64,000 bases of DNA. Origin: Planctomyces sp. Lineage in GTDB: Bacteria; Planctomycetota; Planctomycetia; Planctomycetales; Planctomycetaceae. Positions 1 through 64,000 of this stretch are shown piece after piece. Numbering within the stretch: the stretch's first letter is position 1; the number at the start of each line of letters is the position of its first letter. A program made the translations under genes and the position numbers. The stretch lies in contig JAEUIH010000010.1 of the NCBI GenBank assembly GCA_016795105.1, positions 68,007 to 132,006 on the forward strand, read 5' to 3'. The notes below the pieces were generated by a model, which worked only from the letters and a program-made list of their open reading frames with translations, was not told the DNA's origin and ran no database searches.

Positions 1-1311
1 CAGTTGAATTGACGGGGATTTTGTGGATGCGAGAATTGGGCTCAGAAAGGGGTCTGAGCATGGAGACGTTGAAATCCCATTATCGGTTATTGTTGGGTTT
101 GGACAAGACGTGGGACGTCACGAGTGTTGAGCTGAACGTAGAAGCCAAATCGGTAACGATTGACCTCGAATATCGTGGCCGCGGTGGCATATGTCCAGAC
201 TGCAAGGCGGAATGTGGCCTGAAAGATCATGCCCCGGAGAGGACTTGGCGGCATCTCGACACGATGCAGTTTGAGACGGTTCTGAAGGCTCGGATTCCGC
301 GAGTGAACTGTTCGAAGTGTGGCGTGAAAACGATCTCTGTTCCCTGGGGCGAGAAGCATTCGCGATTCACACTGATGTTCGAGGCATTCGCGATTGACGT
401 GCTGCAGTGTGCTGGCAGCGTTAAGGCTGGAGCACTGCTGCTGGGGCTGAGTTGGAGTGCGGCTCATGAGATCATGAAGCGCGCAGTCGAGCGTGGCCTT
501 GAGAAGCGAAACCTGGAAGGTATTCGTTACGTCGGCATTGACGAAAAGAGCTTTGGCCAGGGACAGGATTACATTTCCGTGATGACCGATCCGAAGGCCT
601 CTCGAGTGATCGAAGTGGCCGAAGGTCGAACCGAGGAATCTGCGGAAATTCTCTGGGATTCTTTGACCGACGAGCAGAAGTCTCACATCGCGGCAGTATC
701 GATCGACATGTGGCAGGCGTACGAAAACAGCGTGGCAACTCATGCTCCTCAGGCCGAGATCGTGTTCGATCGCTTTCACATCTCAAAGCATCTCAATGAA
801 GGCGTCGATAAGGTGCGGCGTGAAGAACATCGCGAACTGATGAAGGAGGGCGATGATCGTCTCAAGGGCATGCGTTATCACTTCCTTTTCAACGCGGAAA
901 AGCTGGATGAAGAACGCCAGGAAGAACTGAATGCTCTGCAGAAACAACAGCTACGAACCAACCGGGCCTGGGGCATCAAAGACTACTTCCGCTGGTTCTG
1001 GGCTGAGTCCGATGCGATCGCCGGCCGAGAGTTCTTCGACCACTGGTATAACTGGGCCATTCGTTCACGACTGGAGCCCATGAAGAAAGTCGCAAGGATG
1101 CTCAAAAACCGACTCGACAATATCCTGTCATGGTTCCGCCACCGCATCACCAACTCAAACGCCGAAGGTTTCAACAGCCGCATCCAGGCCATCAAGTACA
1201 ACGCCCGAGGCTTCAGGTCCTTCCAGAACTACCGTACTCGAATCCTCTTCTTCTGCGGAAAACTCGATTTGATCCCTCAAAATGTTAGCCACTAAATCCC
1301 GTGAAGAACCC
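1..1311 (+). mobile_element. ISL3-family insertion sequence, left end cut by window edge
   Basis: The element holds one ISL3-type transposase gene. Its right end is visible: read inward from base 1311 it begins GGGTTCTTCACGGG and continues through ATTTAGTGG, the kind of terminus ISL3 elements carry. The first bases of the window contain GGGGATTTTGTGG, which matches the inner part of that terminus, so the window probably starts inside the left inverted repeat. Directly after 1311 the sequence becomes the interior of a phage tape-measure gene, so the element has inserted into that gene. The target duplication cannot be confirmed because the left junction is outside. Confidence 0.85.
60..1295 (+). 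CDS. ISL3 family transposase
   Basis: DDE transposase of about 411 residues. The N-terminus has a zinc-binding pair of CxxC motifs (CPDC and CSKCG), followed by a helix-turn-helix-like segment. The catalytic core shows the first acidic residue in GIDEKSFG, the second in SIDMWQAY, and the final Glu in NAEGFNSRIQAIKYNARGF, as in DDE_Tnp_ISL3. I chose the ATG at 60 because ISL3 proteins usually begin near the METLKSHYRLLLGL-like segment; an ATG at 9 in the same frame would add 17 residues of no family character. The gene appears intact, so the element may still be active. It interrupts the prophage tape-measure gene. Confidence 0.93.
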   Translation: METLKSHYRLLLGLDKTWDVTSVELNVEAKSVTIDLEYRGRGGICPDCKAECGLKDHAPERTWRHLDTMQFETVLKARIPRVNCSKCGVKTISVPWGEKHSRFTLMFEAFAIDVLQCAGSVKAGALLLGLSWSAAHEIMKRAVERGLEKRNLEGIRYVGIDEKSFGQGQDYISVMTDPKASRVIEVAEGRTEESAEILWDSLTDEQKSHIAAVSIDMWQAYENSVATHAPQAEIVFDRFHISKHLNEGVDKVRREEHRELMKEGDDRLKGMRYHFLFNAEKLDEERQEELNALQKQQLRTNRAWGIKDYFRWFWAESDAIAGREFFDHWYNWAIRSRLEPMKKVARMLKNRLDNILSWFRHRITNSNAEGFNSRIQAIKYNARGFRSFQNYRTRILFFCGKLDLIPQNVSH

Positions 1312-2549
1312 TATTGTTTAAGGCGGGTATTTCCGCTCAGGATTTGGCCGGCAAAACAAATCAGCTTGCCACAGTCGCAGCGGCAACAAGCACGGACCTG
1401 AACGATCTGGCTCGCATCTATCAGCAGGGTGCTTCTACGGGATCATTCGGACAGGACAAGATTAATCAGCTGGCGGAACGCGGTATTGACATTTACCACG
1501 CACTGGAGGCCGCTACCGGCAGAAGCGGAGCCGAACTCAAGGGCATGATTTCCGATGGCAAAATCGGAATTGCTGAGATGGACTCCGCTCTGGCCCACAT
1601 GACTGAAGGGCACGGAATCTACGCTGGCTCTCTGGCTGCCATGGCCAACACCACCGGCGGAAAACTGGCCCAGATGAAAAACAACATCAGCCAGGCTCTC
1701 GGCGATGTCATGGGAATCGCTCTGGAAATCCTGCATCCGTTCGGAACGGCGATGGTCTCATTCACGCAGAGTCTTCGTGATGGATTCACAGCATTCCGTG
1801 GACCGATCATTTATGCATCCACTGCGGTTGCATGGTTTTTCGGAAATCTGGTGACGATCGGGAAGTTTGCATGGGCGACCGCCCAACTGGGTGCCATCAC
1901 ATTCTTCAACGATATCGTTTACTTTTTCGGAACAACAATTCCTGCCTACCTCAGCTGGTTTGGTGAAAACTGGTCGCAGGTGTTCACGGACGCCGGAAAC
2001 GTTGTGATGACGGTGTTCCGGAACATGGCCATCAACATCGGCTCAGCGATGGCCGCGATTTGGGACTACATTGCGAGTGGAGGCACGACCGAGCTCCAGT
2101 TTGCCTTTGTACCGTTGCTCGATGGGTTCAAGGCAACAGTCGCAGAACTTCCAAACATCCCTGATCGTGCCATGACCGATCTGGAACGCCAGTTGACGGC
2201 TCAAACAGAACAATTGGGAGGTCAGCTCGCGAACAACTTTGATGCCATGCTTGCAGACGCCTCGCAAAAGGTTGGAGAAGCGGATACTCAGATCAAGGAC
2301 ACTGTTGGCAGAGTCCAGAAGGACGGTTCCGACACTGCGATCGCAGCTGCCAACAAAGCGGCAGAAAACAAAGCAATCGGCGTCCGAACCGCGGAGGGAC
2401 AAACGTTGGCAGCACAGCTGTTGCGAGGACAGCTCAGCAAGGAAGATCGAGCGTTAAAGGCACAGGACGAAGCCAACGGGCATCTCAGCGACATCGAGCG
2501 GCATTTGCGTGAAGGAAATCGCAACAATGCACGAGGAAAGAAGTTCTGA
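1312..2549 (+). pseudogene. Phage tail tape-measure protein, C-terminal fragment truncated by ISL3 insertion
   Basis: The remaining 411 residues carry the conserved lambda-type tape-measure segment (TIGR02675-like): an 'ARIYQQG' region, then 'QLAERGIDIYHAL', 'ISDGKIG' and a 'GGKLAQMKNNISQALGDV' tail, followed by hydrophobic stretches (about residues 150-250) and an Ala/Gln-rich, probably coiled-coil end. Tape-measure proteins set siphovirus tail length. Upstream the frame meets a stop inside the IS end, so the N-terminal part must lie left of the IS outside the window. A TTG at 1314 could start translation, but a functional protein is unlikely. It overlaps the next gene by one base (TGATG), as in an intact tail operon. 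Confidence 0.85.
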
Positions 2550-3454
2550 TGGCCAGAATTGTCAAACACAAGTGGTATGACGAAGAAGGAGACGACGACG
2601 CTGAGGTCCAGTCAAACAATCTCCGCACGCGCCTGAAGGTGAAGACGGATGTGCGAATGTCCTGGACAAAGCTTCGAACACTCCGACCGATCCCACGGCA
2701 TGGCGAAGAGAGCGAAACGGATCCGGGGTTCTTTCTGAAAAAGATTCATTTCAAGCATGAATCGCGGCTGATCTGGGATTTGGAGCTGGACTGGATCCCA
2801 TTCAAAATCACCGAAGAGAATCGCAACCCTTTGCAGCGCGTTCCGGTGATCACTTTTGACAGTGGTTCGATCGAGATTCCTGCCGATCGCGACTGGAAAG
2901 GCAGACCGAACGTCAACACTGCCGGAGAAACCATGCTGGGGATCATGAGGCAGATTCCCACAGTCGATTATTCGATTGCGGTGAATCTGGCAAAAGACCC
3001 CGCATGGATTCAGACTCATTTGCTGGCCGTCAACAGTGATACGGTGGTGATTCGCGGTCGGCGTTGGACGCCGCGGACACTGTTGTTCGCTCGCGTCTCT
3101 GCAAGTGAGTACAAGAACGAAAACAAAGTGGATTTCTCTGAGTTCAGTCTCACGATCATGGCAAACCCGCTGACATGGTCGCAGGAAGTCTTCAACACTG
3201 GAACGGTTCAGCTTGAAGAATACGATTTGCTGAAGGACGGGAAGGTGTACCGCCGTTATCGGCAGAAGCCGATCATGGAGGGCAGCCCTCCGGAGCCGGT
3301 CAAGGAACCAAAGCCGCTAGACGCAAATGGCCAGCTGATTCAGGATGCGCTTCAGAAGAATCGCACCGAACCAATCAAGGCCTCCAAACTGATCACACTG
3401 CGTTTTGATATTCAGCCTGAACTTCCATTCAACAATGTACTGCCACTGAAATGA
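2549..3454 (+). CDS. Phage tail-associated protein, unknown family
   Basis: A 301-residue soluble protein directly after the tape-measure gene, where siphoviruses usually encode distal tail or baseplate components. I do not recognise a named domain. It is mixed charged and beta-rich looking, with no signal peptide or membrane segment. A Shine-Dalgarno-like GAGGAAAG precedes the ATG by about eight bases, and the ATG overlaps the previous stop by one base. It overlaps the next gene by four bases (ATGA), so translation of the tail genes is probably coupled. A distal-tail role is inferred from position only. Confidence 0.7.
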   Translation: MARIVKHKWYDEEGDDDAEVQSNNLRTRLKVKTDVRMSWTKLRTLRPIPRHGEESETDPGFFLKKIHFKHESRLIWDLELDWIPFKITEENRNPLQRVPVITFDSGSIEIPADRDWKGRPNVNTAGETMLGIMRQIPTVDYSIAVNLAKDPAWIQTHLLAVNSDTVVIRGRRWTPRTLLFARVSASEYKNENKVDFSEFSLTIMANPLTWSQEVFNTGTVQLEEYDLLKDGKVYRRYRQKPIMEGSPPEPVKEPKPLDANGQLIQDALQKNRTEPIKASKLITLRFDIQPELPFNNVLPLK

Positions 3455-4284
3455 GCGGCGATCTGTATTCCCTGTACGAAGATCAGCATAAAGCCGTCGG
3501 ACGCATCGTTCGACGTGAACGACTGCTGCGCCGTGGCCAGCAAGGGGCAGCAAAGGCAGAAGACTCATATCGGCCTCCGATACGCGTCATGGCTTTGACG
3601 ACTCGTTCGTACAATTCTGTGGTGCCTGAGGAACTTCCTGTTTTCGTTTGGGATGCTGAACGAACAGTCTTCAACATTGTGCAGGTCGGCTCATCGCTCG
3701 CGGGATACATTGCTCTGACAATCAATGGCACGCGTCATCTGATGGAATGCCGGCGAAGCACACTGACGGATCTGGAAACCGCCGTTCCCGGAATGCGTGC
3801 AACTGTCTTTCCGGGAATGTGGGAGCTCGACTTTGGCATTTTGACCGATCGCAAATCCGCCGCTGTGACGGTTTCGGCGGAAAGGATCACGGATGATGAA
3901 AACACCACTTTGTGCGAACTGTTCGACGATGTCCTGAGCGTCATCTATACAGGGGCATTGATTGTTCGTCAGGAAGCCTGGTGTTCTGTGGGCGATCGCA
4001 GCCGTGAAACGGCCCCGGCCGTCGTGCACCGCGAGGTGACGGATTCGATCCCTTATCAGACCGGAGCCGTGAAATCGGGAGCAATCGGTACAGCGGTCTG
4101 GAGCTGGGATGCCGGCTATCTGGTGACAGCCTGGGAGTGCCGCAGCTTCTCGCATGCGACGGGCTATGTGGAGGCAGACGATCCTGTCCTCTATCCGCCG
4201 GAAGATGAAGGGGGCACCGGCGGCGGTGGAAGCGGCGGTGGTGGTCCAACCGGACCTGAAGAGCCGCCACCACTGGGGCCATAA
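3451..4284 (+). CDS. Phage tail-associated protein with Gly/Pro-rich C-terminus
   Basis: A 277-residue protein of unknown family. The first 250 residues have a globular, beta-rich composition with several Trp and Cys residues. The last 30 residues are a flexible Gly/Ser/Pro-rich tail, such as often links virion subdomains or neighbouring subunits. Its start overlaps the previous stop by four bases, and the next gene starts three bases after its stop. It is therefore part of the tail operon. No catalytic motif is visible. Confidence 0.65.
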   Translation: MSGDLYSLYEDQHKAVGRIVRRERLLRRGQQGAAKAEDSYRPPIRVMALTTRSYNSVVPEELPVFVWDAERTVFNIVQVGSSLAGYIALTINGTRHLMECRRSTLTDLETAVPGMRATVFPGMWELDFGILTDRKSAAVTVSAERITDDENTTLCELFDDVLSVIYTGALIVRQEAWCSVGDRSRETAPAVVHREVTDSIPYQTGAVKSGAIGTAVWSWDAGYLVTAWECRSFSHATGYVEADDPVLYPPEDEGGTGGGGSGGGGPTGPEEPPPLGP

Positions 4285-4286
4285 TC

Positions 4287-5333
4287 ATGTGTTTTAAGAC
4301 GCTGTTTAACCCGGCTGGACCGTGCTGCGGATCAAACTCACTGTGTATTCGCTGGCCGGAAATTGATTTCGCAAATGTCAAATGGAAAGTGACGACGCCC
4401 GATGCGGAATGGCTCGACGTCGATACCACTATCACCCGCCGTACCGGGCTGATCAACTACTATACCTGGAACGCGGAAAGTGACGAAATCACAGGTTCAA
4501 CCTCTCATCCGTCAATTGATGATGCCGGCACTGACTATCTGATTGCGAACGACGTTGGATTTGGACCTCGGGCACACTGGTACCGCGGAGGAAGCTACCT
4601 TGCCCAGCATTCCGGAAACTGTCTCTGGTCAATTTACAATCGGGAGGAACTTGTTCACAAACAGGTTGCGATCGTCCGAGTTGAGCTGAGTTATCTGCGA
4701 TCGTTCTTTGACAGCAGTCAGCCGGCTATCTTCATGGCGGGTGCTCAGAGTCTTTTGACACCTGAGCAGCTTGCGTTCTGGACGTCAAAGTCAGCTCGCG
4801 TTCCAGAAATCTTCGAAATATTCAACGGGGTTCCGTTTCCAAACGGGCAATCCGGGGAGTTGGTCGAGAATCAAAACTTTGTCGGTTTGTCAGATGTGCT
4901 CAGCCGACTGGCATGCTATTGGCTTCCGTTTTTTGCTGAGTCAAACTCTCCGGCGTACGACACGAACTATGTGTTTCCAGTCAGTTTGCTGACGAATCTC
5001 AGATCAATGGATCCATCCACGTGGCCGGGCATTGACTGGCTGTATCAGCCGACGGCTCTTGAATTGGCAGCATCGCAGCAATTGAGTCCAGGGATGCTGT
5101 TTGGTGTGCTCGATGATGCACGGTCTCCGCTGCATGGGCAATTTCTACCTTTCGAGGGAGCAACCTGGGGTACTTCCGACGATCCTGAACTGCCTCCGTT
5201 TGTTCTTTCTGTCCCCTGGGAGTTGTCAACCGGGACAATTCGTGCCGAACTCGGATTTGTGAATCGCTGGGAACGGACCAATGAGAATTCCGCACTGCCG
5301 GATTGGATCGAGATAGAACTGGTCAACGCCTGA
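4287..5333 (+). CDS. Phage tail/baseplate protein, unknown
   Basis: A 348-residue protein, rich in Trp and acidic residues, with no signal peptide, membrane segment or recognised motif. The N-terminus has a Cys-rich start (two Cys pairs within the first 25 residues), which is unusual for its neighbours and could bind metal. It lies three bases after the previous gene and 65 bases before the Ig-repeat protein, within the rightward structural block. A baseplate or tail-tip role is inferred from position alone. Confidence 0.6.
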   Translation: MCFKTLFNPAGPCCGSNSLCIRWPEIDFANVKWKVTTPDAEWLDVDTTITRRTGLINYYTWNAESDEITGSTSHPSIDDAGTDYLIANDVGFGPRAHWYRGGSYLAQHSGNCLWSIYNREELVHKQVAIVRVELSYLRSFFDSSQPAIFMAGAQSLLTPEQLAFWTSKSARVPEIFEIFNGVPFPNGQSGELVENQNFVGLSDVLSRLACYWLPFFAESNSPAYDTNYVFPVSLLTNLRSMDPSTWPGIDWLYQPTALELAASQQLSPGMLFGVLDDARSPLHGQFLPFEGATWGTSDDPELPPFVLSVPWELSTGTIRAELGFVNRWERTNENSALPDWIEIELVNA

Positions 5334-5398
5334 GCTTGCAGAGCCTTAGCGCTGCGAATTCGATTCCGCAACCCTTTTGACCTACGGAGAGGCGATCA

Positions 5399-7261
5399 AT
5401 GGCGCTCAAGATCTGGCGTGGAGATGCACCGGCCGTTTCACAGGTGACACGAGTCACACCCGCAAACGTTGAGGTCGGCGACATCTTCACCCTCACAATC
5501 AACGGCAAGGCCCTCAGCGTTACAGCGACCGCTGCCACAGCAGCCAATGTTGTCGATCTGTTTGTGGCTGCGATCGCAGCCAGCGAGATTCCTGAATTCA
5601 CTGAGTTTGTTGCCACCAATGACGCCAATACTCTGCTGTTAACCGCAGCTGAGCCGGGAGTCCCGTTCACTTTCACCGCCAGCACAACGAATGCTGGAAA
5701 ATCAGACGTGAACGTTGTCACAACGACACAGGGTAGCACTGCCGCCACTGAGGTCCAGAAGTTCACGATTCCGTCTGCAGCAACCGGCGGAACGTGGAAG
5801 ATTACCTTCGGATCTGCGACGACGGCCGCACTGAACGTCGGTGACTCAGCCGGCACAGTGCAAACCGCCTTGCAGGGCCTCAGCACTGTTGGCAGCGGCA
5901 ATGCGACCGTCAGCAAATCCGGAGACGAATACACAGTCACATTCGCCAGTGCACTCGCCAGCCAGAACGTGGCTCCGCTCGTTGTGGCTTTGTATCTGGA
6001 CAAACCTTTGATCGATGTTGTTCAAAACGGTGCATCCTTTGGACCGCCTCAGAATGAGATTCAGCGGCTCAGGCTCCCCAGCAGTGACGTGACGTCCAAA
6101 ACATTCACGCTGACGTTCAACGGAGATACAACCGCCTCGCAGTTTCCACCCATCACGGCTTCCGGCCTGCAGGGATGGCTGCGTCTGCAGTGGCAGGACG
6201 TGAATACGGTCAACGTGACGGATGACACTGCAACCGGAGGTTACCTGATTGAGTTCACGGGATCGGCAGGCAACGCCAACCAACCGACGATCACAGCAGC
6301 ATCGACGTGGACGGCGGCGGAGGGACGTTATGACATCACCGTCACGACGACGACGGAAGGTGCCGCGAATGCAAACGAAGTCCAGACAATCACCCTGTCT
6401 CCGACCCCCACGGGTGGGACCTTCACGCTGACATACGCCGGCCAGACAACTTCTCCAATTGCCTACAACGCCAGTGCAGCGACTGTTGATACGGCTTTGG
6501 AGGCCTTGTCAAACATCGGAGTTGGCGACGTTACCGTGACAGGATCAGCCGGTGGCCCCTGGACAGTCACGTTTGGCGGAGCTCTCGCTAACACGAACGT
6601 CCAGCAAATCACTGGCAATGGATCAGGACTCACTGGAGCCGCAACCCAAACATTCACAGCGGCTCAGGTGACCGCTTCCAGTGGTCCAAACCATTGGGAC
6701 ACTGCAGCAAACTGGCTCCCGGCCGGCGTCCCTGCAAACAGTGACGACGTGAGTTTCGAGATTGGCGATTCGGATTGCCTTTACGGTCTGGATCAAACAT
6801 CTGTCACTCTGACTTCGCTTTCGTTTGCGAGCACATGGACCGGAGCTCTTGGACTCCCGCGAGTCAACGAGCTCGGATATGTCGAGTACCGAACTCGTGA
6901 TCTGACGATCAAGTGCCCAACAGTCCTGATCGGTCATGGCGAAGGCTCAGGCAGCGGAAAGATTCAATTGAACACGCTGAACGCCGCCTGTGCTCTTGAG
7001 GTTCGAAATTCTGGTGGATCGAGAGAATCCGGCGTCCCAGCAATCACATGGTATGGAGATCACGCGAGTAACAGCATCGTCATGCTGTCTGGTGATCTGG
7101 GAATTGCCGTTTGGTCTGATCAAACCGCAGAGATCAACACAATTCGTCAGTACGGAGGTCAACTCCGAATCAATCGATCCTCCATCAACGACCTGTACGC
7201 ACCGGGCCAGCAGGTGTCCGCCCACGAAACGACCATCGGCGGTATGCCGGTGGAGCTATGA
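5399..7261 (+). CDS. Virion protein with tandem Ig-like repeats
   Basis: A 620-residue Thr/Ala/Gly-rich protein built from repeated beta-sandwich-like units. Two clear copies of about 90-100 residues each begin with 'EVQ', run through a 'GGT..(I/L)T(F/Y)' strand and a 'VQTAL/VDTALEALS' turn, and end with a 'VTF..ALA..NV' strand (about residues 118-200 and 325-425). A diverged copy lies between them and a shorter related unit at the N-terminus. The last 190 residues differ and contain an 'NHWDTAANWLPAGVP' stretch like that seen in beta-solenoid or autotransporter-type surface proteins. The ATG has a good ribosome site (GGAGAGG, 5386-5392). Decoration of the tail and adhesion to cells or particles is inferred. 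Confidence 0.65.
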   Translation: MALKIWRGDAPAVSQVTRVTPANVEVGDIFTLTINGKALSVTATAATAANVVDLFVAAIAASEIPEFTEFVATNDANTLLLTAAEPGVPFTFTASTTNAGKSDVNVVTTTQGSTAATEVQKFTIPSAATGGTWKITFGSATTAALNVGDSAGTVQTALQGLSTVGSGNATVSKSGDEYTVTFASALASQNVAPLVVALYLDKPLIDVVQNGASFGPPQNEIQRLRLPSSDVTSKTFTLTFNGDTTASQFPPITASGLQGWLRLQWQDVNTVNVTDDTATGGYLIEFTGSAGNANQPTITAASTWTAAEGRYDITVTTTTEGAANANEVQTITLSPTPTGGTFTLTYAGQTTSPIAYNASAATVDTALEALSNIGVGDVTVTGSAGGPWTVTFGGALANTNVQQITGNGSGLTGAATQTFTAAQVTASSGPNHWDTAANWLPAGVPANSDDVSFEIGDSDCLYGLDQTSVTLTSLSFASTWTGALGLPRVNELGYVEYRTRDLTIKCPTVLIGHGEGSGSGKIQLNTLNAACALEVRNSGGSRESGVPAITWYGDHASNSIVMLSGDLGIAVWSDQTAEINTIRQYGGQLRINRSSINDLYAPGQQVSAHETTIGGMPVEL

Positions 7262-7289
7262 TTGCCGGTGTTTCACTGGAACTTAGAAA

Positions 7290-9866
7290 ATGTCGACCAC
7301 TGAAGCCTTCAACACGACAGTCGATCAGCTGCTGGATTCCTACAACGCAACATACGCGCCTCTGTACGGATCGACAACAAAACTCCGAGTCAGCAGCTCC
7401 GGTCGGGTCTATGGCACAGTTCAGGGTGATCCCGGTCGAGTCAGGCTGATCACGATTGATCCAGCTTCCGGCGACTTTACCTTGACGCTCAATCTCGTCG
7501 CGGTGACAAACGGTCTTACTCAGTTGAGAGTGAGATTCTGCGCGAATGCGACAGATCAGGCCTGCCACGAAATCTTCGGCAATGCTGACACGTCATTCGT
7601 GGTTCGTACGCTGAACTCTGCTGGCAGTGTTGTGACCACACATGCCTCGACGAACTTCGACGACTCAGTGAATGGCACACTCGTCATCACTCGCGTCACA
7701 AACACATTCACAGTCCGACTCAATGGGACAACCATGGCGACGTTCACAGATGCAAGTCTGGCGAACGGAATCGTTGTATATGGTTGCGGCGAGAATTTTG
7801 TCTCGCCCAGTGCGACAGCCGGTTATCAGCTGACGCAGATCAATTCCGGTGCACCAACGGAGATCTGCCCCGGTATCTGCTCACTCGGAACGGTGTCAGG
7901 AACTTCAGTCGTCGTAAGCACGACAGCAGCAACACGAGGGACTGGCGGGACTCTTAATTACACGTTGCAGAGAACGACTGACATTACAGGGGCAAGCGGG
8001 TGGGCTGATGTTGACAGTCCTTCGACATCTCTCACACGCACAGACACAACAGTCGTCGGCGGCACAACGTATGCCTGGCGAATCAAAATCACCGACGGCA
8101 CAAACACAGATTTCACTGGATTCGTTGTTGCAAAAGCTGAGAACATCAGCACGTTCAATTTCTCTGCCAGTCAGATTGGCTGGTTTGGACGATTCACGGA
8201 CTCTGCCGGCAACAGGATTCTCTCAGCAAAGAACTCCGAGGTTTGGTTTCGAGTCTCCGGTTACAGCCTCAGGGTCTGGTATGTGGCCACCGGAACCGCC
8301 CCACTATGGGTTTCAGTCGATGGAGGTGCCTGGTACCAGCCGGCAGGCGCGTTCGTAAACACATCCGGAGCGGTAGCACAGTCCGGCGAAATCTTCAGCG
8401 GTACACCATCAGACGGACCTCATGATGTGAGATTTCGTCTGACAGACGCGAACACTGGTTCATTCAGACTCAGGTTGACAACCGGACTTGAGGTGCGATC
8501 CGGATCAACCCCGGCCCTGAATCTGCATTCAGATTATGGAGACTATGAGCAGGTCAGAGGATCGAACGGACTTGCGAACTGGGTCGACACATTTACGGAC
8601 AGTTCTCTGTCAGACACGGCGAGCTACACGTCTCCGATTTTCCCGGGTGCTCAGAGCATCACTAACGGAAATGAATTCGCTCGCAACTCATATTGTGAGT
8701 TCCTCGTCGATAGTTCCGTCACCAAGATGTACATCCACATTGCAAACAGTGGCGGCGGTCAGGACGGCTCTTTTGGTCTTTGGGTGAACAACGTTCTTGT
8801 CTCAAAACACGTCACAGCTGCAAACACCAACGGTGCATTTGGGCTGTTCGGTCCGATCACCATACCTGGCACAGGCACCCGACTGGTTCGCGTATCAAGC
8901 ATCAGCGGTCTTGATGGTGTTGTTGTGAATGGGCTCTTCGTCGACTCACCGGTTCCGGGAAAGTCAAAGACAAAGAGAGGGTGCTGGGTTGGAGACAGCG
9001 TCACAGCTGGCGACAGCGTGACGACGGCCTTTGATCCAAGTGGTAATTTTGATCAGCTGTGTGAAATCGTCGACGGCAGGTTCATCTCGTACAACCGTGG
9101 CCTCAGCGGGCAAAAAGCCGCCGACTTCAACGGAAACAATCGACAAAACGACATTCCAACCAACATGGATTTCGTCGTCTGTAACATGTCCATCAATGAT
9201 GCCGGTGATTTCGCGGCGTCCCCGGCCGCGACGCGAGCGGTCTATGTGACGATGTACAACAGCATCCTCACCAGATGCCCAAATGCCAAACTGCTGTGCG
9301 TACCACAATTGCCTTACCAGCCAACGAATCGCACTGCGGTACTCACCGGGATTCAAGGCGCTGTTGCGGACGTAAACAACCCCCGATGCATTTACGTGTC
9401 CAGTGATACGTGGGTGAGCGGATTCAATGAAGGATCGCATCCTTACGACATGGGAAAAGCGCAGATGTGCGGCGGAGGTGTGGCTGCGATCAGAATTGCG
9501 GCGCAACCGTCGGACGGGGACACGATCACGATCAATGGCACTGCTTTTGAGTTTGATAGCAACAGCTCCGTGATTGGTGGTCGGACAGCTGTGACGATTG
9601 GTGCAACGCTTGTTGACACGATCAACAACCTGGCAAACGCCATTGATGCCGATGCCGGGGCATTTTCACTTCTTCAGAGAATCATCATCCCGACGGATAC
9701 AACTCGTCAGGGAGTGGCCATCAGCGGTTGCACATCCCTGTCGAAATCAGGGGCGAATATCACGACGTTTGGGCCGGAAGCTCAAGGATTTCTCACGGCC
9801 ATCCAGCCGTATTTGTTAACTGACTTGGTTCGATCGCAATCAGGGTTGCTTCTAGGGGTGTGTTAG
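7290..9866 (+). CDS. Tail fibre-like protein with C-terminal SGNH/GDSL hydrolase domain
   Basis: An 858-residue protein. Residues 1-540 are Thr/Ser/Val-rich beta repeats with a carbohydrate-binding look. Residues about 560-735 form an SGNH hydrolase: nucleophile block GDS with Ser near 570, an 'NMSINDAG' block III, and a 'SHPYDMGK' block V giving the catalytic His near 717. The tail after the SGNH domain has an 'NGTAFEF' repeat common in phage tail proteins. SGNH domains in tail proteins typically deacetylate or cleave esters on surface polysaccharides, so this is probably the receptor-binding or depolymerising protein. It directly precedes a repeat protein with one base between. Confidence 0.75.
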   Translation: MSTTEAFNTTVDQLLDSYNATYAPLYGSTTKLRVSSSGRVYGTVQGDPGRVRLITIDPASGDFTLTLNLVAVTNGLTQLRVRFCANATDQACHEIFGNADTSFVVRTLNSAGSVVTTHASTNFDDSVNGTLVITRVTNTFTVRLNGTTMATFTDASLANGIVVYGCGENFVSPSATAGYQLTQINSGAPTEICPGICSLGTVSGTSVVVSTTAATRGTGGTLNYTLQRTTDITGASGWADVDSPSTSLTRTDTTVVGGTTYAWRIKITDGTNTDFTGFVVAKAENISTFNFSASQIGWFGRFTDSAGNRILSAKNSEVWFRVSGYSLRVWYVATGTAPLWVSVDGGAWYQPAGAFVNTSGAVAQSGEIFSGTPSDGPHDVRFRLTDANTGSFRLRLTTGLEVRSGSTPALNLHSDYGDYEQVRGSNGLANWVDTFTDSSLSDTASYTSPIFPGAQSITNGNEFARNSYCEFLVDSSVTKMYIHIANSGGGQDGSFGLWVNNVLVSKHVTAANTNGAFGLFGPITIPGTGTRLVRVSSISGLDGVVVNGLFVDSPVPGKSKTKRGCWVGDSVTAGDSVTTAFDPSGNFDQLCEIVDGRFISYNRGLSGQKAADFNGNNRQNDIPTNMDFVVCNMSINDAGDFAASPAATRAVYVTMYNSILTRCPNAKLLCVPQLPYQPTNRTAVLTGIQGAVADVNNPRCIYVSSDTWVSGFNEGSHPYDMGKAQMCGGGVAAIRIAAQPSDGDTITINGTAFEFDSNSSVIGGRTAVTIGATLVDTINNLANAIDADAGAFSLLQRIIIPTDTTRQGVAISGCTSLSKSGANITTFGPEAQGFLTAIQPYLLTDLVRSQSGLLLGVC

Positions 9867-9867
9867 T

Positions 9868-11013
9868 ATGGCAGATAACTTGACAATTTCCGGACTCGGT
9901 ACCGTAGCGACAGATGACATCGCCGGTGTGCATCATCAGCGAATGAAATTAGCGCTCGGCGCTGATGGGGTTGGAGTAGATGCTGTTGGAGGCGCTGGCA
10001 CTGTTGGGACTGGAGTGCAGCGTGTTACTCTCGCCAGTGACGATCCGGCAGTTGTTGATCTAGCCGCGATGGAAGTCTTGTTGACGGGAATCGACGCAGA
10101 TACCGATGCAATAAAGACCTCTGTCGAAATCATGGATGACTGGGACGAGGCTGACCGTTGCAAGGTCAATATCATCGCTGGACAGGTTGGTGTTGCCGCT
10201 GGGGCAGGTATTAACGGTGTGAATGTTCAGCGAGTCACCATCGCAACAGACGACGCCACTTCCGTTTCTCTCGGAATCATCGATGATTGGGACGAGGCTG
10301 ACCGTTGTAAGGTCAACCTTATTGCTGGTCAGTCCGGCATTGCTGCAGGTGCTGGCGCTGTTGGTGTTACAGTTCCGAGAATAACCCTGGCGAGCGATGA
10401 TCCAGCAGTCACTGCATTACAGATCATGGATGATTGGGATGAGGCAGATCGCTGCAAGGTCAACATCATTGCAGGGCAAGCGGGTGTTGCTGGAGGCGCC
10501 GGCGCCAATGGTGCGACAGTTCAGCGGATCACAATCGCCACCGATGATGCTTCTGCGGTAGCCATTGGGCGAATTGCTCCGACAGCAAGAACGGCATGGC
10601 CTGCAGCAGTGGCGAACGGTGCTGCAGTGGCAACTGCGGCTGACAAATATGGTCGCCAACTCGTTGCCGGCGTTCCTCGTGATTTGAAGGGAAAGCAGAC
10701 AACCATCCTGAATGGGACCGCTGCGGAAACGACTATCATCTCCGCTGGCGCCGCTGGTGTATTTCAAGACCCTTATGCAATTCTGATCACGAACGAATCG
10801 ACGACAGACGTGATCGTGACAATTAGAGAGGCGACTGCGGGATCAGTCGTCGAGACGTTTGCGGTCAAAGCTGGTCAAACGGGCGGATTCTGTCTGCCGT
10901 CAGCCGATGCGATTCCCCAGGCCGCGGCGGCGAACAATTGGACAGCACAATGCTCCACATCGGTGAACCGAGTGGTGATTCTTGCTTTGTTTACTTCGAT
11001 GGTGAACGCGTAA
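9868..11013 (+). CDS. Virion repeat protein with three DDWDEADRCKVN repeats
   Basis: A 381-residue protein whose centre holds three near-identical repeats of about 50 residues (starting near residues 89, 137 and 188). Each opens with DDWDEADRCKVN, continues with an 'AGQ.G.A.GAG' turn and ends in a '(R)(V/I)T(I/L)A(T/S)DD' strand. A fourth, partial repeat precedes them. The C-terminal 110 residues look like a compact beta domain. The ATG is one base after the tail-fibre stop. The same DDWDE(S/A)DRC-type repeats occur, to my knowledge, in other phage structural proteins of unassigned function. Head or tail decoration is an inference. Confidence 0.65.
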   Translation: MADNLTISGLGTVATDDIAGVHHQRMKLALGADGVGVDAVGGAGTVGTGVQRVTLASDDPAVVDLAAMEVLLTGIDADTDAIKTSVEIMDDWDEADRCKVNIIAGQVGVAAGAGINGVNVQRVTIATDDATSVSLGIIDDWDEADRCKVNLIAGQSGIAAGAGAVGVTVPRITLASDDPAVTALQIMDDWDEADRCKVNIIAGQAGVAGGAGANGATVQRITIATDDASAVAIGRIAPTARTAWPAAVANGAAVATAADKYGRQLVAGVPRDLKGKQTTILNGTAAETTIISAGAAGVFQDPYAILITNESTTDVIVTIREATAGSVVETFAVKAGQTGGFCLPSADAIPQAAAANNWTAQCSTSVNRVVILALFTSMVNA

Positions 11014-11028
11014 TAGTAGGGGTCGCCG

Positions 11029-11493
11029 ATGTCACTGTTACTTTTGTTAACAAACACTGGGACCACCGGTGGTGGATCCGGTGCCGGCGATGCTACGCTT
11101 GCCAATCAGCTTTTGATTCTTGAAAAGCTTGATTTGATTTTAGCCGCCATATATCCCGATCCACCAACTGATCCACCTCTGGTCATCGTCCCCAGCGATC
11201 CAGCCCACGTGACTGGCTGGGCCGTGTGCTACGGTACGGACGGTGAGCCTGCAGAGGACGTCGTCGTTCAGTTCAAGATGATTCGCCATCCGGAAAGGGA
11301 CGGAGGGCGAATCTTCGACGGATCGGCATTCCTGTCATCGACGTCTGCGGCCAACGGATTGATCGAGTTTACAAATCTTGTCCCCGGGGCTCACTATCTC
11401 TTCACCTGCGGAAACACATCGGCGACTGTTGTCATTCCGGCGGATGCAGATCCCGACGCCGGATATGAGCTGCCGTCGTTTGTGAAGAAATAG
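11029..11493 (+). CDS. Small virion-associated protein with carboxypeptidase-regulatory-like fold
   Basis: A 154-residue protein. An N-terminal Leu/Thr/Gly-rich segment and a helix lead to a C-terminal beta domain with 'GWAVCYGTDGEPAEDVVVQF' and 'GLIEFTNLVPGAHYLF', the pattern of carboxypeptidase regulatory-like/transthyretin-type beta-sandwiches. A GGGG sequence lies about nine bases before the ATG. It follows the repeat protein by 15 bases and is followed by about 95 bases without a gene. The fold is a pattern-based guess; a decorating role is inferred from position. Confidence 0.6.
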   Translation: MSLLLLLTNTGTTGGGSGAGDATLANQLLILEKLDLILAAIYPDPPTDPPLVIVPSDPAHVTGWAVCYGTDGEPAEDVVVQFKMIRHPERDGGRIFDGSAFLSSTSAANGLIEFTNLVPGAHYLFTCGNTSATVVIPADADPDAGYELPSFVKK

Positions 11494-11587
11494 TTGGCAG
11501 TTGACAGCGTCAAGCGCTGCGAGAACTTTGCATCCTGCCCTCAGACGTGGAAAAACGGAATAGTCTGAAACTCAGGAGACGGAACTC

Positions 11588-11944
11588 ATGCGTTGGCTGT
11601 TGTTTGCTCTGTTGTTGGTGATCTGCCCAGGCTGCGAGCTGCCGGGCAATGATGTCGCGATTCCGGTGAACTTCAGCCTGACCGGCCCTGTGCTCATCGT
11701 CATCGTGCTGGCCTATCTTTCGAATTCTCGCGGCCATTTGGCGTCCGTCGGAACCGTCGGCCTGCAGGTGCTTCGCAGCCTCGGAGTCATTCGACCCGCC
11801 ACGGACAAGGTGTCCATCGCCGGAGAAGAGATCGGAAAGACGCTGGCTGAGACGTACCTGAAGTTTCAGGGCAACCCAAAGATTCAGGAAGGCATCCTTG
11901 AACTCATGAAGCCTTCCAACGTTCCGAAAGAGCCAGCCAAATGA
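11588..11944 (+). CDS. Putative lipoprotein/membrane protein of the prophage late cassette
   Basis: A 118-residue protein. It begins with a hydrophobic signal-like segment ending in CPGC (Cys16), a weak lipobox, and has a second hydrophobic stretch (residues 34-44). The remainder is amphipathic and charged. The ATG has an AGGAGA site about nine bases upstream and begins a run of five genes with four-base overlaps or short gaps. Position after the tail genes suggests a holin- or spanin-like lysis part, but no family match is apparent and the idea remains open. Confidence 0.55.
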   Translation: MRWLLFALLLVICPGCELPGNDVAIPVNFSLTGPVLIVIVLAYLSNSRGHLASVGTVGLQVLRSLGVIRPATDKVSIAGEEIGKTLAETYLKFQGNPKIQEGILELMKPSNVPKEPAK

Positions 11945-12333
11945 CGAACACCGAACAGCATCGCCCAAACTTTGCGGCTCTGTTGCTGATCGGTGTTTTG
12001 GTGTTCATGGGCTGGAACTGGATCAAAAGCCAGCCCAACACGCCAAAACCTGATCAGCCAAAACCGGTGCCGGCGGAAACACGCTCCGAACTCGAAGTCG
12101 CGAGCTCCGAAGAAACCGAGGCCCTCCGCAGACACCTGCGGGACTGTGTTGACAAGCTGGGCTCTGGACAACTGACCGAAGAGCGTGCCACCCGTGATTT
12201 CATCGCCGCCGGCCGCAAAGCCGCAACTGAAGCCGCCTGGCTTCCGGTCAAGCAGAAGGACGTTACGGCGTTCAAGGACGGATGGACAGCCGAAAAACAG
12301 ATCGCTCGCCTCAAATCCATGCTTGGTGAATGA
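11941..12333 (+). CDS. Small single-span membrane protein
   Basis: A 130-residue protein. One transmembrane segment (about residues 12-28, 'FAALLLIGVLVFMGWNWI') is followed by a Pro-rich linker and a charged helical domain of about 90 residues, giving N-in/C-out topology by the positive-inside rule. It overlaps the lipoprotein gene by four bases (ATGA) and the papain-like protease gene by four bases, so the three are probably co-translated. The shape resembles inner-membrane spanin or virion-injection partners, though no homology is evident. Confidence 0.6.
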   Translation: MTNTEQHRPNFAALLLIGVLVFMGWNWIKSQPNTPKPDQPKPVPAETRSELEVASSEETEALRRHLRDCVDKLGSGQLTEERATRDFIAAGRKAATEAAWLPVKQKDVTAFKDGWTAEKQIARLKSMLGE

Positions 12334-13142
12334 TGGAAGTCTGCATCCTTGATGAAGTTGAACTGGCAGCGGCCGCAGCGTTACCGGAGCTGCCGCCGCG
12401 GTTCTCTCGCGGCACAACCCGTCCGCGGTCTGTGCGCAATCAATGGTTCCGCAAGGAAATGCAGGGCCTTCTGGGATCGTGCAATGGAGCCGCCTGGGCT
12501 GGTTTGATCGAACGCGTCAACTATTCGTCCAGGGGAGACAAGACGACTCAGATCAGCAAACTCTGGATGTATCTGGCCGCCCAGCAAGCCGGCGGATTGA
12601 TCGGCTCTGATCGAGGCTCGCGGCCTACCGACGGCGGAAAGGTGGCTCTGACGATCGGTGGATGCCCCGAATCCGTTGTGCCGTACCCGCAATGGGCCAT
12701 CGACGGCAAGTATCCCGGGAAGACAGAAAGAGCAAAGATTCTCTCGGCAGAAAACGCGCGTGCGGCTGAGCCGAACAAAGTTGCTCAGGTCTGGCGAAAA
12801 CCTCAAAGCCACTCTGATACGCTCGATCTGATCGGGCTCAGTGGCGGAGGCTGGGTTTTTGGTATCACGTGGTATCAGGGTTTGATTCCGAAGGATCGCA
12901 TTGTCCGGAGCTTCAACCCTCGCGGAAAACGCATTCTCGGATCGCACGCCTTGTGTGCCCTTGGTTATTTCGAAAATGAAAACATCGAAGGGCACAATTC
13001 TCACAACGACGGTGAATTCCAAATCGAACCACAGGCGTGGGAACAGATGCTGGCTCATCCGTCGACAAGTATTGTTGGTGCGACGGGCACAGATGATGCC
13101 AGACCAGTCGATTGGATGACTGAAAGCCCATGGACGAGCTGA
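12330..13142 (+). CDS. Papain-like cysteine protease of prophage
   Basis: A 270-residue protein with the spacing of a C1-type papain fold. Gln45 lies six residues before Cys51 in 'QGLLGSCNGAAWAG', matching the oxyanion-hole Gln and the nucleophile. 'GSHALCALGYF' gives His206. 'HNSHNDGEFQIEP' gives Asn223 followed by the acidic/Gly/aromatic pattern seen after the papain Asn. No signal peptide is visible. Possible roles are maturation of virion proteins, cleavage of cell-wall protein, or virion-carried proteolysis. Planctomycete walls have proteinaceous outer layers in many lineages, which would suit a proteolytic entry or lysis step, but this is inference. Confidence 0.65.
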   Translation: MMEVCILDEVELAAAAALPELPPRFSRGTTRPRSVRNQWFRKEMQGLLGSCNGAAWAGLIERVNYSSRGDKTTQISKLWMYLAAQQAGGLIGSDRGSRPTDGGKVALTIGGCPESVVPYPQWAIDGKYPGKTERAKILSAENARAAEPNKVAQVWRKPQSHSDTLDLIGLSGGGWVFGITWYQGLIPKDRIVRSFNPRGKRILGSHALCALGYFENENIEGHNSHNDGEFQIEPQAWEQMLAHPSTSIVGATGTDDARPVDWMTESPWTS

Positions 13143-13154
13143 AAGGATGCTGAC

Positions 13155-14618
13155 GTGAATGGATTCGCAAAATCTTCTGTTGCGGTGCTTTGTGCTTTGA
13201 TCTGCATCATTTCAGCGGCAAACGCTCAGGATGATCTCCAGAGGCGATTCGATGAAGCATTTCGCCTTCAGGCTCAGGAACCTTCGGTGATTGTCCCGCG
13301 GCCAATTCCTGATCCACGGATGTCGCGGCCGGCACCGGAACTTGAGTATTGCCGACCGGAGAATCCAGCGGCCGCGTCACAGCAATTTGAGGGACTGTAC
13401 TTTGTGCGATTCTTTGCTGGCTGGTGCGGTCCATGTCGCCAGATGGAATCTGCTGGTGTTTTTGACGACATAAAGGCCGCTGGATACAAGATCACCGAAG
13501 TCGACATCGACAAGGCGCCTGACAAACGCGTGACATCGGTGCCAACACTGTGGCTCTGTGATGCGAACAGATCCATCGTCCGCCAATGGGTCGGATATCA
13601 AACCACGGACGATATTCTGAACAGTCAGAATTGCTACGGAATCGGCCGGTTGCGCGCTGCAAACAAACTTCTGAGCGGAGTCTGCATTTCCGAGAACCTG
13701 TTTCTGACGGTGGCCCACCATGACAGCCAGGGGCCGTTTTTGATCGAGTTACCGGTTGACCGTCTGGACAACACAAAGATCGTCAGTTTTCCGGCGACGC
13801 TGGTACGTGCTGACACAGACTCTGATTTGTGCCTGTTGCGGTTCCGATGCCCTCCGGACGTGACGATCAAAACACTCGAGCTGGCGACTACAAATCTGGA
13901 GGCGATGGCCATTGAGGGGTTCCCGTCCGGCAAGCCAAAGAAAATCCGAGCCAAAAACACGCGAAATACAGTGCGACTGTCGTCTGGATCGGAATTACTC
14001 GAGTTAGTCTCTCCAGACATCAGCTCACCGCAGCTCGGAATGTCCGGAGGCCCTGCGCTGAATTCTGCCGGAGAAATCATGGGAATACAGTCGCTCGGGT
14101 CTGGCAATCAGATTTCGGTGGCTCAGATTGAGACCATTCGCGGCTTTGTTGGTGATGATCTGCATTCGGCGGAGCAATCAGCAATCGTCAACATCAGCAA
14201 TTCGGCCAACGGTGATCTGCAAGGCCTGCTGGCCGCGGCCGTCGGCCTGCATTGCCTGTCAGAGGATCTGCCGGACGTTGAGTCCGCAGCGGATGCACAG
14301 ATCGAAGGCACGTTTGGCAGTTTGGTCGACGTGGATTTCGACGTGCCTGACTCTGCCTTGGAAATCGCCAGCCGGCTGCTCACGCTCCGCAAAGTGGAGT
14401 TTCCAGCTGCAGGCGTTGAATTGTCGTGGAATGGAGATGCCAGACGCATCGATCTGAAGCCCGACCGCATCACTGTCACTCCTGGAATGGAAGTCAAAGT
14501 CCAGAAGTTCGGCCTGACAAAACGATGTCGTCTGGATGCGGTGACGTACACTCAGGATTTGAGTTCCGTTACCTTTGAGCTGTCCGGAATGCTGGATGTG
14601 ACGGTGAACCTCAAATGA
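13155..14618 (+). CDS. Exported thioredoxin-trypsin-like fusion protein
   Basis: A 487-residue protein with three parts. Residues 1-24 are a signal peptide ending in ANA-Q. Residues about 75-160 are a thioredoxin domain with WCGPC (90-94) and the cis-Pro at 130. Residues about 165-340 are a chymotrypsin/HtrA-like serine protease: His188 in TVAHH, Asp224 in DTDSDLCLL and Ser297 in GMSGGP. The last 140 residues are beta-rich and unrecognised. Start is GTG with GAAAGGA upstream. It lies between the papain-like protease and two small membrane proteins, overlapping the next by four bases. Both active sites look intact. An export-associated protease with redox activity in a prophage is unusual. Confidence 0.75.
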   Translation: MNGFAKSSVAVLCALICIISAANAQDDLQRRFDEAFRLQAQEPSVIVPRPIPDPRMSRPAPELEYCRPENPAAASQQFEGLYFVRFFAGWCGPCRQMESAGVFDDIKAAGYKITEVDIDKAPDKRVTSVPTLWLCDANRSIVRQWVGYQTTDDILNSQNCYGIGRLRAANKLLSGVCISENLFLTVAHHDSQGPFLIELPVDRLDNTKIVSFPATLVRADTDSDLCLLRFRCPPDVTIKTLELATTNLEAMAIEGFPSGKPKKIRAKNTRNTVRLSSGSELLELVSPDISSPQLGMSGGPALNSAGEIMGIQSLGSGNQISVAQIETIRGFVGDDLHSAEQSAIVNISNSANGDLQGLLAAAVGLHCLSEDLPDVESAADAQIEGTFGSLVDVDFDVPDSALEIASRLLTLRKVEFPAAGVELSWNGDARRIDLKPDRITVTPGMEVKVQKFGLTKRCRLDAVTYTQDLSSVTFELSGMLDVTVNLK

Positions 14619-14947
14619 ACGTCCGCATCTACAACCCACCATTGGATCGCTTTGCTCAGCTCCGTGAGGACGTGCTGCAAGACATGTCGATTGAGGCGTT
14701 GCCAAAAGGCCGCGAATCTCGTCGAGAACGCAGACGCCGCGAAAAGGTTGAACGCACAATTGAAGAATTTCGCTGTGAGATGGAGGGATCGGATCCCCCG
14801 CGAAGCGAAGAGGAACTGTTGACGAGGTTGACACCGATCACCAGTTTCCTGATCTCCTGGCTGATTCGGCAGATTGTCATTGAGGTATTGAAGGCCTGCT
14901 GGCGTCGCTGGAATGGCTCCGAAAACTCACAAGGATGTCCGCAATGA
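14615..14947 (+). CDS. Small basic protein with C-terminal membrane helix
   Basis: A 110-residue protein. The first 65 residues are charged with an Arg-rich stretch (residues 31-45). Residues 73-92 form one hydrophobic or amphipathic helix, followed by a short Trp/Arg-rich end. It overlaps the thioredoxin-protease gene by four bases (ATGA), and its stop overlaps the next start. It is therefore translated with the protease cassette. No family is recognised; the layout is compatible with a small holin-like or membrane-anchor protein. Confidence 0.5.
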   Translation: MNVRIYNPPLDRFAQLREDVLQDMSIEALPKGRESRRERRRREKVERTIEEFRCEMEGSDPPRSEEELLTRLTPITSFLISWLIRQIVIEVLKACWRRWNGSENSQGCPQ

Positions 14948-15330
14948 ATTTCCTTACAATGCTCGCTCAGAACGATTCCCGCATCGACGGAGCTGTCCGG
15001 ATCACCGAACAGGCCAGCAGTCTTGGCGGAAATGTGTTCGTTGTGACTCTCGTCCTGCTGATTGTTGTCGTGTACGTGATTGGAGTCGTTATTCCTGGTG
15101 CACGCAGCCAGCGAGCAAATACGGACCGTCTGACAGACTGTATCGCCCGGATGGGCGACACAGTGGCCGAAACTCATGGCCATGCGGCTGCCGCCAATAC
15201 GAACACACAGAAGCTGATTCTGGCTCAGCGCGTGCAAACTCGGATTGCCGAGAAGCTCAACATGACCGAAAACGGATCACACGCCGACATTACCGCGGAG
15301 ATCGGAGAGATTCGCGGAACGCTGGCCTAA
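14944..15330 (+). CDS. Small membrane protein with helical C-terminal domain
   Basis: About 128 residues. A strong transmembrane segment (about residues 31-51, 'VFVVTLVLLIVVVYVIGVVI') follows a short exposed N-terminus, and the rest is an amphipathic, probably coiled-coil helix region. The ATG at 14944 is preferred over 14935 because it gives an ATGA overlap with the previous stop and places AAGGA (14931-14935) eight bases upstream. It is the last rightward gene of the prophage and ends four bases from the convergent cytosine methyltransferase. A holin or membrane-scaffold role is possible but unproven. Confidence 0.6.
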   Translation: MNFLTMLAQNDSRIDGAVRITEQASSLGGNVFVVTLVLLIVVVYVIGVVIPGARSQRANTDRLTDCIARMGDTVAETHGHAAAANTNTQKLILAQRVQTRIAEKLNMTENGSHADITAEIGEIRGTLA

Positions 15331-16190
15331 TTGGCATCGATGGCGCACGGTTCGTGATAACCGGCGAGATCAACCCATGGTTTTGGATTCGCGGCCAGCT
15401 GCTTTCTCTTCCGGCAGCTGGCCGTTGCCGTTAAGGCTCGATCGGAGACCTTCCGCCCACAACCGCACTGACAGTCGGATCCACACGTGGGTGCACGCAG
15501 AGAGACCGCCGCAGCGAGCGCACGCCCCATCCGGAGAGGCACTCCATTGCCGACAGCCTTGAACTTGGCAACCCGATACCAGCCCGTCAAATCAATTGGT
15601 TCGTCGAGACCCTGACGCCGACAAAGGTCAGGAAAATCCGTCCAGCGGTCGGTTTTGGTTGTCACAGATTTCCCGGGCCGGCCTTTTCTCCGATTTCGAG
15701 TGCAGTCATTCACACGTTCGGGACGAATCACGTGGCCGAGTTTGCTTCCGAACTGGACGTGCCGCGATCGCAGTTGCACGCCTCCGCACTCCAGATCAGT
15801 GATCGGAATTCGCTGAATCGAATAGCCGTCAATTCGCACGTCGGGAACGGTTGGAACGTTCTCGATCAAAAACCATTCAGGATCGCATTCCGTAATCACT
15901 CGGACGCATTGCCTCAACATTTCGCGGCTATAAATGACCGAGGCATGCTCATTATCCGTCCGGAAAGAATTGGCGACAGAAAATCCCTGACACGGCGGGC
16001 CCGCCACAACTCCGTCAAACCGATTCCGGACCCCCCGAAAGTCTCTGATATCACCACCGGTGATGCGATCCTGAGCCTGAACGACACAAAATCCCGTCGC
16101 AGCGAATGCACGGTCCAGCAGGCCAATGCCCGGGAAGAGTGACAACACGAGCTCAGTCACGGCTGCCGGAGTCTCCGGAACGGGAGTCAT
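15327..16190 (-). CDS. C5-cytosine DNA methyltransferase
   Basis: A 287-residue methyltransferase that would add a methyl group to C5 of cytosine using S-adenosylmethionine. Motif I is 'LSLFPGIGLLDRAF', motif IV 'GPPCQGFS' with catalytic Cys67, motif VI 'ENVP', motif VIII 'QLRSR' and motif X 'KAVGNGVPLRMGRALA'. The target-recognition region is short. After motif X there is a Cys cluster (CGSDCQCGCG plus a CR.RK end) that could bind zinc. The frame is open for 77 further codons upstream, but the ATG at 16190 matches the family start and overlaps the adenine methyltransferase by 38 bases. No partner nuclease is adjacent, so it is probably an orphan enzyme protecting phage DNA. Confidence 0.88.
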   Translation of the reverse strand: MTPVPETPAAVTELVLSLFPGIGLLDRAFAATGFCVVQAQDRITGGDIRDFRGVRNRFDGVVAGPPCQGFSVANSFRTDNEHASVIYSREMLRQCVRVITECDPEWFLIENVPTVPDVRIDGYSIQRIPITDLECGGVQLRSRHVQFGSKLGHVIRPERVNDCTRNRRKGRPGKSVTTKTDRWTDFPDLCRRQGLDEPIDLTGWYRVAKFKAVGNGVPLRMGRALAAAVSLRAPTCGSDCQCGCGRKVSDRALTATASCRKRKQLAANPKPWVDLAGYHEPCAIDAN

Positions 16191-16989
16191 TGCCGGCAGT
16201 GTCTCCTGATTTGACGTCGATCCCTGCAGGATCCGAGAAATGGCTGATCGCAGCATCCAGCAACGCCATCCGCTCAAGCTGGGGCAGTCGATCGAGCTTT
16301 CCCACGAGATTGGCAACTCGCCGTTGCAGTTTGAATCGCTCGCGGCGGTCTTTACCGAGCCAGCGATAATCCTGCAGGGCCTCAGGCTCGGGGTAATTGC
16401 ACCATGCAACTTCGGTGACAAGTCCCTGGCGGGTCATGGCCTGATATGAGAAAGTCCTCCAGCCGGCGAATCCATCTTCGTAGAACTTCGAAGGATAACC
16501 CGAGATCATCACTCTGCACTTCAGTTTTCGCAGTGCTGTGATCAGTGCATCGTGGTCATTGAAAGACATTTCGTACCGGTACCGTGACCTCGATTTGCGA
16601 GTCGTATGAAGGTACGGCGGATCGCAATAGACGAAGGTTTCTTCTGGCGTATCCGAAATCAGAGTCTTGAGCAGCTCAATACCGCACATGTCTCGAAACT
16701 CAACGTGAGTCTTGTACCACCGAGGATGCATCCACTCCTGTTCCCAGAACTCAAATAAACTGGCATCCAGATCGGAGAGGTACACCTGTTTGGGCAATCG
16801 AATATTCCTGGTGACGGCGCAATGACCGGCAAAAGGAATCACGAGCTTTCGATGCGGTGGAATCTGGTTGATCAGATGGCGAAACGAAAGGCCTTTGCCA
16901 CCGAAATAGGAGTCTCCGGCCGTTGACTCCAACTTTCGAGTCGCTCGAGCGACTCCGATTCTGGAAGACTCTTTTCTAGGCTGACTCAT
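16153..16989 (-). CDS. DNA adenine methyltransferase, D12 class
   Basis: A 278-residue N6-adenine methyltransferase. The N-terminal AdoMet motif is 'YFGGKG...IPPHRKLVIPFAGHCAVT' with 'LSDLDASL', and the catalytic motif is DPPY (residues 123-126) in 'VYCDPPYLHT'. The order places it with the alpha-class (Dam/DpnM) enzymes. The start at 16989 is chosen because the family homology begins a few residues later; upstream codons in this frame lie over the ASCH gene. It overlaps ASCH by 14 bases and the C5 methyltransferase by 38 bases. A 50-residue basic/Asp tail follows the core. Confidence 0.88.
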   Translation of the reverse strand: MSQPRKESSRIGVARATRKLESTAGDSYFGGKGLSFRHLINQIPPHRKLVIPFAGHCAVTRNIRLPKQVYLSDLDASLFEFWEQEWMHPRWYKTHVEFRDMCGIELLKTLISDTPEETFVYCDPPYLHTTRKSRSRYRYEMSFNDHDALITALRKLKCRVMISGYPSKFYEDGFAGWRTFSYQAMTRQGLVTEVAWCNYPEPEALQDYRWLGKDRRERFKLQRRVANLVGKLDRLPQLERMALLDAAISHFSDPAGIDVKSGDTAGNDSRSGDSGSRD

Positions 16990-17473
16990 TCGCGTGCACT
17001 TCTCCAAGCAAGTTAGCGACCGATTTCTGCAGATGGACTTCCGGATACCAGAGTCCCTGTTTTCCGGGGTGATAAATAGGTTGAGGAAAGCACTTCGGAC
17101 GCTGACATTCCCAGCCAAACCGCTCGGGACCAAATGAACCAACCTGATTTTCAAGTACAGTTCCGCCGCTGTTCATCTGACTGCAATTCACCAGATCAAC
17201 GACACCGAGAGCCCGTCCAATCGTATCTTCCCACGGCAGCAACGAGAGTCTCCATTGCTCTTCAGTGAGTTTCGATTCATCAAAGTCTGAGTTCTGCAAG
17301 TAGCGTTTGACCGCAAGGCAATCGAGCGCTCGGTATTCATCCCATCGCTTCGCGGCATGAATGACCAGCGGTCCACGGTAAGTTGTTGGCCAGCTGCGTG
17401 TCTCAAATCGCTTGGCACCCAGCATGATCAAAGTCGCATATGGTTGCCAGATTGTTATGGCCTTCACCCTCAT
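16976..17473 (-). CDS. ASCH-domain protein
   Basis: A 165-residue protein. 'MRVKAITIWQPYATLIMLGAKRFETRSW' with 'YRGPLVIHAAK' is the ASCH beta-barrel signature related to PUA. ASCH proteins bind or process nucleic acids; some members have RNase or nucleoside-processing activity. 'GRALGVVDLVNC' and a final 'GKQGLWY' are the later ASCH strands. It overlaps the adenine methyltransferase by 14 bases and the upstream replication gene by four bases. Such proteins are common in phage early operons. The substrate is not known here. Confidence 0.8.
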   Translation of the reverse strand: MRVKAITIWQPYATLIMLGAKRFETRSWPTTYRGPLVIHAAKRWDEYRALDCLAVKRYLQNSDFDESKLTEEQWRLSLLPWEDTIGRALGVVDLVNCSQMNSGGTVLENQVGSFGPERFGWECQRPKCFPQPIYHPGKQGLWYPEVHLQKSVANLLGEVHANESA

Positions 17474-17886
17474 GCACTTCTCCCAGGCTTTATGTTCAAT
17501 TCCATCGCCTCTGCGATCTTTTCAACCAACGTGCTGGAAACCCGTTTTTCGTCGCGAAAAACCTCGTTGCTGCGTGCTCGTCGAAAGCCCTGACACTTCG
17601 CGATCAGTTTGCCCAGGTCCGGAAACGGATCCTCGGACAATCCGATCTCCAGACAGGCCCGCGTCACGTCGGCCGGATCGAAGACGCTAAGCGCAGCAAT
17701 CCAGGTCTCCAGCTGGTGCGGCGTGAACTGCAGGTTGTTTTTCATCGAACACAGCCGCTGGATCGGGTCTTTAAGGCTCGGCAGCGATTGCTTCACTGAG
17801 GACAGCAAATGCATCTGCGTTTGCTGCCTCGCGATTTCTTCGCCCGGACGCCGCACCTCTGCCAGCTGGCGGTTTGTTGTTGTCAT
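17470..17886 (-). CDS. Probable phage helicase-loader-like replication protein
   Basis: A 138-residue helical protein. The segment 'LETWIAALSVFDPADVTRACLEIGLSEDPFPDLGKLIAKC' has the pattern of lambda P/G39P-type helicase loaders and related prophage proteins, in which a helical domain contacts the DnaB helicase. It overlaps the upstream replication-initiator gene by 116 bases in another frame and the ASCH gene by four bases. Together with the upstream gene it is likely to form the O/P-like pair that starts prophage DNA replication and recruits the host helicase. The assignment rests on pattern and order, not a full alignment. Confidence 0.5.
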   Translation of the reverse strand: MTTTNRQLAEVRRPGEEIARQQTQMHLLSSVKQSLPSLKDPIQRLCSMKNNLQFTPHQLETWIAALSVFDPADVTRACLEIGLSEDPFPDLGKLIAKCQGFRRARSNEVFRDEKRVSSTLVEKIAEAMELNIKPGRSA

Positions 17887-18526
17887 CGGCCACCCTTTTT
17901 CTGTGCCAGTTGCGAGCCGCAGACTGCCAGTCTTTCATGGCACTGCTGCCCACTTTCCAGCCTTTGGACGTGTAAAAGTCAACGAACTCTGCTGCGTCAA
18001 TCTGGAGCTCAGCGGATCGCACAAACTCAGAGACTTCATCCAGCGTAGGCGGACGAAAACGAATCGAAGATTCCCCACGCACACTCGCCGGTGGCTTGTG
18101 TGTTTCTTGTGTTTCTATCTTCTCTTCTCTCTCTCTTCTCTTCTCTGGTAACGCTTCCGTAACGCTGCTGGCGTTACAGTCTTTAGTTCTCATGCGTTCA
18201 ACGCGGTCTTTCGTTTGTGCCCTTTTCTTTGCGGTTTGACCGTTATGCCGGTCAAAGTTGGGGATTGTCAGGAGGCCATCGCGGCCTGACAACCAGCCAA
18301 CCTGACGAAGCGCGGCGGCAAAACCGGGGCAGAAAGTCAGACGGTCGATGAACGAAGCTGTGAACTTCATTTCGTCACCGGAGACAGTTTGCTGATCGGC
18401 CCATATCCAGAGTCGACAACACTTCCCAAACACGGCGTCCTGATCAATGTTCAGAATCGACGCCATCAACACAATCTCCGGTTTGTCCGGAGTCGATACT
18501 TCGAGTTTGATCCAATCGCCAGCCAT
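17771..18526 (-). CDS. Phage replication initiation protein, O-like
   Basis: A 251-residue protein. Its N-terminus 'MAGDWIKLEVSTPDKPEIVLMASILNI' through 'GKCCRLWIWADQQT' and 'GWLSGRDGLLTIPNFDRHNGQTAKKR' is the winged-helix region of a well-known prophage replication family, which binds the replication origin. The C-terminus ('GSSAMKDWQSAARNWHRKR') is the usual end of these proteins and contacts the loader. The last 116 bases overlap the loader gene in a different frame. A small unknown gene sits 12 bases upstream. Iterated sites inside the gene might form the origin, but I see no obvious array. Confidence 0.7.
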   Translation of the reverse strand: MAGDWIKLEVSTPDKPEIVLMASILNIDQDAVFGKCCRLWIWADQQTVSGDEMKFTASFIDRLTFCPGFAAALRQVGWLSGRDGLLTIPNFDRHNGQTAKKRAQTKDRVERMRTKDCNASSVTEALPEKRREREEKIETQETHKPPASVRGESSIRFRPPTLDEVSEFVRSAELQIDAAEFVDFYTSKGWKVGSSAMKDWQSAARNWHRKRVADDNNKPPAGRGAASGRRNREAANADAFAVLSEAIAAEP

Positions 18527-18538
18527 CCAAAGCCATCC

Positions 18539-18763
18539 TTACTTTGTCACCGTTGCCATCCGTTGCATTGCAAACCATCCTGTCAGCAAACCTTCCAGAA
18601 ACGCGGTTGCGACGCGTTTCGAGTCCACGCCGTAGTACTGTGGACTGACTGTCCTTGAATTGCCGTCCGCCAGCTGCTGTATGACTCTCCAGCCATGCTG
18701 TGGCGTCTTTGTTGACGGATGCTGGCGAGTGCAAACGGCAAGGCGGAACGGTGTAGCGGCCAT
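18539..18763 (-). CDS. Small conserved-looking phage protein, unknown
   Basis: A 74-residue soluble protein, basic, with no motif. Its ATG overlaps the stop of the nuclease gene by one base (TGATG), and the next gene follows after 12 bases, so it belongs to the leftward early operon. The ending 'VATAFLEGLLTGWFAMQRMATV' suggests an amphipathic helix. Function unknown. Confidence 0.5.
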   Translation of the reverse strand: MAATPFRLAVCTRQHPSTKTPQHGWRVIQQLADGNSRTVSPQYYGVDSKRVATAFLEGLLTGWFAMQRMATVTK

Positions 18764-20520
18764 CAGAAGAGACTCCCTGCAGCTGGTCTGCGGCCGGAGG
18801 CTGTCTCAACAGCCTCAGAAGCCACCGGACGTGCGATCTTGTCCAATCCAATCAACAACGGCTCAGCAAAGTACCCTTGTGCCCAGGCCGTATGATTGTT
18901 TGTGCCGAGCCGCCATGGATTTTCGCGTTCTGTGCCTCGGCAGCGGTATCCGCCGACCCAGCAGGCGATCATCGCCGATTCGGGACTTGTCCAGTCGGGA
19001 CGATGGTCGAGTCTGGCCAGCAGATCATCGACGCTCCGTGAAACAATTCCGGAAGATACGGGGGCGGTCTCGCGATTCTGCGAGACTTCACCCCCGCGAT
19101 CCCCTGGTACCACAGTCTCAGCGTACCGGTGTTCCTGCTGAGTCGCTCGCAACGGCTGTACGGGCGCGGAAGATTCGTGATCAGCGAATCCCCCGTTGCG
19201 GCCAATCTGTTCTGCCTCAACCGGTGCAGCGCTCAGATTGGACTTCGCTTCCTTTCGTTGTGGTTTTCCTGCCTGAATAAACAGTGGGACAATGGAATCC
19301 AGTATAGCCGCTACGGATCCGAGTCCAATCGACTGCAATGCGGTCTGATAATCGAACGGCGGCTGCCACGGATTTAGTTCCGGGATTGGCAGACTGTTTC
19401 GCAGCTGGACAACCTGCTGACAGTTCAGCGCCTCCGCACGCTGCTCAACGAGTTTCTTTCCGATCGCTCCTGGAATCTTGCCGGACTGAGCCGCCACCAG
19501 AATGCTCTCGAGCGAATCGAACTGAGCAAGCAGAGCAGCTGCAGTCTTTGGGCCGCAGCCCTTCACGCCCGGGATGCCGTCGGAACTATCGCCGCACATC
19601 GCCAGATAGTCCTGCACCTGCCCGGCCGGGATGCCGAGTTTCTCTTCGGGATCGACAAATCCGCCACCGGACCATGGATGATAAATCCGGCAGCGGCCAT
19701 GCAGAGACAGCAAATCCTTGTCAGAGCTGGCAATCACAACACACGGAAACCGCTCGACGATGGATGCCAGCACATCATCGGCCTCCCATTCGAGGACACG
19801 GACGGCCGGAATCCCGGCCAACTGTAGTGCCTTTTGAGCCAGTTCGATCTGTGCACGGAGTTCCGGAGGATGCTCAGGACGATGAGCCTTGTACTGTGGC
19901 AGCAGTCTCGACCGATAGACATGACCGCCATCGAGCGCAAACACGATTCGCCGAGGCCGCAACTCGCGCACAGCGTTGGCCATCGTCTGGAACATGCTGC
20001 GGACGGCATGAATCTCTGTCGGCTTGCCGGCATGCCAGGCCCTGACCAGCAGATTCATGAAGTCGAACGCCAATACGTCAACCGGAGCCGGCTTCTGCGA
20101 GTGACCGCCGCCTACTGGAACAGACTTTGCTGATTTTTTGCCGGGAGCATTTGTTTTCGGCGAACTGCCGGATTCAGTCCAAGCTGGCGGCGAATCTCGC
20201 TCAGCCAAATCCGGTACGGATGATTCGCCTTCTTTCCGAAGGGGTACGCGTTGCACAGCGCTCTCTGCAACGCCGGCATGTTCTGTGTCCCGATCTCTTT
20301 GATGAGTCTTGCGATGATGGGACGAGCTTTCTTTCGCCAGCGACTTTGCATCAGCCTCACTCCGCAGTTCAGACAGAGGGACAAAACGGTTCAACTCGAT
20401 CGCAGCACATGCCAGCAGACTTCCGTCAGCGCGAGTGATCGTCTCCAGCGATCGCACGCGCGTGGGAATGTGCCTGCCGTGATGCACCCAGATAACAGAC
20501 TGCCCTGCCACGAAAGACAT
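18763..20520 (-). CDS. 5'-3' exonuclease/FEN-like nuclease with extra N- and C-terminal regions
   Basis: A 585-residue protein. The central part (about residues 130-370) is a FEN/5'-3' exonuclease: 'DVLAFDFMNLLVRAWH' carries the first acidic metal ligand, 'IVFALDGGHVYRSRLLPQYKAHR' the second block, 'WEADDVLASIV' and 'VIASSDKDLLSL' the DD-type sites, and 'LAMCGDSSDGIPGVKGCGPKTAAALL' the helix-hairpin-helix that grips DNA. The first 130 residues hold a small 'SVIWVHHGRHIPTRVRSLE' beta domain, and the C-terminal 190 residues are low-complexity plus a short Trp-rich domain. It should remove 5' ends or flaps during replication. ATG at 20520 overlaps the upstream gene by one base (TGATG); the extra 23 upstream codons overlap that gene. 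Confidence 0.8.
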   Translation of the reverse strand: MSFVAGQSVIWVHHGRHIPTRVRSLETITRADGSLLACAAIELNRFVPLSELRSEADAKSLAKESSSHHRKTHQRDRDTEHAGVAESAVQRVPLRKEGESSVPDLAERDSPPAWTESGSSPKTNAPGKKSAKSVPVGGGHSQKPAPVDVLAFDFMNLLVRAWHAGKPTEIHAVRSMFQTMANAVRELRPRRIVFALDGGHVYRSRLLPQYKAHRPEHPPELRAQIELAQKALQLAGIPAVRVLEWEADDVLASIVERFPCVVIASSDKDLLSLHGRCRIYHPWSGGGFVDPEEKLGIPAGQVQDYLAMCGDSSDGIPGVKGCGPKTAAALLAQFDSLESILVAAQSGKIPGAIGKKLVEQRAEALNCQQVVQLRNSLPIPELNPWQPPFDYQTALQSIGLGSVAAILDSIVPLFIQAGKPQRKEAKSNLSAAPVEAEQIGRNGGFADHESSAPVQPLRATQQEHRYAETVVPGDRGGEVSQNRETAPVSSGIVSRSVDDLLARLDHRPDWTSPESAMIACWVGGYRCRGTERENPWRLGTNNHTAWAQGYFAEPLLIGLDKIARPVASEAVETASGRRPAAGSLF

Positions 20521-20816
20521 CAGTTGTTGATCGCCTCCTGCTGCTTTGCAACTCCGTAGAGATACAGCATGTCTTCCACACACAGCCACAGCTGCGGTGT
20601 GAGGGAATCATGGTTGCCGGGTTCGAGGATCTCGTAAAAGCAGTTGACGGTCGGCAGACTCGCAGCCGCTTTTGCTTCTCGATACCAGCTCGCCAGGATG
20701 CTGACTTCGGTATGACGCCCGCAGCGGTAAAGACATCGGGCACGAATCCGCGGACCGAATGGTTCAAATCCGCGGCCCGTCAGCACTTCAACCTTGAATT
20801 TTTGGGCTGAGCTCAT
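20520..20816 (-). CDS. Small phage protein of unknown function
   Basis: A 98-residue protein with conserved-looking Trp/Tyr/Cys positions but no motif. An upstream in-frame start would add three residues; the ATG at 20816 is preferred. Its stop overlaps the start of the nuclease gene by one base, and csrA ends 12 bases upstream, so it lies between csrA and the nuclease in one leftward operon. Function unknown. Confidence 0.55.
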   Translation of the reverse strand: MSSAQKFKVEVLTGRGFEPFGPRIRARCLYRCGRHTEVSILASWYREAKAAASLPTVNCFYEILEPGNHDSLTPQLWLCVEDMLYLYGVAKQQEAINN

Positions 20817-20828
20817 CGCCAACATCCG

Positions 20829-21014
20829 TCAGGCGTTTACAGGCTGATCCGTCAATTCTTCCCGTGAAATCCGCACGTTCTTGCGATCCGGATGGTCGAA
20901 TCCAAGCTTTACCTTGTCTCCGCGGATCTCAACCAGCATGACCTTTAGCGGCTGCTCAACGCCGGGCAGATAAACAAAAACAGACTCAGAACGCTTGCGA
21001 GACAGAACCAGCAT
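20829..21014 (-). CDS. csrA: CsrA/RsmA-type RNA-binding regulator encoded in prophage
   Basis: A 61-residue protein with the CsrA pattern: 'MLVLSRKRSESVFV' at the N-terminus, 'VMLVEIRGDKVKLGFDHP' in the middle, and 'VRISREEL' with the conserved Arg44-equivalent residue that contacts GGA motifs. CsrA dimers bind GGA in hairpin loops near ribosome sites and alter translation or mRNA decay. AGGAG lies eight to nine bases before the ATG. It stands 35 bases after the integrase and 12 before a small gene, in the early operon. The middle part ('VYLPGVEQPLK') carries a longer, Pro-containing loop than host-type proteins. It may reprogram host mRNA or time phage genes. Confidence 0.92.
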   Translation of the reverse strand: MLVLSRKRSESVFVYLPGVEQPLKVMLVEIRGDKVKLGFDHPDRKNVRISREELTDQPVNA

Positions 21015-21049
21015 TTGCAGAACTCCTTTTCTCGGACGAACAGAAATGG

Positions 21050-22342
21050 TTAGCGATGCGATTCAGGGAACGGAAACGCTTCCGCGGCCCGCTGAAAGTC
21101 CGCATCGAAAGTCGCATAGTTTCGCAGCTGAGTGTCGCCTTTCGGCGGAGCATGGCCGATCGCTGCGAAACGATAGATCGGTGCATGCTTGATCCAGTAA
21201 GAAATGGCCACTCCCCGCATCTGGTGTGGATTGCGGACGGGGACGCCGGCCGATTCCCAGATTTGCAGGTACTGCGCACGCCAGCGGCGTTCACGGTTCT
21301 GAGCATCACCGGGATTCAGTCGATACTCAGATTCAGGCTGATCGACGGCATTCAGATACACCCGCTCGCCATCGGCAGCTTGTTGGGCAGATCTCAGTTT
21401 CGCAAATCTGGAGCGGAGCCAGCTGGGCATCGGGCACGTGCCATTGCCACCGGCCTTGGTCTCAGTCACGTGGATCGTGGCCGAGTGCAGGTCGACGCGA
21501 AGATCGGCCTGCAGGTCATGATTGCCCCACTGATACCGCCAGAAGTCCTGCCACCGCGGACCGTGGTACCAGAGCTGGCAAAACCAGACCTCCCACCACA
21601 GCGGATCGAGGAACTCTGCACCTTTGCAGGCGTCCAGAATCTGCGAAAACTCTTGCACTGTCAGCAGAGGCAGGGAACAACGACGATGACCGCCTCTGGA
21701 TTCTTTGTCGGAGTACTCTTTGGCCCGATCGCGAAACCAGCGGTCGCGAGGTGGACTCCAGACCGGGAGTCGTTCGATCGATAACCAGGCATCTTCCTTC
21801 ATTCCGCGAGTGTTTTGGACCGTCAACGGACAGGCAGACTTCAGCAGAGCAAACAGCAGATCAGCATTCTTCCGCCAGCTCCGCTCCGACTTCCATTCTT
21901 CAACGCCTTCGAAAAACTCCTGGATGTGTTCTGCCGTCAAAAACCTGAGGTCAGGTCCACGCCCGCACCAGAATCGGGTCCATTTTGCAACCAGAGTGCG
22001 GTATCCGGACCAGCTGGCCTCGGTGCAGACGTTGCGGTTTCGCTCAACGCAGGATTCCAAAACCTCTTTGAGCGAGATCATCCGATCATTTCTGAGGTCA
22101 GGACTAGGAGTCCTGACCTCAGAACCGGACATGTGTTCAGCAATTCGGGCCGCAAGCCGCTCAACCAATGCGGCGTCACTGGCTGGATCAGCGGCCTGAG
22201 AGGCCTGTTTTTCCTCCACCGCCAGACGCCGAGCTGCCCCGGAATCCGGTTGTCCCTGACCAGATCGGCGGCGTTGAACTCGCTGCCGAATCGCCTGGCG
22301 GTGTGTGTGCATCTGTGGGCGCGGATTGTAAACGCGAAGCAT
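21050..22342 (-). CDS. int: Tyrosine recombinase/phage integrase
   Basis: About 430 residues. The catalytic domain shows the Arg in 'YHGPRWQDFW', a candidate Lys in 'ETKAGG', the 'PHQMRG' His-x-x-Arg block, His in 'IGHAPPKGD' and the nucleophile Tyr in 'NYATF'. The N-terminal half is a core-binding region ('CTEASWSGYRTLVAKWTRFW'). The ATG at 22342 is chosen because GGAG lies eight bases upstream; the frame is open to 22417 but lacks a site there. It should integrate and excise the element, most likely at tRNA-Phe. A perfect 33-base inverted repeat lies inside the coding sequence in the linker before the core-binding domain (22091-22123). Confidence 0.85.
   Translation of the reverse strand: MLRVYNPRPQMHTHRQAIRQRVQRRRSGQGQPDSGAARRLAVEEKQASQAADPASDAALVERLAARIAEHMSGSEVRTPSPDLRNDRMISLKEVLESCVERNRNVCTEASWSGYRTLVAKWTRFWCGRGPDLRFLTAEHIQEFFEGVEEWKSERSWRKNADLLFALLKSACPLTVQNTRGMKEDAWLSIERLPVWSPPRDRWFRDRAKEYSDKESRGGHRRCSLPLLTVQEFSQILDACKGAEFLDPLWWEVWFCQLWYHGPRWQDFWRYQWGNHDLQADLRVDLHSATIHVTETKAGGNGTCPMPSWLRSRFAKLRSAQQAADGERVYLNAVDQPESEYRLNPGDAQNRERRWRAQYLQIWESAGVPVRNPHQMRGVAISYWIKHAPIYRFAAIGHAPPKGDTQLRNYATFDADFQRAAEAFPFPESHR
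22091..22123. repeat. Perfect 15-bp inverted repeat with 3-base loop inside integrase gene
   Basis: The arms TCTGAGGTCAGGACT and AGTCCTGACCTCAGA are exact reverse complements, separated by AGG. The 33 bases keep the integrase frame and fall in a poorly structured Ser/Arg/Pro linker. A half-copy (CTGAGGTCAGG) recurs near 21946. Length a multiple of three and position in a linker suggest an inserted palindromic element that the gene tolerates; it could also form an mRNA hairpin. Confidence 0.8.
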
Positions 22343-22582
22343 CGTTCGGACTCCATGTCCAGCCGACAGACAGCCTCTGTCGATCCACGGCTGGAAATTT
22401 GAAAGTGTCGCGAGCATCCGTGTAACATCCGTTCGGGCGACTCAGGCTCAACCCTAGTGGGTGAAACCTGAATGAGTGAAAAGAAAATCGTTCAAGTAGG
22501 GAAATCACCCAAGTGGAGCCGCAGAGGGCGGATCAGCCTTCTCTCCGCAGCGCTCCGGTTCACCAACACCGGTTGGTCGTGT

Positions 22583-22900
22583 TCAGCTCTGTGCCAGTTT
22601 TTCAGCATACTCTGGCTTCCATTCGAGTGTGTCCGCGTTCGGATCGCACACGTTGTCGATAAGGACGTCACAACCAAACACTACGCGTCTCCACGAAGCA
22701 TCGACGCCCGCAGGCTGGAAACGTCCGCCCCAGAAAGCTCGCAATCGCTCCACAAAATCTTCGTCAGTCAAGTCGATCGACTCTTCCTCTGCGTCATGAT
22801 TTTCCGGCGTGTGTGTGCCGTACTCCATGAACTCTTCGATGAACTGGAAAAACTTGATCGTCTTCTCAATGTCATCTTTGGACGCTTTTGCCATCTTCAT
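22583..22900 (-). CDS. Small acidic phage early protein, unknown
   Basis: A 105-residue acidic protein, mostly helical, with an unusual stretch 'ENHDAEEESIDLTDEDFVERL' in the middle. Its start overlaps the stop of the upstream gene (ATGA). About 240 bases with no evident gene separate it from integrase. It resembles other acidic phage early proteins only in composition. Function unknown. Confidence 0.55.
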   Translation of the reverse strand: MKMAKASKDDIEKTIKFFQFIEEFMEYGTHTPENHDAEEESIDLTDEDFVERLRAFWGGRFQPAGVDASWRRVVFGCDVLIDNVCDPNADTLEWKPEYAEKLAQS

Positions 22901-23151
22901 CGTTTCACCGCCTCTCGTCGTTCAATCCGGTCAGCCAGCTCTCTCAGGGCCTGCGGAGCCGTCTCCGGGTCGATGCTCGACGCGTACTGCGTGATTCCGT
23001 TGTCTCCGAAGACAACGAGCATCGAGCCAATCGTGTCAGGCGTCTGGCAGGCCTTCACAAACATCATTTGCTTTCGCATGTGTTCGGTCAGCTCCGGCTC
23101 CGTCATGTCCTTGAGCAGCTTGCGCTGCTGGATCAACCGTTTGTTCAACAT
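22897..23151 (-). CDS. Small phage early protein, unknown
   Basis: An 84-residue protein, helical and basic at both ends. The ATG at 23151 is preferred over an upstream TTG because AAGGA sits seven bases before it. Its beginning overlaps the upstream gene by 116 bases in another frame, and its stop overlaps the next start by four bases. The middle contains 'GSMLVVFGDNGITQYAS', a short beta segment. Function unknown. Confidence 0.5.
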   Translation of the reverse strand: MLNKRLIQQRKLLKDMTEPELTEHMRKQMMFVKACQTPDTIGSMLVVFGDNGITQYASSIDPETAPQALRELADRIERREAVKR

Positions 23152-23467
23152 CAGACTGTCCTTCAAACCATTTTGGATTCAGAAAGTATCCGGGCCGCTC
23201 ACCCGGCCAACTCTCGACTGACTCAACAGCAATGTTGTTCAATGCCCGAACGATACCCTGCCGCTCTGCCTTCTTACGAAACCTCACGGCTACGATTTCA
23301 AGACTCATTTCCACGAGCAATGCAAGCAATTCCGGATCACGAATTCCAAGCTGAACAGACCAACTGATAATCTGAAATCTCAATTGCTGGCGACTGTGTT
23401 CGGTCAGATTCGATCTCAGCCGTGGAAACACGTGGCCGAACTTTTCGAAGAGACTTCTTTGCGTCAT
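23036..23467 (-). CDS. Phage early protein, unknown
   Basis: A 143-residue protein, helical in the first 85 residues, with an Asp/Ala/Gln-rich tail. GAGG precedes the ATG by about nine bases. The tail of the gene overlaps the next gene by 116 bases; within the overlap its translation is low-complexity, so the tail may be dispensable. It starts six bases after the preceding stop. Function unknown. Confidence 0.5.
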   Translation of the reverse strand: MTQRSLFEKFGHVFPRLRSNLTEHSRQQLRFQIISWSVQLGIRDPELLALLVEMSLEIVAVRFRKKAERQGIVRALNNIAVESVESWPGERPGYFLNPKWFEGQSDVEQTVDPAAQAAQGHDGAGADRTHAKANDVCEGLPDA

Positions 23468-23473
23468 TTTGAG

Positions 23474-23758
23474 TCACCTCTTCTGAAAGTCAGGTTCACG
23501 CAAAAGACTCTTGCAATTCGCTTCGAGAATCTCCCTCGCGAACTTTCTCGAAGGACGTCCATCGAAATCGCCTGACGCGACAGTTGAATTCCACAAAGTG
23601 ATCCACCAGTGACCGTCAGACTGAAAACAGACGTGAAAAACCTGATGCGTGGGCGGCATGAAATGTTGCGGGTCGTAAGTCCCTGGCTTCGGAGGTGGAA
23701 CTTCTCTGCCACGAAATACGAATTGAGTCACATGATGGCTGAATGTTGGCCTGACCAT
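23474..23758 (-). CDS. Small phage early protein, unknown
   Basis: A 94-residue protein with conserved-looking aromatic residues ('HQVFHVCFQSDGHWWITLWNST'), beta-rich in the middle and helical at the end. The ATG at 23758 follows a GGGGAG site; an upstream TTG would add four residues. It lies between a one-span membrane protein and another early gene with gaps of 6-12 bases. Function unknown. Confidence 0.5.
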   Translation of the reverse strand: MVRPTFSHHVTQFVFRGREVPPPKPGTYDPQHFMPPTHQVFHVCFQSDGHWWITLWNSTVASGDFDGRPSRKFAREILEANCKSLLREPDFQKR

Positions 23759-23770
23759 AGAACTCCCCAA

Positions 23771-23959
23771 TCACCAAACCCGCGTTTCACTCACGAAGTT
23801 CTGATACTCAGCAACATCACCGTCACTCAACGTGACTGCCTCAGCCTGTCCACGCCGATCGTAGTACCAGCTGCCGATCCAAAGCACACCCATCACCATC
23901 AACGTGATCAAGGCAGCCAGAAACGCCGCGAGCATCAAAAGAGCAATTAAAAGCCGCAT
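23771..23959 (-). CDS. Small single-span membrane protein of prophage
   Basis: A 62-residue protein. A long hydrophobic segment (about residues 2-28, 'RLLIALLMLAAFLAALITLMVMGVLWI') is followed by a short charged C-terminus. GGAGG lies seven bases before the ATG at 23959, which decides the start. The previous reading frame (23947-24156) overlaps its start by 13 bases. It could be a superinfection-immunity or anti-holin type protein, but nothing more specific is visible. Confidence 0.55.
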   Translation of the reverse strand: MRLLIALLMLAAFLAALITLMVMGVLWIGSWYYDRRGQAEAVTLSDGDVAEYQNFVSETRVW

Positions 23960-24156
23960 ATTTTTGCCTCCAAGCACCAGTACAGCGGAAGTCGTGTCAC
24001 ACGGCCGTTGCGGATCTCCCGCAATCGTTCACATGCCTCGCGCGACGCATCGGGGTTGGCTTGTGCCTGCCGGGGGATGAGTCCGACAGGAACCGTGTCA
24101 CACTTAGACGGTTGGCAGCCGTCGGCTTTTGGGCGGGGTGGTTGCTCTCGTCCAAT
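23947..24156 (-). CDS. Possible small phage protein with non-standard start
   Basis: An open frame of 70 codons whose C-terminal half looks like a real protein ('QANPDASREACERLREIRNGRVTRL' split by no stop, ending in 'YWCLEAKICGF'). No ATG, GTG or TTG occurs before the middle of the frame; the only codon near the beginning that can start translation is ATT at 24156. Either the gene uses a rare start, or a frameshift or insertion broke its N-terminus. Its stop overlaps the next start by 13 bases, as elsewhere in the operon. Confidence 0.3.
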   Translation of the reverse strand: MGREQPPRPKADGCQPSKCDTVPVGLIPRQAQANPDASREACERLREIRNGRVTRLPLYWCLEAKICGF

Positions 24157-24309
24157 TTATTCTCAGAGAGGATTGCCAGTCCTCAATTTGCCGCGGGCGG
24201 AAACGAGTTTGACCGTTGGCGAAACACCTTCCAGAGCCACCCCTATCAGGTATTTTCTTGAGCGGAGGATTCAAGGGCCTTGCGGCCGGTGCTGCTCTTA
24301 TCCGCTCGC
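24157..24309. other. Gene-poor gap in the prophage early operon
   Basis: No convincing gene. Protein-like fragments appear in alternating frames on the minus strand, which suggests a decayed gene or an inserted repeat. Short hairpins are present (for example GAGGA/TCCTC with a 7-base loop). It is not recognisable as a tRNA. Confidence 0.4.
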
Positions 24310-24597
24310 CTACAGTCCAGGCGTTTCTTCTTTGGCCGCTGGTGGTTCGCAACGACTAATGTCGATGAAGTACTCTTGACCAATCTCGAACTGCTGAAAC
24401 GCATGCAGATTCATCGTGGACAAGGTGAGTGATCCACCGGGAGTCCACTTGAAAAACTGCCTGTTCTCTTCACTGCCATCGACAACAGCGGAAAGCCTCA
24501 CCGCACCGCCGGTCGGAGAACCTCCATTCGGCTCAGGCTCCGAACCGAAGAATGTCGGCTCAACCGCTTCGCATCGAAACTTACAACGAACTGCCAT
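24310..24597 (-). CDS. Conserved small phage protein, beta-barrel-like
   Basis: A 95-residue protein. The pattern 'MAVRCKFRCEAV', 'GGAVRLSAVVDGSEENRQFFKWTPGGSL', and 'FEIGQEYFIDISR' matches a small protein family widespread in tailed phages, whose function is not known to me. The ATG at 24597 is preferred because GAGGGAG precedes it by eight bases; eight further upstream codons lack a site. It lies 13 bases after a small membrane-protein gene in the leftward operon. Confidence 0.65.
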   Translation of the reverse strand: MAVRCKFRCEAVEPTFFGSEPEPNGGSPTGGAVRLSAVVDGSEENRQFFKWTPGGSLTLSTMNLHAFQQFEIGQEYFIDISRCEPPAAKEETPGL

Positions 24598-24610
24598 CAA
24601 ACAAACTCCC

Positions 24611-24796
24611 TCAAATGTCATTGCGAATTGATCTGCGGAACGCCTCTGGAGGTTCTCCAGTCACCAACACCCGTTTCACCCGCCTCGCATCACCCGAACA
24701 ACTCTGGCCGCAGAGCTGGCGTCGAACCGACTTCAGTTCGAGCCACAACCAGCCCACAGAGACGGCCAGTGCACAAAGCAGGATGTCTCGAAGCAT
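24611..24796 (-). CDS. Small membrane protein of prophage
   Basis: A 61-residue protein. One hydrophobic segment near the N-terminus ('ILLCALAVSVGWLWLEL') is followed by a basic tail. GGGAG sits nine bases before the ATG at 24796; another ATG at 24802 is too close to that site. The open frame continues upstream into the initiator-tRNA gene, where it cannot be coding. Start lies about 30 bases after the tRNA 3' end. Function unknown. Confidence 0.45.
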   Translation of the reverse strand: MLRDILLCALAVSVGWLWLELKSVRRQLCGQSCSGDARRVKRVLVTGEPPEAFRRSIRNDI

Positions 24797-24825
24797 TGGC
24801 ATCCACTCCCTGGAAGACGTTCCGA

Positions 24826-24897
24826 TGGCAGTGGCGGGATTCGAACCCGCGATCTCCGGATTATGAGCCCGGCGAGATACCACTTCTCCACACTGCG
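24826..24897 (-). tRNA. Initiator tRNA-fMet (anticodon CAT)
   Basis: A complete cloverleaf of 72 bases. Acceptor stem is six paired positions with C1 facing C72, a mismatch like the C1-A72 mismatch of bacterial initiators. D stem has A11-T24. The anticodon stem has G29-G30-G31 opposite C41-C40-T39. The loop is CTCATAA. The T arm is fully paired around TTCGAAT. These features separate it from elongator tRNA-Met. No CCA is encoded. It sits inside the prophage early region, between a repressor and phage genes. Its promoter is not obvious because a terminator-like hairpin lies just upstream. Confidence 0.9.
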
Positions 24898-24920
24898 AAA
24901 TGAGCCCGGGGGCGACTCAG

Positions 24921-24990
24921 GCCCCGGCCGGGGAATCGAACCACCGCAGTTTCGGCAGATCGTGCACTGCCTAGACCGTCCAAACCGGGA
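24921..24990 (-). tRNA. Degenerate tRNA-like sequence, anticodon GCA (Cys-like)
   Basis: The acceptor ends pair (TCCCGGT with GCCGGGG, two G-T pairs), and the box GGTTCGATTCC is typical of a T loop. The anticodon arm pairs (GGCAG/CTGCC) but leaves an eight-base loop, and the T stem has two mismatches. It may be a decaying tRNA-Cys. It lies 23 bases upstream of the initiator tRNA in the same direction. Confidence 0.35.
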
Positions 24991-25015
24991 AAACAGCGGG
25001 CTTTTCTTGGGCGAT

Positions 25016-25058
25016 GAAAAACGAAAAAGCCCGCTGAATCGTCACGACTCAGCGGGCT
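25016..25058 (-). terminator. Rho-independent terminator after repressor gene
   Basis: On the minus strand a 10-bp stem (AGCCCGCTGA/TCAGCGGGCT, 11-base loop) is followed by TTTTTCGTTTTT. It ends the repressor transcript. A third copy of one arm lies at 24995-25005 and can pair alternatively with 25024-25035. A second small hairpin (CCCGTCA/TGACGGG) lies at 25074-25092. Confidence 0.8.
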
Positions 25059-25097
25059 CAGTTCTCTTTGGTACCCGTCAAGTCGTGACGGGCGGAC

Positions 25098-25117
25098 TAT
25101 GCAAGAATTCTTGCATA
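25098..25117. promoter_or_regulatory. Perfect 20-base palindrome, probable repressor operator
   Basis: TATGCAAGAATTCTTGCATA reads the same on both strands. It begins three bases after the stop codon of the XRE repressor gene, between that gene and the leftward tRNAs. The inner 14 bases recur at 25154-25167 and half-sites occur before the repressor start, so this is likely a binding site for the adjacent HTH protein. Confidence 0.7.
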
Positions 25118-25120
25118 AGG

Positions 25121-25408
25121 TCAATTGGCAACCGGGACTCTTCTGGAATTTTTGCAAGAATTCTTGCTGGCCGATCCATCGACTGGAGAAAGAAGGCCGT
25201 CCAACGTTGTTCCCAATGCCTCAGCGACGTTCCATAGGTCCGCTGGATTTGGGAGTAGTTCTCCCCTGATCAGCAACGACAATCGTTGATGCGCAACGCA
25301 GGACATTCTCGCCAGTTCAATCTGCGAAATGTTGTTCTCTGCCATCAGTCGAGTGACATGGGCAGCAATTCTGGTTCGAGCTTCGTCTCTGGTAATCACT
25401 GTTTGCAT
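25121..25408 (-). CDS. XRE-family helix-turn-helix repressor
   Basis: A 95-residue protein. The HTH is 'AHVTRLMAENNISQIELARMSCVAHQRLSLLIRGELLPNPADLWNVAEALGTTLDGLL', the form of Cro/CI-like regulators. It has no C-terminal peptidase domain, so it would not self-cleave like lambda CI. The ATG at 25408 faces a divergent gene at 25512 with a 103-base gap holding operator-like half-sites. The 3' end encodes a KNS repeat because the operator palindrome is inside the coding sequence. It probably maintains lysogeny by binding the palindromes around its own gene. Confidence 0.8.
   Translation of the reverse strand: MQTVITRDEARTRIAAHVTRLMAENNISQIELARMSCVAHQRLSLLIRGELLPNPADLWNVAEALGTTLDGLLSPVDGSASKNSCKNSRRVPVAN
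25154..25167. promoter_or_regulatory. Second copy of operator core inside the repressor gene
   Basis: GCAAGAATTCTTGC, identical to the central 14 bases of the palindrome at 25098-25117, 42 bases away centre-to-centre is about 53 (five helical turns). It lies in the repressor C-terminal codons. Confidence 0.6.
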
Positions 25409-25511
25409 CCCGACAAGGTAACAATTCTTGCATCAACTTGCAACGACATGTGTGATGTGCTAAGTACCGGCCTGATCGATCCAAGCGGAGTTTCAGAAAC
25501 GGAGTCCAATC
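25409..25511. promoter_or_regulatory. Divergent control region with operator half-sites
   Basis: The gap between the repressor (leftward) and the rightward gene at 25512 contains TTCTTGCAT (25426-25434) and CTTGCAA (25437-25443), two copies of the operator half-site in the same orientation. It should hold both divergent promoters; I could not identify convincing -10/-35 boxes. Confidence 0.5.
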
Positions 25512-25871
25512 ATGCCGCGTACACCCAAATACCCCCGCCTTGAACTTGAAATGTTCCACCATGCCGGGCTCCGAAAGTCGCTTGATGAACGAGAACAGTT
25601 GGTGCGACGCGCCGTTGATTACATTCAAAAACTCGACTGGCTTTTTTCGCAGCTCGAAGTCGAGAATCCCGACCTGACGTTTAAACAACTTCAGTTGATC
25701 AGAGGCCCTCAACGTTGGTTTGCATTTTTGGTTGAAACTCTTGAGCCTGTGCTTGGGATGTCGCTTTTGGAACACTTGGCTTGCGCCCCCGCAAATAGGA
25801 AGCGCAGTGGCTCACGCTCTCCCAAAAGTCCTGGCTCCAAGGGTTCGAAGAAACAGAAGCCCGCATGCTGA
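25512..25871 (+). CDS. Prophage gene divergent to repressor, unknown
   Basis: A 119-residue protein. Helical core (residues 15-85) with 'LRKSLDEREQLVRRAVDYIQKLDWLF' and a Lys/Ser/Gly-rich basic tail from residue 93, which could bind nucleic acid. ACGGAG lies about eight bases before the ATG. It is the first rightward gene from the repressor control region, a position where cro- or antirepressor-type genes sit, but it shows no HTH. Its last 173 bases overlap a convergent gene. Confidence 0.55.
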   Translation: MPRTPKYPRLELEMFHHAGLRKSLDEREQLVRRAVDYIQKLDWLFSQLEVENPDLTFKQLQLIRGPQRWFAFLVETLEPVLGMSLLEHLACAPANRKRSGSRSPKSPGSKGSKKQKPAC

Positions 25872-26142
25872 CGAAAGCCTCATGCACAGCGGGGACCATG
25901 TCATTCCGCTCGATGCGGCCCATTTGGCTTCGAGCACGCTGAGTTGATTGAACCCGATAAAGCTCACGCATGTATTCTTTGAGCTCGCGGTATTCAGCCT
26001 GAATGGCCTTCTTCTGCTCTGGCCTTCTCTCCTGGCGAGAGTCTTCGATCATTTTTTGAATTTGATCGGCTCTCAAAGCGATCGATTCGAGGAACTCACT
26101 CACTCGAAGACGCTCTTGCACATCGTCCGTTTCTTCGCTCAC
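25699..26142 (-). CDS. Helical protein near prophage right end, unknown
   Basis: A 147-residue protein. Residues 1-75 are highly charged and probably coiled-coil; the middle has 'PWSQDFWESVSHCASYLRG'. Start is GTG with GGAG nine bases upstream. It runs from the tRNA-Phe side toward the prophage and overlaps the convergent gene by 173 bases. It may be prophage or the first host gene; I favour prophage because it lies on the element side of the tRNA. Confidence 0.55.
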   Translation of the reverse strand: MSEETDDVQERLRVSEFLESIALRADQIQKMIEDSRQERRPEQKKAIQAEYRELKEYMRELYRVQSTQRARSQMGRIERNDMVPAVHEAFVSMRASVSSNPWSQDFWESVSHCASYLRGRKPSVPKATSQAQAQEFQPKMQTNVEGL

Positions 26143-26217
26143 AGCCCATGCTCCTTCCAGATATCTCTCAGGTGGAGTCGCTGCTGAGTCCGTTCAGCAA
26201 AAAACACTGAGGAAAAA

Positions 26218-26290
26218 TGGGCAGAGCCGGGATCGAACCGGCGACACCAGGATTTTCAGTCCTGTGCTCTACCAACTGAGCTATCTGCCC
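26218..26290 (-). tRNA. tRNA-Phe (anticodon GAA), likely prophage attachment gene
   Basis: A canonical cloverleaf: acceptor GGGCAGA/TCTGCCC, discriminator A, D arm GCTC/GAGC, anticodon stem CAGGA/TCCTG with loop CTGAAAA, T arm GCCGG/CCGGC around TTCGATC. CCA is not encoded. The 3' end points left, toward the prophage, the usual geometry when a phage integrates at a tRNA 3' end and restores it. Confidence 0.95.
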
Positions 26291-26427
26291 TCAGGCGTCA
26301 CTGCGGCGAAGATGTTAGCCGGAGGCCTTGAGGATTACAAGACAACGGGGCGGAGTTACCAAAGTTGGACACTCCGCCGTCGTTTGAGGTTCGTATTTAA
26401 CGATTTGCCTGAGTTTTCTGCTGATTC

Positions 26428-27069
26428 TCAGGGCACGCGTCGCAGGCGGATATTGCGAAAACTGACCTTACTTTGCGGGTCATGGGCCTGAAATGCGATG
26501 GTCCCTTCGCCAAGTCGACGTTCAAAATCTGCGGAAAACGGCTCTTTACCTTCTGGCTCAGTGTAATCCACTGTCACTTTGTCATTGATCTTGATGATCA
26601 CGTGCCGGCCTTCGACTTTGATATAGTTGCGATACCACTCATTGTCCTTTGCCGGTGGATCAGCAACATCCATTACGCCATAGAGTCCCCCGGTCTTTTT
26701 CGGGTCGCTGTGAGACACATTCACCTGGCACTCGTAGCCGTATTTTGGCCAACCTGTTTCCTGGTACTTTGTGTGAAAGTAGATTCCGGCGTTGCTGCCC
26801 GGCGTCGTCTTGACTTCACATTCAAATTCGAAGTTTTTCAGAGGCTTATCATCCCCTACGTAGAACAAATGGCTCCGTTCACCGTGGCACATCAGTTCGC
26901 CATTCTCAATCGTCCACGCTTCCTTATGTTCACTCGCCTTCCAGCCATCCAGCGTTTTTCCGTCCCAGATTGTCTTCCAGCCGTCCTGTTTGTCGTCCGC
27001 TGAAGTTGTTACCCCGCAGATTCCGGCAAGAACTGCCAGTACCACCCCGCTCACCAGAAATGATCTCAC
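26428..27069 (-). CDS. Secreted DUF1080 (3-keto-disaccharide hydrolase-like) protein
   Basis: A 213-residue protein with an N-terminal signal peptide (about 1-24) and one DUF1080 domain: 'DGWKTIWDGKTLDGWK', 'WTIENGELMCHGE', 'NFEFECEVKTTPGSNAGIYFHTKYQ', 'KYGYECQV', 'WYRNYIKVEGRHVIIKINDK' and a terminal 'VSFRNIRLRRV'. The fold is a concanavalin-like beta-sandwich, and members act on 3-keto glycosides or bind sugars. Such proteins are numerous in planctomycetes. GTG start with GGAG eight bases upstream. It is divergent from mcsB and is the first clearly chromosomal gene right of the prophage. Confidence 0.9.
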   Translation of the reverse strand: MRSFLVSGVVLAVLAGICGVTTSADDKQDGWKTIWDGKTLDGWKASEHKEAWTIENGELMCHGERSHLFYVGDDKPLKNFEFECEVKTTPGSNAGIYFHTKYQETGWPKYGYECQVNVSHSDPKKTGGLYGVMDVADPPAKDNEWYRNYIKVEGRHVIIKINDKVTVDYTEPEGKEPFSADFERRLGEGTIAFQAHDPQSKVSFRNIRLRRVP

Positions 27070-27259
27070 GCCCTATGCTCCTTTTTGCAAAATGAAACTG
27101 TAAGACTTCAATCTAGTGGAATGATTTCGAGTCGTCCATAAACTTCAACTTTCTCTTCACTACTCAACTCATTACACTCAGCTTCGCGTCAACACAACTT
27201 CTGTCTTCACAGCCGTTCGAAACTGCGATAAATGCAGTGTTTCGGGCCGCAAGGTTCGC

Positions 27260-28354
27260 GTGGGAATTACGGCATTGGCAACTGAGGGATCGAAAAATTC
27301 AGAGTTTCTTACGGAACTGGCTCGCTCCAGCGGTGAGTGGATGCGGGCAGATGGTCCAGAGTCGGACGTGGTTATCTCGTGCCGCATTCGACTTGCTCGG
27401 AATATTGCCGGATTCCCGTTTATCTCACGACTCTCGGCAGATTCGCGAAATCAGATTGTGCAGCTTGTCCGAGGTCTGCTCAAGACAGATCCTCAAAAGC
27501 AGCCGATGCAGTTTCTGAATGTGGAATCTCTTTCCACTCTGGATTGCCAACTGCTCGTCGAACGCCAGCTGATCAGCAGAGAACTCGCCAGGGCCGAAGG
27601 TGCTCGAGGTGTCATCGTTGGTCAGGGCGAACGTCACAGCGTCATGATCAATGAAGAAGATCACCTTCGTATTCAGGTCTACCACAGCGGCTTTGCACTC
27701 AACGAATGCTGGAAAGCCTGCGATGCACTCGATGACCAGATTGAAGCTGGAACTTCATACGCATTCCATGAACAACTTGGATATCTGACCGCCTGCCCGA
27801 CCAATGTCGGGACAGGGATCCGTGTCAGTGTCATGGTGCACCTGCCAGCACTGAGAATGTCTCGCGAAATTCAGAAAGTCCATCAGTCGGCTCAGAAGAT
27901 GAATCTGGCCGTGCGAGGACTCTATGGCGAAGGCAGTCAGGCCATGGGAGATTTCTACCAAATCTCAAATCAGGTGACACTTGGCAAAACTGAGGAAGAC
28001 CTGATTTCCAATCTTCAGAAGGTTGTGGAGACACTGTTTAAATGGGAACGACGGGCTCGCCTGCAATTGCTGAAGTCCAGGCAGGCGGAACTGCACGACC
28101 AGGTATCTCGCGCCTTCGGTGTACTCAGCAGCGCACGTTCCATTAGTTCAGAAGAAACAATGCACCTGCTCTCAAGTCTCCGCCTGGGAGTACAGATGCA
28201 GCTCATTGACAATATCAGCATCAACACAATCAACGAACTCTTTCTGAATACTCAGCCTGCACACCTTCAAAAACTGCAGGGTGAGACACTGGAAACCACG
28301 GAACGAAATCTCGCCCGCGCCACATATCTCAGGCAGCGTCTAAATCCTGCATAA
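27260..28354 (+). CDS. mcsB: Protein arginine kinase McsB
   Basis: A 364-residue ATP:guanido phosphotransferase domain protein of usual McsB length. 'VVISCRIRLARNIAGFPF' is the N-terminal signature, 'MINEEDHLRIQVY' the flexible loop, 'YLTACPTNVGTGIRVSVMVHLPAL' the catalytic core and 'LYGEGSQAMGDFYQISNQVTLG' the nucleotide site. The end has RNLARA, close to the RDxxRA motif of the allosteric phospho-arginine pocket. McsB phosphorylates arginine to tag proteins for ClpCP in Bacillus. Its usual partner mcsA and clpC are not adjacent here. GTG start. A 5' leader of about 190 bases separates it from the divergent DUF1080 gene. Confidence 0.92.
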   Translation: MGITALATEGSKNSEFLTELARSSGEWMRADGPESDVVISCRIRLARNIAGFPFISRLSADSRNQIVQLVRGLLKTDPQKQPMQFLNVESLSTLDCQLLVERQLISRELARAEGARGVIVGQGERHSVMINEEDHLRIQVYHSGFALNECWKACDALDDQIEAGTSYAFHEQLGYLTACPTNVGTGIRVSVMVHLPALRMSREIQKVHQSAQKMNLAVRGLYGEGSQAMGDFYQISNQVTLGKTEEDLISNLQKVVETLFKWERRARLQLLKSRQAELHDQVSRAFGVLSSARSISSEETMHLLSSLRLGVQMQLIDNISINTINELFLNTQPAHLQKLQGETLETTERNLARATYLRQRLNPA

Positions 28355-28509
28355 TTGATACGTGGCTGTTGTATGGTGACAGGAACCGAACAGGATACCG
28401 TTCATTGGGGACGGTTTGGCGAATCAAGTGGGTTTGCAAGGTAGGCAATCAGCCAACACACGGCGGCTCCTGAGAGTGGCAACGGGCGAGCGTCGGTGAA
28501 GCAACCTGG
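28355..28509. other. Short intergenic gap between mcsB and HNH gene
   Basis: Two convergent genes end here. I see no gene or strong hairpin. Confidence 0.5.
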
Positions 28510-29097
28510 TTAATTGTCCGCTGGAAGCGAATACCGAACCTTCGTCCTGTCCAGCGTTATGTAGCCCAAAGACTGCAGCCTGACCAGCAGGCATTCAATT
28601 TCTGCGGGAGACAGCGATTTTTGAAAGTAAGTTCGGATCGCATTCGTAAGAGTCGAAAGTCGTTGAGGGCGGGATGAACTCTGCCGCTTGAGACGCTCAA
28701 GAACGACCTCGATCCTGCTTTCCATTAAGGAACGCTGAATTCCGCTGGAGCTCTCTGCAGCCTCTGAGTCCTCTGAGCTGTTTGAAGCCTGCGGTTGATC
28801 GTCCGTCGCGGGCTTCTCGTCTGACGGTTTTGTGGACACTTGCGGGCTGCTGCCAGGACGCGGACAACGGAACTTACTGTTTTGGTTCAGGATTGCTTCA
28901 AGCTTGGCTTTCACGGTGAGATTGCCGAGAGCTGCATTGAGCGTTTTGCAGCACACAACGCAGTTGGCGTCTTCGCGGCTGCCGCCGTTGGATGAGGCCA
29001 ACAGGTGTTCAACGCTGGCTTCACCTTTAGGGATCGGCTCTCGGCAAAAGAAGCATCGCCCACCTTGAAGGAAGAGAAGACGTTCGAGTTGTTTCAT
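28510..29097 (-). CDS. HNH-endonuclease-domain protein with C-terminal helical region
   Basis: A 195-residue protein. Residues 1-60 form an HNH-type zinc-binding nuclease domain: Cys15 and Cys18 in 'GRCFFC', His31 in 'VEHLLA', and Asn45-Cys46 with Cys49 in 'NCVVCCKTLN'. A Ser/Pro/Gln-rich linker follows, then a winged-helix-like end ('PAEIECLLVRLQSLGYITLDRTKVRYSL'). The first in-frame start (29271) would add 58 residues with no domain, so ATG 29097 is preferred. It could be a nicking or homing-type nuclease or a regulator. The chromosomal copy stands alone. Confidence 0.75.
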   Translation of the reverse strand: MKQLERLLFLQGGRCFFCREPIPKGEASVEHLLASSNGGSREDANCVVCCKTLNAALGNLTVKAKLEAILNQNSKFRCPRPGSSPQVSTKPSDEKPATDDQPQASNSSEDSEAAESSSGIQRSLMESRIEVVLERLKRQSSSRPQRLSTLTNAIRTYFQKSLSPAEIECLLVRLQSLGYITLDRTKVRYSLPADN

Positions 29098-29271
29098 TCG
29101 TGGGTCTCGTGTCAAACAGCCCGGAGCATCGGTGATGACCGAAGAGGCGGCAAACGCTCGTTGCAGTTGAATGTGAGAAAAGTACCTGTCCGACCGTTGT
29201 CCGCAAAATTTCGCCTCCATTCTGATGCGGCTGCTGACGATTGCAAGTCTGCGATTGTGCTTCAATGACAA

Positions 29272-29919
29272 GCGATTTCCCCGGAACAGTGCGCTCCATC
29301 GATGTCAACGAGGCTCATACGCGTGAATCAAATTGATATCGCGTGTGCCGAAGATCGACGAAAGTGAGCGATTCCGGAGAACCGTTTCTCGTTCGTGTCG
29401 GCGCCAAGTGGGGAAAGTCAATTCACGGATGACTGGCGAGTGAGCTTCGAACGCTTGACCGGCGAGTGAGCTACGACCCTTGAGATGGGGCGTTGGAGCG
29501 CGGACCGATCCACGACTAAAGAAAAGGGGGAAGGACAAGTCCTTCCCCCTCTTCGCCGCTGCGTCTGTTTGCACAGACTCACCGGCAGGAGCTTCCCGCT
29601 CGGGCAACGCACCCATGTGAGCGGGAACAGGCGAGTATTCAGGCGGATGAAAATCAAGTCATCCGCCGTGGTTGTAAAAATTCAGAAAACGTTTTCTGAT
29701 GGGCCTCATTCCATTGAAGCTGAACAACAGGCAAAGCAAGCAGCATGCCAATCAGATGGGAAACAACTGCGAATCGAGACAGACAGGAAATTCGCTCGGA
29801 TTTCTATTGCGAGTAGCGGGGATCCCGGTAAGCACTTCCGATGCGTCCGTTCAGTTCATCGTTTCCAGTGGCGTGTTGTTTGATGGCATTGGTGCCTTGA
29901 GATCAGGCAATTCCTGCCG
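29272..29919. other. Intergenic region with three dyads between HNH gene and Hsp70 operon
   Basis: No convincing gene. It contains an 11-bp inverted repeat (GGGGGAAGGAC at 29526-29536 with its complement to 29549), a GGCGGATGA/TCATCCGCC hairpin (29652-29676) and an 18-base palindrome TCAGAAAACGTTTTCTGA (29682-29699). The first two could terminate transcripts of the leftward Hsp70 operon. Confidence 0.6.
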
Positions 29920-32796
29920 TCAGAGTATTCTCAAACCAACGGGCAATGCTTCGCCCATAATCAGTCCGGCCTCTTCCGACTGCAGCTGTCCACGTACTCG
30001 GATCAGATCGATCCACTGCTGTTTGGCAGTGTGTTTTTGGAGTTCGGAGATGACCTGATCCCGCAGCGACATCGAAACATCGCGATAACGATCATCCGTT
30101 TTGCGGCACAGCTGCATCAGGCATAACTGAACGGCCGGTTCGATCGAAGATCTCAGGTTAAGAATTCCCCTTGCCCAGTCTTCGGCCGTAGACACCGGAA
30201 GCACACAATTCAATGGAGCATACGCAGGAACTCGAGCCCCCATCCGTCCGACCGCCCACAAGAGTGCCGGGCGAATGGCTTCAGATGAGGACTGATTGAG
30301 AAAATCGAGGATCATCGCCCCCAGTTCCGTGCGAAGCGAGTTCTCGAGCAATTCCAATGAACCGAGTAGTCGCCAGATTTCGGCTGCTTCGTGCGAAGTG
30401 GATGCGTATTCGGGCGCCTTTCCTTTGCCTGATTTTTTTTGTCGATGTTTCTGACGGATTTGAGCAATCAGTCCGGACACGAGCTGATGCTGTCGCCCTG
30501 CGCTGAGACCACCGGCGATCCTTCGACAGAGGATTCTCCATTCCGTCACACATGCTGGACTCGCGTGGATCAGTTTTCCACGAATGGTTTTCCACAACTC
30601 TTCAATTCGCCAGTCATCTGCCGCCATTCCGAAGCCAGGTCGCAGGCAATATCCGCAGAGATTCAGCCAGCGAACTTCATGCTGTGGGCTTCGTCGTCGT
30701 GCATCTTCGTGCTCCATCAGTGCTGCCCACATTGAACGCAGCAAAGACGGTGGCCATTCATGTCGATGGATGCCTAATCGCGCGGCAATCTGTTTTGGCA
30801 GACCATCCGGCGGTGTTTTTGATCGACTGTCAAACGCTTCATGAATCGCGGCCTGAGCAACCCGAACCATCTCGTCATCGACAATCCCGGTCTGTTCAGC
30901 AAGTCCATCGTGGGTCAATCGATCGGTTTCGGTTGCGGAACGCACATCAAACTGCAGCTGCCACCGTCGACTGCCGTCGGTTTGCTCGCACCAAAGTTCA
31001 AGTGTACCTATTTCGGTGAGACGAGCTGAGATGCGAGCGGATACGATATCCTGGTCGCCTTTTCGCCGAGTTGTCAGGACAGTCCTGATGGGAGGAAGTG
31101 ATGTCATCTGTTCGGCATCAACATCAATGACGGCCCCGGCTGCATCGGTGAGTCGAGTCGCTGACGTGAGAATTGGAAACTGCACCGGCTGGGATGTGCG
31201 AACTTCAAACTGGCGATCGATTGGTACAGGCACATCGCCTGGTTCTGTTCCCGCGGAGACAAGGCAAATCGCAGTTGCCCGATCATTGGCTGTTTCGACT
31301 CCGATATAGTAACTGCGAGCCAGCCCGGCAACGATTCGCACACCAATACCGCGTCGCACAAGTCCGAAGTAGGCAGCACCTCGGGCCACCGCCAAATCCA
31401 GGCGGTCGTTTTCCAGGATACGAGGTGCCCAGTTTGATTCGGGCGTCGAGAACCACTGAATCAAACAGTCGATCAGTCGTTTGCGAAGAATCGGGGACGC
31501 AAAAAAACCACCATTAAAAAGGACTATGTCGGGCCGAGCAGACAATCCAGCTGGAAGATCGGGGGCATATGATCTTCCATGCTGAACCAGAAATGCAGCC
31601 AGGTACTTTGAAATCGCCGGGTCGGCAGCGTAGGGAAGGCCAAACTCCTGAAACCCGGATTGCCTTCGATCAGGCCGAGCATCGAGAGACACTTTCGGCA
31701 GGAATCCGTCCACCGCCAACTGAAGAACCTCATCCCGTCGCACCTCAACCTGCTGGCTGCCTCCAATCAGACGCGACCCTGTCCCGGAGATCACAATGGT
31801 GTGAGTTTCCGGAGCGTTGTCTGCCAACAGAGTTTCCTTGGCGTGTCGACAGGCGGGGATCAACAGGCTCCATTGTCCTGGAGTCAGTCGCCCTGCCCCA
31901 CCGAGTTTCTCTTCCACAAGGTGGGCCAGTGCCAGATCGAGGTTGTCGCCGCCCAGAAGCAAGTGATCTCCTACGGCGACTCGATGAAACTGAAGGCGCC
32001 CCTCCTGACCACCTCGCACATGGATCAAACTGAAGTCCGAAGTTCCGCCGCCAATATCGCAGACAAGAATCTTCTGCCCCGGATCTACCTGTTGTTCCCA
32101 GGTTGTTCGATGTCCGTTAACCCAGGCATAGAATGCAGCCTGCGGTTCTTCGATCAGAATGACTCTTGGCATACCCGCAGAACGAGCAGCCGCAATTGTC
32201 AGTTCTCTGGCCACTTCATCAAATGACGCCGGGATAGTCAGTACAACATCCTGTTCTGCAAGAGGATATTCCGGATGACTGGCGTCCCATGATTCGCGAA
32301 GATGGCGAAGGTATCGGGAACTGACTTCAACAGGCGAAAGACGGGGAACGTCGTCTGCCGCATGCCATGGCAACAATGCAGCACGCCGGTCGACTCCATG
32401 ATGACACAGCCACGATTTCGCCGATTCAACAAGGCGCCCGGCAACAGCTCGACCCTGGTCACGTGCAAACACTCCGACGATATGATCATCGGATTCCTCG
32501 TGCCATGGCAATCTTCCCGCTCCGGCCCGCCGAGAATCTTCCGTCAGAGAATAGTGAAACGATGGAAGCGTCTCACGTGTGCCAACCTCATTCGGCCCAA
32601 CAACCTGAGGAATTCCAAAACAATGAATGGGGGTTGCCGGGTCGTCTGTATCGCACCAACACAATGCTGAGTTTGTTGTGCCGAGGTCAATTCCAACAAC
32701 AAAACGAGACTTCGGGCGACCGGCCTCTTCACCAGTGCTCAATGAACTGTCACGTACTTTGGCGATGTCTTGATGGAAACCGGAGACCGATGACAT
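29920..32796 (-). CDS. Hsp70-family protein with long C-terminal extension
   Basis: A 958-residue Hsp70/DnaK-like ATPase. The phosphate-1 motif is 'GIDLGTTNSALCW', phosphate-2 'VCDIGGGTSDFSL', and the adenosine-side region is near 'DIVLFNGGFF'. 'LLGGDNLDLALA' is the linker-proximal helix. The N-terminal half carries the ATPase; the substrate-binding domain is not the classical DnaK form. Residues about 640-958 are helical and repeat-like, as in DUF3731-type Hsp70s. It is the last gene of a three-gene operon, three bases after its paralog. Known operons of this type are conserved but of unclear function; a DnaJ partner is not adjacent. Confidence 0.85.
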   Translation of the reverse strand: MSSVSGFHQDIAKVRDSSLSTGEEAGRPKSRFVVGIDLGTTNSALCWCDTDDPATPIHCFGIPQVVGPNEVGTRETLPSFHYSLTEDSRRAGAGRLPWHEESDDHIVGVFARDQGRAVAGRLVESAKSWLCHHGVDRRAALLPWHAADDVPRLSPVEVSSRYLRHLRESWDASHPEYPLAEQDVVLTIPASFDEVARELTIAAARSAGMPRVILIEEPQAAFYAWVNGHRTTWEQQVDPGQKILVCDIGGGTSDFSLIHVRGGQEGRLQFHRVAVGDHLLLGGDNLDLALAHLVEEKLGGAGRLTPGQWSLLIPACRHAKETLLADNAPETHTIVISGTGSRLIGGSQQVEVRRDEVLQLAVDGFLPKVSLDARPDRRQSGFQEFGLPYAADPAISKYLAAFLVQHGRSYAPDLPAGLSARPDIVLFNGGFFASPILRKRLIDCLIQWFSTPESNWAPRILENDRLDLAVARGAAYFGLVRRGIGVRIVAGLARSYYIGVETANDRATAICLVSAGTEPGDVPVPIDRQFEVRTSQPVQFPILTSATRLTDAAGAVIDVDAEQMTSLPPIRTVLTTRRKGDQDIVSARISARLTEIGTLELWCEQTDGSRRWQLQFDVRSATETDRLTHDGLAEQTGIVDDEMVRVAQAAIHEAFDSRSKTPPDGLPKQIAARLGIHRHEWPPSLLRSMWAALMEHEDARRRSPQHEVRWLNLCGYCLRPGFGMAADDWRIEELWKTIRGKLIHASPACVTEWRILCRRIAGGLSAGRQHQLVSGLIAQIRQKHRQKKSGKGKAPEYASTSHEAAEIWRLLGSLELLENSLRTELGAMILDFLNQSSSEAIRPALLWAVGRMGARVPAYAPLNCVLPVSTAEDWARGILNLRSSIEPAVQLCLMQLCRKTDDRYRDVSMSLRDQVISELQKHTAKQQWIDLIRVRGQLQSEEAGLIMGEALPVGLRIL

Positions 32797-32799
32797 AGG

Positions 32800-34611
32800 T
32801 CAGTTTCTCGCTCCGTCTGCATCCTCGCGAACACTGAATTCCAGCTTCCATTGCCGACCGCTTTCCTCGTGAACACACCACAGCTCAAAGACTCCCAGCT
32901 CAGTAATCCGCGGTCGAAATGTCACCGGAACGTACTCCTCTGTGTCAGCATCTTCCAGCGGTAATGTGGCCTCCATCGAATCCGTTTCCACGAGTTCGTC
33001 GGCGGACCAGCGATCCAGACGAGTTCCCGCCAAATCGTCACGCCGGACAGCAGAACTAAAGAAGCGAAATCGTGCAGGTTCACCGACAACAAGACCAATC
33101 GGCTCCGATGGTACGTCAACTTCGGTTCCTTCTTCCATTCCCTGTGGCACAACACAAAGGGCCCGGAGAGGTCGCGGCGCACCTGGAATGGCTAACCCGG
33201 CAGTCTCAATCCCCACATAATAGGAACGCGCCGTCCCACCCCGAATCCGAACTCCGCCGTGAGCTTTGGTCCATCCGTAAAAGCAGGCACCTCGAGCGAC
33301 TGCAAAATCCAGGTCCATTGAACCCTCAACGACCTTCGGCGGCGTATCGGGATACCAGACCTGAAGCTGATCCAGAAGTTTCTGTCGAAGAACATCCGAC
33401 TTAAACACCCCTCCGTTAAACACAACATGAGTCACCGGCCGATCAGCTCCATTCTGCTGAAGGAACGCAGCGAGATGACGGGTTACAGCGGTGTCGGATT
33501 CGTAGGGCAGACCGAGTTCCTGAAAGCCGGATGCTCTTTGACGGCGTGGCTTATCTGTCAATGAACAGTCCGGAAGGAAACCATCACAAAGTAACGAGGC
33601 TGCCTCATGACGGTTGATCTCGACGGATACCATTCCACCAATCAGACGACTGCTGCGACCAGGAACAGAGATCGTGTGCGTCTCCGGACCATCGGGACTC
33701 AGCAACGATTCCTTCGCCTGCCGACAGGTATGCCAGAGTGACACGGATTGCCACGGATCCAGCTGAACGCCCTTCTCAGAGAATCGCTGTGCCACGTACC
33801 AGGCAAGTGATAAGTCCATGTTGTCACCACCAATCAGCAGGTGGTTCCCAACGGCAACGCGTCGCAGAGAAAGTTCGCCGTGCTCATCCGTGACTTCGAC
33901 CAGCGTCAGGTCCGTCGTTCCTCCACCAACGTCCACAACCAGCAGTCTGTCGCCAACATGGACCTGCTTTCTCCAGCGATCACCCACAGCATCAAGCCAT
34001 GCATATGTGGCTGCCTGAGGCTCTTCAAGCAGCACGAGTGATTCAGGCAGCCCGGCAAGCAGTGCAGCCTCGCGAGTCAGTTCACGAGCACTTGCGTCAA
34101 ATGAAGCAGGAACCGTCAGGATCACATTCTGTTCTGAGAGCGGTGCGTCGGAAAACTGCGAATTCCATGCGGCGGCCAGATGTTCGAGATATCTCTGCGA
34201 TGCAGTCACCGGTGAAACCTGTGGAACTCCTTCCGGCGCCTTCCATGGGAGGATCGGCTGATGTCGATCAACGCGAGTATGACAGAGCCACGATTTTGCA
34301 GCAACAATTGTTCGCTCCGGATGCTCGGCCGTCAGCTGGCGGGCAGCAACTCCTGTGACGCAGCACGCAGGAGAAACTTTCGCATCGGAATCGAGTTGCC
34401 ATGGCAGCACGTAGACGCCTCGCGCTGATTCAGCCTCCGTCATCAAATACATAAACGACGGCAGCGATCTCCTCGACTCAATTGTCTGCGGCGCCACAAA
34501 CTGCGGAATCGACAAGATACCGCATGGAGCCGACTCGTCTGACAACAGTCGGTATGACACAACACTGTTCGTTGTGCCCAGATCGATTCCGATGACGTAT
34601 TGTGCAGTCAT
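32800..34611 (-). CDS. Hsp70-family protein, paralog of downstream gene
   Basis: A 603-residue protein of Hsp70 type. 'YVIGIDLGTTNSVVSY' and 'LLVVDVGGGTTDLTL' are the ATP-phosphate motifs; 'LLIGGDNMDLSLA' and 'THVVFNGGVFKSDVLRQ' are later parts of the ATPase fold. The last 120 residues form a beta-domain in place of the canonical substrate-binding domain. It lies one base after DUF2760 and three bases before the longer paralog. The paralogs share the same order of motifs, so one probably arose by duplication. Role as a chaperone pair is inferred. Confidence 0.88.
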   Translation of the reverse strand: MTAQYVIGIDLGTTNSVVSYRLLSDESAPCGILSIPQFVAPQTIESRRSLPSFMYLMTEAESARGVYVLPWQLDSDAKVSPACCVTGVAARQLTAEHPERTIVAAKSWLCHTRVDRHQPILPWKAPEGVPQVSPVTASQRYLEHLAAAWNSQFSDAPLSEQNVILTVPASFDASARELTREAALLAGLPESLVLLEEPQAATYAWLDAVGDRWRKQVHVGDRLLVVDVGGGTTDLTLVEVTDEHGELSLRRVAVGNHLLIGGDNMDLSLAWYVAQRFSEKGVQLDPWQSVSLWHTCRQAKESLLSPDGPETHTISVPGRSSRLIGGMVSVEINRHEAASLLCDGFLPDCSLTDKPRRQRASGFQELGLPYESDTAVTRHLAAFLQQNGADRPVTHVVFNGGVFKSDVLRQKLLDQLQVWYPDTPPKVVEGSMDLDFAVARGACFYGWTKAHGGVRIRGGTARSYYVGIETAGLAIPGAPRPLRALCVVPQGMEEGTEVDVPSEPIGLVVGEPARFRFFSSAVRRDDLAGTRLDRWSADELVETDSMEATLPLEDADTEEYVPVTFRPRITELGVFELWCVHEESGRQWKLEFSVREDADGARN

Positions 34612-34612
34612 G

Positions 34613-35191
34613 TTAGGAGCGGAGCTCCACTTCAGCCGGCGTCAGAATATGAGACGTCTCCGCAGCGCCAGTCCATTGTGGCAACTCACATTTGGTGGAT
34701 TGCCAGCCGTGATGAACAAGATGGCCTGTGAATGTGGCACCAGAAGGTGACTTCCCCAGCAATTTGATCTGCACCGGATCCGGGGCTCCGTCAAATGGGA
34801 TCGATGTTCCCTCGGCCTCACTTCGCAATGGCCGAATTGCGAACTGTCGTTCAAGCACCCCTCCACAGTCCCTGTGAATGTCGCGCACCGCAGCTCCAAT
34901 CTGAGCGTCTGAATATCCGTCAATCGGCTCTTTCAGGAAATCAATGAGCCGACCTTCCCGCTGAAGTGTTGCGAGCAATGTCAAGGCGTCTGATCGAACG
35001 GGTTTTGGAGCCGCTGCTTTTGGCACGCGGACTGCCACCGGCTCCGAAACGCTGACTCCCTCAGGGACAGCACTGGATTCCCTTCCGCCTGCTGAGACCG
35101 GCAGCCGTGAACGGGAACTGACAAATTCAGAAATCGATTGAGCGAATTCGCCATTCGTCAGAATTCGCCACGCCAGAGCCAGCCGTCCCAT
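34613..35191 (-). CDS. DUF2760 protein, first gene of Hsp70 operon
   Basis: A 192-residue protein of the DUF2760 type that accompanies Hsp70 pairs in many bacteria. 'LALAWRILTNGEFAQSISEFV' at the start, 'DALTLLATLQREGRLIDFLKEPIDGYSDAQIGAAVRDIHRDCGGVL' in the centre and 'TFTGHLVHHGWQSTKCELPQW' near the end define it. The ATG at 35191 is preferred, since the upstream in-frame codons lack family character. No motif for catalysis. The one-base gap to the Hsp70 gene implies a stable complex or coupled dosage. Confidence 0.85.
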   Translation of the reverse strand: MGRLALAWRILTNGEFAQSISEFVSSRSRLPVSAGGRESSAVPEGVSVSEPVAVRVPKAAAPKPVRSDALTLLATLQREGRLIDFLKEPIDGYSDAQIGAAVRDIHRDCGGVLERQFAIRPLRSEAEGTSIPFDGAPDPVQIKLLGKSPSGATFTGHLVHHGWQSTKCELPQWTGAAETSHILTPAEVELRS

Positions 35192-35570
35192 AGTTTCTAT
35201 CCAAACGTGAATGACAGGAAATATTCCGGAGTATACACGCTGTAGCCCAAAAGGCATGAATTCAGCCCCGGGATCCTCAGCTTGTGTCGCAGTTCCTGGG
35301 ATTCTTAGGAAAGTGGCAAAATTGGAGCCCGCTTACAAGCTTCCTGACGTCTCTGGAGGAGACAGAGTTTTCACTCGACCACAAATAGAGTACATAAGAA
35401 CACTTAATAACACTGGAATACCCTACTTCCAAAGATTTTGAACAAATAGGCGACCAGAAATGAGTGCCAATTCCAGTAGTCCAATTGCCGCATCTCAGAT
35501 TTGCTGAATTTTTTGGGGATGATTTGGAACTTCACAACAAAGTTCCGATCAGACCGACAAGGAAAAAGCT
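35192..35570. other. Divergent intergenic region upstream of spoVG and Hsp70 operon
   Basis: About 380 bases with no convincing gene, presumably holding both divergent promoters. I see no palindrome of note. Confidence 0.5.
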
Positions 35571-36047
35571 GTGGAAATCACAGAAGTACGAATCAAGTTG
35601 GTCACCGATCTTGATGAACGACTCAGAGCCTTTTGCTCGATTACATTTGACGGAGAATTCGTCATTCGTGATTTAAAGGTGATCGAGGGGCAAAAGGGCT
35701 ACTTCGTCGCGATGCCAAGTCGCAAGCTGATGGAGAAGTGTCAGCATTGCACCGCCAAGAACGAGGTCCGGGCTCGATTTTGTTGCAACTGCGGCAAGAA
35801 ACTGAATTCAGAACGGCCGGCGACAATTTCCAACCAGTTGAGCAATGGTCAGGGCAGCGGCAATGCTCATGGCAGCGGCAATGGCGGAAAGAACAAAATG
35901 TACGCCGATATTGCTCACCCAATCAACCCAGGTTGCCGCGATCGAATCGAGTTTGCGGTGATTGAAGCGTACAAGGCCGAGAAGGACGCTTCTCAAAAAC
36001 CGGGCTATCAGTGTCGCTACGACGACTACGACGATCACGCCGCTTAA
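35571..36047 (+). CDS. spoVG: SpoVG-family protein with inserted zinc ribbon
   Basis: A 158-residue protein. Its first 50 residues ('EITEVRIKLV', 'FCSITFDGEFVIRDLKVIEGQKGYFVAMPSRK') and the segment from 'YADIAHPINPGCRDRIEFAVIEAY' match SpoVG, which in Firmicutes binds nucleic acids and regulates division, virulence and sporulation. Between them lies an insertion of about 55 residues with two Cys pairs (Cys57-Cys60 and Cys71/72-Cys74) and a Gly/Ser/Asn-rich linker: a zinc-ribbon. The C-terminal tail is Asp/His-rich. GTG start, with AGGAA upstream. It is followed by a hairpin array. Confidence 0.85.
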   Translation: MEITEVRIKLVTDLDERLRAFCSITFDGEFVIRDLKVIEGQKGYFVAMPSRKLMEKCQHCTAKNEVRARFCCNCGKKLNSERPATISNQLSNGQGSGNAHGSGNGGKNKMYADIAHPINPGCRDRIEFAVIEAYKAEKDASQKPGYQCRYDDYDDHAA

Positions 36048-36065
36048 CACAGGTCTTCTTAATAA

Positions 36066-36159
36066 GTAGCTTGGGCATTCCTGCCCGAGCCCCCTTTTTG
36101 TAGCTTAGGCATTCCTGCCCGAGCCCCCTTTTTGTAGCTTCGGCATTCCTGCCCGAGCC
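36066..36159 (+). repeat. Three tandem hairpin repeats after spoVG, 34-base period
   Basis: Copies start at 36066, 36100 and 36134. Each contains GTAGCTTGGGCATTCC followed by TGCCCGAGCC, so GCTTGGGCA and TGCCCGAGC form a nine-pair hairpin (one G-T) with a TTCC loop; units one and two end in CCCCCTTTTT. They may terminate spoVG. A separate 11-bp hairpin (AGAGCAAGACG/CGTCTTGCTCT) is at 36238-36271. Confidence 0.85.
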
Positions 36160-36305
36160 GCTGCAGTTCACCAATCACTGCCGAGACGAGGTGAAATCGC
36201 GCTCAGAGATTCCGCCCGATCGAGGGTCACGCAAACCAGAGCAAGACGAGCAGAGATGCCCGTCTTGCTCTTTGTCAGAAGCTTTGCAGTGGTCGAACCA
36301 GGGTT

Positions 36306-36435
36306 GTGACGGGCAGGAATGCCCATCCTACGCTTTTTTTGTGACGGGCAGGAATGCCCATCCTACGTTTTTTTTGTGACGGGCAGGAATGCCCATCCTA
36401 CGTTTTTTTGTGACGGGCAGGAATGCCCATCCTAC
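36306..36435 (-). repeat. Four tandem hairpin repeats after sod, 34-35-base period
   Basis: Copies start at 36306, 36341, 36376 and 36410 and hold GTGACGGGCAGGAATGCCCA with TCCTAC. On the minus strand they read as variants of the spoVG-side repeat. Runs of seven or eight T separate the copies on the plus strand. They occupy the whole space between spoVG and sod. Confidence 0.85.
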
Positions 36436-36437
36436 AT

Positions 36438-37046
36438 TTATTTTGCGGCGGCGAAGCGGCGAGCGACTTCGGCCCAGTTCACGATGTTCCAGAATGCATT
36501 GATGTAGTCTGGTCGGCGATTCTGGTAGTGCAGGTAGTAGGCGTGTTCCCAGACGTCGAGTCCGAGGATTGGGGTATGACCAACGGACAAAGGACTATCC
36601 TGATTTGCTGTGCTTTCGACCATCAGAGTTCCATCGCCGTTGACACTGAGCCATGCCCAGCCGCTTCCGAACCGAGTTGTTGCAGCCTTATTGAACTGTT
36701 CGCGAAAAGCTGCAAATGATCCAAACTTGCTGTTGATTGCTGCTGCCAGGTCGCCAGCGGGTTCTCCGCCGCCGGTTGGAGACAGGATTGTCCAGAAGAG
36801 TGAATGGTTGGCATGTCCGCCGCCGTTGTTTCGAACGGCAGTCTGGATGGCTTCCGGCACCATTGAGAGTTCTCGGACGAGATCATCAATAGACTTGCTG
36901 GCCAGGGGAGACCCTTCCAGAGCAGCGTTCACATTGTTGATGTACGCCTGATGATGCTTCGTATGGTGAATTTCCATCGTTCGAGCATCAAAGTGAGGCT
37001 CGAGGGCGTTATAGGCATAAGGCAATTGAGGAAGAGTATACGGCAT
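36438..37046 (-). CDS. sod: Superoxide dismutase, Fe/Mn type
   Basis: A 202-residue protein that converts superoxide to peroxide and oxygen. '[17 protein letters not shown]' supplies the first His ligand, '[11 protein letters not shown]' the second, and '[31 protein letters not shown]' the Asp and last His. The '[10 protein letters not shown]' form and 'DVWEHAYYL' suit either metal, so I do not choose Fe or Mn. ATG 37046 is preferred over an upstream start of 77 extra codons because the SOD fold begins there. It is followed by the hairpin array and is convergent with spoVG. Confidence 0.93.
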
Positions 37047-37343
37047 AAAGCACTCCACGAATTCACGATAGTCAGGAGAAACAAACCAGCCCCAGCAGAA
37101 TATCCGATTGGCGGACGCGAGCCGACTGTCGGAGACAATACGCGGGGAGACGGATTTTACAACAATACTGGCGAAAGACGGAATTGAACGGCGGGAGTTT
37201 ACACGGAATTCGTCTGATTCACGAGTCCGACGACGAAAACCGTGCAAGGAGAATTCGGGACCAACCGTCAACTGCACTTATCACAGCGGTTTCGCGCGAT
37301 GCTGCGGTTTGACAATCGATGGGCCACGTTTAAGATCCTTTCC

Positions 37344-38099
37344 ATGACTGACCGCATTCTCACAGCACTGCCCGTCTACAATGAAGTGAACCACGTTGCC
37401 GGCGTGTTGTCTGAAGTTCTGCACTTCGTCCCTGACGTTTTGGTTGTTGATGATGGCTCAACAGACGGAACTTCGCAGAAACTTGCAGAGTTCCCTCAGG
37501 TTCATGTCGTGCGACACGAGCGAAATCAGGGATACGGAGCGGCTCTGCGATCTGCGTTTCAGTTTGCCATTGAACACAAGTATGACATTCTTGTGACCAT
37601 GGACTGCGATGGTCAGCACCAGCCACAGTACCTGAACGAAATAGCCGGCATGGTGAATTTACCGGAGCATCCTGTAGAAATGGTGTCCGGTTCGAGATAC
37701 CTGAAGGCATTCGGTGGAAACAGTCTCCCTCCGGAAGAGCGTCGTGCCATCAATAGCCAGATTACTCGATGCCTGAACGAGCGACTTGGTCTTTCCATCA
37801 CCGACGCATTTTGTGGTTTCAAGGCATATCGTGTTTCGGCACTCACAGATCTGTTGATTACGGATCCCGGGTATGCAATGCCGCTGCAGATATGGGTGCA
37901 GGCGGTTCATTTGGGTTGGCGAATCTCTGAGTTCGCTGTTCCGCTGCTTTACCTCGATGCAACTCGGTCATTTGGTGGTTCCCTCGATGACGCTTCGATC
38001 CGACTGACGCACTACCGAAACGTGCTCAATCAGGAACTCGAACGACTCGGGATGACTCAGAGATTCACTTCCGACTGCGGAGTAGCCACAGGTCGCTGA
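37344..38099 (+). CDS. Glycosyltransferase family 2 (dolichol-phosphate mannose synthase-like)
   Basis: A 251-residue GT2 enzyme. 'RILTALPVYNE' and 'VLVVDDGSTDGT' bind the nucleotide-sugar, 'ILVTMDCDGQHQPQ' is the DxD-type metal site, and 'SGSRYL' plus 'CGFKAYRVSAL' are later GT2 motifs. It resembles the DPM1-like group that adds a hexose to a lipid phosphate carrier. No membrane segment is evident. It precedes the MfnF-like gene by about 50 bases, so the two may be co-transcribed. The ATG at 37344 is chosen from the homology start. Confidence 0.85.
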   Translation: MTDRILTALPVYNEVNHVAGVLSEVLHFVPDVLVVDDGSTDGTSQKLAEFPQVHVVRHERNQGYGAALRSAFQFAIEHKYDILVTMDCDGQHQPQYLNEIAGMVNLPEHPVEMVSGSRYLKAFGGNSLPPEERRAINSQITRCLNERLGLSITDAFCGFKAYRVSALTDLLITDPGYAMPLQIWVQAVHLGWRISEFAVPLLYLDATRSFGGSLDDASIRLTHYRNVLNQELERLGMTQRFTSDCGVATGR

Positions 38100-38148
38100 T
38101 TGATTGTCGCAGGTCTCGCTGTTTTATGATTCCGGAAAGGTCAGTTCG

Positions 38149-39216
38149 TTGAAAGTTGTTGGACTCGACATCGGTGGCGCGAACATCAAGATTTCGACAG
38201 CAGATGGAATCAGCCGATCCTTTGCTTTTCCGATGTGGAAGCAGCATCAGACGCTCCCCGACATTCTCAAAGCCGTTCTTGTCAACGAATTTGAGGCATC
38301 AGATCTCATCGCCGTGACGATGACGGCAGAGCTGGCCGATTGTTTTCCGTCGAAGGCAAGTGGCGTTGAGTTCATTATTCACTCAGTCACGACGGCATGT
38401 CCTGGGATTGCTGTTCGGGTCTGGATGACGTCAGGAGAATTCGCAACAGCAGAAGAGGCACTGGATTTCCCATTCCTTGTCGCCGCTTCGAACTGGAATG
38501 CACTTGCAACATGGGCCGGACGAGCTGCAGGTCGAGGACCAGCACTTCTGATCGATGTTGGTTCGACCACGACCGATCTCATTCCGATTTTCGACGGCCT
38601 CCCCGCCACAGAAGGAACCACGGACTTCACTCGACTTCAGCATAACGAACTGCTCTATACGGGCGTTCTCCGGACACCTGTTTGTGCAATGCTGCAGTCA
38701 TGTTTGATCGATGGCGTCAACACACCAGTGGCCGCAGAACTTTTTGCAACTGCCATGGATGTTCATATCGTGCTGGGGAACATCCCCGAACAACCCGAGC
38801 TGACCGACACGGCAGATGGTCGTCCGGCGACTCGTGAGGCCAGTTTGAATCGATTGGCTCACATGTTGTGTGGAGATATAGAAGAACTGGCAGAATCCCA
38901 GATAGTGCAGCTCGCTGAAACTGCTGCAGAGTCACAGCGAAACCAAATCCTGAATGCAGCTCGGAATCGCGTTGCACACCTGAAGACCCTCTCCGGCACC
39001 ATCGATTCTCCTTCATCCGCTCCGATGTTGCTGCTCAGTGGAAGCGGAAGCTGGCTGGCAGAATCCGTCATTGCAAAAATCCCTGAACTTCGGCATGCGA
39101 GTGTCATTAAGCTCGGCGAAGCATTCCACCGCCCGATTCACTCGGAAGCCTGTGCCTTCGCTGTCGCTCGCCTTGCCGCAGAACGCTGCATCGACGACCT
39201 CCTCCCCCAAATGTAG
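38149..39216 (+). CDS. H4MPT-linked C1 pathway protein (MfnF-like, hydantoinase-A related)
   Basis: A 355-residue protein of the TIGR03123 group (ASKHA ATPase fold): 'VVGLDIGGANIKISTADG' (phosphate-1), 'LLIDVGSTTTDLIPIFDG' (phosphate-2) and 'LLLSGSGSW' near the C-terminus. In archaea MfnF makes methanofuran precursor; in planctomycetes and methylotrophs the gene lies with tetrahydromethanopterin C1 enzymes. TTG start at 38149 has GGAAAGG nine bases upstream; an earlier TTG at 38104 lacks a site. The gene's final codons, ATG TAG, fall inside the first copy of a hairpin repeat. No other H4MPT gene is in view. Confidence 0.8.
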   Translation: MKVVGLDIGGANIKISTADGISRSFAFPMWKQHQTLPDILKAVLVNEFEASDLIAVTMTAELADCFPSKASGVEFIIHSVTTACPGIAVRVWMTSGEFATAEEALDFPFLVAASNWNALATWAGRAAGRGPALLIDVGSTTTDLIPIFDGLPATEGTTDFTRLQHNELLYTGVLRTPVCAMLQSCLIDGVNTPVAAELFATAMDVHIVLGNIPEQPELTDTADGRPATREASLNRLAHMLCGDIEELAESQIVQLAETAAESQRNQILNAARNRVAHLKTLSGTIDSPSSAPMLLLSGSGSWLAESVIAKIPELRHASVIKLGEAFHRPIHSEACAFAVARLAAERCIDDLLPQM

Positions 39217-39303
39217 CTTGGGCATTCCTGCCCGAGCCGCTTACGTAGCTTGGGCATTCCTGCCCGAGCCGCTTATGTAGCCTGGGCATTCCTACCCGAG
39301 CCC
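39213..39303 (+). repeat. Three tandem hairpin repeats at the end of the MfnF-like gene
   Basis: Copies start at 39213, 39245 and 39277 (32-base period) with the same GTAGCTTGGGCATTCC... core as the repeats at 36066. The first copy contains the TAG stop codon (39214-39216). A partial CCTACCCGAGCC follows. The rest to 39548 holds no convincing gene. Confidence 0.85.
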
Positions 39304-39548
39304 CCGCCTACCCGAGCCCCCACAAGACAGCTCTGCCAAAGTACTCATCACGCTGCGCCGTGATGTCGCGCCCGCCGGCAACGCCTCCGCACCACGAACA
39401 ACACGAAACGGAAAAAAGCAGCCCATGTCTCCGCCCCGGGGAACACCCCTCCCTGTGCCGCTATCACTTTGGCGGGCCGTGTAGACATCTGTCGTACTAC
39501 TACTGATCATGGAGATCAGGAGCGTAGACCACGGTCAGGGGGCAGTTC

Positions 39549-42500
39549 ATGAACGGCGATGGTAATCCAGAAAAGCGAAACGGCGAAGTTCGCGAGGGCT
39601 CGGAACGCAGCCCGTTTGCATCGACAAAACCTGACCAGAACATCGCAAAACCCACTGGCTCCGATACGGTGAATTCCGCGGGCAGGCGTGCAGACACGGA
39701 ATCCGCATTCTCAGCGCGGATGTTCGGGCGATACAAGTTGCTTCGCCCTCTTGGTGAAGGGGCCATGGGAAGCGTCTTCCTTGCTCTGGACACGGTGCTT
39801 GATCGTCGCGTAGCACTGAAGACACCAAAGGTACGAGCGGGAGAACGTCATGACTTTCTGGTTCGATTCAATCGGGAAGCGAAAGCTGCCGCCGGGCTGA
39901 GCCATCCGCATATTTGTCGTGTGTATGATTCCGGAGAAGTCGATGGAGTCCCTTTTATCACGATGGATTTTATTGATGCGGTGCCGCTGTCGAGTCTGAT
40001 CGGGACAGCTCGCCTTCAGGATGTGAATACAGTGCTCCGGATTGCGCAGGTGATAGCCGACGCCGTACGACATGCGCATTCGAACGGGATTATTCATCGC
40101 GACCTGAAACCGGGGAACATCCTGATCGATGACCAACAGAACCCCTATGTGACCGATTTTGGGCTTGCGAGGATTGTCTCATCTGAAGATCAGACCAAAG
40201 TGACTCAGGAAGGAATTCTTCTTGGCACTCCGGCATATATGGCACCGGAACAGGTGCGAGGGCAGCAGGAACTGGTTGGCGTATGCAGTGATGTCTACAG
40301 TTTCGGCGCGTTGTTGTATGAAATGCTCACAGGACGTCCTCCGTTTGAAGGGACATTCGCTGAAATAATTGCCAGAGTTCTGAGAGACAACCCGGTTGAA
40401 CCAACTCGACTGCGGACGGATCTGAACGAAGAGGTGAACGATGTTGTTTTGAAGCTGCTGAAGAAGAAGCCGGAACATCGATATCAGGACATGAATGAGG
40501 TTCTGACGGCAATCAACCGTTTGATTGATGTGTTGAAGAAGCGGACCGTTTCAAAGCCAGCGAGTGAGGAGCGAGGTGACAATCCATTCGAAATACAGCG
40601 AGCCCACATCGAGGTGATGCTGCGTAAAGGGCAGTATATAACGGCGATCCGGGACCTTGAAAAGCTTGCTGTTCAGACATCACCTGCCGCTAAGCGAGCG
40701 GCCGCATGGGCTCGAAGCCGTCTGCCCGAAGTCCGTTCGGAGGCAAAGGCATTGTCACCGGCAGGGCTGGCAGCACTCCTGCAAACTGCCCAGCAGTTAT
40801 TTCAGGCGCATGATTATCAGGGCTGCATCCAGATCCTTGAAGAGGTTCCGGTGCTTCATCGAACAGAAGCGATGACCACGCTGCATCGTAAAGCACAGGA
40901 CCGGGAAGCAGAAGCGGAACAGCTTCTGGATGAACTTCGGGAGAAGGAACGGCGGGAAGACGGCGAAGGGCTTGAACCGATCGTTCGAAGGCTTCTAAAG
41001 CTCAAGCCAGGAAACTCTTATGCGAAGCGACTTCTTCAGGCACTGCAGTCGTATTCGAAACTCCCCACATCAAGACGTACATACCGGTTTCAGGCCGGGC
41101 GGCTGCAGCCAATGCCGGAACCCAGCCTGCTTAGACAGTGGGGAGTCCTGTGCCTGTTAACAGGCGTGCTGGTATTTTTGGCCGTCTACAGCTACGTGAT
41201 CATCTACCTCAGAAGCGGAAATCAGTCGCTGGCAGTGCACATCGACGATGAGTGGTTAAAACAACAGGGAGGACAGCTGACGCTGATGGTCGATGGAAAT
41301 GAGCATACGATTACTGCATCCACGGAGAATGGCGAGTCTTTGTCGCTGGTAGTGACGCTTGGTGAGCATGAATTTGCAGTCAAACATGGTGATGCCTATG
41401 TCCATAACCCGCAGGACTTCGAAATTCGGAAAGACGGTCGATTGATCCTGCAGATCAATCGCGACGACATGCGTTTGATCAGTACTCCGGAGCGAAACGT
41501 TTCCGGAGGAGCGGGCTCGGGGTCTTCATCGCCGGACGGATCGTCTGGAAGTCAGAACGACATAGCAGGACGATCACAACTTCCAGCGGATGGAGCTCCC
41601 GGTGAGGTGCGAAAAACTGCTGCGGAAGCGGAGAAATGGATTGATCTGTTTAACGGACAGAAAGCGACTCTCTGGTCAACAACCGGTCCGTATCAGGTCC
41701 GGAATGGTGAATTCGTTGCAGCGGCGAAGGGCTATGCGATTTCAGAAAATCAATACAGTGACTTTGAACTCGAGGCGGAGTGGCGGATCGGTAAAGACGC
41801 GAACGGCGGAATCTACTATCGCGAACGCGCCGAAACGACTTCTCTGGGGAATGAATATCAAATCGCAGATCCGACAGGGCCCGGAATCTCATCCGGCACA
41901 TCCCGCTCCGGTGCGTTTTATGGGGTAGCCGAGCCCGTTAAGAACACAGAGCGACGGCTTGGGGACTGGAATACAACCAGAATCGAATGTCGTGGTTCGC
42001 GCGTAGAGCATTGGCTGAACGGGGAAATGGTGGTCAGCTATGACGGTGACTCCAGTGACTGGAAACAGAAGGTGAACTCTTCACCAGGAAACCGTGACAA
42101 ATCGCACCTCGGAACAACTCGTAGCGGACACATTCTCCTGCAGAACCTGACTGGCGAGATCGCATTTCGGAAAATCCGAATACGGCCGTTCTCCGGTAGC
42201 AGCAGTGCAAACAACAGCAAGCTTGCCGAAGATTCGAAACAGGAACCCGAGAAGCTTTCGAAGACTGAACTGCGATTTGGAAACTTCAATCTGCTGCATT
42301 CAGCAACGGCAGCCGAAGTTGTCGAATGGTCACGTGGATTGTCCCCGGGGTTTGGTCCAGTACACATCTCCCTTCGAGCCAATGACAACGACGCGACGTT
42401 TGACGCTGTCGCTATTCAAAACGAGTACTTTCGGAAGCATGAGTCGAAGCTGGCGATCTTCGGAGAGAATGAAGATCCTTTGGGAGCGTTGTTCCAGTCC

Positions 42501-44105
42501 CATCGACCCATGTTTCAGATTTACTATCGTGAAGGAAACACGATCAGGAAGCTCTGCGGCGGAATTAAGGATGGAAGGCTCTGGAGTTCACATGCCGCAA
42601 GCGATTCACAAATCGAATCAAAGATCGTGGAAGGAATGAAGGGATGGAGCGATATTCCTCAGTGTATCGATTCCATCCACTGGCGGAGCAGGGGTCAATT
42701 CGTTTTGTTTCGAGTACCGGACAAGCAATACAGCAAGGCGGGCTGGATCCCGGCAACCACTGAAACAGAATTTGGGTCGCGGCTGCGGGCCGAAATCAAG
42801 GAACAGCTGCAGCCGAGAGTCGTACAGGTTATGAATGACCATGGGCCGAAAGTTCGGCTGTACTCCTCACTGGTCGACAATCCAGCAGATCGAAAATGGG
42901 CGGTTTCAACCGGAATTTCGGCCTCCGTGTTGCCGACTCTGCTTGGTCACGTTGCTCAACTGGGAGGACGACCGTATTCAATCGCATCAGTCAGAGATCA
43001 GAGTGAGATTCGATTTGCAATAGCCTGGGAAGATGTCAGTCCGAGTGATCTTCAAAACTTCCGCGGGACGAACATCGACGAGAAAGACCTGGCAAGGCTC
43101 TCTTTAAGCGTCGGGTATGAGAGCGAATCCACAACTGCATCTGATGGGACGCCTCAGATTGCCACAGCACCATTTTCGCCGGCGAAAGCCTTACAATATC
43201 AGCGGGCCTGGGCCGAGCACCTGAAAGTACCAGTTGAATACACCAACTCTGTCGGTATGCGTTTTCGGTTGATTCCCCCCGGTACATTTACGATTGGCAG
43301 TACGCCTGAGCAAATTGCTGCTGCAAAACCGCATCTCTACACGGAAGTCGATGCCGGGCGTCCTGAGCGCGCGGAGTCCGAATCGCCTCAGCAGTCAATC
43401 CGCATTTCACGCCCCTTCTTTCTTGGCACGACAGAAGTCACTCAGGAACAGTTCAACACGGTCGTAGGCAACAACCCTTCGAACTTTCCATCAACCGGAG
43501 ACGATGACCGAAGCCAGACACCTGTTGAGCGAGTGTCGTGGGTGGACACCGGAGAATTCTGCGAACGACTTTCCCGACACGAAGGCATTGCATCCGCTTA
43601 TCAAATCACTCCGGAAATGATCAGTCTGACCGGCTCGGGAGGATATCGACTTCCAACCGAAGCGGAATGGGAATATGCATGCCGAGCAGGTTCGACGACT
43701 CTGTATTGGTGTGGAGACGATGAGGAATCGCTCCTGAAGTCTGCCTGGTATGGGGGTAACTGCAGCGACAATCGACCGAAGCCCGTTGCTCAGCTTGCAC
43801 CAAACCCGTTCGGGCTCTATGACATTCATGGCAATGTCTGGGAATGGGTTCATGACTCGTGGAGACCAAATACGTACCAGTTGATGATCGGTCCGGGGGG
43901 AGTTGATCCTCGATGTGATCTCGGAGTCGATGATCTGAAAGTCATTCGAGGTGGCGACTATTTCATGTCCGCGGCAGAACAAAGGTCGGCATGCCGAGAC
44001 GCGTACTCCATGGGGTCCTTCTGGAATGATCTTGGATTTCGAGTTGCAATTTCTGTCGATGCCGTCCGGCAGAGACTTGTAAAAACCAATACGGTTCAGC
44101 AGTGA
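39549..44105 (+). CDS. Membrane Ser/Thr kinase fused to DUF1080 and FGE-sulfatase domains
   Basis: A 1,518-residue protein. Residues about 60-335 are a Hanks-type kinase: Lys91, HRDLKPGN with Asp185, DFG 203-205 and APEQ. Residues about 350-520 are helical repeats. One transmembrane helix (about 530-553) follows. The outer part has DUF1080 (about 694-879), an unrecognised stretch, and a C-terminal formylglycine-generating-like/SUMF1 domain from about 1230 ('VGMRFRLIPPGTFTIGST', 'RLPTEAEWEYACRAG', 'GNVWEWVHDSW', 'VIRGGDY', 'GFRVA'). The kinase sits inside the cytoplasm and the rest outside, so an outside signal could control phosphorylation. The FGE-like cysteines are not fully evident; a binding role is as likely as catalysis. 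Confidence 0.85.
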   Translation: MNGDGNPEKRNGEVREGSERSPFASTKPDQNIAKPTGSDTVNSAGRRADTESAFSARMFGRYKLLRPLGEGAMGSVFLALDTVLDRRVALKTPKVRAGERHDFLVRFNREAKAAAGLSHPHICRVYDSGEVDGVPFITMDFIDAVPLSSLIGTARLQDVNTVLRIAQVIADAVRHAHSNGIIHRDLKPGNILIDDQQNPYVTDFGLARIVSSEDQTKVTQEGILLGTPAYMAPEQVRGQQELVGVCSDVYSFGALLYEMLTGRPPFEGTFAEIIARVLRDNPVEPTRLRTDLNEEVNDVVLKLLKKKPEHRYQDMNEVLTAINRLIDVLKKRTVSKPASEERGDNPFEIQRAHIEVMLRKGQYITAIRDLEKLAVQTSPAAKRAAAWARSRLPEVRSEAKALSPAGLAALLQTAQQLFQAHDYQGCIQILEEVPVLHRTEAMTTLHRKAQDREAEAEQLLDELREKERREDGEGLEPIVRRLLKLKPGNSYAKRLLQALQSYSKLPTSRRTYRFQAGRLQPMPEPSLLRQWGVLCLLTGVLVFLAVYSYVIIYLRSGNQSLAVHIDDEWLKQQGGQLTLMVDGNEHTITASTENGESLSLVVTLGEHEFAVKHGDAYVHNPQDFEIRKDGRLILQINRDDMRLISTPERNVSGGAGSGSSSPDGSSGSQNDIAGRSQLPADGAPGEVRKTAAEAEKWIDLFNGQKATLWSTTGPYQVRNGEFVAAAKGYAISENQYSDFELEAEWRIGKDANGGIYYRERAETTSLGNEYQIADPTGPGISSGTSRSGAFYGVAEPVKNTERRLGDWNTTRIECRGSRVEHWLNGEMVVSYDGDSSDWKQKVNSSPGNRDKSHLGTTRSGHILLQNLTGEIAFRKIRIRPFSGSSSANNSKLAEDSKQEPEKLSKTELRFGNFNLLHSATAAEVVEWSRGLSPGFGPVHISLRANDNDATFDAVAIQNEYFRKHESKLAIFGENEDPLGALFQSHRPMFQIYYREGNTIRKLCGGIKDGRLWSSHAASDSQIESKIVEGMKGWSDIPQCIDSIHWRSRGQFVLFRVPDKQYSKAGWIPATTETEFGSRLRAEIKEQLQPRVVQVMNDHGPKVRLYSSLVDNPADRKWAVSTGISASVLPTLLGHVAQLGGRPYSIASVRDQSEIRFAIAWEDVSPSDLQNFRGTNIDEKDLARLSLSVGYESESTTASDGTPQIATAPFSPAKALQYQRAWAEHLKVPVEYTNSVGMRFRLIPPGTFTIGSTPEQIAAAKPHLYTEVDAGRPERAESESPQQSIRISRPFFLGTTEVTQEQFNTVVGNNPSNFPSTGDDDRSQTPVERVSWVDTGEFCERLSRHEGIASAYQITPEMISLTGSGGYRLPTEAEWEYACRAGSTTLYWCGDDEESLLKSAWYGGNCSDNRPKPVAQLAPNPFGLYDIHGNVWEWVHDSWRPNTYQLMIGPGGVDPRCDLGVDDLKVIRGGDYFMSAAEQRSACRDAYSMGSFWNDLGFRVAISVDAVRQRLVKTNTVQQ

Positions 44106-44176
44106 AATCCGCCACAGTATAACTCGAGTACCGCGCGTAACAGATGACCAGCAGCGACTGTTCGAAAGTGGATTAC

Positions 44177-44671
44177 TTACAAGTGAGTCGGATGCAATAG
44201 CTCTGCAAACGAACTCCACGAACCACCATTGATCTGTTCGATCAGGTGAATCTCGCGAAAAACAATTGTGCAGGGCGGAATCTGTTCAGCAATCTCTTCA
44301 AACGCTGCGTCCGAACAAACGCCGTTACGCGGATGAACAATCGTCATGTGAGGCATTTGCTTTCGCGGTGTGGTTGCCCAATCAGAGAGCAGAAGATGCC
44401 GGAGATTGTCGAATTCAGTGATTCCGGATTCAACAGGCAGATAAACGAAGTTCAAGTCTCGAACCGGCCGGCCAAAACTCAGTGTCAGCTCGATCGGAAG
44501 AATCTTACGGATCCTCGACTCCAGCAACTCCCAGTCAGTCACCTCATCTTCGCGAATCAACGTGACATGGGCAGGAATCAACTGAGCCTGAGCTGGGTTG
44601 AAGCGGTATCGCATGCGTTCAATTTCGGGAACTCCTTTGACCCACAGACTTGCCTGACGTCGAATCGTCAT
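44177..44671 (-). CDS. 2'-5' RNA ligase/2H phosphoesterase family protein
   Basis: A 164-residue protein with two HxT motifs, His35-Val-Thr37 in 'PAHVTLI' and His108-Met-Thr110 in 'PHMTIV', the catalytic pair of the 2H (LigT-like) superfamily. Such enzymes act on 2'-5' or cyclic phosphates of RNA. The ATG at 44671 fits the domain; the frame opens further upstream without homology. It is convergent with the large kinase gene. Confidence 0.78.
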   Translation of the reverse strand: MTIRRQASLWVKGVPEIERMRYRFNPAQAQLIPAHVTLIREDEVTDWELLESRIRKILPIELTLSFGRPVRDLNFVYLPVESGITEFDNLRHLLLSDWATTPRKQMPHMTIVHPRNGVCSDAAFEEIAEQIPPCTIVFREIHLIEQINGGSWSSFAELLHPTHL

Positions 44672-44705
44672 TGTCTTAGACTTCTTTCCGGAAAGACAGG
44701 CGTCT

Positions 44706-44915
44706 CTAACGTGGTTTCCAGCGGGCCGCACTAATGATTGACCAGAGATGTACGGCCCAGCCCATGAACACCAGCCACAACACTGCAGCCAGTACGAAGT
44801 GAATCGCAGCAGCGATGAAGCGGCCCTGAACAAGTTGTCCCAGCCCCGGAACGAAGAAACTGCAGATGGCCGCCAGTACATTTCCGGTAGAGCCCTGTCC
44901 AACAGCTTCTGTCAT
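44706..44915 (-). CDS. Small membrane protein with repeated hydrophobic segments
   Basis: A 69-residue protein with two hydrophobic segments ('NVLAAICSFFVPGLGQLV' and 'HFVLAAVLWLVFMGWAVHLWSII'), resembling the short C-terminal part of small planctomycete TM2-like proteins. AGGAG precedes the ATG at 44915 by about nine bases. It is 34 bases upstream of the LigT-like gene and may share its transcript. Function unknown. Confidence 0.6.
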   Translation of the reverse strand: MTEAVGQGSTGNVLAAICSFFVPGLGQLVQGRFIAAAIHFVLAAVLWLVFMGWAVHLWSIISAARWKPR

Positions 44916-45217
44916 AGTGTGATACTCCTGTGCTCTAAGTCTTCCTGTGTTGCGATTTGCCAGTGTGTCGTGGTTGGAAGCATAGCTGGCAAAGTCGTTC
45001 GCTGAATCAGCGAGATTCCTGGCGAAGTTTCTTCGAAAAGTTGTTGCTTCCAGGAATGGCCACATTTCTCAACCACTTGACGCATGATCCTGTCGTCAGG
45101 ACAATCTGTCGAGTTAGGAGTGAGTTTGCGTGGGTCTGTTGCGGAAAATGTCTCCGCGACCGCAGAAGTTCACTTTCCATGATTGGGTTATGTTAATAGA
45201 GGATCGAGGTCACCTTC
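44916..45217. other. Intergenic region
   Basis: About 300 bases between divergent genes; no gene or repeat recognised. Confidence 0.4.
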
Positions 45218-45493
45218 ATGAGTGGTCCAATTGTACGAACGGGAACGAATCCCAAATTCTGGACAAACTGGGATCGCATTTTCTCTGCGCCAGCAGAAAG
45301 CGAAGGCGGGAAGACCAAAAAGTCCGCAGCCGGAAAGTCAGCTGCTGCGAATAAAAAGGCCGAAGTCACAAAGAAGACGGCCAAGAGTGCGGAAGTCGCA
45401 CCCGTGACAGCCGCAAAGGTTGCGAAGAAGAAGGCCGCCTCCAAATCGGCTCCCAAAAAGACGGCCAGCAAATCCACGAAGAAGAAGAAATAA
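45218..45493 (+). CDS. Small protein with Lys/Ala-rich H1-like tail
   Basis: A 91-residue protein. Residues 1-24 ('MSGPIVRTGTNPKFWTNWDRIF') look like a conserved small domain. The remaining 67 residues are Lys/Ala/Ser-rich with a repeated KKxA pattern like histone H1 tails, so it may bind DNA or RNA. Not otherwise recognised. It stands alone, upstream of the secreted repeat protein. Confidence 0.65.
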   Translation: MSGPIVRTGTNPKFWTNWDRIFSAPAESEGGKTKKSAAGKSAAANKKAEVTKKTAKSAEVAPVTAAKVAKKKAASKSAPKKTASKSTKKKK

Positions 45494-45684
45494 CCTCCGC
45501 CCGGCAAATTGCGCATTCTGTCCAGGTGAAAAAATCCGCCCGAATGCTACACTTTACCAACACTGAACAGTCGCTGGTGCAATCTAGCGGCCGGTTGTGG
45601 TAGATGACATGAGCCACCGGAAGGAATATTGTCAAAGGGCAGGATGGCTGTTCTTGAAAGTAAGTTTGAGGAGGGAATTTATTC

Positions 45685-46134
45685 ATGAAGCGTGAATTGC
45701 AGATCGCTGGCGCCATGGTGCTGGCAATGTTCGTTGGCGTTGTAAATGGTGTTGCGGGTGATCATTTCCATTTCCACGGTCACCGTGTGTATGCCGCCCC
45801 GGTGGTTTACGGTGCCCCGGTGGTGTATGGTGCTCCCGTGGCCTACGCTTCACCAGTCGTTTACTCAGCGCCGGTAGCGTACCCTGTTGCGTATGCGGCT
45901 CCGGCGGTTGCCTATCAGCCTGCTTACGTGGTTCCGCCGGTTGGTGGAGTTGGATACGCACCATTGGTTCCGGCGTACTCGACGGTGGGTTATTACTACA
46001 CACCGCGAGCTGCTTACGTGGCACCGGTTTCTTTGCATCGTCGGCATTTCCACGGCTACCGTCCGCGGGATATTGAAATCGAACTGGATTTCAAGCGAAA
46101 CGGCGGATTTGAGTACGAAGTCGACTTTGACTAA
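45685..46134 (+). CDS. Secreted AP-V-Y repeat protein
   Basis: A 149-residue protein. A signal peptide (about 1-28) is followed by tandem five- to eight-residue repeats of the form (Y)(A/S)(A/S)P(V/A)(V/A)Y (residues 33-75), a Pro/Val/Tyr-rich low-complexity middle, and a His/Arg/Asp-rich C-terminus. GGAGGG lies about ten bases before the ATG. Planctomycete genomes carry many such short Tyr/Pro proteins. It may be a structural surface protein. A terminator follows at 46191-46228. Confidence 0.7.
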   Translation: MKRELQIAGAMVLAMFVGVVNGVAGDHFHFHGHRVYAAPVVYGAPVVYGAPVAYASPVVYSAPVAYPVAYAAPAVAYQPAYVVPPVGGVGYAPLVPAYSTVGYYYTPRAAYVAPVSLHRRHFHGYRPRDIEIELDFKRNGGFEYEVDFD

Positions 46135-46190
46135 GTCGACGGCGATCAGTGAATGCAGGCCCGCAGGGGGCGATAATGCATGAGACTTCG

Positions 46191-46228
46191 AGGTTCGATC
46201 GGGACTGACCCTGATCGAACCTTTTTTT
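46191..46228 (+). terminator. Rho-independent terminator
   Basis: A perfect 10-bp stem (AGGTTCGATC/GATCGAACCT, 12-base loop) is followed by seven T. It ends the transcript of the secreted repeat protein and precedes the kinase gene. Confidence 0.85.
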
Positions 46229-46359
46229 GTTGGGAGATCGGATCGATTGTTGTCTCCCTGGGCATCGAGTGTCAGAATGGCGGGTTAAGAATTTACAGCA
46301 GGCATCGTCTGTGAGTCGCTGCGCTGCTGTCCGGCATCAAATCGCAGAACAGAGCATCT

Positions 46360-48114
46360 ATGAGTCAGCGACAGATCGGCCCATTTCTGATTGAACGCCA
46401 GCTGGGAGTTGGTGGTATGGGCGTTGTGTATCTGGCCACTTATACGGAGACCGGGAAGAAAGTTGCTCTGAAAGTCCTGACACCTGCCCTCTCGTCTGAC
46501 GAAAAGCTGCTGAAACGGTTTGAGCGCGAGATTGATATCCTGAAGCGGATGAATCATCCGAACATCGTCAAGTACTATGGTGGCGGAACAGAAAACCATC
46601 AACGCTACTATGCGATGGAATACATTGATGGTGGTTCGCTGCAGGATATTCTGAAGAAGCGTAAGAGGCTCAACTGGGAACAAACCATTCAGGTTGGAAA
46701 ACAGCTGTGCAGAGCCCTGGAACATGCACACAATGCCGGCATTATTCATCGCGATCTGAAGCCGGCGAATCTGTTTATTACAAAACAGGGAAAGCTGAAG
46801 CTGGGTGACTTTGGAATTGCTCGTGATACCGAAGCAACTGCACTGACAGCCGCTGGCAAGACAGTTGGCACCTACGCGTACATGGCGCCTGAACAGATTC
46901 ACGGCAATGCGCCGATTTCACGGAAAACAGACATCTATGCGACGGGGTGTCTGCTGTATGAGGCAATGACGGGAGAAACCCCGTTTACCGGAAGTAATGC
47001 TGCGGAGATGCTGATGCAGCATCTCAACGATGATCCTCACAACGTTCGTGAATTTGCGCCGGAATGTCCAATCTGGCTGGACCAGTTGATTGAGCGAATG
47101 CTTGCGAAGGAGCCCGACGACCGGCCATTTGATGCGCTCGCTGTCCACACAGAGCTCAGCGAAATTCACAAGCGAATGACTGAATCAATAGCCGAGCCGC
47201 TGTCAGCCACAAAAGCCGTCATGAGTGCAGGTGAGAGCACTGGTTCCGTGGGAGCAGATGGAACCACTCAATCAAAACCCAAAAAGAAAAAGAAACGAAA
47301 AGAAGAACAGGCGTTTTACGAGCAGACGTGGTTTCTTGCTGCATGCCTGCTGGGGGTCATTGCCGTTACGGTGTATTTGCTGATGCCACCGGGAGAAGAG
47401 AAACTGTTTCTTGCGGCACGCGAGGCAATGAGCAGCAGTGACGAAACTGTCCGCAGGGCTGCTCGTGAGAAAGTGATGCTGCCTTATCTGGAGCAATACC
47501 CGGAGGGCGAGTTCCGCAGCGAGATTCAGAAATGGTCAGATCAGATTCAGGTCGATATTCTGGCGGCACAGGCTGACCGCAAGGCCAGAAGTCAGAAAGA
47601 GCCTCGTGATGAATTCGAAGCCGCGTTCCTTGCGGGCCTTGAACTTGAACGAGACAGCAAGGCGAATCCACTGGAGCCAATTGAAAAGTTTCTGAATTTG
47701 ACTCAGCGATATGGAAATTCGCCGGAAGCAGTTCACTGGGTGATGCTGGCGGAAAGACACCTCCGCGATCTGAAGGAATCACTGCTGAAGAATCCAAACC
47801 GATTTCAGCTGATTTATGATCGCATGATGTTCGCAGAAGAACAACAATCGTCCGGAAAGACTCAGGTGGCTCGAGAAATCTGGGTCTCTTTCTATGAGTG
47901 TTTTTCCGGAGTCCGTGACGTCGAAGAATTTCATTTGTATGCTCGCAGGCGGATGAACGGCGAAGAGTTTCTCATCCCGAAACCTGCCGCAAATGCGGAT
48001 AACGTTCCGCCTTCGACTGAAGGCGGAGATCCCGAAAACGGATCCGCTGAGGGAACGAATGAAGGAACTGAGGAGACGCCCATGGATGATGCTGAAAAAT
48101 CGTCGGTGCCCTAA
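46360..48114 (+). CDS. Membrane Ser/Thr protein kinase
   Basis: A 584-residue protein. Residues 7-270 are a Hanks-type kinase: glycine-rich 'LGVGGMGVVY', Lys38, HRDLKPAN (130-137), DFG 150-152, and APEQ. A Lys-rich juxtamembrane stretch (around 300) precedes one transmembrane helix (about 327-347). The outer part of about 240 residues is helical and resembles repeat or TPR-like segments without a named sensor domain. The gene is followed, after about 70 bases, by the CE15-like esterase in the same direction; whether they are co-transcribed is unknown. Confidence 0.88.
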   Translation: MSQRQIGPFLIERQLGVGGMGVVYLATYTETGKKVALKVLTPALSSDEKLLKRFEREIDILKRMNHPNIVKYYGGGTENHQRYYAMEYIDGGSLQDILKKRKRLNWEQTIQVGKQLCRALEHAHNAGIIHRDLKPANLFITKQGKLKLGDFGIARDTEATALTAAGKTVGTYAYMAPEQIHGNAPISRKTDIYATGCLLYEAMTGETPFTGSNAAEMLMQHLNDDPHNVREFAPECPIWLDQLIERMLAKEPDDRPFDALAVHTELSEIHKRMTESIAEPLSATKAVMSAGESTGSVGADGTTQSKPKKKKKRKEEQAFYEQTWFLAACLLGVIAVTVYLLMPPGEEKLFLAAREAMSSSDETVRRAAREKVMLPYLEQYPEGEFRSEIQKWSDQIQVDILAAQADRKARSQKEPRDEFEAAFLAGLELERDSKANPLEPIEKFLNLTQRYGNSPEAVHWVMLAERHLRDLKESLLKNPNRFQLIYDRMMFAEEQQSSGKTQVAREIWVSFYECFSGVRDVEEFHLYARRRMNGEEFLIPKPAANADNVPPSTEGGDPENGSAEGTNEGTEETPMDDAEKSSVP

Positions 48115-48184
48115 GACGCCGACGTGTCCAGCCGTTGACCGCTTTCAGGTAGTTGCGATCAGTCATCGACAGAGGAGGTTTACT

Positions 48185-49465
48185 TTGAAACGTTTCGTGC
48201 GAGCCATTGTTTTGTGCATCACCGTACAACTGTCGGGGTGGAGTTCGATGAATGCGGACGAGTTTAATTACGATGAAGCCAGGGTACCCGCGTTTGAACT
48301 GCCACCGCTGTTAAAGACTACTGATGGCCATGTGGTTGCGACTTCATCGGACTGGATCAATGTTCGCCGACCTCAAATTCTTCACCAGTTTGAAGAACAT
48401 GTTTTTGGCACTCTGCCACCGGCTGTTTCAAAACTGCGGACGCGGGTTCGATCTTCGGTCAGTGATGCTGTCCATGGCAAGGCTCTGCGACGTGAGGTGA
48501 CTGTATTCTTTTCGGAAGACGACAAAGGTCCTCAGATGGACCTCCTGATTTATACACCCGTGGCAGCAAAGGGGCCGGTCCCGGCATTTCTGGGTCTGAA
48601 CTTCAATGGAAATCATTCCATCGAGACCGATTCACGACTGCACATTACCGAATCGTGGGTCCGAAACTCAAAGGAATATGGCATCGACAACAACCGCGCC
48701 ACCGAGTCATCTCGAGGATCCGAGGCGAGTCGGTGGTCCGTCGAGAAGATCATTGATCGAGGCTACGGACTGATCACCATTTACTACGGTGACATTGATC
48801 CGGACTTTGACGATGGCTTTAAGAACGGAATCCACCAGTTGTTTCCTGGCAGTGATCAGAGAACACCAGACAGCGGTGGTTCCATTAGTGCATGGGCATG
48901 GGGATTGAGCCGTGCTCTGGATGTACTGGAAACCGACTCACGGATTGATGCCAGCCATGTAGCGGTTTTCGGGCATTCACGCCTCGGCAAAACCAGTCTT
49001 TGGGCGGGCGCGATGGATCAGCGGTTTGCAATGGTGATCTCCAATAATTCAGGTTGTGGAGGCGCTGCTCTGAGCCGGCGAAAGTTTGGGGAAACGGTGG
49101 CTCGAATCAACACCTCGTTCCCACACTGGTTTTGCCTCAATCATCGACTCTACAATGGACGCGAGGAGCATCTTCCAGTGGATAACCACATGCTGATTGC
49201 ACTGGCGGCACCGCGCCCGGTTTATGTTGCAAGCGCAGAAGAAGACCGCTGGGCAGATCCTCGTGGCGAATTCCTCTCCGCATATTATGCTGGCGAAGTG
49301 TATCAACTGTTTGGCAAAGAGGGGCTTACTTCCGATACGATGCCCGGAGTCAATCAGCCTGTCATGAGTTCCGTGGGTTACCACATTCGAACGGGTGCTC
49401 ATGACGTTACAGAATACGACTGGGAACAGTATCTGAACTTTGCCGACATGCACCTGCGAAAGTAA
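48185..49465 (+). CDS. Secreted CE15-like glucuronoyl esterase
   Basis: A 426-residue alpha/beta hydrolase. The first 24 residues are a signal peptide. The nucleophile motif 'GHSRLGKTSLW' (Ser near 265) is followed by 'NNSGCGGAAL', and a C-terminal 'GAHDVTEYDW' provides the His; this pattern is close to CE15 (GCSRxGK) glucuronoyl methylesterases that cut ester links between lignin and glucuronoxylan. An exact substrate cannot be told. TTG at 48185 is chosen because GAGGAGG lies six bases upstream; the frame extends far upstream into the kinase gene. It is two bases upstream of the AlkC-like gene. Confidence 0.8.
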   Translation: MKRFVRAIVLCITVQLSGWSSMNADEFNYDEARVPAFELPPLLKTTDGHVVATSSDWINVRRPQILHQFEEHVFGTLPPAVSKLRTRVRSSVSDAVHGKALRREVTVFFSEDDKGPQMDLLIYTPVAAKGPVPAFLGLNFNGNHSIETDSRLHITESWVRNSKEYGIDNNRATESSRGSEASRWSVEKIIDRGYGLITIYYGDIDPDFDDGFKNGIHQLFPGSDQRTPDSGGSISAWAWGLSRALDVLETDSRIDASHVAVFGHSRLGKTSLWAGAMDQRFAMVISNNSGCGGAALSRRKFGETVARINTSFPHWFCLNHRLYNGREEHLPVDNHMLIALAAPRPVYVASAEEDRWADPRGEFLSAYYAGEVYQLFGKEGLTSDTMPGVNQPVMSSVGYHIRTGAHDVTEYDWEQYLNFADMHLRK

Positions 49466-49467
49466 TC

Positions 49468-50394
49468 ATGCGTCGAACAAAAAAAGCGGCTGAGAGAGAA
49501 AAAACTGACTCGCCGGAATATCTGCATCCGGCGGCGCGGTTTATTCCCGCCACTTCAATGACGGCTGGGTCGTCGCTGAAGGACATGTTTGATGCGTCGT
49601 ATGTAGACCTGCTTTCGGAGTCTTTGGAAACTGTTCTCCCAGGGTTTTCTTCGGCGACATTTCGAAAGCAGTCCCGACGCGGATTAACAGAACTCGAACT
49701 CAAGGCTCGGGCAAAACATCTCGGCGCAGTCATCCGGGAGCATTTACCATCGGATTTCAGTGAAGCGATTGAGATTCTAACCCGAAGCCTTGGACCGGAG
49801 TTGACAGCGACGGGTGGTAATGGAATGGCACCGTTCTTCTATATGCCGCACTCCTGCGTCATTGAGGACTTTCCAAAGATTGATCTGCAAAGCGGGATGC
49901 AGTTCAACCACGAACTGACTCGACGGTTTACCGCGGAATTCTCGATTCGCCGATTTATCATCGAGTATCCGGAAGAGTCGATTTCGATTCTGTCCGGCTG
50001 GACACACCACGCAAATCCTCACGTTCGCAGACTGGTGAGCGAGGGGACTCGCTCACGTCTGCCATGGGGACTGCGGCTGAAGGTGATTCAGCAAAACCCG
50101 ATGCTGACCGTTCCGCTGCTTGAGCAGTTAAAGGATGATCCGGAATTGTATGTTCGACGTTCAGTCGCCAACCACATTGGAGATATGCTGAAAGACTGCC
50201 CGCAGACCGGGTATGAAATCTGTCGCCGCTGGGTTTCGGAAGTTCGTGGAGCATCGATTCCGGACGCGATTCGAAACAATCGCTACTGGGTGATCAGACA
50301 CGCCGTACGCCTCCCGGCAAAGCAGGGTGAATCCATGGCACTCAAGCTTCGACAGGATGCCGCTTCAGGTAAGCAGTCCCGCGCGTCTAAGTGA
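49468..50394 (+). CDS. DNA alkylation-repair AlkC/AlkD-like protein
   Basis: A 308-residue protein made of HEAT-like helical repeats. 'WTHHANPHVRRLVSEGTRSRLPW' and 'DDPELYVRRSVANHIGD' match the AlkC branch of 3-methyladenine DNA glycosylases, which excise N3-alkyl bases. The catalytic Asp/Trp residues cannot be proved by eye. The ATG is two bases after the esterase stop. The stop overlaps the convergent membrane-protein gene by eight bases. Confidence 0.75.
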   Translation: MRRTKKAAEREKTDSPEYLHPAARFIPATSMTAGSSLKDMFDASYVDLLSESLETVLPGFSSATFRKQSRRGLTELELKARAKHLGAVIREHLPSDFSEAIEILTRSLGPELTATGGNGMAPFFYMPHSCVIEDFPKIDLQSGMQFNHELTRRFTAEFSIRRFIIEYPEESISILSGWTHHANPHVRRLVSEGTRSRLPWGLRLKVIQQNPMLTVPLLEQLKDDPELYVRRSVANHIGDMLKDCPQTGYEICRRWVSEVRGASIPDAIRNNRYWVIRHAVRLPAKQGESMALKLRQDAASGKQSRASK

Positions 50395-51169
50395 CGGGCG
50401 GCTGTGATTCGGGTGTGAGATTTCTGCCAACCATCATCCCGATGAGGGTTGCTGACAAAGTCGTCCAGAGAACTCGACTCATGTCACCCGATGGGATGAC
50501 AAGATCAGGGTCACTGTCGGTGAAAATGATTGAGGCAACGATCGGGAAGAGCAGCCCGGCGATGATCCATCCAGTAATCCCGGCTCCAGCAGACTGGAGA
50601 AATTTCTGTCGTCGATTCCGGGATGCACCTGCAACGGCGACGGCGACACCGAGTGCGACTCCGATCCATGTCGGAGCGTGAATCGCCATGGCATGGAGCT
50701 GTGATTTGACGATATCGGGGCGACCTGCTTCACCGATGATGTCCCAGCCGCGAAGGGATTCCCGAACAACAAGTGCGAGAGCACCTCCGCCGGCCCCAAA
50801 CAGACCACCGGCAACAGCTCCGAGACAGGCACCCACAAGCATCCCACCGGACGTTCCGGAGAGTTTACCCGCAGCAAGTCCAACAAATGCTGCGGTCAGA
50901 CCTCCGACAATACTCATTGACAACAGGACATTCCTGTAATCGGCTGCCAGCTCAATGGCTCGCACCTGAATACGCTGTTCCGGGGAGAATGTCCCACGAG
51001 CGTCTTCGAGTTCTTTGGTGAGCTTAATAACGGTATGGTCAGCGGTGGATTTGAGAATGAAGCCACCAATGAGGCCAGCCGCAGCCGCAGCGATCATACA
51101 TGACAACAGGCCAACAACTGACATAGCGGGACGGACTGTCTGAACGGCACCGGCAGTTGATGTTTCCAT
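50387..51169 (-). CDS. Polytopic membrane protein of unknown function
   Basis: A 260-residue protein with about six hydrophobic segments, including two Gly/Ala-rich ones (centre of protein) like those in small-residue-packed helical pores. No transporter family is recognised. It is six bases after the TPR gene, the last gene of the lipoprotein-TPR-membrane cluster. A role in scaffold or envelope assembly is inferred from these neighbours only. Confidence 0.65.
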   Translation of the reverse strand: METSTAGAVQTVRPAMSVVGLLSCMIAAAAAGLIGGFILKSTADHTVIKLTKELEDARGTFSPEQRIQVRAIELAADYRNVLLSMSIVGGLTAAFVGLAAGKLSGTSGGMLVGACLGAVAGGLFGAGGGALALVVRESLRGWDIIGEAGRPDIVKSQLHAMAIHAPTWIGVALGVAVAVAGASRNRRQKFLQSAGAGITGWIIAGLLFPIVASIIFTDSDPDLVIPSGDMSRVLWTTLSATLIGMMVGRNLTPESQPPVT

Positions 51170-51175
51170 AGGACG

Positions 51176-52489
51176 TCATTCTTTCTTCTTGAGTTCATTG
51201 CCGGCTCTCTCGCGATGATACTGTGCTCGGGGCTCATCGTGTTTAATGGTCGAGTAGTATTCGCTGAGTGCCTGATGTGTGGATTGATGATCCGGATCGT
51301 AGATGAGAACTGTGGACATCCATGCCGCTCCTTCTGTGAACATCCCGTTATCCATAAGGATTTTCCCCGCCTCCCAGCGAAGTTCAATATTCTTTGGTTC
51401 TCCTATCAGGGCAGCCGTAATGTCGGTCAATCGACCAAATGACTTCCTCAACTCCTCGGACTTCTTAAAGCATTCAGTCGCGCGATCCTGTTCGCCGAGA
51501 GCCACATAACCTGAACCCAGAGCATACCATGCTGCACTGTTTCGTGGGTCGTCATGGACAACGTCTTTCAGGAGGTCAACACCCTTTTCAGTCTCACCAC
51601 GATCAATCAGAATCTCTGCCAGTTCAGCCTTCACACCGGATGTCTCTGTGACGGGTGTTGACAGTTTCAGAAGCTGAGTCAGTCGTTGTTCAGCCTCTTC
51701 GGGATGACCAAGGCGACGTTCGCAGGACGCTGCGCCAAGAATCGAATTCACGTCTGATGGGGCTCTCTTCAAACACTCCTGAAACTCTTTGTAGGCGGTT
51801 TCTGTTTGATTCAGCTGAAGCAGTAGAATTGATGCGAGTGACTGCCTCGCTTCGACATTCTCCGGAAAGTTGCTCAACACCTGCCGATAGTCATCAACGG
51901 CCTGCTCCCATTTTTCCGTCTGCTTAAAGATGGAAGCTCTCCAGATCAAAGCATCCGGATTCTTTGGAGACCACTGCAGCCAGAAATTAAGGCACTGCAT
52001 AGCGTCCTGGAAGCGGTATGAGAACAGGTAACCCTTTGAAAGCGCTTCATAGACTTCAAACGCTGTCTTGTCAGAAGAACTCCTGCTGATCAGCATCCGC
52101 AGGGCGGCGTCTGAATCGTCAATATGGCCGCGCTGAATCATGGCCAACTGGCGCTGGATACGGACTTCTTCCGTCGAATATCCGGACTGCTCCGCCCGCT
52201 GAAGATACTCCAGCCCTTTCTCTACGTCTCCACCGCGTCTCCATGCGCGACCAAGTTCAAATAACAGAGCGGCGGATGGGCGTTCTTCGAGCAATTCAGC
52301 AGACCGAAGCAGTTGGAGTGCCTGCTGGATCTCAGTTTGATTGCCGAGGTCCATCAGGCGTGCAGCCTGATGGACTCGGTACTGACTTAACGCAGTTCGC
52401 CATTGCAGTGATCCTGCAATCAGAACAATTCCGAGGCACAGTGCCAGAAGTTTCCTGCGTTTTGATTGTCGAAGCAGAAGCGACAGCAT
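51176..52489 (-). CDS. TPR-repeat protein with N-terminal membrane anchor
   Basis: A 437-residue protein. One N-terminal hydrophobic segment (about 12-30) is followed by at least seven 34-residue TPR-like units ('SAALLFELGRAWRRGGDVEKGLEYLQRAEQ' type, with W-x(2)-LG-x(7)-Y positions visible). It lies 13 bases after the lipoprotein gene. TPR proteins mediate protein assembly, so it may help the neighbouring envelope proteins. Function unknown. Confidence 0.8.
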   Translation of the reverse strand: MLSLLLRQSKRRKLLALCLGIVLIAGSLQWRTALSQYRVHQAARLMDLGNQTEIQQALQLLRSAELLEERPSAALLFELGRAWRRGGDVEKGLEYLQRAEQSGYSTEEVRIQRQLAMIQRGHIDDSDAALRMLISRSSSDKTAFEVYEALSKGYLFSYRFQDAMQCLNFWLQWSPKNPDALIWRASIFKQTEKWEQAVDDYRQVLSNFPENVEARQSLASILLLQLNQTETAYKEFQECLKRAPSDVNSILGAASCERRLGHPEEAEQRLTQLLKLSTPVTETSGVKAELAEILIDRGETEKGVDLLKDVVHDDPRNSAAWYALGSGYVALGEQDRATECFKKSEELRKSFGRLTDITAALIGEPKNIELRWEAGKILMDNGMFTEGAAWMSTVLIYDPDHQSTHQALSEYYSTIKHDEPRAQYHRERAGNELKKKE

Positions 52490-52502
52490 AGTTCGCCGCT
52501 GG

Positions 52503-52973
52503 TTATTTCAGGTCAATAGTGAAGTTATTTTCGCCCGATTTCTCCACCGTGTACTGCAATCCGGAGTTGTCTGCTCGATTGAACTTCTCCGGGATCAGCG
52601 ACTTCTGAGATTTCTTCAGAGCATCGTTGAGCTTTCCTTCCATGGCCATACGCTGCATATCTTCCGGTGTCATGGTTGCGGCGAGTTCATTAGAACCTGC
52701 AGAAGCAAGCACGACAGCAACTCGGCACGTACCTTCAACGCAGCCCTCACTGACCCCGGTCCGAAGTGTAAACTTGCCTTCGTTATCCGTGGTCCCGATT
52801 GCGACCGGGCCTTTGTCCGGAACGAACGTCACCTGAGCACCCGGCAACGGGCCTCCCTGAAACATGACTTGACCAGTCACAGAGTAGAGTTTCGGTTCAT
52901 CTGAGCCACCGCAGCCAGCGAAAGTCGACAGACAGATTGCCAGGGCGAGTAAGCATCCAACCTGACGGGACAT
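52503..52973 (-). CDS. Lipoprotein with carboxypeptidase-regulatory-like domain
   Basis: A 156-residue lipoprotein. The signal peptide ends at a lipobox 'TFAGC' (Cys21). The rest is a beta-sandwich ('SVTGQVMFQGGPLPGAQVTFVPDKG', 'GTTDNEGKFTLRTG'), the form of transthyretin-like modules that planctomycetes often place after DUF1559 genes. It is preceded by a terminator after DUF1559 and continues into the TPR gene with 13 bases between. Confidence 0.85.
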   Translation of the reverse strand: MSRQVGCLLALAICLSTFAGCGGSDEPKLYSVTGQVMFQGGPLPGAQVTFVPDKGPVAIGTTDNEGKFTLRTGVSEGCVEGTCRVAVVLASAGSNELAATMTPEDMQRMAMEGKLNDALKKSQKSLIPEKFNRADNSGLQYTVEKSGENNFTIDLK

Positions 52974-53054
52974 TGAGAGAGTCCTTGAGAAAGAAGAATA
53001 AAGAACATGCTGAGATCACTGATCATTCTGAAAGACGTCAGAAAGTTCAGCAAC

Positions 53055-53099
53055 AAAAAAGTCGAATGGCCGGGTCCGTTGATGACTCAGCCATTCGAC
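53055..53099 (-). terminator. Rho-independent terminator after DUF1559 gene
   Basis: On the minus strand a 10-bp stem (GTCGAATGGC and its complement, 19-base loop) is followed by TTTTTT. It lies between DUF1559 and the lipoprotein gene, so the downstream genes get reduced read-through or have a separate promoter. Confidence 0.85.
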
Positions 53100-53125
53100 C
53101 CGATTATGACACGTCCTCAGTGAAA

Positions 53126-54145
53126 TTAGAATTCACCAATGACCTGACCGTCTTTGCGGCCACCCAGACGCTGATACGTGCGATGGTCGATACTCTGGCT
53201 CAGGAACTTCACAGCACCGTCCGCCATGAGGAACTGAGCTCCTCCGGTATGACGAGAACGAAAACCGTGAGCAATGTTCCAGTTGCTCTTTGCAGTACAT
53301 GCCGGGAACTGAATCTGCCCTGGGCTCTTCAAATCGCAGGTTGTGAAGTCATTGATTTTTGGAGCTGTCGAAGCATGAGTATTCCCGTGACCATTGTAGA
53401 GCCACCATCCAGCAGTGTGGTCCGAACAGTCAGGCAGTGTTTCCCCAACAGCGATCGTGTTGGACAAGCCGTCTGTAATGTCGCGGAACAGAATCGTGAC
53501 GCCCAGACGTCCGAATAATCCGGACAACTGTGCTGGATTTGTTGTGTCCACAAAGTGAACTGTTCCCGCTTCAGTAAACTGAAGGTATGGGTTGCAGTTG
53601 CCGTCAACAGAGTTGAAGACCTGCGAACCGGTTGAGCCAGTATAGTTGGACTGTGCCCATCCACCGATCATATTGTTTTCTGAAACGTCGCTTGGGCAAC
53701 GGGCCGTCGGAATCTGAGTTGAACGGGCCGGTTTGCCTGTGCTTCTCAGAATCTGTGTCGGAAGGAACCCAACCGGATTTCCTGGCTCATATTCTGACGC
53801 AGGACGAATACCGGCCCAGTCCAGCTCATTGTAGAGCGGTCCCTGCTCGAGGAATGGCAGACATCGAACCTGCCAGCCCACAGCAGCAGGCTGCTGCCAT
53901 GTCGGAACCGTATGAGCTGGATTCCAGTTCGTTCCGGCGATTGGCAGCGAATTATGTACGTCGTGGTAATTGTGAATTGCCAGTCCGTACTGTTTGAGGT
54001 TGTTCTTGCACTGAGTTCTTCGCGCTGCTTCGCGCGCCTGCTGCACGGCAGGCAGCAGTAGTGCGATCAGAATTGCAATGATGGCAATCACCACCAGCAA
54101 TTCGATCAAGGTAAATGCGAGCCGTCGACGACGTACAGTCAACAT
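53126..54145 (-). CDS. DUF1559 protein with pilin-like N-terminus
   Basis: A 339-residue protein. The N-terminus 'RRRLAFTLIELLVVIAIIAIL' is a type IV pilin/type II pseudopilin motif, cleavable by prepilin peptidase after the basic stretch, followed by 'REAARRTQCKNNLKQYGLAIHNYHD', the DUF1559 signature. The later part is Cys/Thr-rich with 'TGSTGSQVFNSVDG' and a 'HTGGAQFLMADGAVKFLSQSID' end, typical of the large planctomycete DUF1559 family. It is likely a secreted pseudopilin-like protein. A lipoprotein-TPR-membrane gene group follows after a terminator. Confidence 0.92.
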   Translation of the reverse strand: MLTVRRRRLAFTLIELLVVIAIIAILIALLLPAVQQAREAARRTQCKNNLKQYGLAIHNYHDVHNSLPIAGTNWNPAHTVPTWQQPAAVGWQVRCLPFLEQGPLYNELDWAGIRPASEYEPGNPVGFLPTQILRSTGKPARSTQIPTARCPSDVSENNMIGGWAQSNYTGSTGSQVFNSVDGNCNPYLQFTEAGTVHFVDTTNPAQLSGLFGRLGVTILFRDITDGLSNTIAVGETLPDCSDHTAGWWLYNGHGNTHASTAPKINDFTTCDLKSPGQIQFPACTAKSNWNIAHGFRSRHTGGAQFLMADGAVKFLSQSIDHRTYQRLGGRKDGQVIGEF

Positions 54146-54776
54146 AGGGGCACCTCCAGGAGTCCATACATAAAGGAGAACAGATCACTCGGACAGAGTG
54201 AATGACGCTGAAGAAAAACCAATGACTCGGCAATCATCTACAACAACAAAACCTGCATACTCACCACGATGATTGACTGCTGAAAGATTCAGCAGAACCG
54301 CCCGCCAACCCGAACTCTGTGGGCAAATGTCACAGTGAACATGCAGTGATCATGAACCTTGAGCGAAAATCATTCCTGAGAAAAAATTATGGAAGAAAAA
54401 TTTCCAAATCGCAGCAAAACCCCATGCACAACTCGAACATGTCAAGTAGCGCTGGAACCGACAGAATGTATTGACGAACAAGAAGTTGAAAACTGGAAAG
54501 ATCGTTTCGAAACCCAAACCCCAGGCGGGATTCGCGTTTCGTTGCATCGCGGAATTTCGGAAGGACGTCGGCCGGCAGGTGAACTTCATTCGCTGCACGG
54601 CAATCAATCATTCGGGCAGTCAAGAGAAAACCGATTTTGGGAATCGCTATTCTCAACTGCAAATTAACAAATAATCAAACTTCGTCAATGAAATTCATTA
54701 AGGGATTCCCCGCTTTGAATTGATCATCGATTTTTTCAAATTTCAGCGATCGCGGCTGAACACAGCCGTGCACTCG
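54146..54776. other. Long intergenic region upstream of the DUF1559 gene
   Basis: About 630 bases with no convincing gene, AT-richer than its neighbours. It should contain the promoter of the leftward DUF1559 gene. Confidence 0.5.
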
Positions 54777-54835
54777 GCGGACGGCACATGGAATGTGCCT
54801 GCTACTGTAGCAGGCAGACTCCGTCTGCCGTCCGC
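54777..54835. repeat. Cloverleaf-like repeat: closing stem with three hairpins
   Basis: GCGGAC (54777-54782) pairs with GTCCGC (54830-54835). Between them are three hairpins: GGCACAT.../ATGTGCC (54783-54799), CCTGCTAC/GTAGCAGG (54798-54814) and GGCAGAC/GTCTGCC (54813-54829). The three hairpins share the two bases at each junction. The DNA or its RNA could fold as a four-way junction. Confidence 0.85.
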
Positions 54836-54892
54836 AACCACAACTCCCGCAGTCCATTTCGAAAAGCACAAAATCGCAAAACAACGCGCGAG

Positions 54893-54922
54893 GCGGACGG
54901 CACATGGAATGTGCCTGCTACT
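54893..54922. repeat. Partial second copy of the cloverleaf-like repeat, overlapping truA stop
   Basis: Thirty bases identical to the first half of the 54777 repeat (GCGGACGGCACATGG...CTACT). The TAG stop codon of truA (54918-54920 on the minus strand) is inside it. Confidence 0.85.
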
Positions 54923-55769
54923 TTAGAAGTTCTGCCGGATAGTCGACTTCAATCAGATAGAGTCCCTCAGCAGGTGCGGTCATTCCGCCTTCGCGTCGAT
55001 CAAGAGACTGAATCACTCGTTCCATGTCCTCCACCGGCCGCTGTCCTCGACCAATGCGGATCAACGTCCCGGCAATCGCTCGCACCATGTTGTAGAGAAA
55101 TCCGTCGGCCTTGATATCGAGAACAATAAACGGGCCGGAAATCTGTTCGGCGGAACGACGATCAAGAGGATGATCTGCCGGGTCATTCCAGCGATGCCCT
55201 GAAACCCAGGGTGCCCATCCGGCTGTTCGCCTCACGCTGCATTCCAGGATTGTTCGTACGCTGGTACTTTTGTTGGGATAGTGTGTTTCAAAGCAACGAA
55301 AATCGTGTGTGCCCAGAAGTGATCGAGTGGCTTCATTCATCGCCGACACATCCAGCGGTTCAAAGACTCGATGCACCAGCGGGCGCAAAAACGGGGGGCA
55401 AACAACACCATCAAAAATTACGTATCGATATCGTTTGCTGACTGCCGAATAAGTTGCATGAAACGTTGAATGTACCTCTTTGGCTGCGATGATGACGATA
55501 TCTTCAGGCAGGTGACTTTGAAGCGCACGTCGCATTCGATTAATGGGGATGTTCACGCTGGTTCGAAAGTTGGCAACCTGACCAATTGCGTGGACTCCGG
55601 AATCTGTTCGCCCTGCGCAGAGTACATGACTGTGGGCGCCGGTCAGTTTCTCGACGGCTTGTTCGACACAGGCCTGTACCGAAAGCCCATTTGGCTGAAT
55701 TTGCCAGCCGCAATAGCCGGTCCCCTGATATGACAGGGTAAGCATAATGTTTCTTGGATCGTCAGGCAT
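54918..55769 (-). CDS. truA: tRNA pseudouridine synthase A
   Basis: A 283-residue TruA: 'LSYQGTGYCGWQIQPNGLSVQ' at the start, 'AGRTDSGVHAIGQV' with catalytic Asp56, 'VSKRYRYVIFDG', 'FLYNMVRAIAGTLIRIGRG' near the C-terminus. It isomerises U38-U40 in tRNA anticodon stems. The protein ends at a stop codon contained in a dispersed repeat, so its last residues may have been changed by insertion of that repeat. ATG at 55769; its own promoter is likely in the 57 bases before. Confidence 0.95.
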   Translation of the reverse strand: MPDDPRNIMLTLSYQGTGYCGWQIQPNGLSVQACVEQAVEKLTGAHSHVLCAGRTDSGVHAIGQVANFRTSVNIPINRMRRALQSHLPEDIVIIAAKEVHSTFHATYSAVSKRYRYVIFDGVVCPPFLRPLVHRVFEPLDVSAMNEATRSLLGTHDFRCFETHYPNKSTSVRTILECSVRRTAGWAPWVSGHRWNDPADHPLDRRSAEQISGPFIVLDIKADGFLYNMVRAIAGTLIRIGRGQRPVEDMERVIQSLDRREGGMTAPAEGLYLIEVDYPAELLK

Positions 55770-55826
55770 TTCGGGTAGTAACGTTCTTAACTGGAGGAGG
55801 TGCAGATGATGTCAGAGGCTTCCCGG

Positions 55827-56546
55827 CTATTTGTCTGAAAGCAGTTTTTCGATAACCGGCAACATCAAACCGGCGATTTCGCGGTGTCCTTCGGGATTTG
55901 GATGACACTGATCCGTCGTCCATTCACCGATATCTTTTCCGGACATGTCTGCTTCCTTCCAATGCTGAAAGTGGTCAATCAGTTCGATGTGCTCAGACTT
56001 CGCAGTGGCTCGAGTCTTCTTCATATACTCCTCAAGCCGTTGATTGGGATGCTCACCGGCCCCATTCGGTTTTGCCTGTTTTCCCCAGGCGGGTTCTGTC
56101 ATCAGAACAACGACAACCCCGGCAGATCTAAGTTGCTGAGTGAGTTCGGTCAAATTCATTTCAAATTGATCAGCAGTGATGCGGCTTGTTTCGTTTCCAG
56201 GATCCACATAACTGTCGTTGGTCCCGTACATAATGACGACCAACCTGGGCGACAGTGCAAGAACGTCTTTCTGAAGACGAGCGAGCGCCTGATCGGTTCG
56301 TTCACCCCCGATTCCCGGGTTGCGGACTTCTGCGGAGATCCCCTTTTGCCGCAGATCGTGTTCAAGGATTGCAGAAAACGTCTCGGTACTGCTCACACCG
56401 GTGCGGACCCCTTTTGTGATGGAGTCACCGAGTGTCACAACGATTGCCGGCTTCGCAATTTCGTCTGCCTGCACTTGCTGCGACAGCACAGAAATGAGCC
56501 AGCAGCTGGTTGCCAGAAATACTCTGATCGAGTTCATCATTGCCAT
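55827..56546 (-). CDS. Secreted SGNH/GDSL hydrolase
   Basis: A 239-residue protein with a signal peptide (about 1-27). SGNH blocks: 'TLGDSITKG' (Ser), 'NPGIGGERT' (Gly), 'MYGTNDSY' (Asn), and 'DQCHPNPEGH' (Asp-x-x-His). These define a lipase/esterase or deacetylase. Planctomycetes use such enzymes on acetylated polysaccharides. It is 34 bases upstream of the radical SAM gene's stop in the same direction, with no overlap. Confidence 0.9.
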   Translation of the reverse strand: MAMMNSIRVFLATSCWLISVLSQQVQADEIAKPAIVVTLGDSITKGVRTGVSSTETFSAILEHDLRQKGISAEVRNPGIGGERTDQALARLQKDVLALSPRLVVIMYGTNDSYVDPGNETSRITADQFEMNLTELTQQLRSAGVVVVLMTEPAWGKQAKPNGAGEHPNQRLEEYMKKTRATAKSEHIELIDHFQHWKEADMSGKDIGEWTTDQCHPNPEGHREIAGLMLPVIEKLLSDK

Positions 56547-56579
56547 AACAATCCGGACCTCTTCCCGCGGGAAAATCGC

Positions 56580-58121
56580 CTAAGTCTCGCCTGGTCTTGC
56601 AGTTTGATGTCGAGCCTGACGAGACGGGATGCCCTCCGGAGACGTTCCGTGTCGTCCAGGGTTTGGCAGCTGAAACGAAGACAGAAAACCTGGACGATCT
56701 CGGCGTCCCTGACGTTGGTAGTCGATCCAGACAGCTTCGGCGATGATTCGTGGCTCGAACGCACACTGTGACGTCAGATACAAAAACGTCAGTTCGTAAA
56801 GCCGCGTCAGTGCAATACCATGGCGACGTTTCTCTTCAAGAAACAGCCAGTCACTCAGGGCCATAAATGCGTTGAATGGGGATTCCGTTGTCTTTAGCCA
56901 AAGAGACAGTGTTGCAGAGAAATTGCCGCTGTTTCCGATCAGGTCCCAAAACCTCGCGAATCGTCTCAGCCGCTGTATTGTCGGGAAGTCCATGGTTCGA
57001 GTAGACAGGATTTCGTATGGTGGATTCGCGCTGTAGACCATCTCCCATTCATGATCATGTCGGACGATCGGCGTTCCTCGAAGCCGTTTCAGAATTCCTG
57101 CCTGAATCTCATGAGGATGCAGCCGGTACAGCCTGTCAAAGCCCCTCCCAAACGACTCAATATCTTCACCAGGCAGACCCGCAATCAAGTCGGCATGGAT
57201 ATGAACGCCGGTGCTCTCGGTAAGGAACCGGAAGTTCTGTTCGAGCAGTTCATTGTCTTGATGTCGACTGATCAGTTGTCCCGTCAGATCATTAAAGGTC
57301 TGAACGCCGATCTCGAACTGCAGACTGCCGGCTGGAAACTGAGCAATGAGGTCGCGCAGTACTTCGGGAAGTCGATCCGGGATCATTTCGAAATGAAGAA
57401 ACAGGCCTGGCTGAAATCGTGTGAGGAAAAATTCAAGAATCGCTCGACTCACACGCATATTGAGGTTGAACGTTCTGTCTACAAACTTGAACTGCCGAAC
57501 ACCTCGATCGAGTAGCTTCTGCATTTCGTTCAGAAAACTGGTCAGTTCGAATTGTCGAACCGGAATATCAAGGGCTGAAAGACAGAATTCACAGGTGAAC
57601 GGACATCCTCGCGATGCTTCCACATAGACGACACGGTGAGCGATGTCGTCGTCGCTGTAGAGATCGTATGGGAGCTTCACGTTGTTGAGCTGCGGAACCG
57701 GAGCACTGATGCGTTTTGGAATTCCGGTTTCATTGGCGAGGATTTGATGGCAGAGCAGTGGAAATGTGAGGTCACCCTCGCCCTGTACGATGTGATCCGC
57801 CAGTTCAGCAATTTCAAGGCCTTCGAGATCATAGCTGACCTCAGGTCCGCCAAGAATGATTTTTGTACATGGCAGAATTCGTTTTAAATCGCGAGCCACC
57901 TGAGTCATCTGCTGGATGTTCCAGATATAAACACTCAGGCCCACGATTTCAGGCGACTGTTCAACAACTGCTGAAACGATGTCGATCGTACTGTCGTGAA
58001 TCACAAATTCCATCAGCCGGGTTTCGGAAGCCAGGTCTCCCATATTCGCCAGAAGATAGCGCAAACCAAAAGCCGTGTGAATGTACTTTGCATTCAGGGC
58101 GATCAGAAGAATGCGAGCCAT
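56580..58121 (-). CDS. Radical SAM protein with N-terminal B12-binding-like and DUF4080 domains
   Basis: A 513-residue protein. Residues 1-130 are a cobalamin-binding-like Rossmann domain ('[14 protein letters not shown]', '[11 protein letters not shown]'). The radical SAM cluster is '[10 protein letters not shown]' (Cys173, Cys177, Cys180). '[10 protein letters not shown]' follows. The C-terminal part matches DUF4080. The substrate is unknown; such enzymes make methyl transfers or modify tRNA/lipids. It lies eight bases downstream of the AbgT transporter gene. Confidence 0.88.
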
Positions 58122-58129
58122 TTGAAGGA

Positions 58130-59797
58130 CTACTTTGCAGGCTGATCTGCTTTCGGCTGGCCGGCAGTCGGATCACTACCGGTTCCGGCAACCGGCTCCT
58201 CGGATACAGACGCTTCAGTCGCTGGACGTGAATATTCGTATTTGGAATCAACACCCAGCGGCAATCCAATCTGCCAATATGCGATCAGCAACAGAGTCCA
58301 GCAGGTGAGGAACGAAAGCGAATACGGAAGCATCAGAGAAATCATTGTGCCGATCCCTGCGTTCTTCACATAGCGCTGAGTATAAGTGACGATCAGAGGA
58401 AAGTAGGGCATCAGCGGGGTGATGATGTTGGTGCTTGAATCTCCAACGCGGTACGCTGCCTGAGTCAGTTCCGGGCTGAGTCCAAGCGTCATCAGCATTG
58501 GGACGAAGATCGGCCCGAGCAGCGCCCATTTGGCTGATGCAGAACCGATCAGCAGGTTGACGCTGGTTGTGAGCAGGATGATTCCTATGATGGTCACGAA
58601 CGGTGGAAGCTGGAGAGCCGTCAAACCGTTCGCTCCCTTCACAGCCAGCAGAACTCCAATATTGGAATTCGCAAACGCAGATGTGAAGAGTGCAGCGCAA
58701 AATGCCATCACCAGATAATAGTTGATGGTGCCCATTGCCTTGGTCATACCGGCAACGATATCACGATGCCCCTTAATCGTTCCGGCCACATATCCGTAAA
58801 CGATGCCCGGCAGCAGGAACAGAATAAAGATCAGCGGGACTATTGACTTCATCAGGGGCGAAGAGTTGCTCGAAAGTTTGCCTTCCGGGTCTCGCATTGG
58901 AGAGGCTTCCGGCAGACAAGCTGCAAGCAGAAGGAGCAGTCCGACGCAAACAACCGCAAGCCCGGCATAGAGGCCTCGAATCTCAAGTGCACTCAGACTG
59001 TGCATATCGGTCTTAAGATCCGCCAGGACGTCGGCTGGCATCGATCGCAGTCTGGGCTCGACAATTCGATCGGTAATGAACCAGCCAATTCCAACAATCA
59101 CGGCACAGGAGAACGACATGAAGTACCAGTTGCAGAGCGGATTGACGTCAATCGTCGGGTCAACGATCTTCGCAGCGCTGAGAGTGAATCCCTGGAGGAG
59201 AGGATCGAGGCTCGATGGCAGGAAGTTGGCGCTGAAACCGCCCGAAACTCCTGCAAATGCCGCTGTGATTCCGGCCACTGGATGGCGACCTGCAGCCGCG
59301 AACATGACAGCACCCAGTGGAATGATCAGAACATAGCCAGTGTCTCCAGCAGAATGGCTGATGATGGCTACCAACAGCAAGGCAGGAGTCAGCAGTTTCT
59401 TTGGAGTTACGCTCAAGAGCCCCTTCAACGCAGACTGAATGAAACCAGTGTGCTCAGCAACACCAACCCCAAGCAGCGCCACAAGCACCACGCCAAGCGG
59501 AGGAAACTTGATAAACGTCTCAACCATGTTGCTCAGAAATGCTGCGAGGCTCTTTCCACTCAATTGATTGACAATCTGAATGGGCGCCTTGGTTTCACTT
59601 CGCGGGTCAACTTCCGTAAATTCAACCTGTGCCAGAATCGCAGACATGATCCAGGTGATTCCAAGTGCAATCACAAACAAGAATGCCGGGTCGGGCAGCT
59701 TGTTTCCGGCCCATTCAATCAGGTCCAGGAAACGTTGAGTCAACCCTGAGGGCGCAACACCGGGGGCTGACGAGTTTTCCGGAGATTTACTGGCCAT
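58130..59797 (-). CDS. AbgT-family transporter
   Basis: A 555-residue membrane protein with about 12 hydrophobic segments. '[23 protein letters not shown]', '[31 protein letters not shown]' and '[23 protein letters not shown]' are AbgT signatures. Family members import p-aminobenzoyl-glutamate or export sulfonamides. The last 40 residues are a Pro/Ala/Glu-rich tail. A strong start is the ATG at 59797; the following gene starts eight bases after its stop. Confidence 0.92.
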
Positions 59798-60527
59798 CGT
59801 TGTGGTAACTCCTGCTGTGGAAAGTCGTCGACTATGGATGAAAGGGAACTGTATTGGACAAAACAGATACGAGCTTTATTCAGAACAATGTGAGCGTTTA
59901 TTCAGTTTAAAGTGTGCGGTTCAAGCAACAGTAGAGAATGCGCACCCAGGTGACTTAGCTGCGGCTGAGATCGTACGTCGCCAGGCGGTGTTATTCCAGG
60001 CCTGGGGAGTCCGAATCTCCGCGGATCATCACTGTTTTTGAGCTCACAACACTTTTCGCGTTCAGAATCACAGCCAGCGCGACTGGTAACCACGGAATAC
60101 GCGGAAGACACGGAGAACGCACAAACGAATACTGGTGCGATTCTTTCGTACTACGAACAGTTGAATTCTCTTCGAGCCGTAAAGATTTCCTACGAAGAGT
60201 TGCGTAAGTTATTTGGTTATAGGGTTTTGCGCAGCGAGGATGGCAGTGAGGTAATTTCGACCGCATACAGCGTGTAGCCAGCGTGATTGGTAACCACGAA
60301 AAACCACAATCGCGAACGTCTGCGATTCTTCCGCGTCTTCTGTGGTCAAAACGCCAGCCCTGCCTGCGATTCGAATTCAACGAACGATTGGGTTCCTTCG
60401 ACGGAACCTGGTTGCTGCTAAGCGAAGTCAGGTCTCGCAGGGGTGATTTGCGTTGAAGGGGTGTGAAAGATAGTCTTTGGAGTGTCAGCAGCGCGAGATT
60501 CAATATCATTAGCCGGAGGGAGATACG
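59798..60527. other. Intergenic region with a repeated short motif
   Basis: No confident gene. A 23-26-base motif, AGCCAGCG(C/T)GA(C/T)TGGTAACCACG, occurs at about 60073 and 60275, each followed by an AC-rich 'CACGGA' stretch, and related CGATTCTT text. It probably holds the promoters of the leftward transporter and the rightward ceramidase-like gene. Confidence 0.5.
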
Positions 60528-61949
60528 ATGGCCCGTTCGACTCGTCCACAGGCGCATCGAGATTCGAGCAGACGCCTGTTTCTGGGAACTCTGGCGGCAG
60601 GAATCGCCAGCGGCGTGGAATTGAGATCGCTGATCGCCGGCGCAACAACACCTGGTCTGAGAATTGCGCCGTTTCGATTTGACGTGACTTCGCCAATTGG
60701 TCACGGAATGTGTGGTGGCTGGATCAAGCCCGCTGAAGTCATTGATGATCCTCAGGAAGCAATCGGTTATGTTCTACTCAGCAGCTCGGCCCCGATCGTT
60801 GTCTGCAGTGTTGACTGGACCGGCCTGCTGAATGCCGCCCATATCGAATGGAGAAAGGCGCTGGCTGAAGCCGCCGGCACAACTCCCGATCGCGTCGCTG
60901 TTCAGTGCGTCCATCAGCACAACGCTCCTTTTGCGTGTCTGGAAGCGGAACGCATTGTCTCTGAACAGGGAGATCTGCCTCACATCATGGATGTGGATTT
61001 CTTTCGACGGTGCCTTGATGCAGGGCGAGCGGCGGTAGAAAAGGCGATCGGAGAAGCCAGAACTGTATCTCACATTGCTCACGGGGAAGCGAAGGTCGAC
61101 AAGGTTGCAGGGAATCGAAGAATCCTCGGACCGGATGGCCGAGTGATTTCTCAGCGGGGAAGCAGTTCTAAGGATCCGGAGCATCATCGATTGCCGGAAG
61201 GTCTGATCGATCCGATGCTGAAGACAGTCTCCTTCTATGACAACGAAACCAAACTGGTGTCCTGTCACTACTACGCCTGCCATCCGATGAGCTATTACGG
61301 CGATGGTCGAGTCAGCGCAGACTTCTGCGGGCTCGCGCGCCGGCGCCGACAGGAAGAGGAGCCCGGATGTACTCACATTTATTTCAACGGCTGTGGTGGA
61401 AACATTGGAGCTGGCAAATACAACGATGGCTCCAAAGAGATGCGGCCAGTTCTTGTTCAGAGAATCTACGATGCGATTGTTTCAAGTGAAGCAACTCTGC
61501 AGCGAGAACCTCTCAAGAGTCTTGGCTGGGTGACCAAAGACATTCTTCCTCCAACACAGGCCCAATATCGGGAAGAGGAAATCATGCGTCAGATTTCGGA
61601 TACGACACAGCCAGTGGTCAACCGAAACCGGCCATCATATATCGTGTCGTGGATTCGCCGCAGTCAGCAACAGATTCCTATCACACTCAGCGCATTGCAT
61701 ATCAATCGCACATCGATGCTGCACCTGCCCGCAGAAAGTTTCATCGAGTATCAACTGGCTGCTCAGGAATTTGCGAAGGATCGCTTTGTTGCCTGTGCCG
61801 CCTATGGAGACGGAGGTCCATGGTATATTCCAACCGAAGAAGCGTATCCTCAAGGCGGATATGAAGTCAGCGTTGCGTGGTGCTCGCAACAGGTTGATCC
61901 AATCCTGACGGACGGGATCGAGAAACTTCTTGACGCCCATCCCGCCTGA
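60528..61949 (+). CDS. Tat-exported neutral ceramidase-like protein
   Basis: A 473-residue protein. A twin-arginine-like signal ('SSRRLFLGTLAAG') at the start is followed by the N-terminal domain of neutral/alkaline ceramidase: 'FDVTSPIGHGMCGGW', 'VVCSVDWTGL', 'QCVHQHNAPFACLE', and 'YFNGCGGNIGAGKYNDG'. Planctomycetes carry many proteins with this domain, often with no proven ceramidase activity. It is followed by a PSD1 gene 180 bases downstream in the same direction. Confidence 0.82.
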   Translation: MARSTRPQAHRDSSRRLFLGTLAAGIASGVELRSLIAGATTPGLRIAPFRFDVTSPIGHGMCGGWIKPAEVIDDPQEAIGYVLLSSSAPIVVCSVDWTGLLNAAHIEWRKALAEAAGTTPDRVAVQCVHQHNAPFACLEAERIVSEQGDLPHIMDVDFFRRCLDAGRAAVEKAIGEARTVSHIAHGEAKVDKVAGNRRILGPDGRVISQRGSSSKDPEHHRLPEGLIDPMLKTVSFYDNETKLVSCHYYACHPMSYYGDGRVSADFCGLARRRRQEEEPGCTHIYFNGCGGNIGAGKYNDGSKEMRPVLVQRIYDAIVSSEATLQREPLKSLGWVTKDILPPTQAQYREEEIMRQISDTTQPVVNRNRPSYIVSWIRRSQQQIPITLSALHINRTSMLHLPAESFIEYQLAAQEFAKDRFVACAAYGDGGPWYIPTEEAYPQGGYEVSVAWCSQQVDPILTDGIEKLLDAHPA

Positions 61950-62131
61950 TTTGACGTGCTTCATTTCCCGAATTTTCGGAAAGTCGAGGACGAGTCGAGT
62001 TTCGTCAGGGATTTGACTGGTGAAACCGCGGCTCAGGCATGCTATACTGTACAGGCCTTCCCGAGTGCAGAGCCTTTCGCGTTCCGCGAACCGGAAACAC
62101 TCGAATTCCACGACTCAAAGCGATTCGAACT

Positions 62132-64000
62132 ATGCTGCGATCTGTCATTCTCGTCGCCGTTCTTGCTGTTCAGTCAGGCATCATTTCGCCAATCGTCGGC
62201 CTGCTGCTCCCGGTCCCGGCCGCTGCATCCGCTCTCACTTCGTCCGTCGCACAGGTTCAGGGGCAGGAGATCGACTTCAATCGGGATATTCGCCCGATTC
62301 TGTCGAATAAATGTTTTGCATGCCATGGGCCGGACAAATCCAAACAGGAAGCGGGGCTTCGACTGGACCAACAGGACATTGCAACGCGTGTTCTGGAATC
62401 CGGGCACACTGCCATTGTCCCGCGCAGTCCTTCCGAAAGTGAGCTCATTGCACGAGTCACTCATACGGACGCAGATCTGCGGATGCCGCCAGCAAAGTTC
62501 GGCAAGCCGTTATCAGAATCAGAAGTTGCAGTCCTCAGCAAATGGATCGAACAGGGAGCACCATTTGCAAAGCACTGGTCGTACGTTAAGCCAACAAAGA
62601 CCGCCGTGCCTGAGGCGGATCCGAAACACGTGACCTGGCCTCGAAACGAGATCGATCGATTTACACTTTCCAAAATGCTTGAGCATGGATATTCACCATC
62701 CCCGGAAGCAGATCGGGCCGCCCTGGTCCGTCGAGTTCATCTGGATTTGATTGGGCTTCCTCCAACACCCGAGGCAGTGGAACTGTTTCTGAGCGATCAA
62801 ACTCCCGACGCCTATGAACGCATGGTGGATCGAATACTCGCGATGCCTGCCTTTGGCGAACACTGGGCTCGACAATGGCTTGACCTTGCTCGCTATGCAG
62901 ATTCCGCCGGGTATGCAGATGACCCGTCTCGAACAATCTGGGCATATCGTGACTGGGTCATGCGATCCATCAACAACAACAAACCGTTTGATCAGTTCAC
63001 GGTTGAACAAATTGCCGGAGACCTTCTTCCGAATCCGACAGAAGATCAGCTAATCGCAACTGCGTTTCACCGGAATACTCTCACGAACAATGAAGGTGGC
63101 ACAAACGACGAAGAGTTTCGCAATGTTGCGATTGTTGACCGAGTCAATACGACAATTGCAGTATGGATGGGCACGACAATGGCATGTGCTCAGTGCCATG
63201 ACCACAAGTACGATCCAATCTCTCAGGAAGAGTATTTTAGGGTGTTTGCGATCCTCAACAACACGCAGGATGCCGACCGGCGTGATGAGAGTCCAATTCT
63301 GGAAATCTTTACCGACGAACAGAAGACTCAAAAGCAGACATTGCTGACTCAGATCTCCGAACTGAAGAAAACCATTGATACGCCCACAGATGAAATTGCT
63401 GCCGCACAGGTCGAGTGGGAGAGCCAACTGAAACGCCCGGCTCAGTGGGAGAATGGTATTCCGTCGAAAGTCTCTCGCACTTCCGGCGGTGAATCGGAGA
63501 CACTGGCGGATGGAACTATTGTCGTTGCTGCACCTGCGGAAAAAGACACTTACTCGATCGATATTCCGGTTTCCACGGAGACCCTGAAACAACTTTCGGC
63601 CCTGCGGCTGGAGGCAATTCCGGACGCAAATCTGCCGGGGGGCGGCAGCGGGCACGGCGGTGGCAACTTCGTCATTACTCAACTGAGGGCTCAGGCGATT
63701 CCAGTCTCAGGAGCGACCCCTGTTGCCAAATTTGTTCGTATCGAAATGCCCGGAGCCCAGAAGATTCTGTCGCTGGCGGAAGTTCAGATCTTCAGTGGTG
63801 GCAGCAATCTGGCAACGGCTGGAAAAGCAACGCAGAGCACGACAGACTTTGCCGGCCCTCCAGAATACGCCATCGACGGAAACACTGACGGAGCCTACGA
63901 AAAACGTTCTGTGACACACACCGCAATCTCGGACAATCCGTGGTGGGAACTTGAACTTTCGAACAGCTTACCTGTTGAGCGAATCACTCTTTGGAATCGC
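62132..64000 (+). CDS. PSD1-type protein: cytochrome-C-like, DUF1549, discoidin-like (incomplete)
   Basis: The 623 residues in view begin with a signal peptide (about 1-45), then a planctomycete cytochrome-C-like PSCyt1 domain with CxxCH heme motif (Cys61, Cys64, His65) in 'ILSNKCFACHGPD'. From about residue 170 is DUF1549 ('LVRRVHLDLIGLPPTPEAVELFL', 'HWARQWLDLARYADS'). A low-complexity linker and a beta-sandwich discoidin-like domain ('AKFVRIEMPGAQKILSLAEVQIF') follow. The frame stays open to the window end, so the DUF1553 part probably lies outside. ATG 62132 gives the signal peptide. Confidence 0.9.
   Translation, partial: MLRSVILVAVLAVQSGIISPIVGLLLPVPAAASALTSSVAQVQGQEIDFNRDIRPILSNKCFACHGPDKSKQEAGLRLDQQDIATRVLESGHTAIVPRSPSESELIARVTHTDADLRMPPAKFGKPLSESEVAVLSKWIEQGAPFAKHWSYVKPTKTAVPEADPKHVTWPRNEIDRFTLSKMLEHGYSPSPEADRAALVRRVHLDLIGLPPTPEAVELFLSDQTPDAYERMVDRILAMPAFGEHWARQWLDLARYADSAGYADDPSRTIWAYRDWVMRSINNNKPFDQFTVEQIAGDLLPNPTEDQLIATAFHRNTLTNNEGGTNDEEFRNVAIVDRVNTTIAVWMGTTMACAQCHDHKYDPISQEEYFRVFAILNNTQDADRRDESPILEIFTDEQKTQKQTLLTQISELKKTIDTPTDEIAAAQVEWESQLKRPAQWENGIPSKVSRTSGGESETLADGTIVVAAPAEKDTYSIDIPVSTETLKQLSALRLEAIPDANLPGGGSGHGGGNFVITQLRAQAIPVSGATPVAKFVRIEMPGAQKILSLAEVQIFSGGSNLATAGKATQSTTDFAGPPEYAIDGNTDGAYEKRSVTHTAISDNPWWELELSNSLPVERITLWNR

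Follow-up and report, generated by a model that had tools for sequence, protein, structure and literature searches.

A prophage in the genome of this Planctomyces species almost certainly carries an initiator tRNA of its own. The gene, a complete initiator-type tRNA-Met(CAU), lies on the minus strand at positions 24826-24897 of the window, by which we mean the whole stretch of 64,000 nucleotides that was analysed, and it stands among phage genes between the left and right attachment sites (attL and attR) of the element. The best explanation, to which we attach a probability of roughly 60%, is that this is an intact phage initiator gene of outside origin, which would supply fMet-tRNA for phage translation.

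Identity and structure of the tRNA

ARAGORN calls a tRNA-Met(CAU) at 24824-24898 on the minus strand, and the Rfam model RF00005 matches 24826-24897 on the same strand over its full length (64.7 bits, E 9e-12 for the whole window). Read from 24897 to 24826, the minus strand gives CGCAGUG-U-G-GAGA-AGUGGUA-UCUC-G-CCGGG-CUCAUAA-UCCGG-AGAUC-GCGGG-UUCGAAU-CCCGC-CACUGCC-A. Positions 1 and 72 form a C1xC72 mismatch, the formylation determinants G2-C71, C3-G70 and A11-U24, as listed for bacterial initiator tRNAs in PMC7949028, are all present, and the anticodon CAU, within the loop CUCAUAA, is accompanied by the discriminator A73. The terminal CCA is not encoded, as is also the case for the host's own initiator. 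Folding energy relative to shuffled sequences is uninformative here (z about -1), which is usual for single tRNAs.

An earlier note on this DNA had proposed a full cloverleaf with initiator hallmarks, and the C1xC72 mismatch, the A11-U24 pair and the G29G30G31 run are indeed all seen (ARAGORN, Rfam). The G-rich anticodon stem that it described is correct for the G29G30G31 strand and less so for the pairing: only 29-41 and 30-40 are G-C pairs (G29-C41, G30-C40), while 31-39 is a G31.U39 wobble. The tRNA therefore does not have the strict 3GC arrangement, with G-C at 29-41, 30-40 and 31-39, whose role in favouring P-site selection is reviewed in PMC7949028. Judging from the sequences compared, strict 3GC is no universal requirement for initiators, because the G.U variant occurs in 96 contigs of a bacterial genome collection and the host initiator itself has A29-U41.

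Delimitation of the prophage

The right end of the prophage is marked by an attachment-site core of 49 bp at 26216-26264 (minus strand), which derives from the 3' part of a tRNA-Phe gene and is identical to the attL copy at positions 13486-13534 of a second contig, C353. The tRNA-Phe(GAA) at 26218-26290 on the minus strand, the only tRNA-Phe found in the genome, is intact (Rfam, 74.7 bits) and served as the integration site. The initiator tRNA is situated about 1.3 kb inside this end.

The left part of the element was found on C353. This contig starts with the end of the same ISL3-family insertion sequence that opens the window (1-1310, plus strand), and the 8-bp duplication CTATTGTT is present at both flanks of the insertion sequence, so that C353 and the window are chromosomal neighbours. 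The insertion lies in the tape measure gene, the C-terminal part of which is encoded at 1314-2549 (plus strand) and the N-terminal half at C353:59-1831, the latter assigned by position and without a family match. Upstream of its att copy, C353 encodes an HslV-like protease, a terminase, a portal protein, an HK97-type capsid protein and a head-tail adaptor. Beyond the att copy there are matches to the sequence that follows tRNA-Phe in two genomes of the same genus (82% across 44 bp, 92% across 37 bp), followed further along by host-type genes for an ECF sigma factor and a Ser/Thr kinase; to the right of tRNA-Phe, the window likewise holds host-type genes, for a 3-keto-disaccharide hydrolase and a guanido phosphotransferase of the arginine kinase type. 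With att copies at both ends, phage genes within and host genes beyond, the prophage is thus delimited to C353:1-13534 plus window 1311-26264, about 38 kb without the insertion sequence, having entered the 3' end of tRNA-Phe and restored that gene. Both attachment sites bear out the earlier placement of the tRNA inside a prophage.

Left of the window, no att repeat was found on the same scaffold (C11), which we attribute to a gap of 10 N at C11:67997-68006, just left of the window and inside another copy of the insertion sequence, together with a probable mis-join through that copy; the scaffold join there is probably wrong, with C353 the true neighbour. Across this join, at C11:61275-67965 (L047:13269-19959) and beside a tRNA-Pro(CGG), there are genes for a tyrosine integrase, a Spo11/TopoVI-A Toprim protein and an Lhr-like helicase, in what looks like a separate integrated element, perhaps with defence cargo. 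We considered its tyrosine integrase (L047:13269-15062) as the prophage's own and rejected it as part of this separate element beyond the mis-join.

Within the window, the prophage further encodes a tail tube/sheath-like protein (5399-7261, plus strand) and, on the minus strand, two DNA methyltransferase open reading frames (15327-16421 and 16153-17154), a phage replication initiation protein (17771-18526; PHROG 2509, E 1.5e-58) and a phage-type 5'-3' exonuclease (18763-20589). Large open reading frames without an assignment include 21050-22417. No integrase was recognised in C353:1-13534 or window 1311-26264, despite the clean att sites in tRNA-Phe. With a tape measure gene broken by the insertion sequence and no recognisable integrase, this copy of the prophage may be defective and its tRNA may now be a passenger. 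The same tRNA-Phe site has a different occupant in another genome of the family, where tRNA-Phe and a partial repeat of its 3' end flank an element of about 39.6 kb (G004:C1:6208313-6248031; L396, L397); the stretches of it that were read contain no initiator tRNA.

The early region around the tRNA

The initiator tRNA sits between a CI-type repressor gene and the replication genes and points in the same direction as the early genes, in agreement with its earlier assignment to the early region. The repressor, a CI/Cro-type helix-turn-helix protein of 95 aa, is encoded at 25121-25408 on the minus strand (PHROG transcriptional repressor, E 5e-8; Pfam HTH_3, E 1e-9). The 14-bp operator-like palindrome GCAAGAATTCTTGC occurs in two perfect copies, at 25101-25114 and 25154-25167, and in a third, imperfect copy (25418-25431; 2 mismatches) that immediately precedes the repressor start; the three lie at either end of the repressor gene, against 0.46 expected by chance in the window at this stringency. 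The first of them falls within a sigma-70-like promoter, TTGACC-17-CATAGT (25096-25124, minus strand; a consensus match only), that points toward the tRNA. Between the repressor gene and the tRNA lies a strong intrinsic terminator on the minus strand (25027-25059; 15 pairs, z -6.2).

Directly adjoining the initiator, at 24917-24993 on the minus strand, the sequence can be read as a tRNA-like remnant with an acceptor-like part and a T-arm-like part (GGTTCGATTCC) and without a proper anticodon arm. We rejected it as a second functional tRNA, as neither ARAGORN nor Rfam calls one there; it is probably a decayed remnant.

Host initiators and comparison across the class

The genome has 45 tRNA matches. 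They include two host initiators of identical sequence, one at C66:16331-16404 and the other at C364:2-75; because the latter begins one base from its contig end, it is not certain to be a true second copy. The expectation that the host has an initiator of its own was therefore right. The host initiator shares with the prophage tRNA the C1xC72 mismatch, G2-C71, C3-G70, A11-U24, A73 and the unencoded CCA, although only 56 of 74 positions are identical: its anticodon stem reads A29-U41, G30-C40, G31-C39, and its D-loop is longer.

Of 297 class genomes, 273 have a match to a broad initiator pattern, and A29 is present in almost all class initiators among the matches listed (as A29-U41 where the pair was read out). 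The use of A29 in place of the canonical G29-C41 is itself a class-wide departure from the 3GC rule among the initiators listed. The G29G30G31 type, by comparison, was found in only 4 of 397 class genomes, in five copies, and all four genomes have additional initiators. Each copy of this type that was examined is accessory and near phage-type genes: in one genome (G050) a Mu-Gam-like gene and a terminase lie nearby, in a second (G101) one copy directly adjoins the gene for a Sak4-like annealing protein, and in a third (G261) a ParB-like protein of a phage family is encoded at a distance of a few kb. Extra initiator-type tRNAs with other stems also occur near phage-like genes, namely a primase and an integrase in G006 and one phage family of unknown function in G095.

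Given the rarity of G29G30G31 in the class, the A29-U41 stem of the host and the accessory position of the copies near phage-type genes, the tRNA was very probably acquired by an ancestor of the prophage from outside the present host lineage and not copied from this host. The 397-genome comparison thus offers G29 versus A29 as a simple marker for phage-borne initiators in this class.

Initiator tRNAs in other phages

The earlier note had implied that initiator tRNAs are rare in phages, which the searches do not support: at E<=0.01 the 74-nt query has matches in 366 public phage records, many of those listed being annotated as tRNA-Met, and a pattern scan of IMG/VR finds an initiator-type tRNA in at least 119 contigs. 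The records read out contain clear initiator types and cover, among others, phage D3, the cluster C1 mycobacteriophages, Quaran19, Vibrio, Xanthomonas, Aeromonas and Erwinia phages and the temperate Sinorhizobium phage phiLM21. At 54 of 74 IMG/VR loci of at least 8 kb, the initiator is the only tRNA in the stretch, these being partial stretches of which some may include host DNA. The suggested search for homologous prophages with the same tRNA returned little, as tblastn of the window's phage proteins against the loci bearing initiator tRNAs gave one weak hit only; initiator tRNAs therefore recur in unrelated phages.

In an alignment of 11 initiators from the window, the host and phages, 1-72 is unpaired in all 11 and G2-C71 and C3-G70 are invariant, while the other acceptor pairs covary; over the whole structure, 12 pairs show two-sided changes, a number reached in 0 of 500 shuffles. 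Among 106 distinct initiators from viral contigs, which were chosen by a D-arm/anticodon pattern that fixes 11-24, so that only positions outside the pattern count, 2-71 is G-C in 103, 3-70 is C-G in 96, A73 is present in 95 and 1-72 is unpaired in 88. The near-invariance of 2-71 and 3-70, with compensated changes at other pairs, fits selection for initiator function across phages. A second viral scan that left positions 29 and 30 free (n=79) found 29-41 to be A-U in 31, G-C in 29 and U-A in 19; the pair is thus A-U or U-A in 50/79 of this IMG/VR sample, the share of host lineages included. The 31-39 pair was G-C in all 79. We claim no general enrichment of U39 in phages, as it was seen in 3/80 of one sample and 0/79 of the other.

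The closest relative found for the prophage tRNA is the tRNA-Met of the Pseudomonas phage D3 (AF165214.2, 53398-53473), identical at 64 of 73 positions (88%). D3, also a temperate phage, and its relative phPA-G share with it the D-arm GGAGA..TCTCG, the CCGGG stem, the 1-72 mismatch and A11-U24. The D3 tRNA differs in having C1xU72, C33, C39 (hence G31-C39) and an encoded CCA, and in its context, near three further tRNAs and downstream of a NinG-like gene; its record annotates only a tRNA-Met (AUG), the initiator type being our reading of the sequence. Another close parallel is provided by the phiLM21-like prophages of Sinorhizobium meliloti, which carry a tRNA-fMet (PMC12429752): there, too, a single initiator is the only tRNA of a temperate phage that integrates in a tRNA gene, a different one, and restores it, although the phage is a different one and the stem of its tRNA-Met has U29-A41. 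The cluster C1 mycobacteriophage Burrough encodes an initiator-type tRNA-Met identical to the prophage tRNA at 61 of 74 positions, and the Streptomyces phage Quaran19 an initiator annotated as tRNA-fMet, but both are large phages of over 130 kb, and the tRNA of Burrough is one among many.

Proposed role and alternative explanations

Codon compensation, the usual explanation for phage tRNAs, does not fit an initiator tRNA, because the start codons that it reads are already served by the host; internal codons are not decoded by an initiator, which makes a role in codon supply unlikely. We propose that, once repression is lifted, a leftward early transcript would supply extra tRNA-fMet. Because a terminator (25027-25059) separates the promoter-like site from the tRNA, transcription would have to read through it, as happens in early operons that use antitermination, or to start at another promoter that was not recognised. 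As every classical determinant for these steps is present, the host MetRS could charge the phage tRNA, the host formyltransferase formylate it and the host IF2 use it, which might keep initiation on phage mRNAs going when the host initiator tRNA is scarce or damaged, with a possible further benefit against host anticodon nucleases. Because 3GC favours selection for the P site, the departure from it at G31.U39 argues against an initiator role, and we would place a functional role of the tRNA in initiation slightly below even odds.

Two alternatives are contradicted by the architecture of the locus, and we regard both as hardly credible. That the gene is the host's own initiator, with the prophage boundary to its left, has nothing in its favour beyond the functional look of the tRNA: host initiators exist elsewhere, on C66 and C364, the gene has the attachment site (26216-26264) on its right, which puts it about 1.3 kb inside the prophage, and its G29 stem departs from the A29 of the class. 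The sole chromosomal initiator with a boundary on its left, which the earlier note had named as grounds for calling it a host gene, is thus not what we find. Under tRNA-dependent lysogeny (PMC10865867), the integrating phage destroys a host tRNA gene, for which its own tRNA then substitutes. Integration into an apparently single-copy tRNA-Phe would be in keeping with such an arrangement, but it needs a phage tRNA of the same isotype and a host tRNA that is not reconstructed, whereas here the phage tRNA is a Met and not a Phe tRNA, and the 49-bp core restores an intact tRNA-Phe at attR.

The two remaining alternatives grant that the tRNA belongs to the prophage. It could be a passenger, captured by illegitimate or att-mediated recombination and without a selected role there. 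Phage tRNAs are often gained and lost, a decayed tRNA-like sequence adjoins the initiator and an insertion sequence interrupts the tape measure gene; we nevertheless think this unlikely, though worth keeping in view, as the initiator retains all its determinants and a full cloverleaf next to a decayed neighbour, and tRNAs of the initiator type are found again and again in unrelated phages, in many cases as the sole tRNA of the stretch. In the most specific of the alternatives, the phage tRNA could replace host tRNA-fMet that a VapC-type anticodon nuclease cleaves during infection, and itself be a poor substrate owing to its altered 31-39 pair. In a passage drawn from Winther and Gerdes 2011, PMC4105405 describes enteric VapC as cutting tRNA-fMet between A38 and C39, and it is at this site that the prophage tRNA has U39 and the host C39. 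Phage tRNAs have been proposed to resist anticodon nucleases through changes in the anticodon loop (PMC10264068), and the C33 of the D3 tRNA and loop or 31-39 changes in other phage initiator-type tRNAs are in line with this, as is the occurrence of U39 with GGG in 3/80 of an IMG/VR sample against 96 contigs (a count and not a rate) in a collection of 84,980 species genomes. PIN-domain genes are present in the host, the best match (E 5e-13) being a frame of 140 aa; we know of no tRNA-fMet nuclease there. However, U39 is rare even in phages, 31-39 being G-C in 79/79 of the second viral sample, and phages generally avoid tRNA-fMet where the nuclease is VapC-LT2 (PMC10264068), so that we consider nuclease evasion a distinctly doubtful account of this tRNA.

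Implications

Initiator tRNAs encoded by phages are already known, from the Quaran19 record and the phiLM21-like prophages (PMC12429752). What is added here is a delimited prophage whose initiator has a stem type that is foreign to the host class as a whole, together with the finding that such tRNAs recur near phage genes in several relatives. One could speculate, at long odds, that initiators are a recurrent and separately evolving class of phage genes, beyond the reach of codon compensation as an explanation, that sustain initiation under host shut-off, with variants where the anticodon stem joins the loop (here U39) that resist host tRNA-fMet nucleases. A solo initiator in a temperate phage, with a stem foreign to the class of its host, is a clean test case for explanations other than codon compensation, chief among them the supply of fMet-tRNA during host shut-off or anticodon-nuclease attack.
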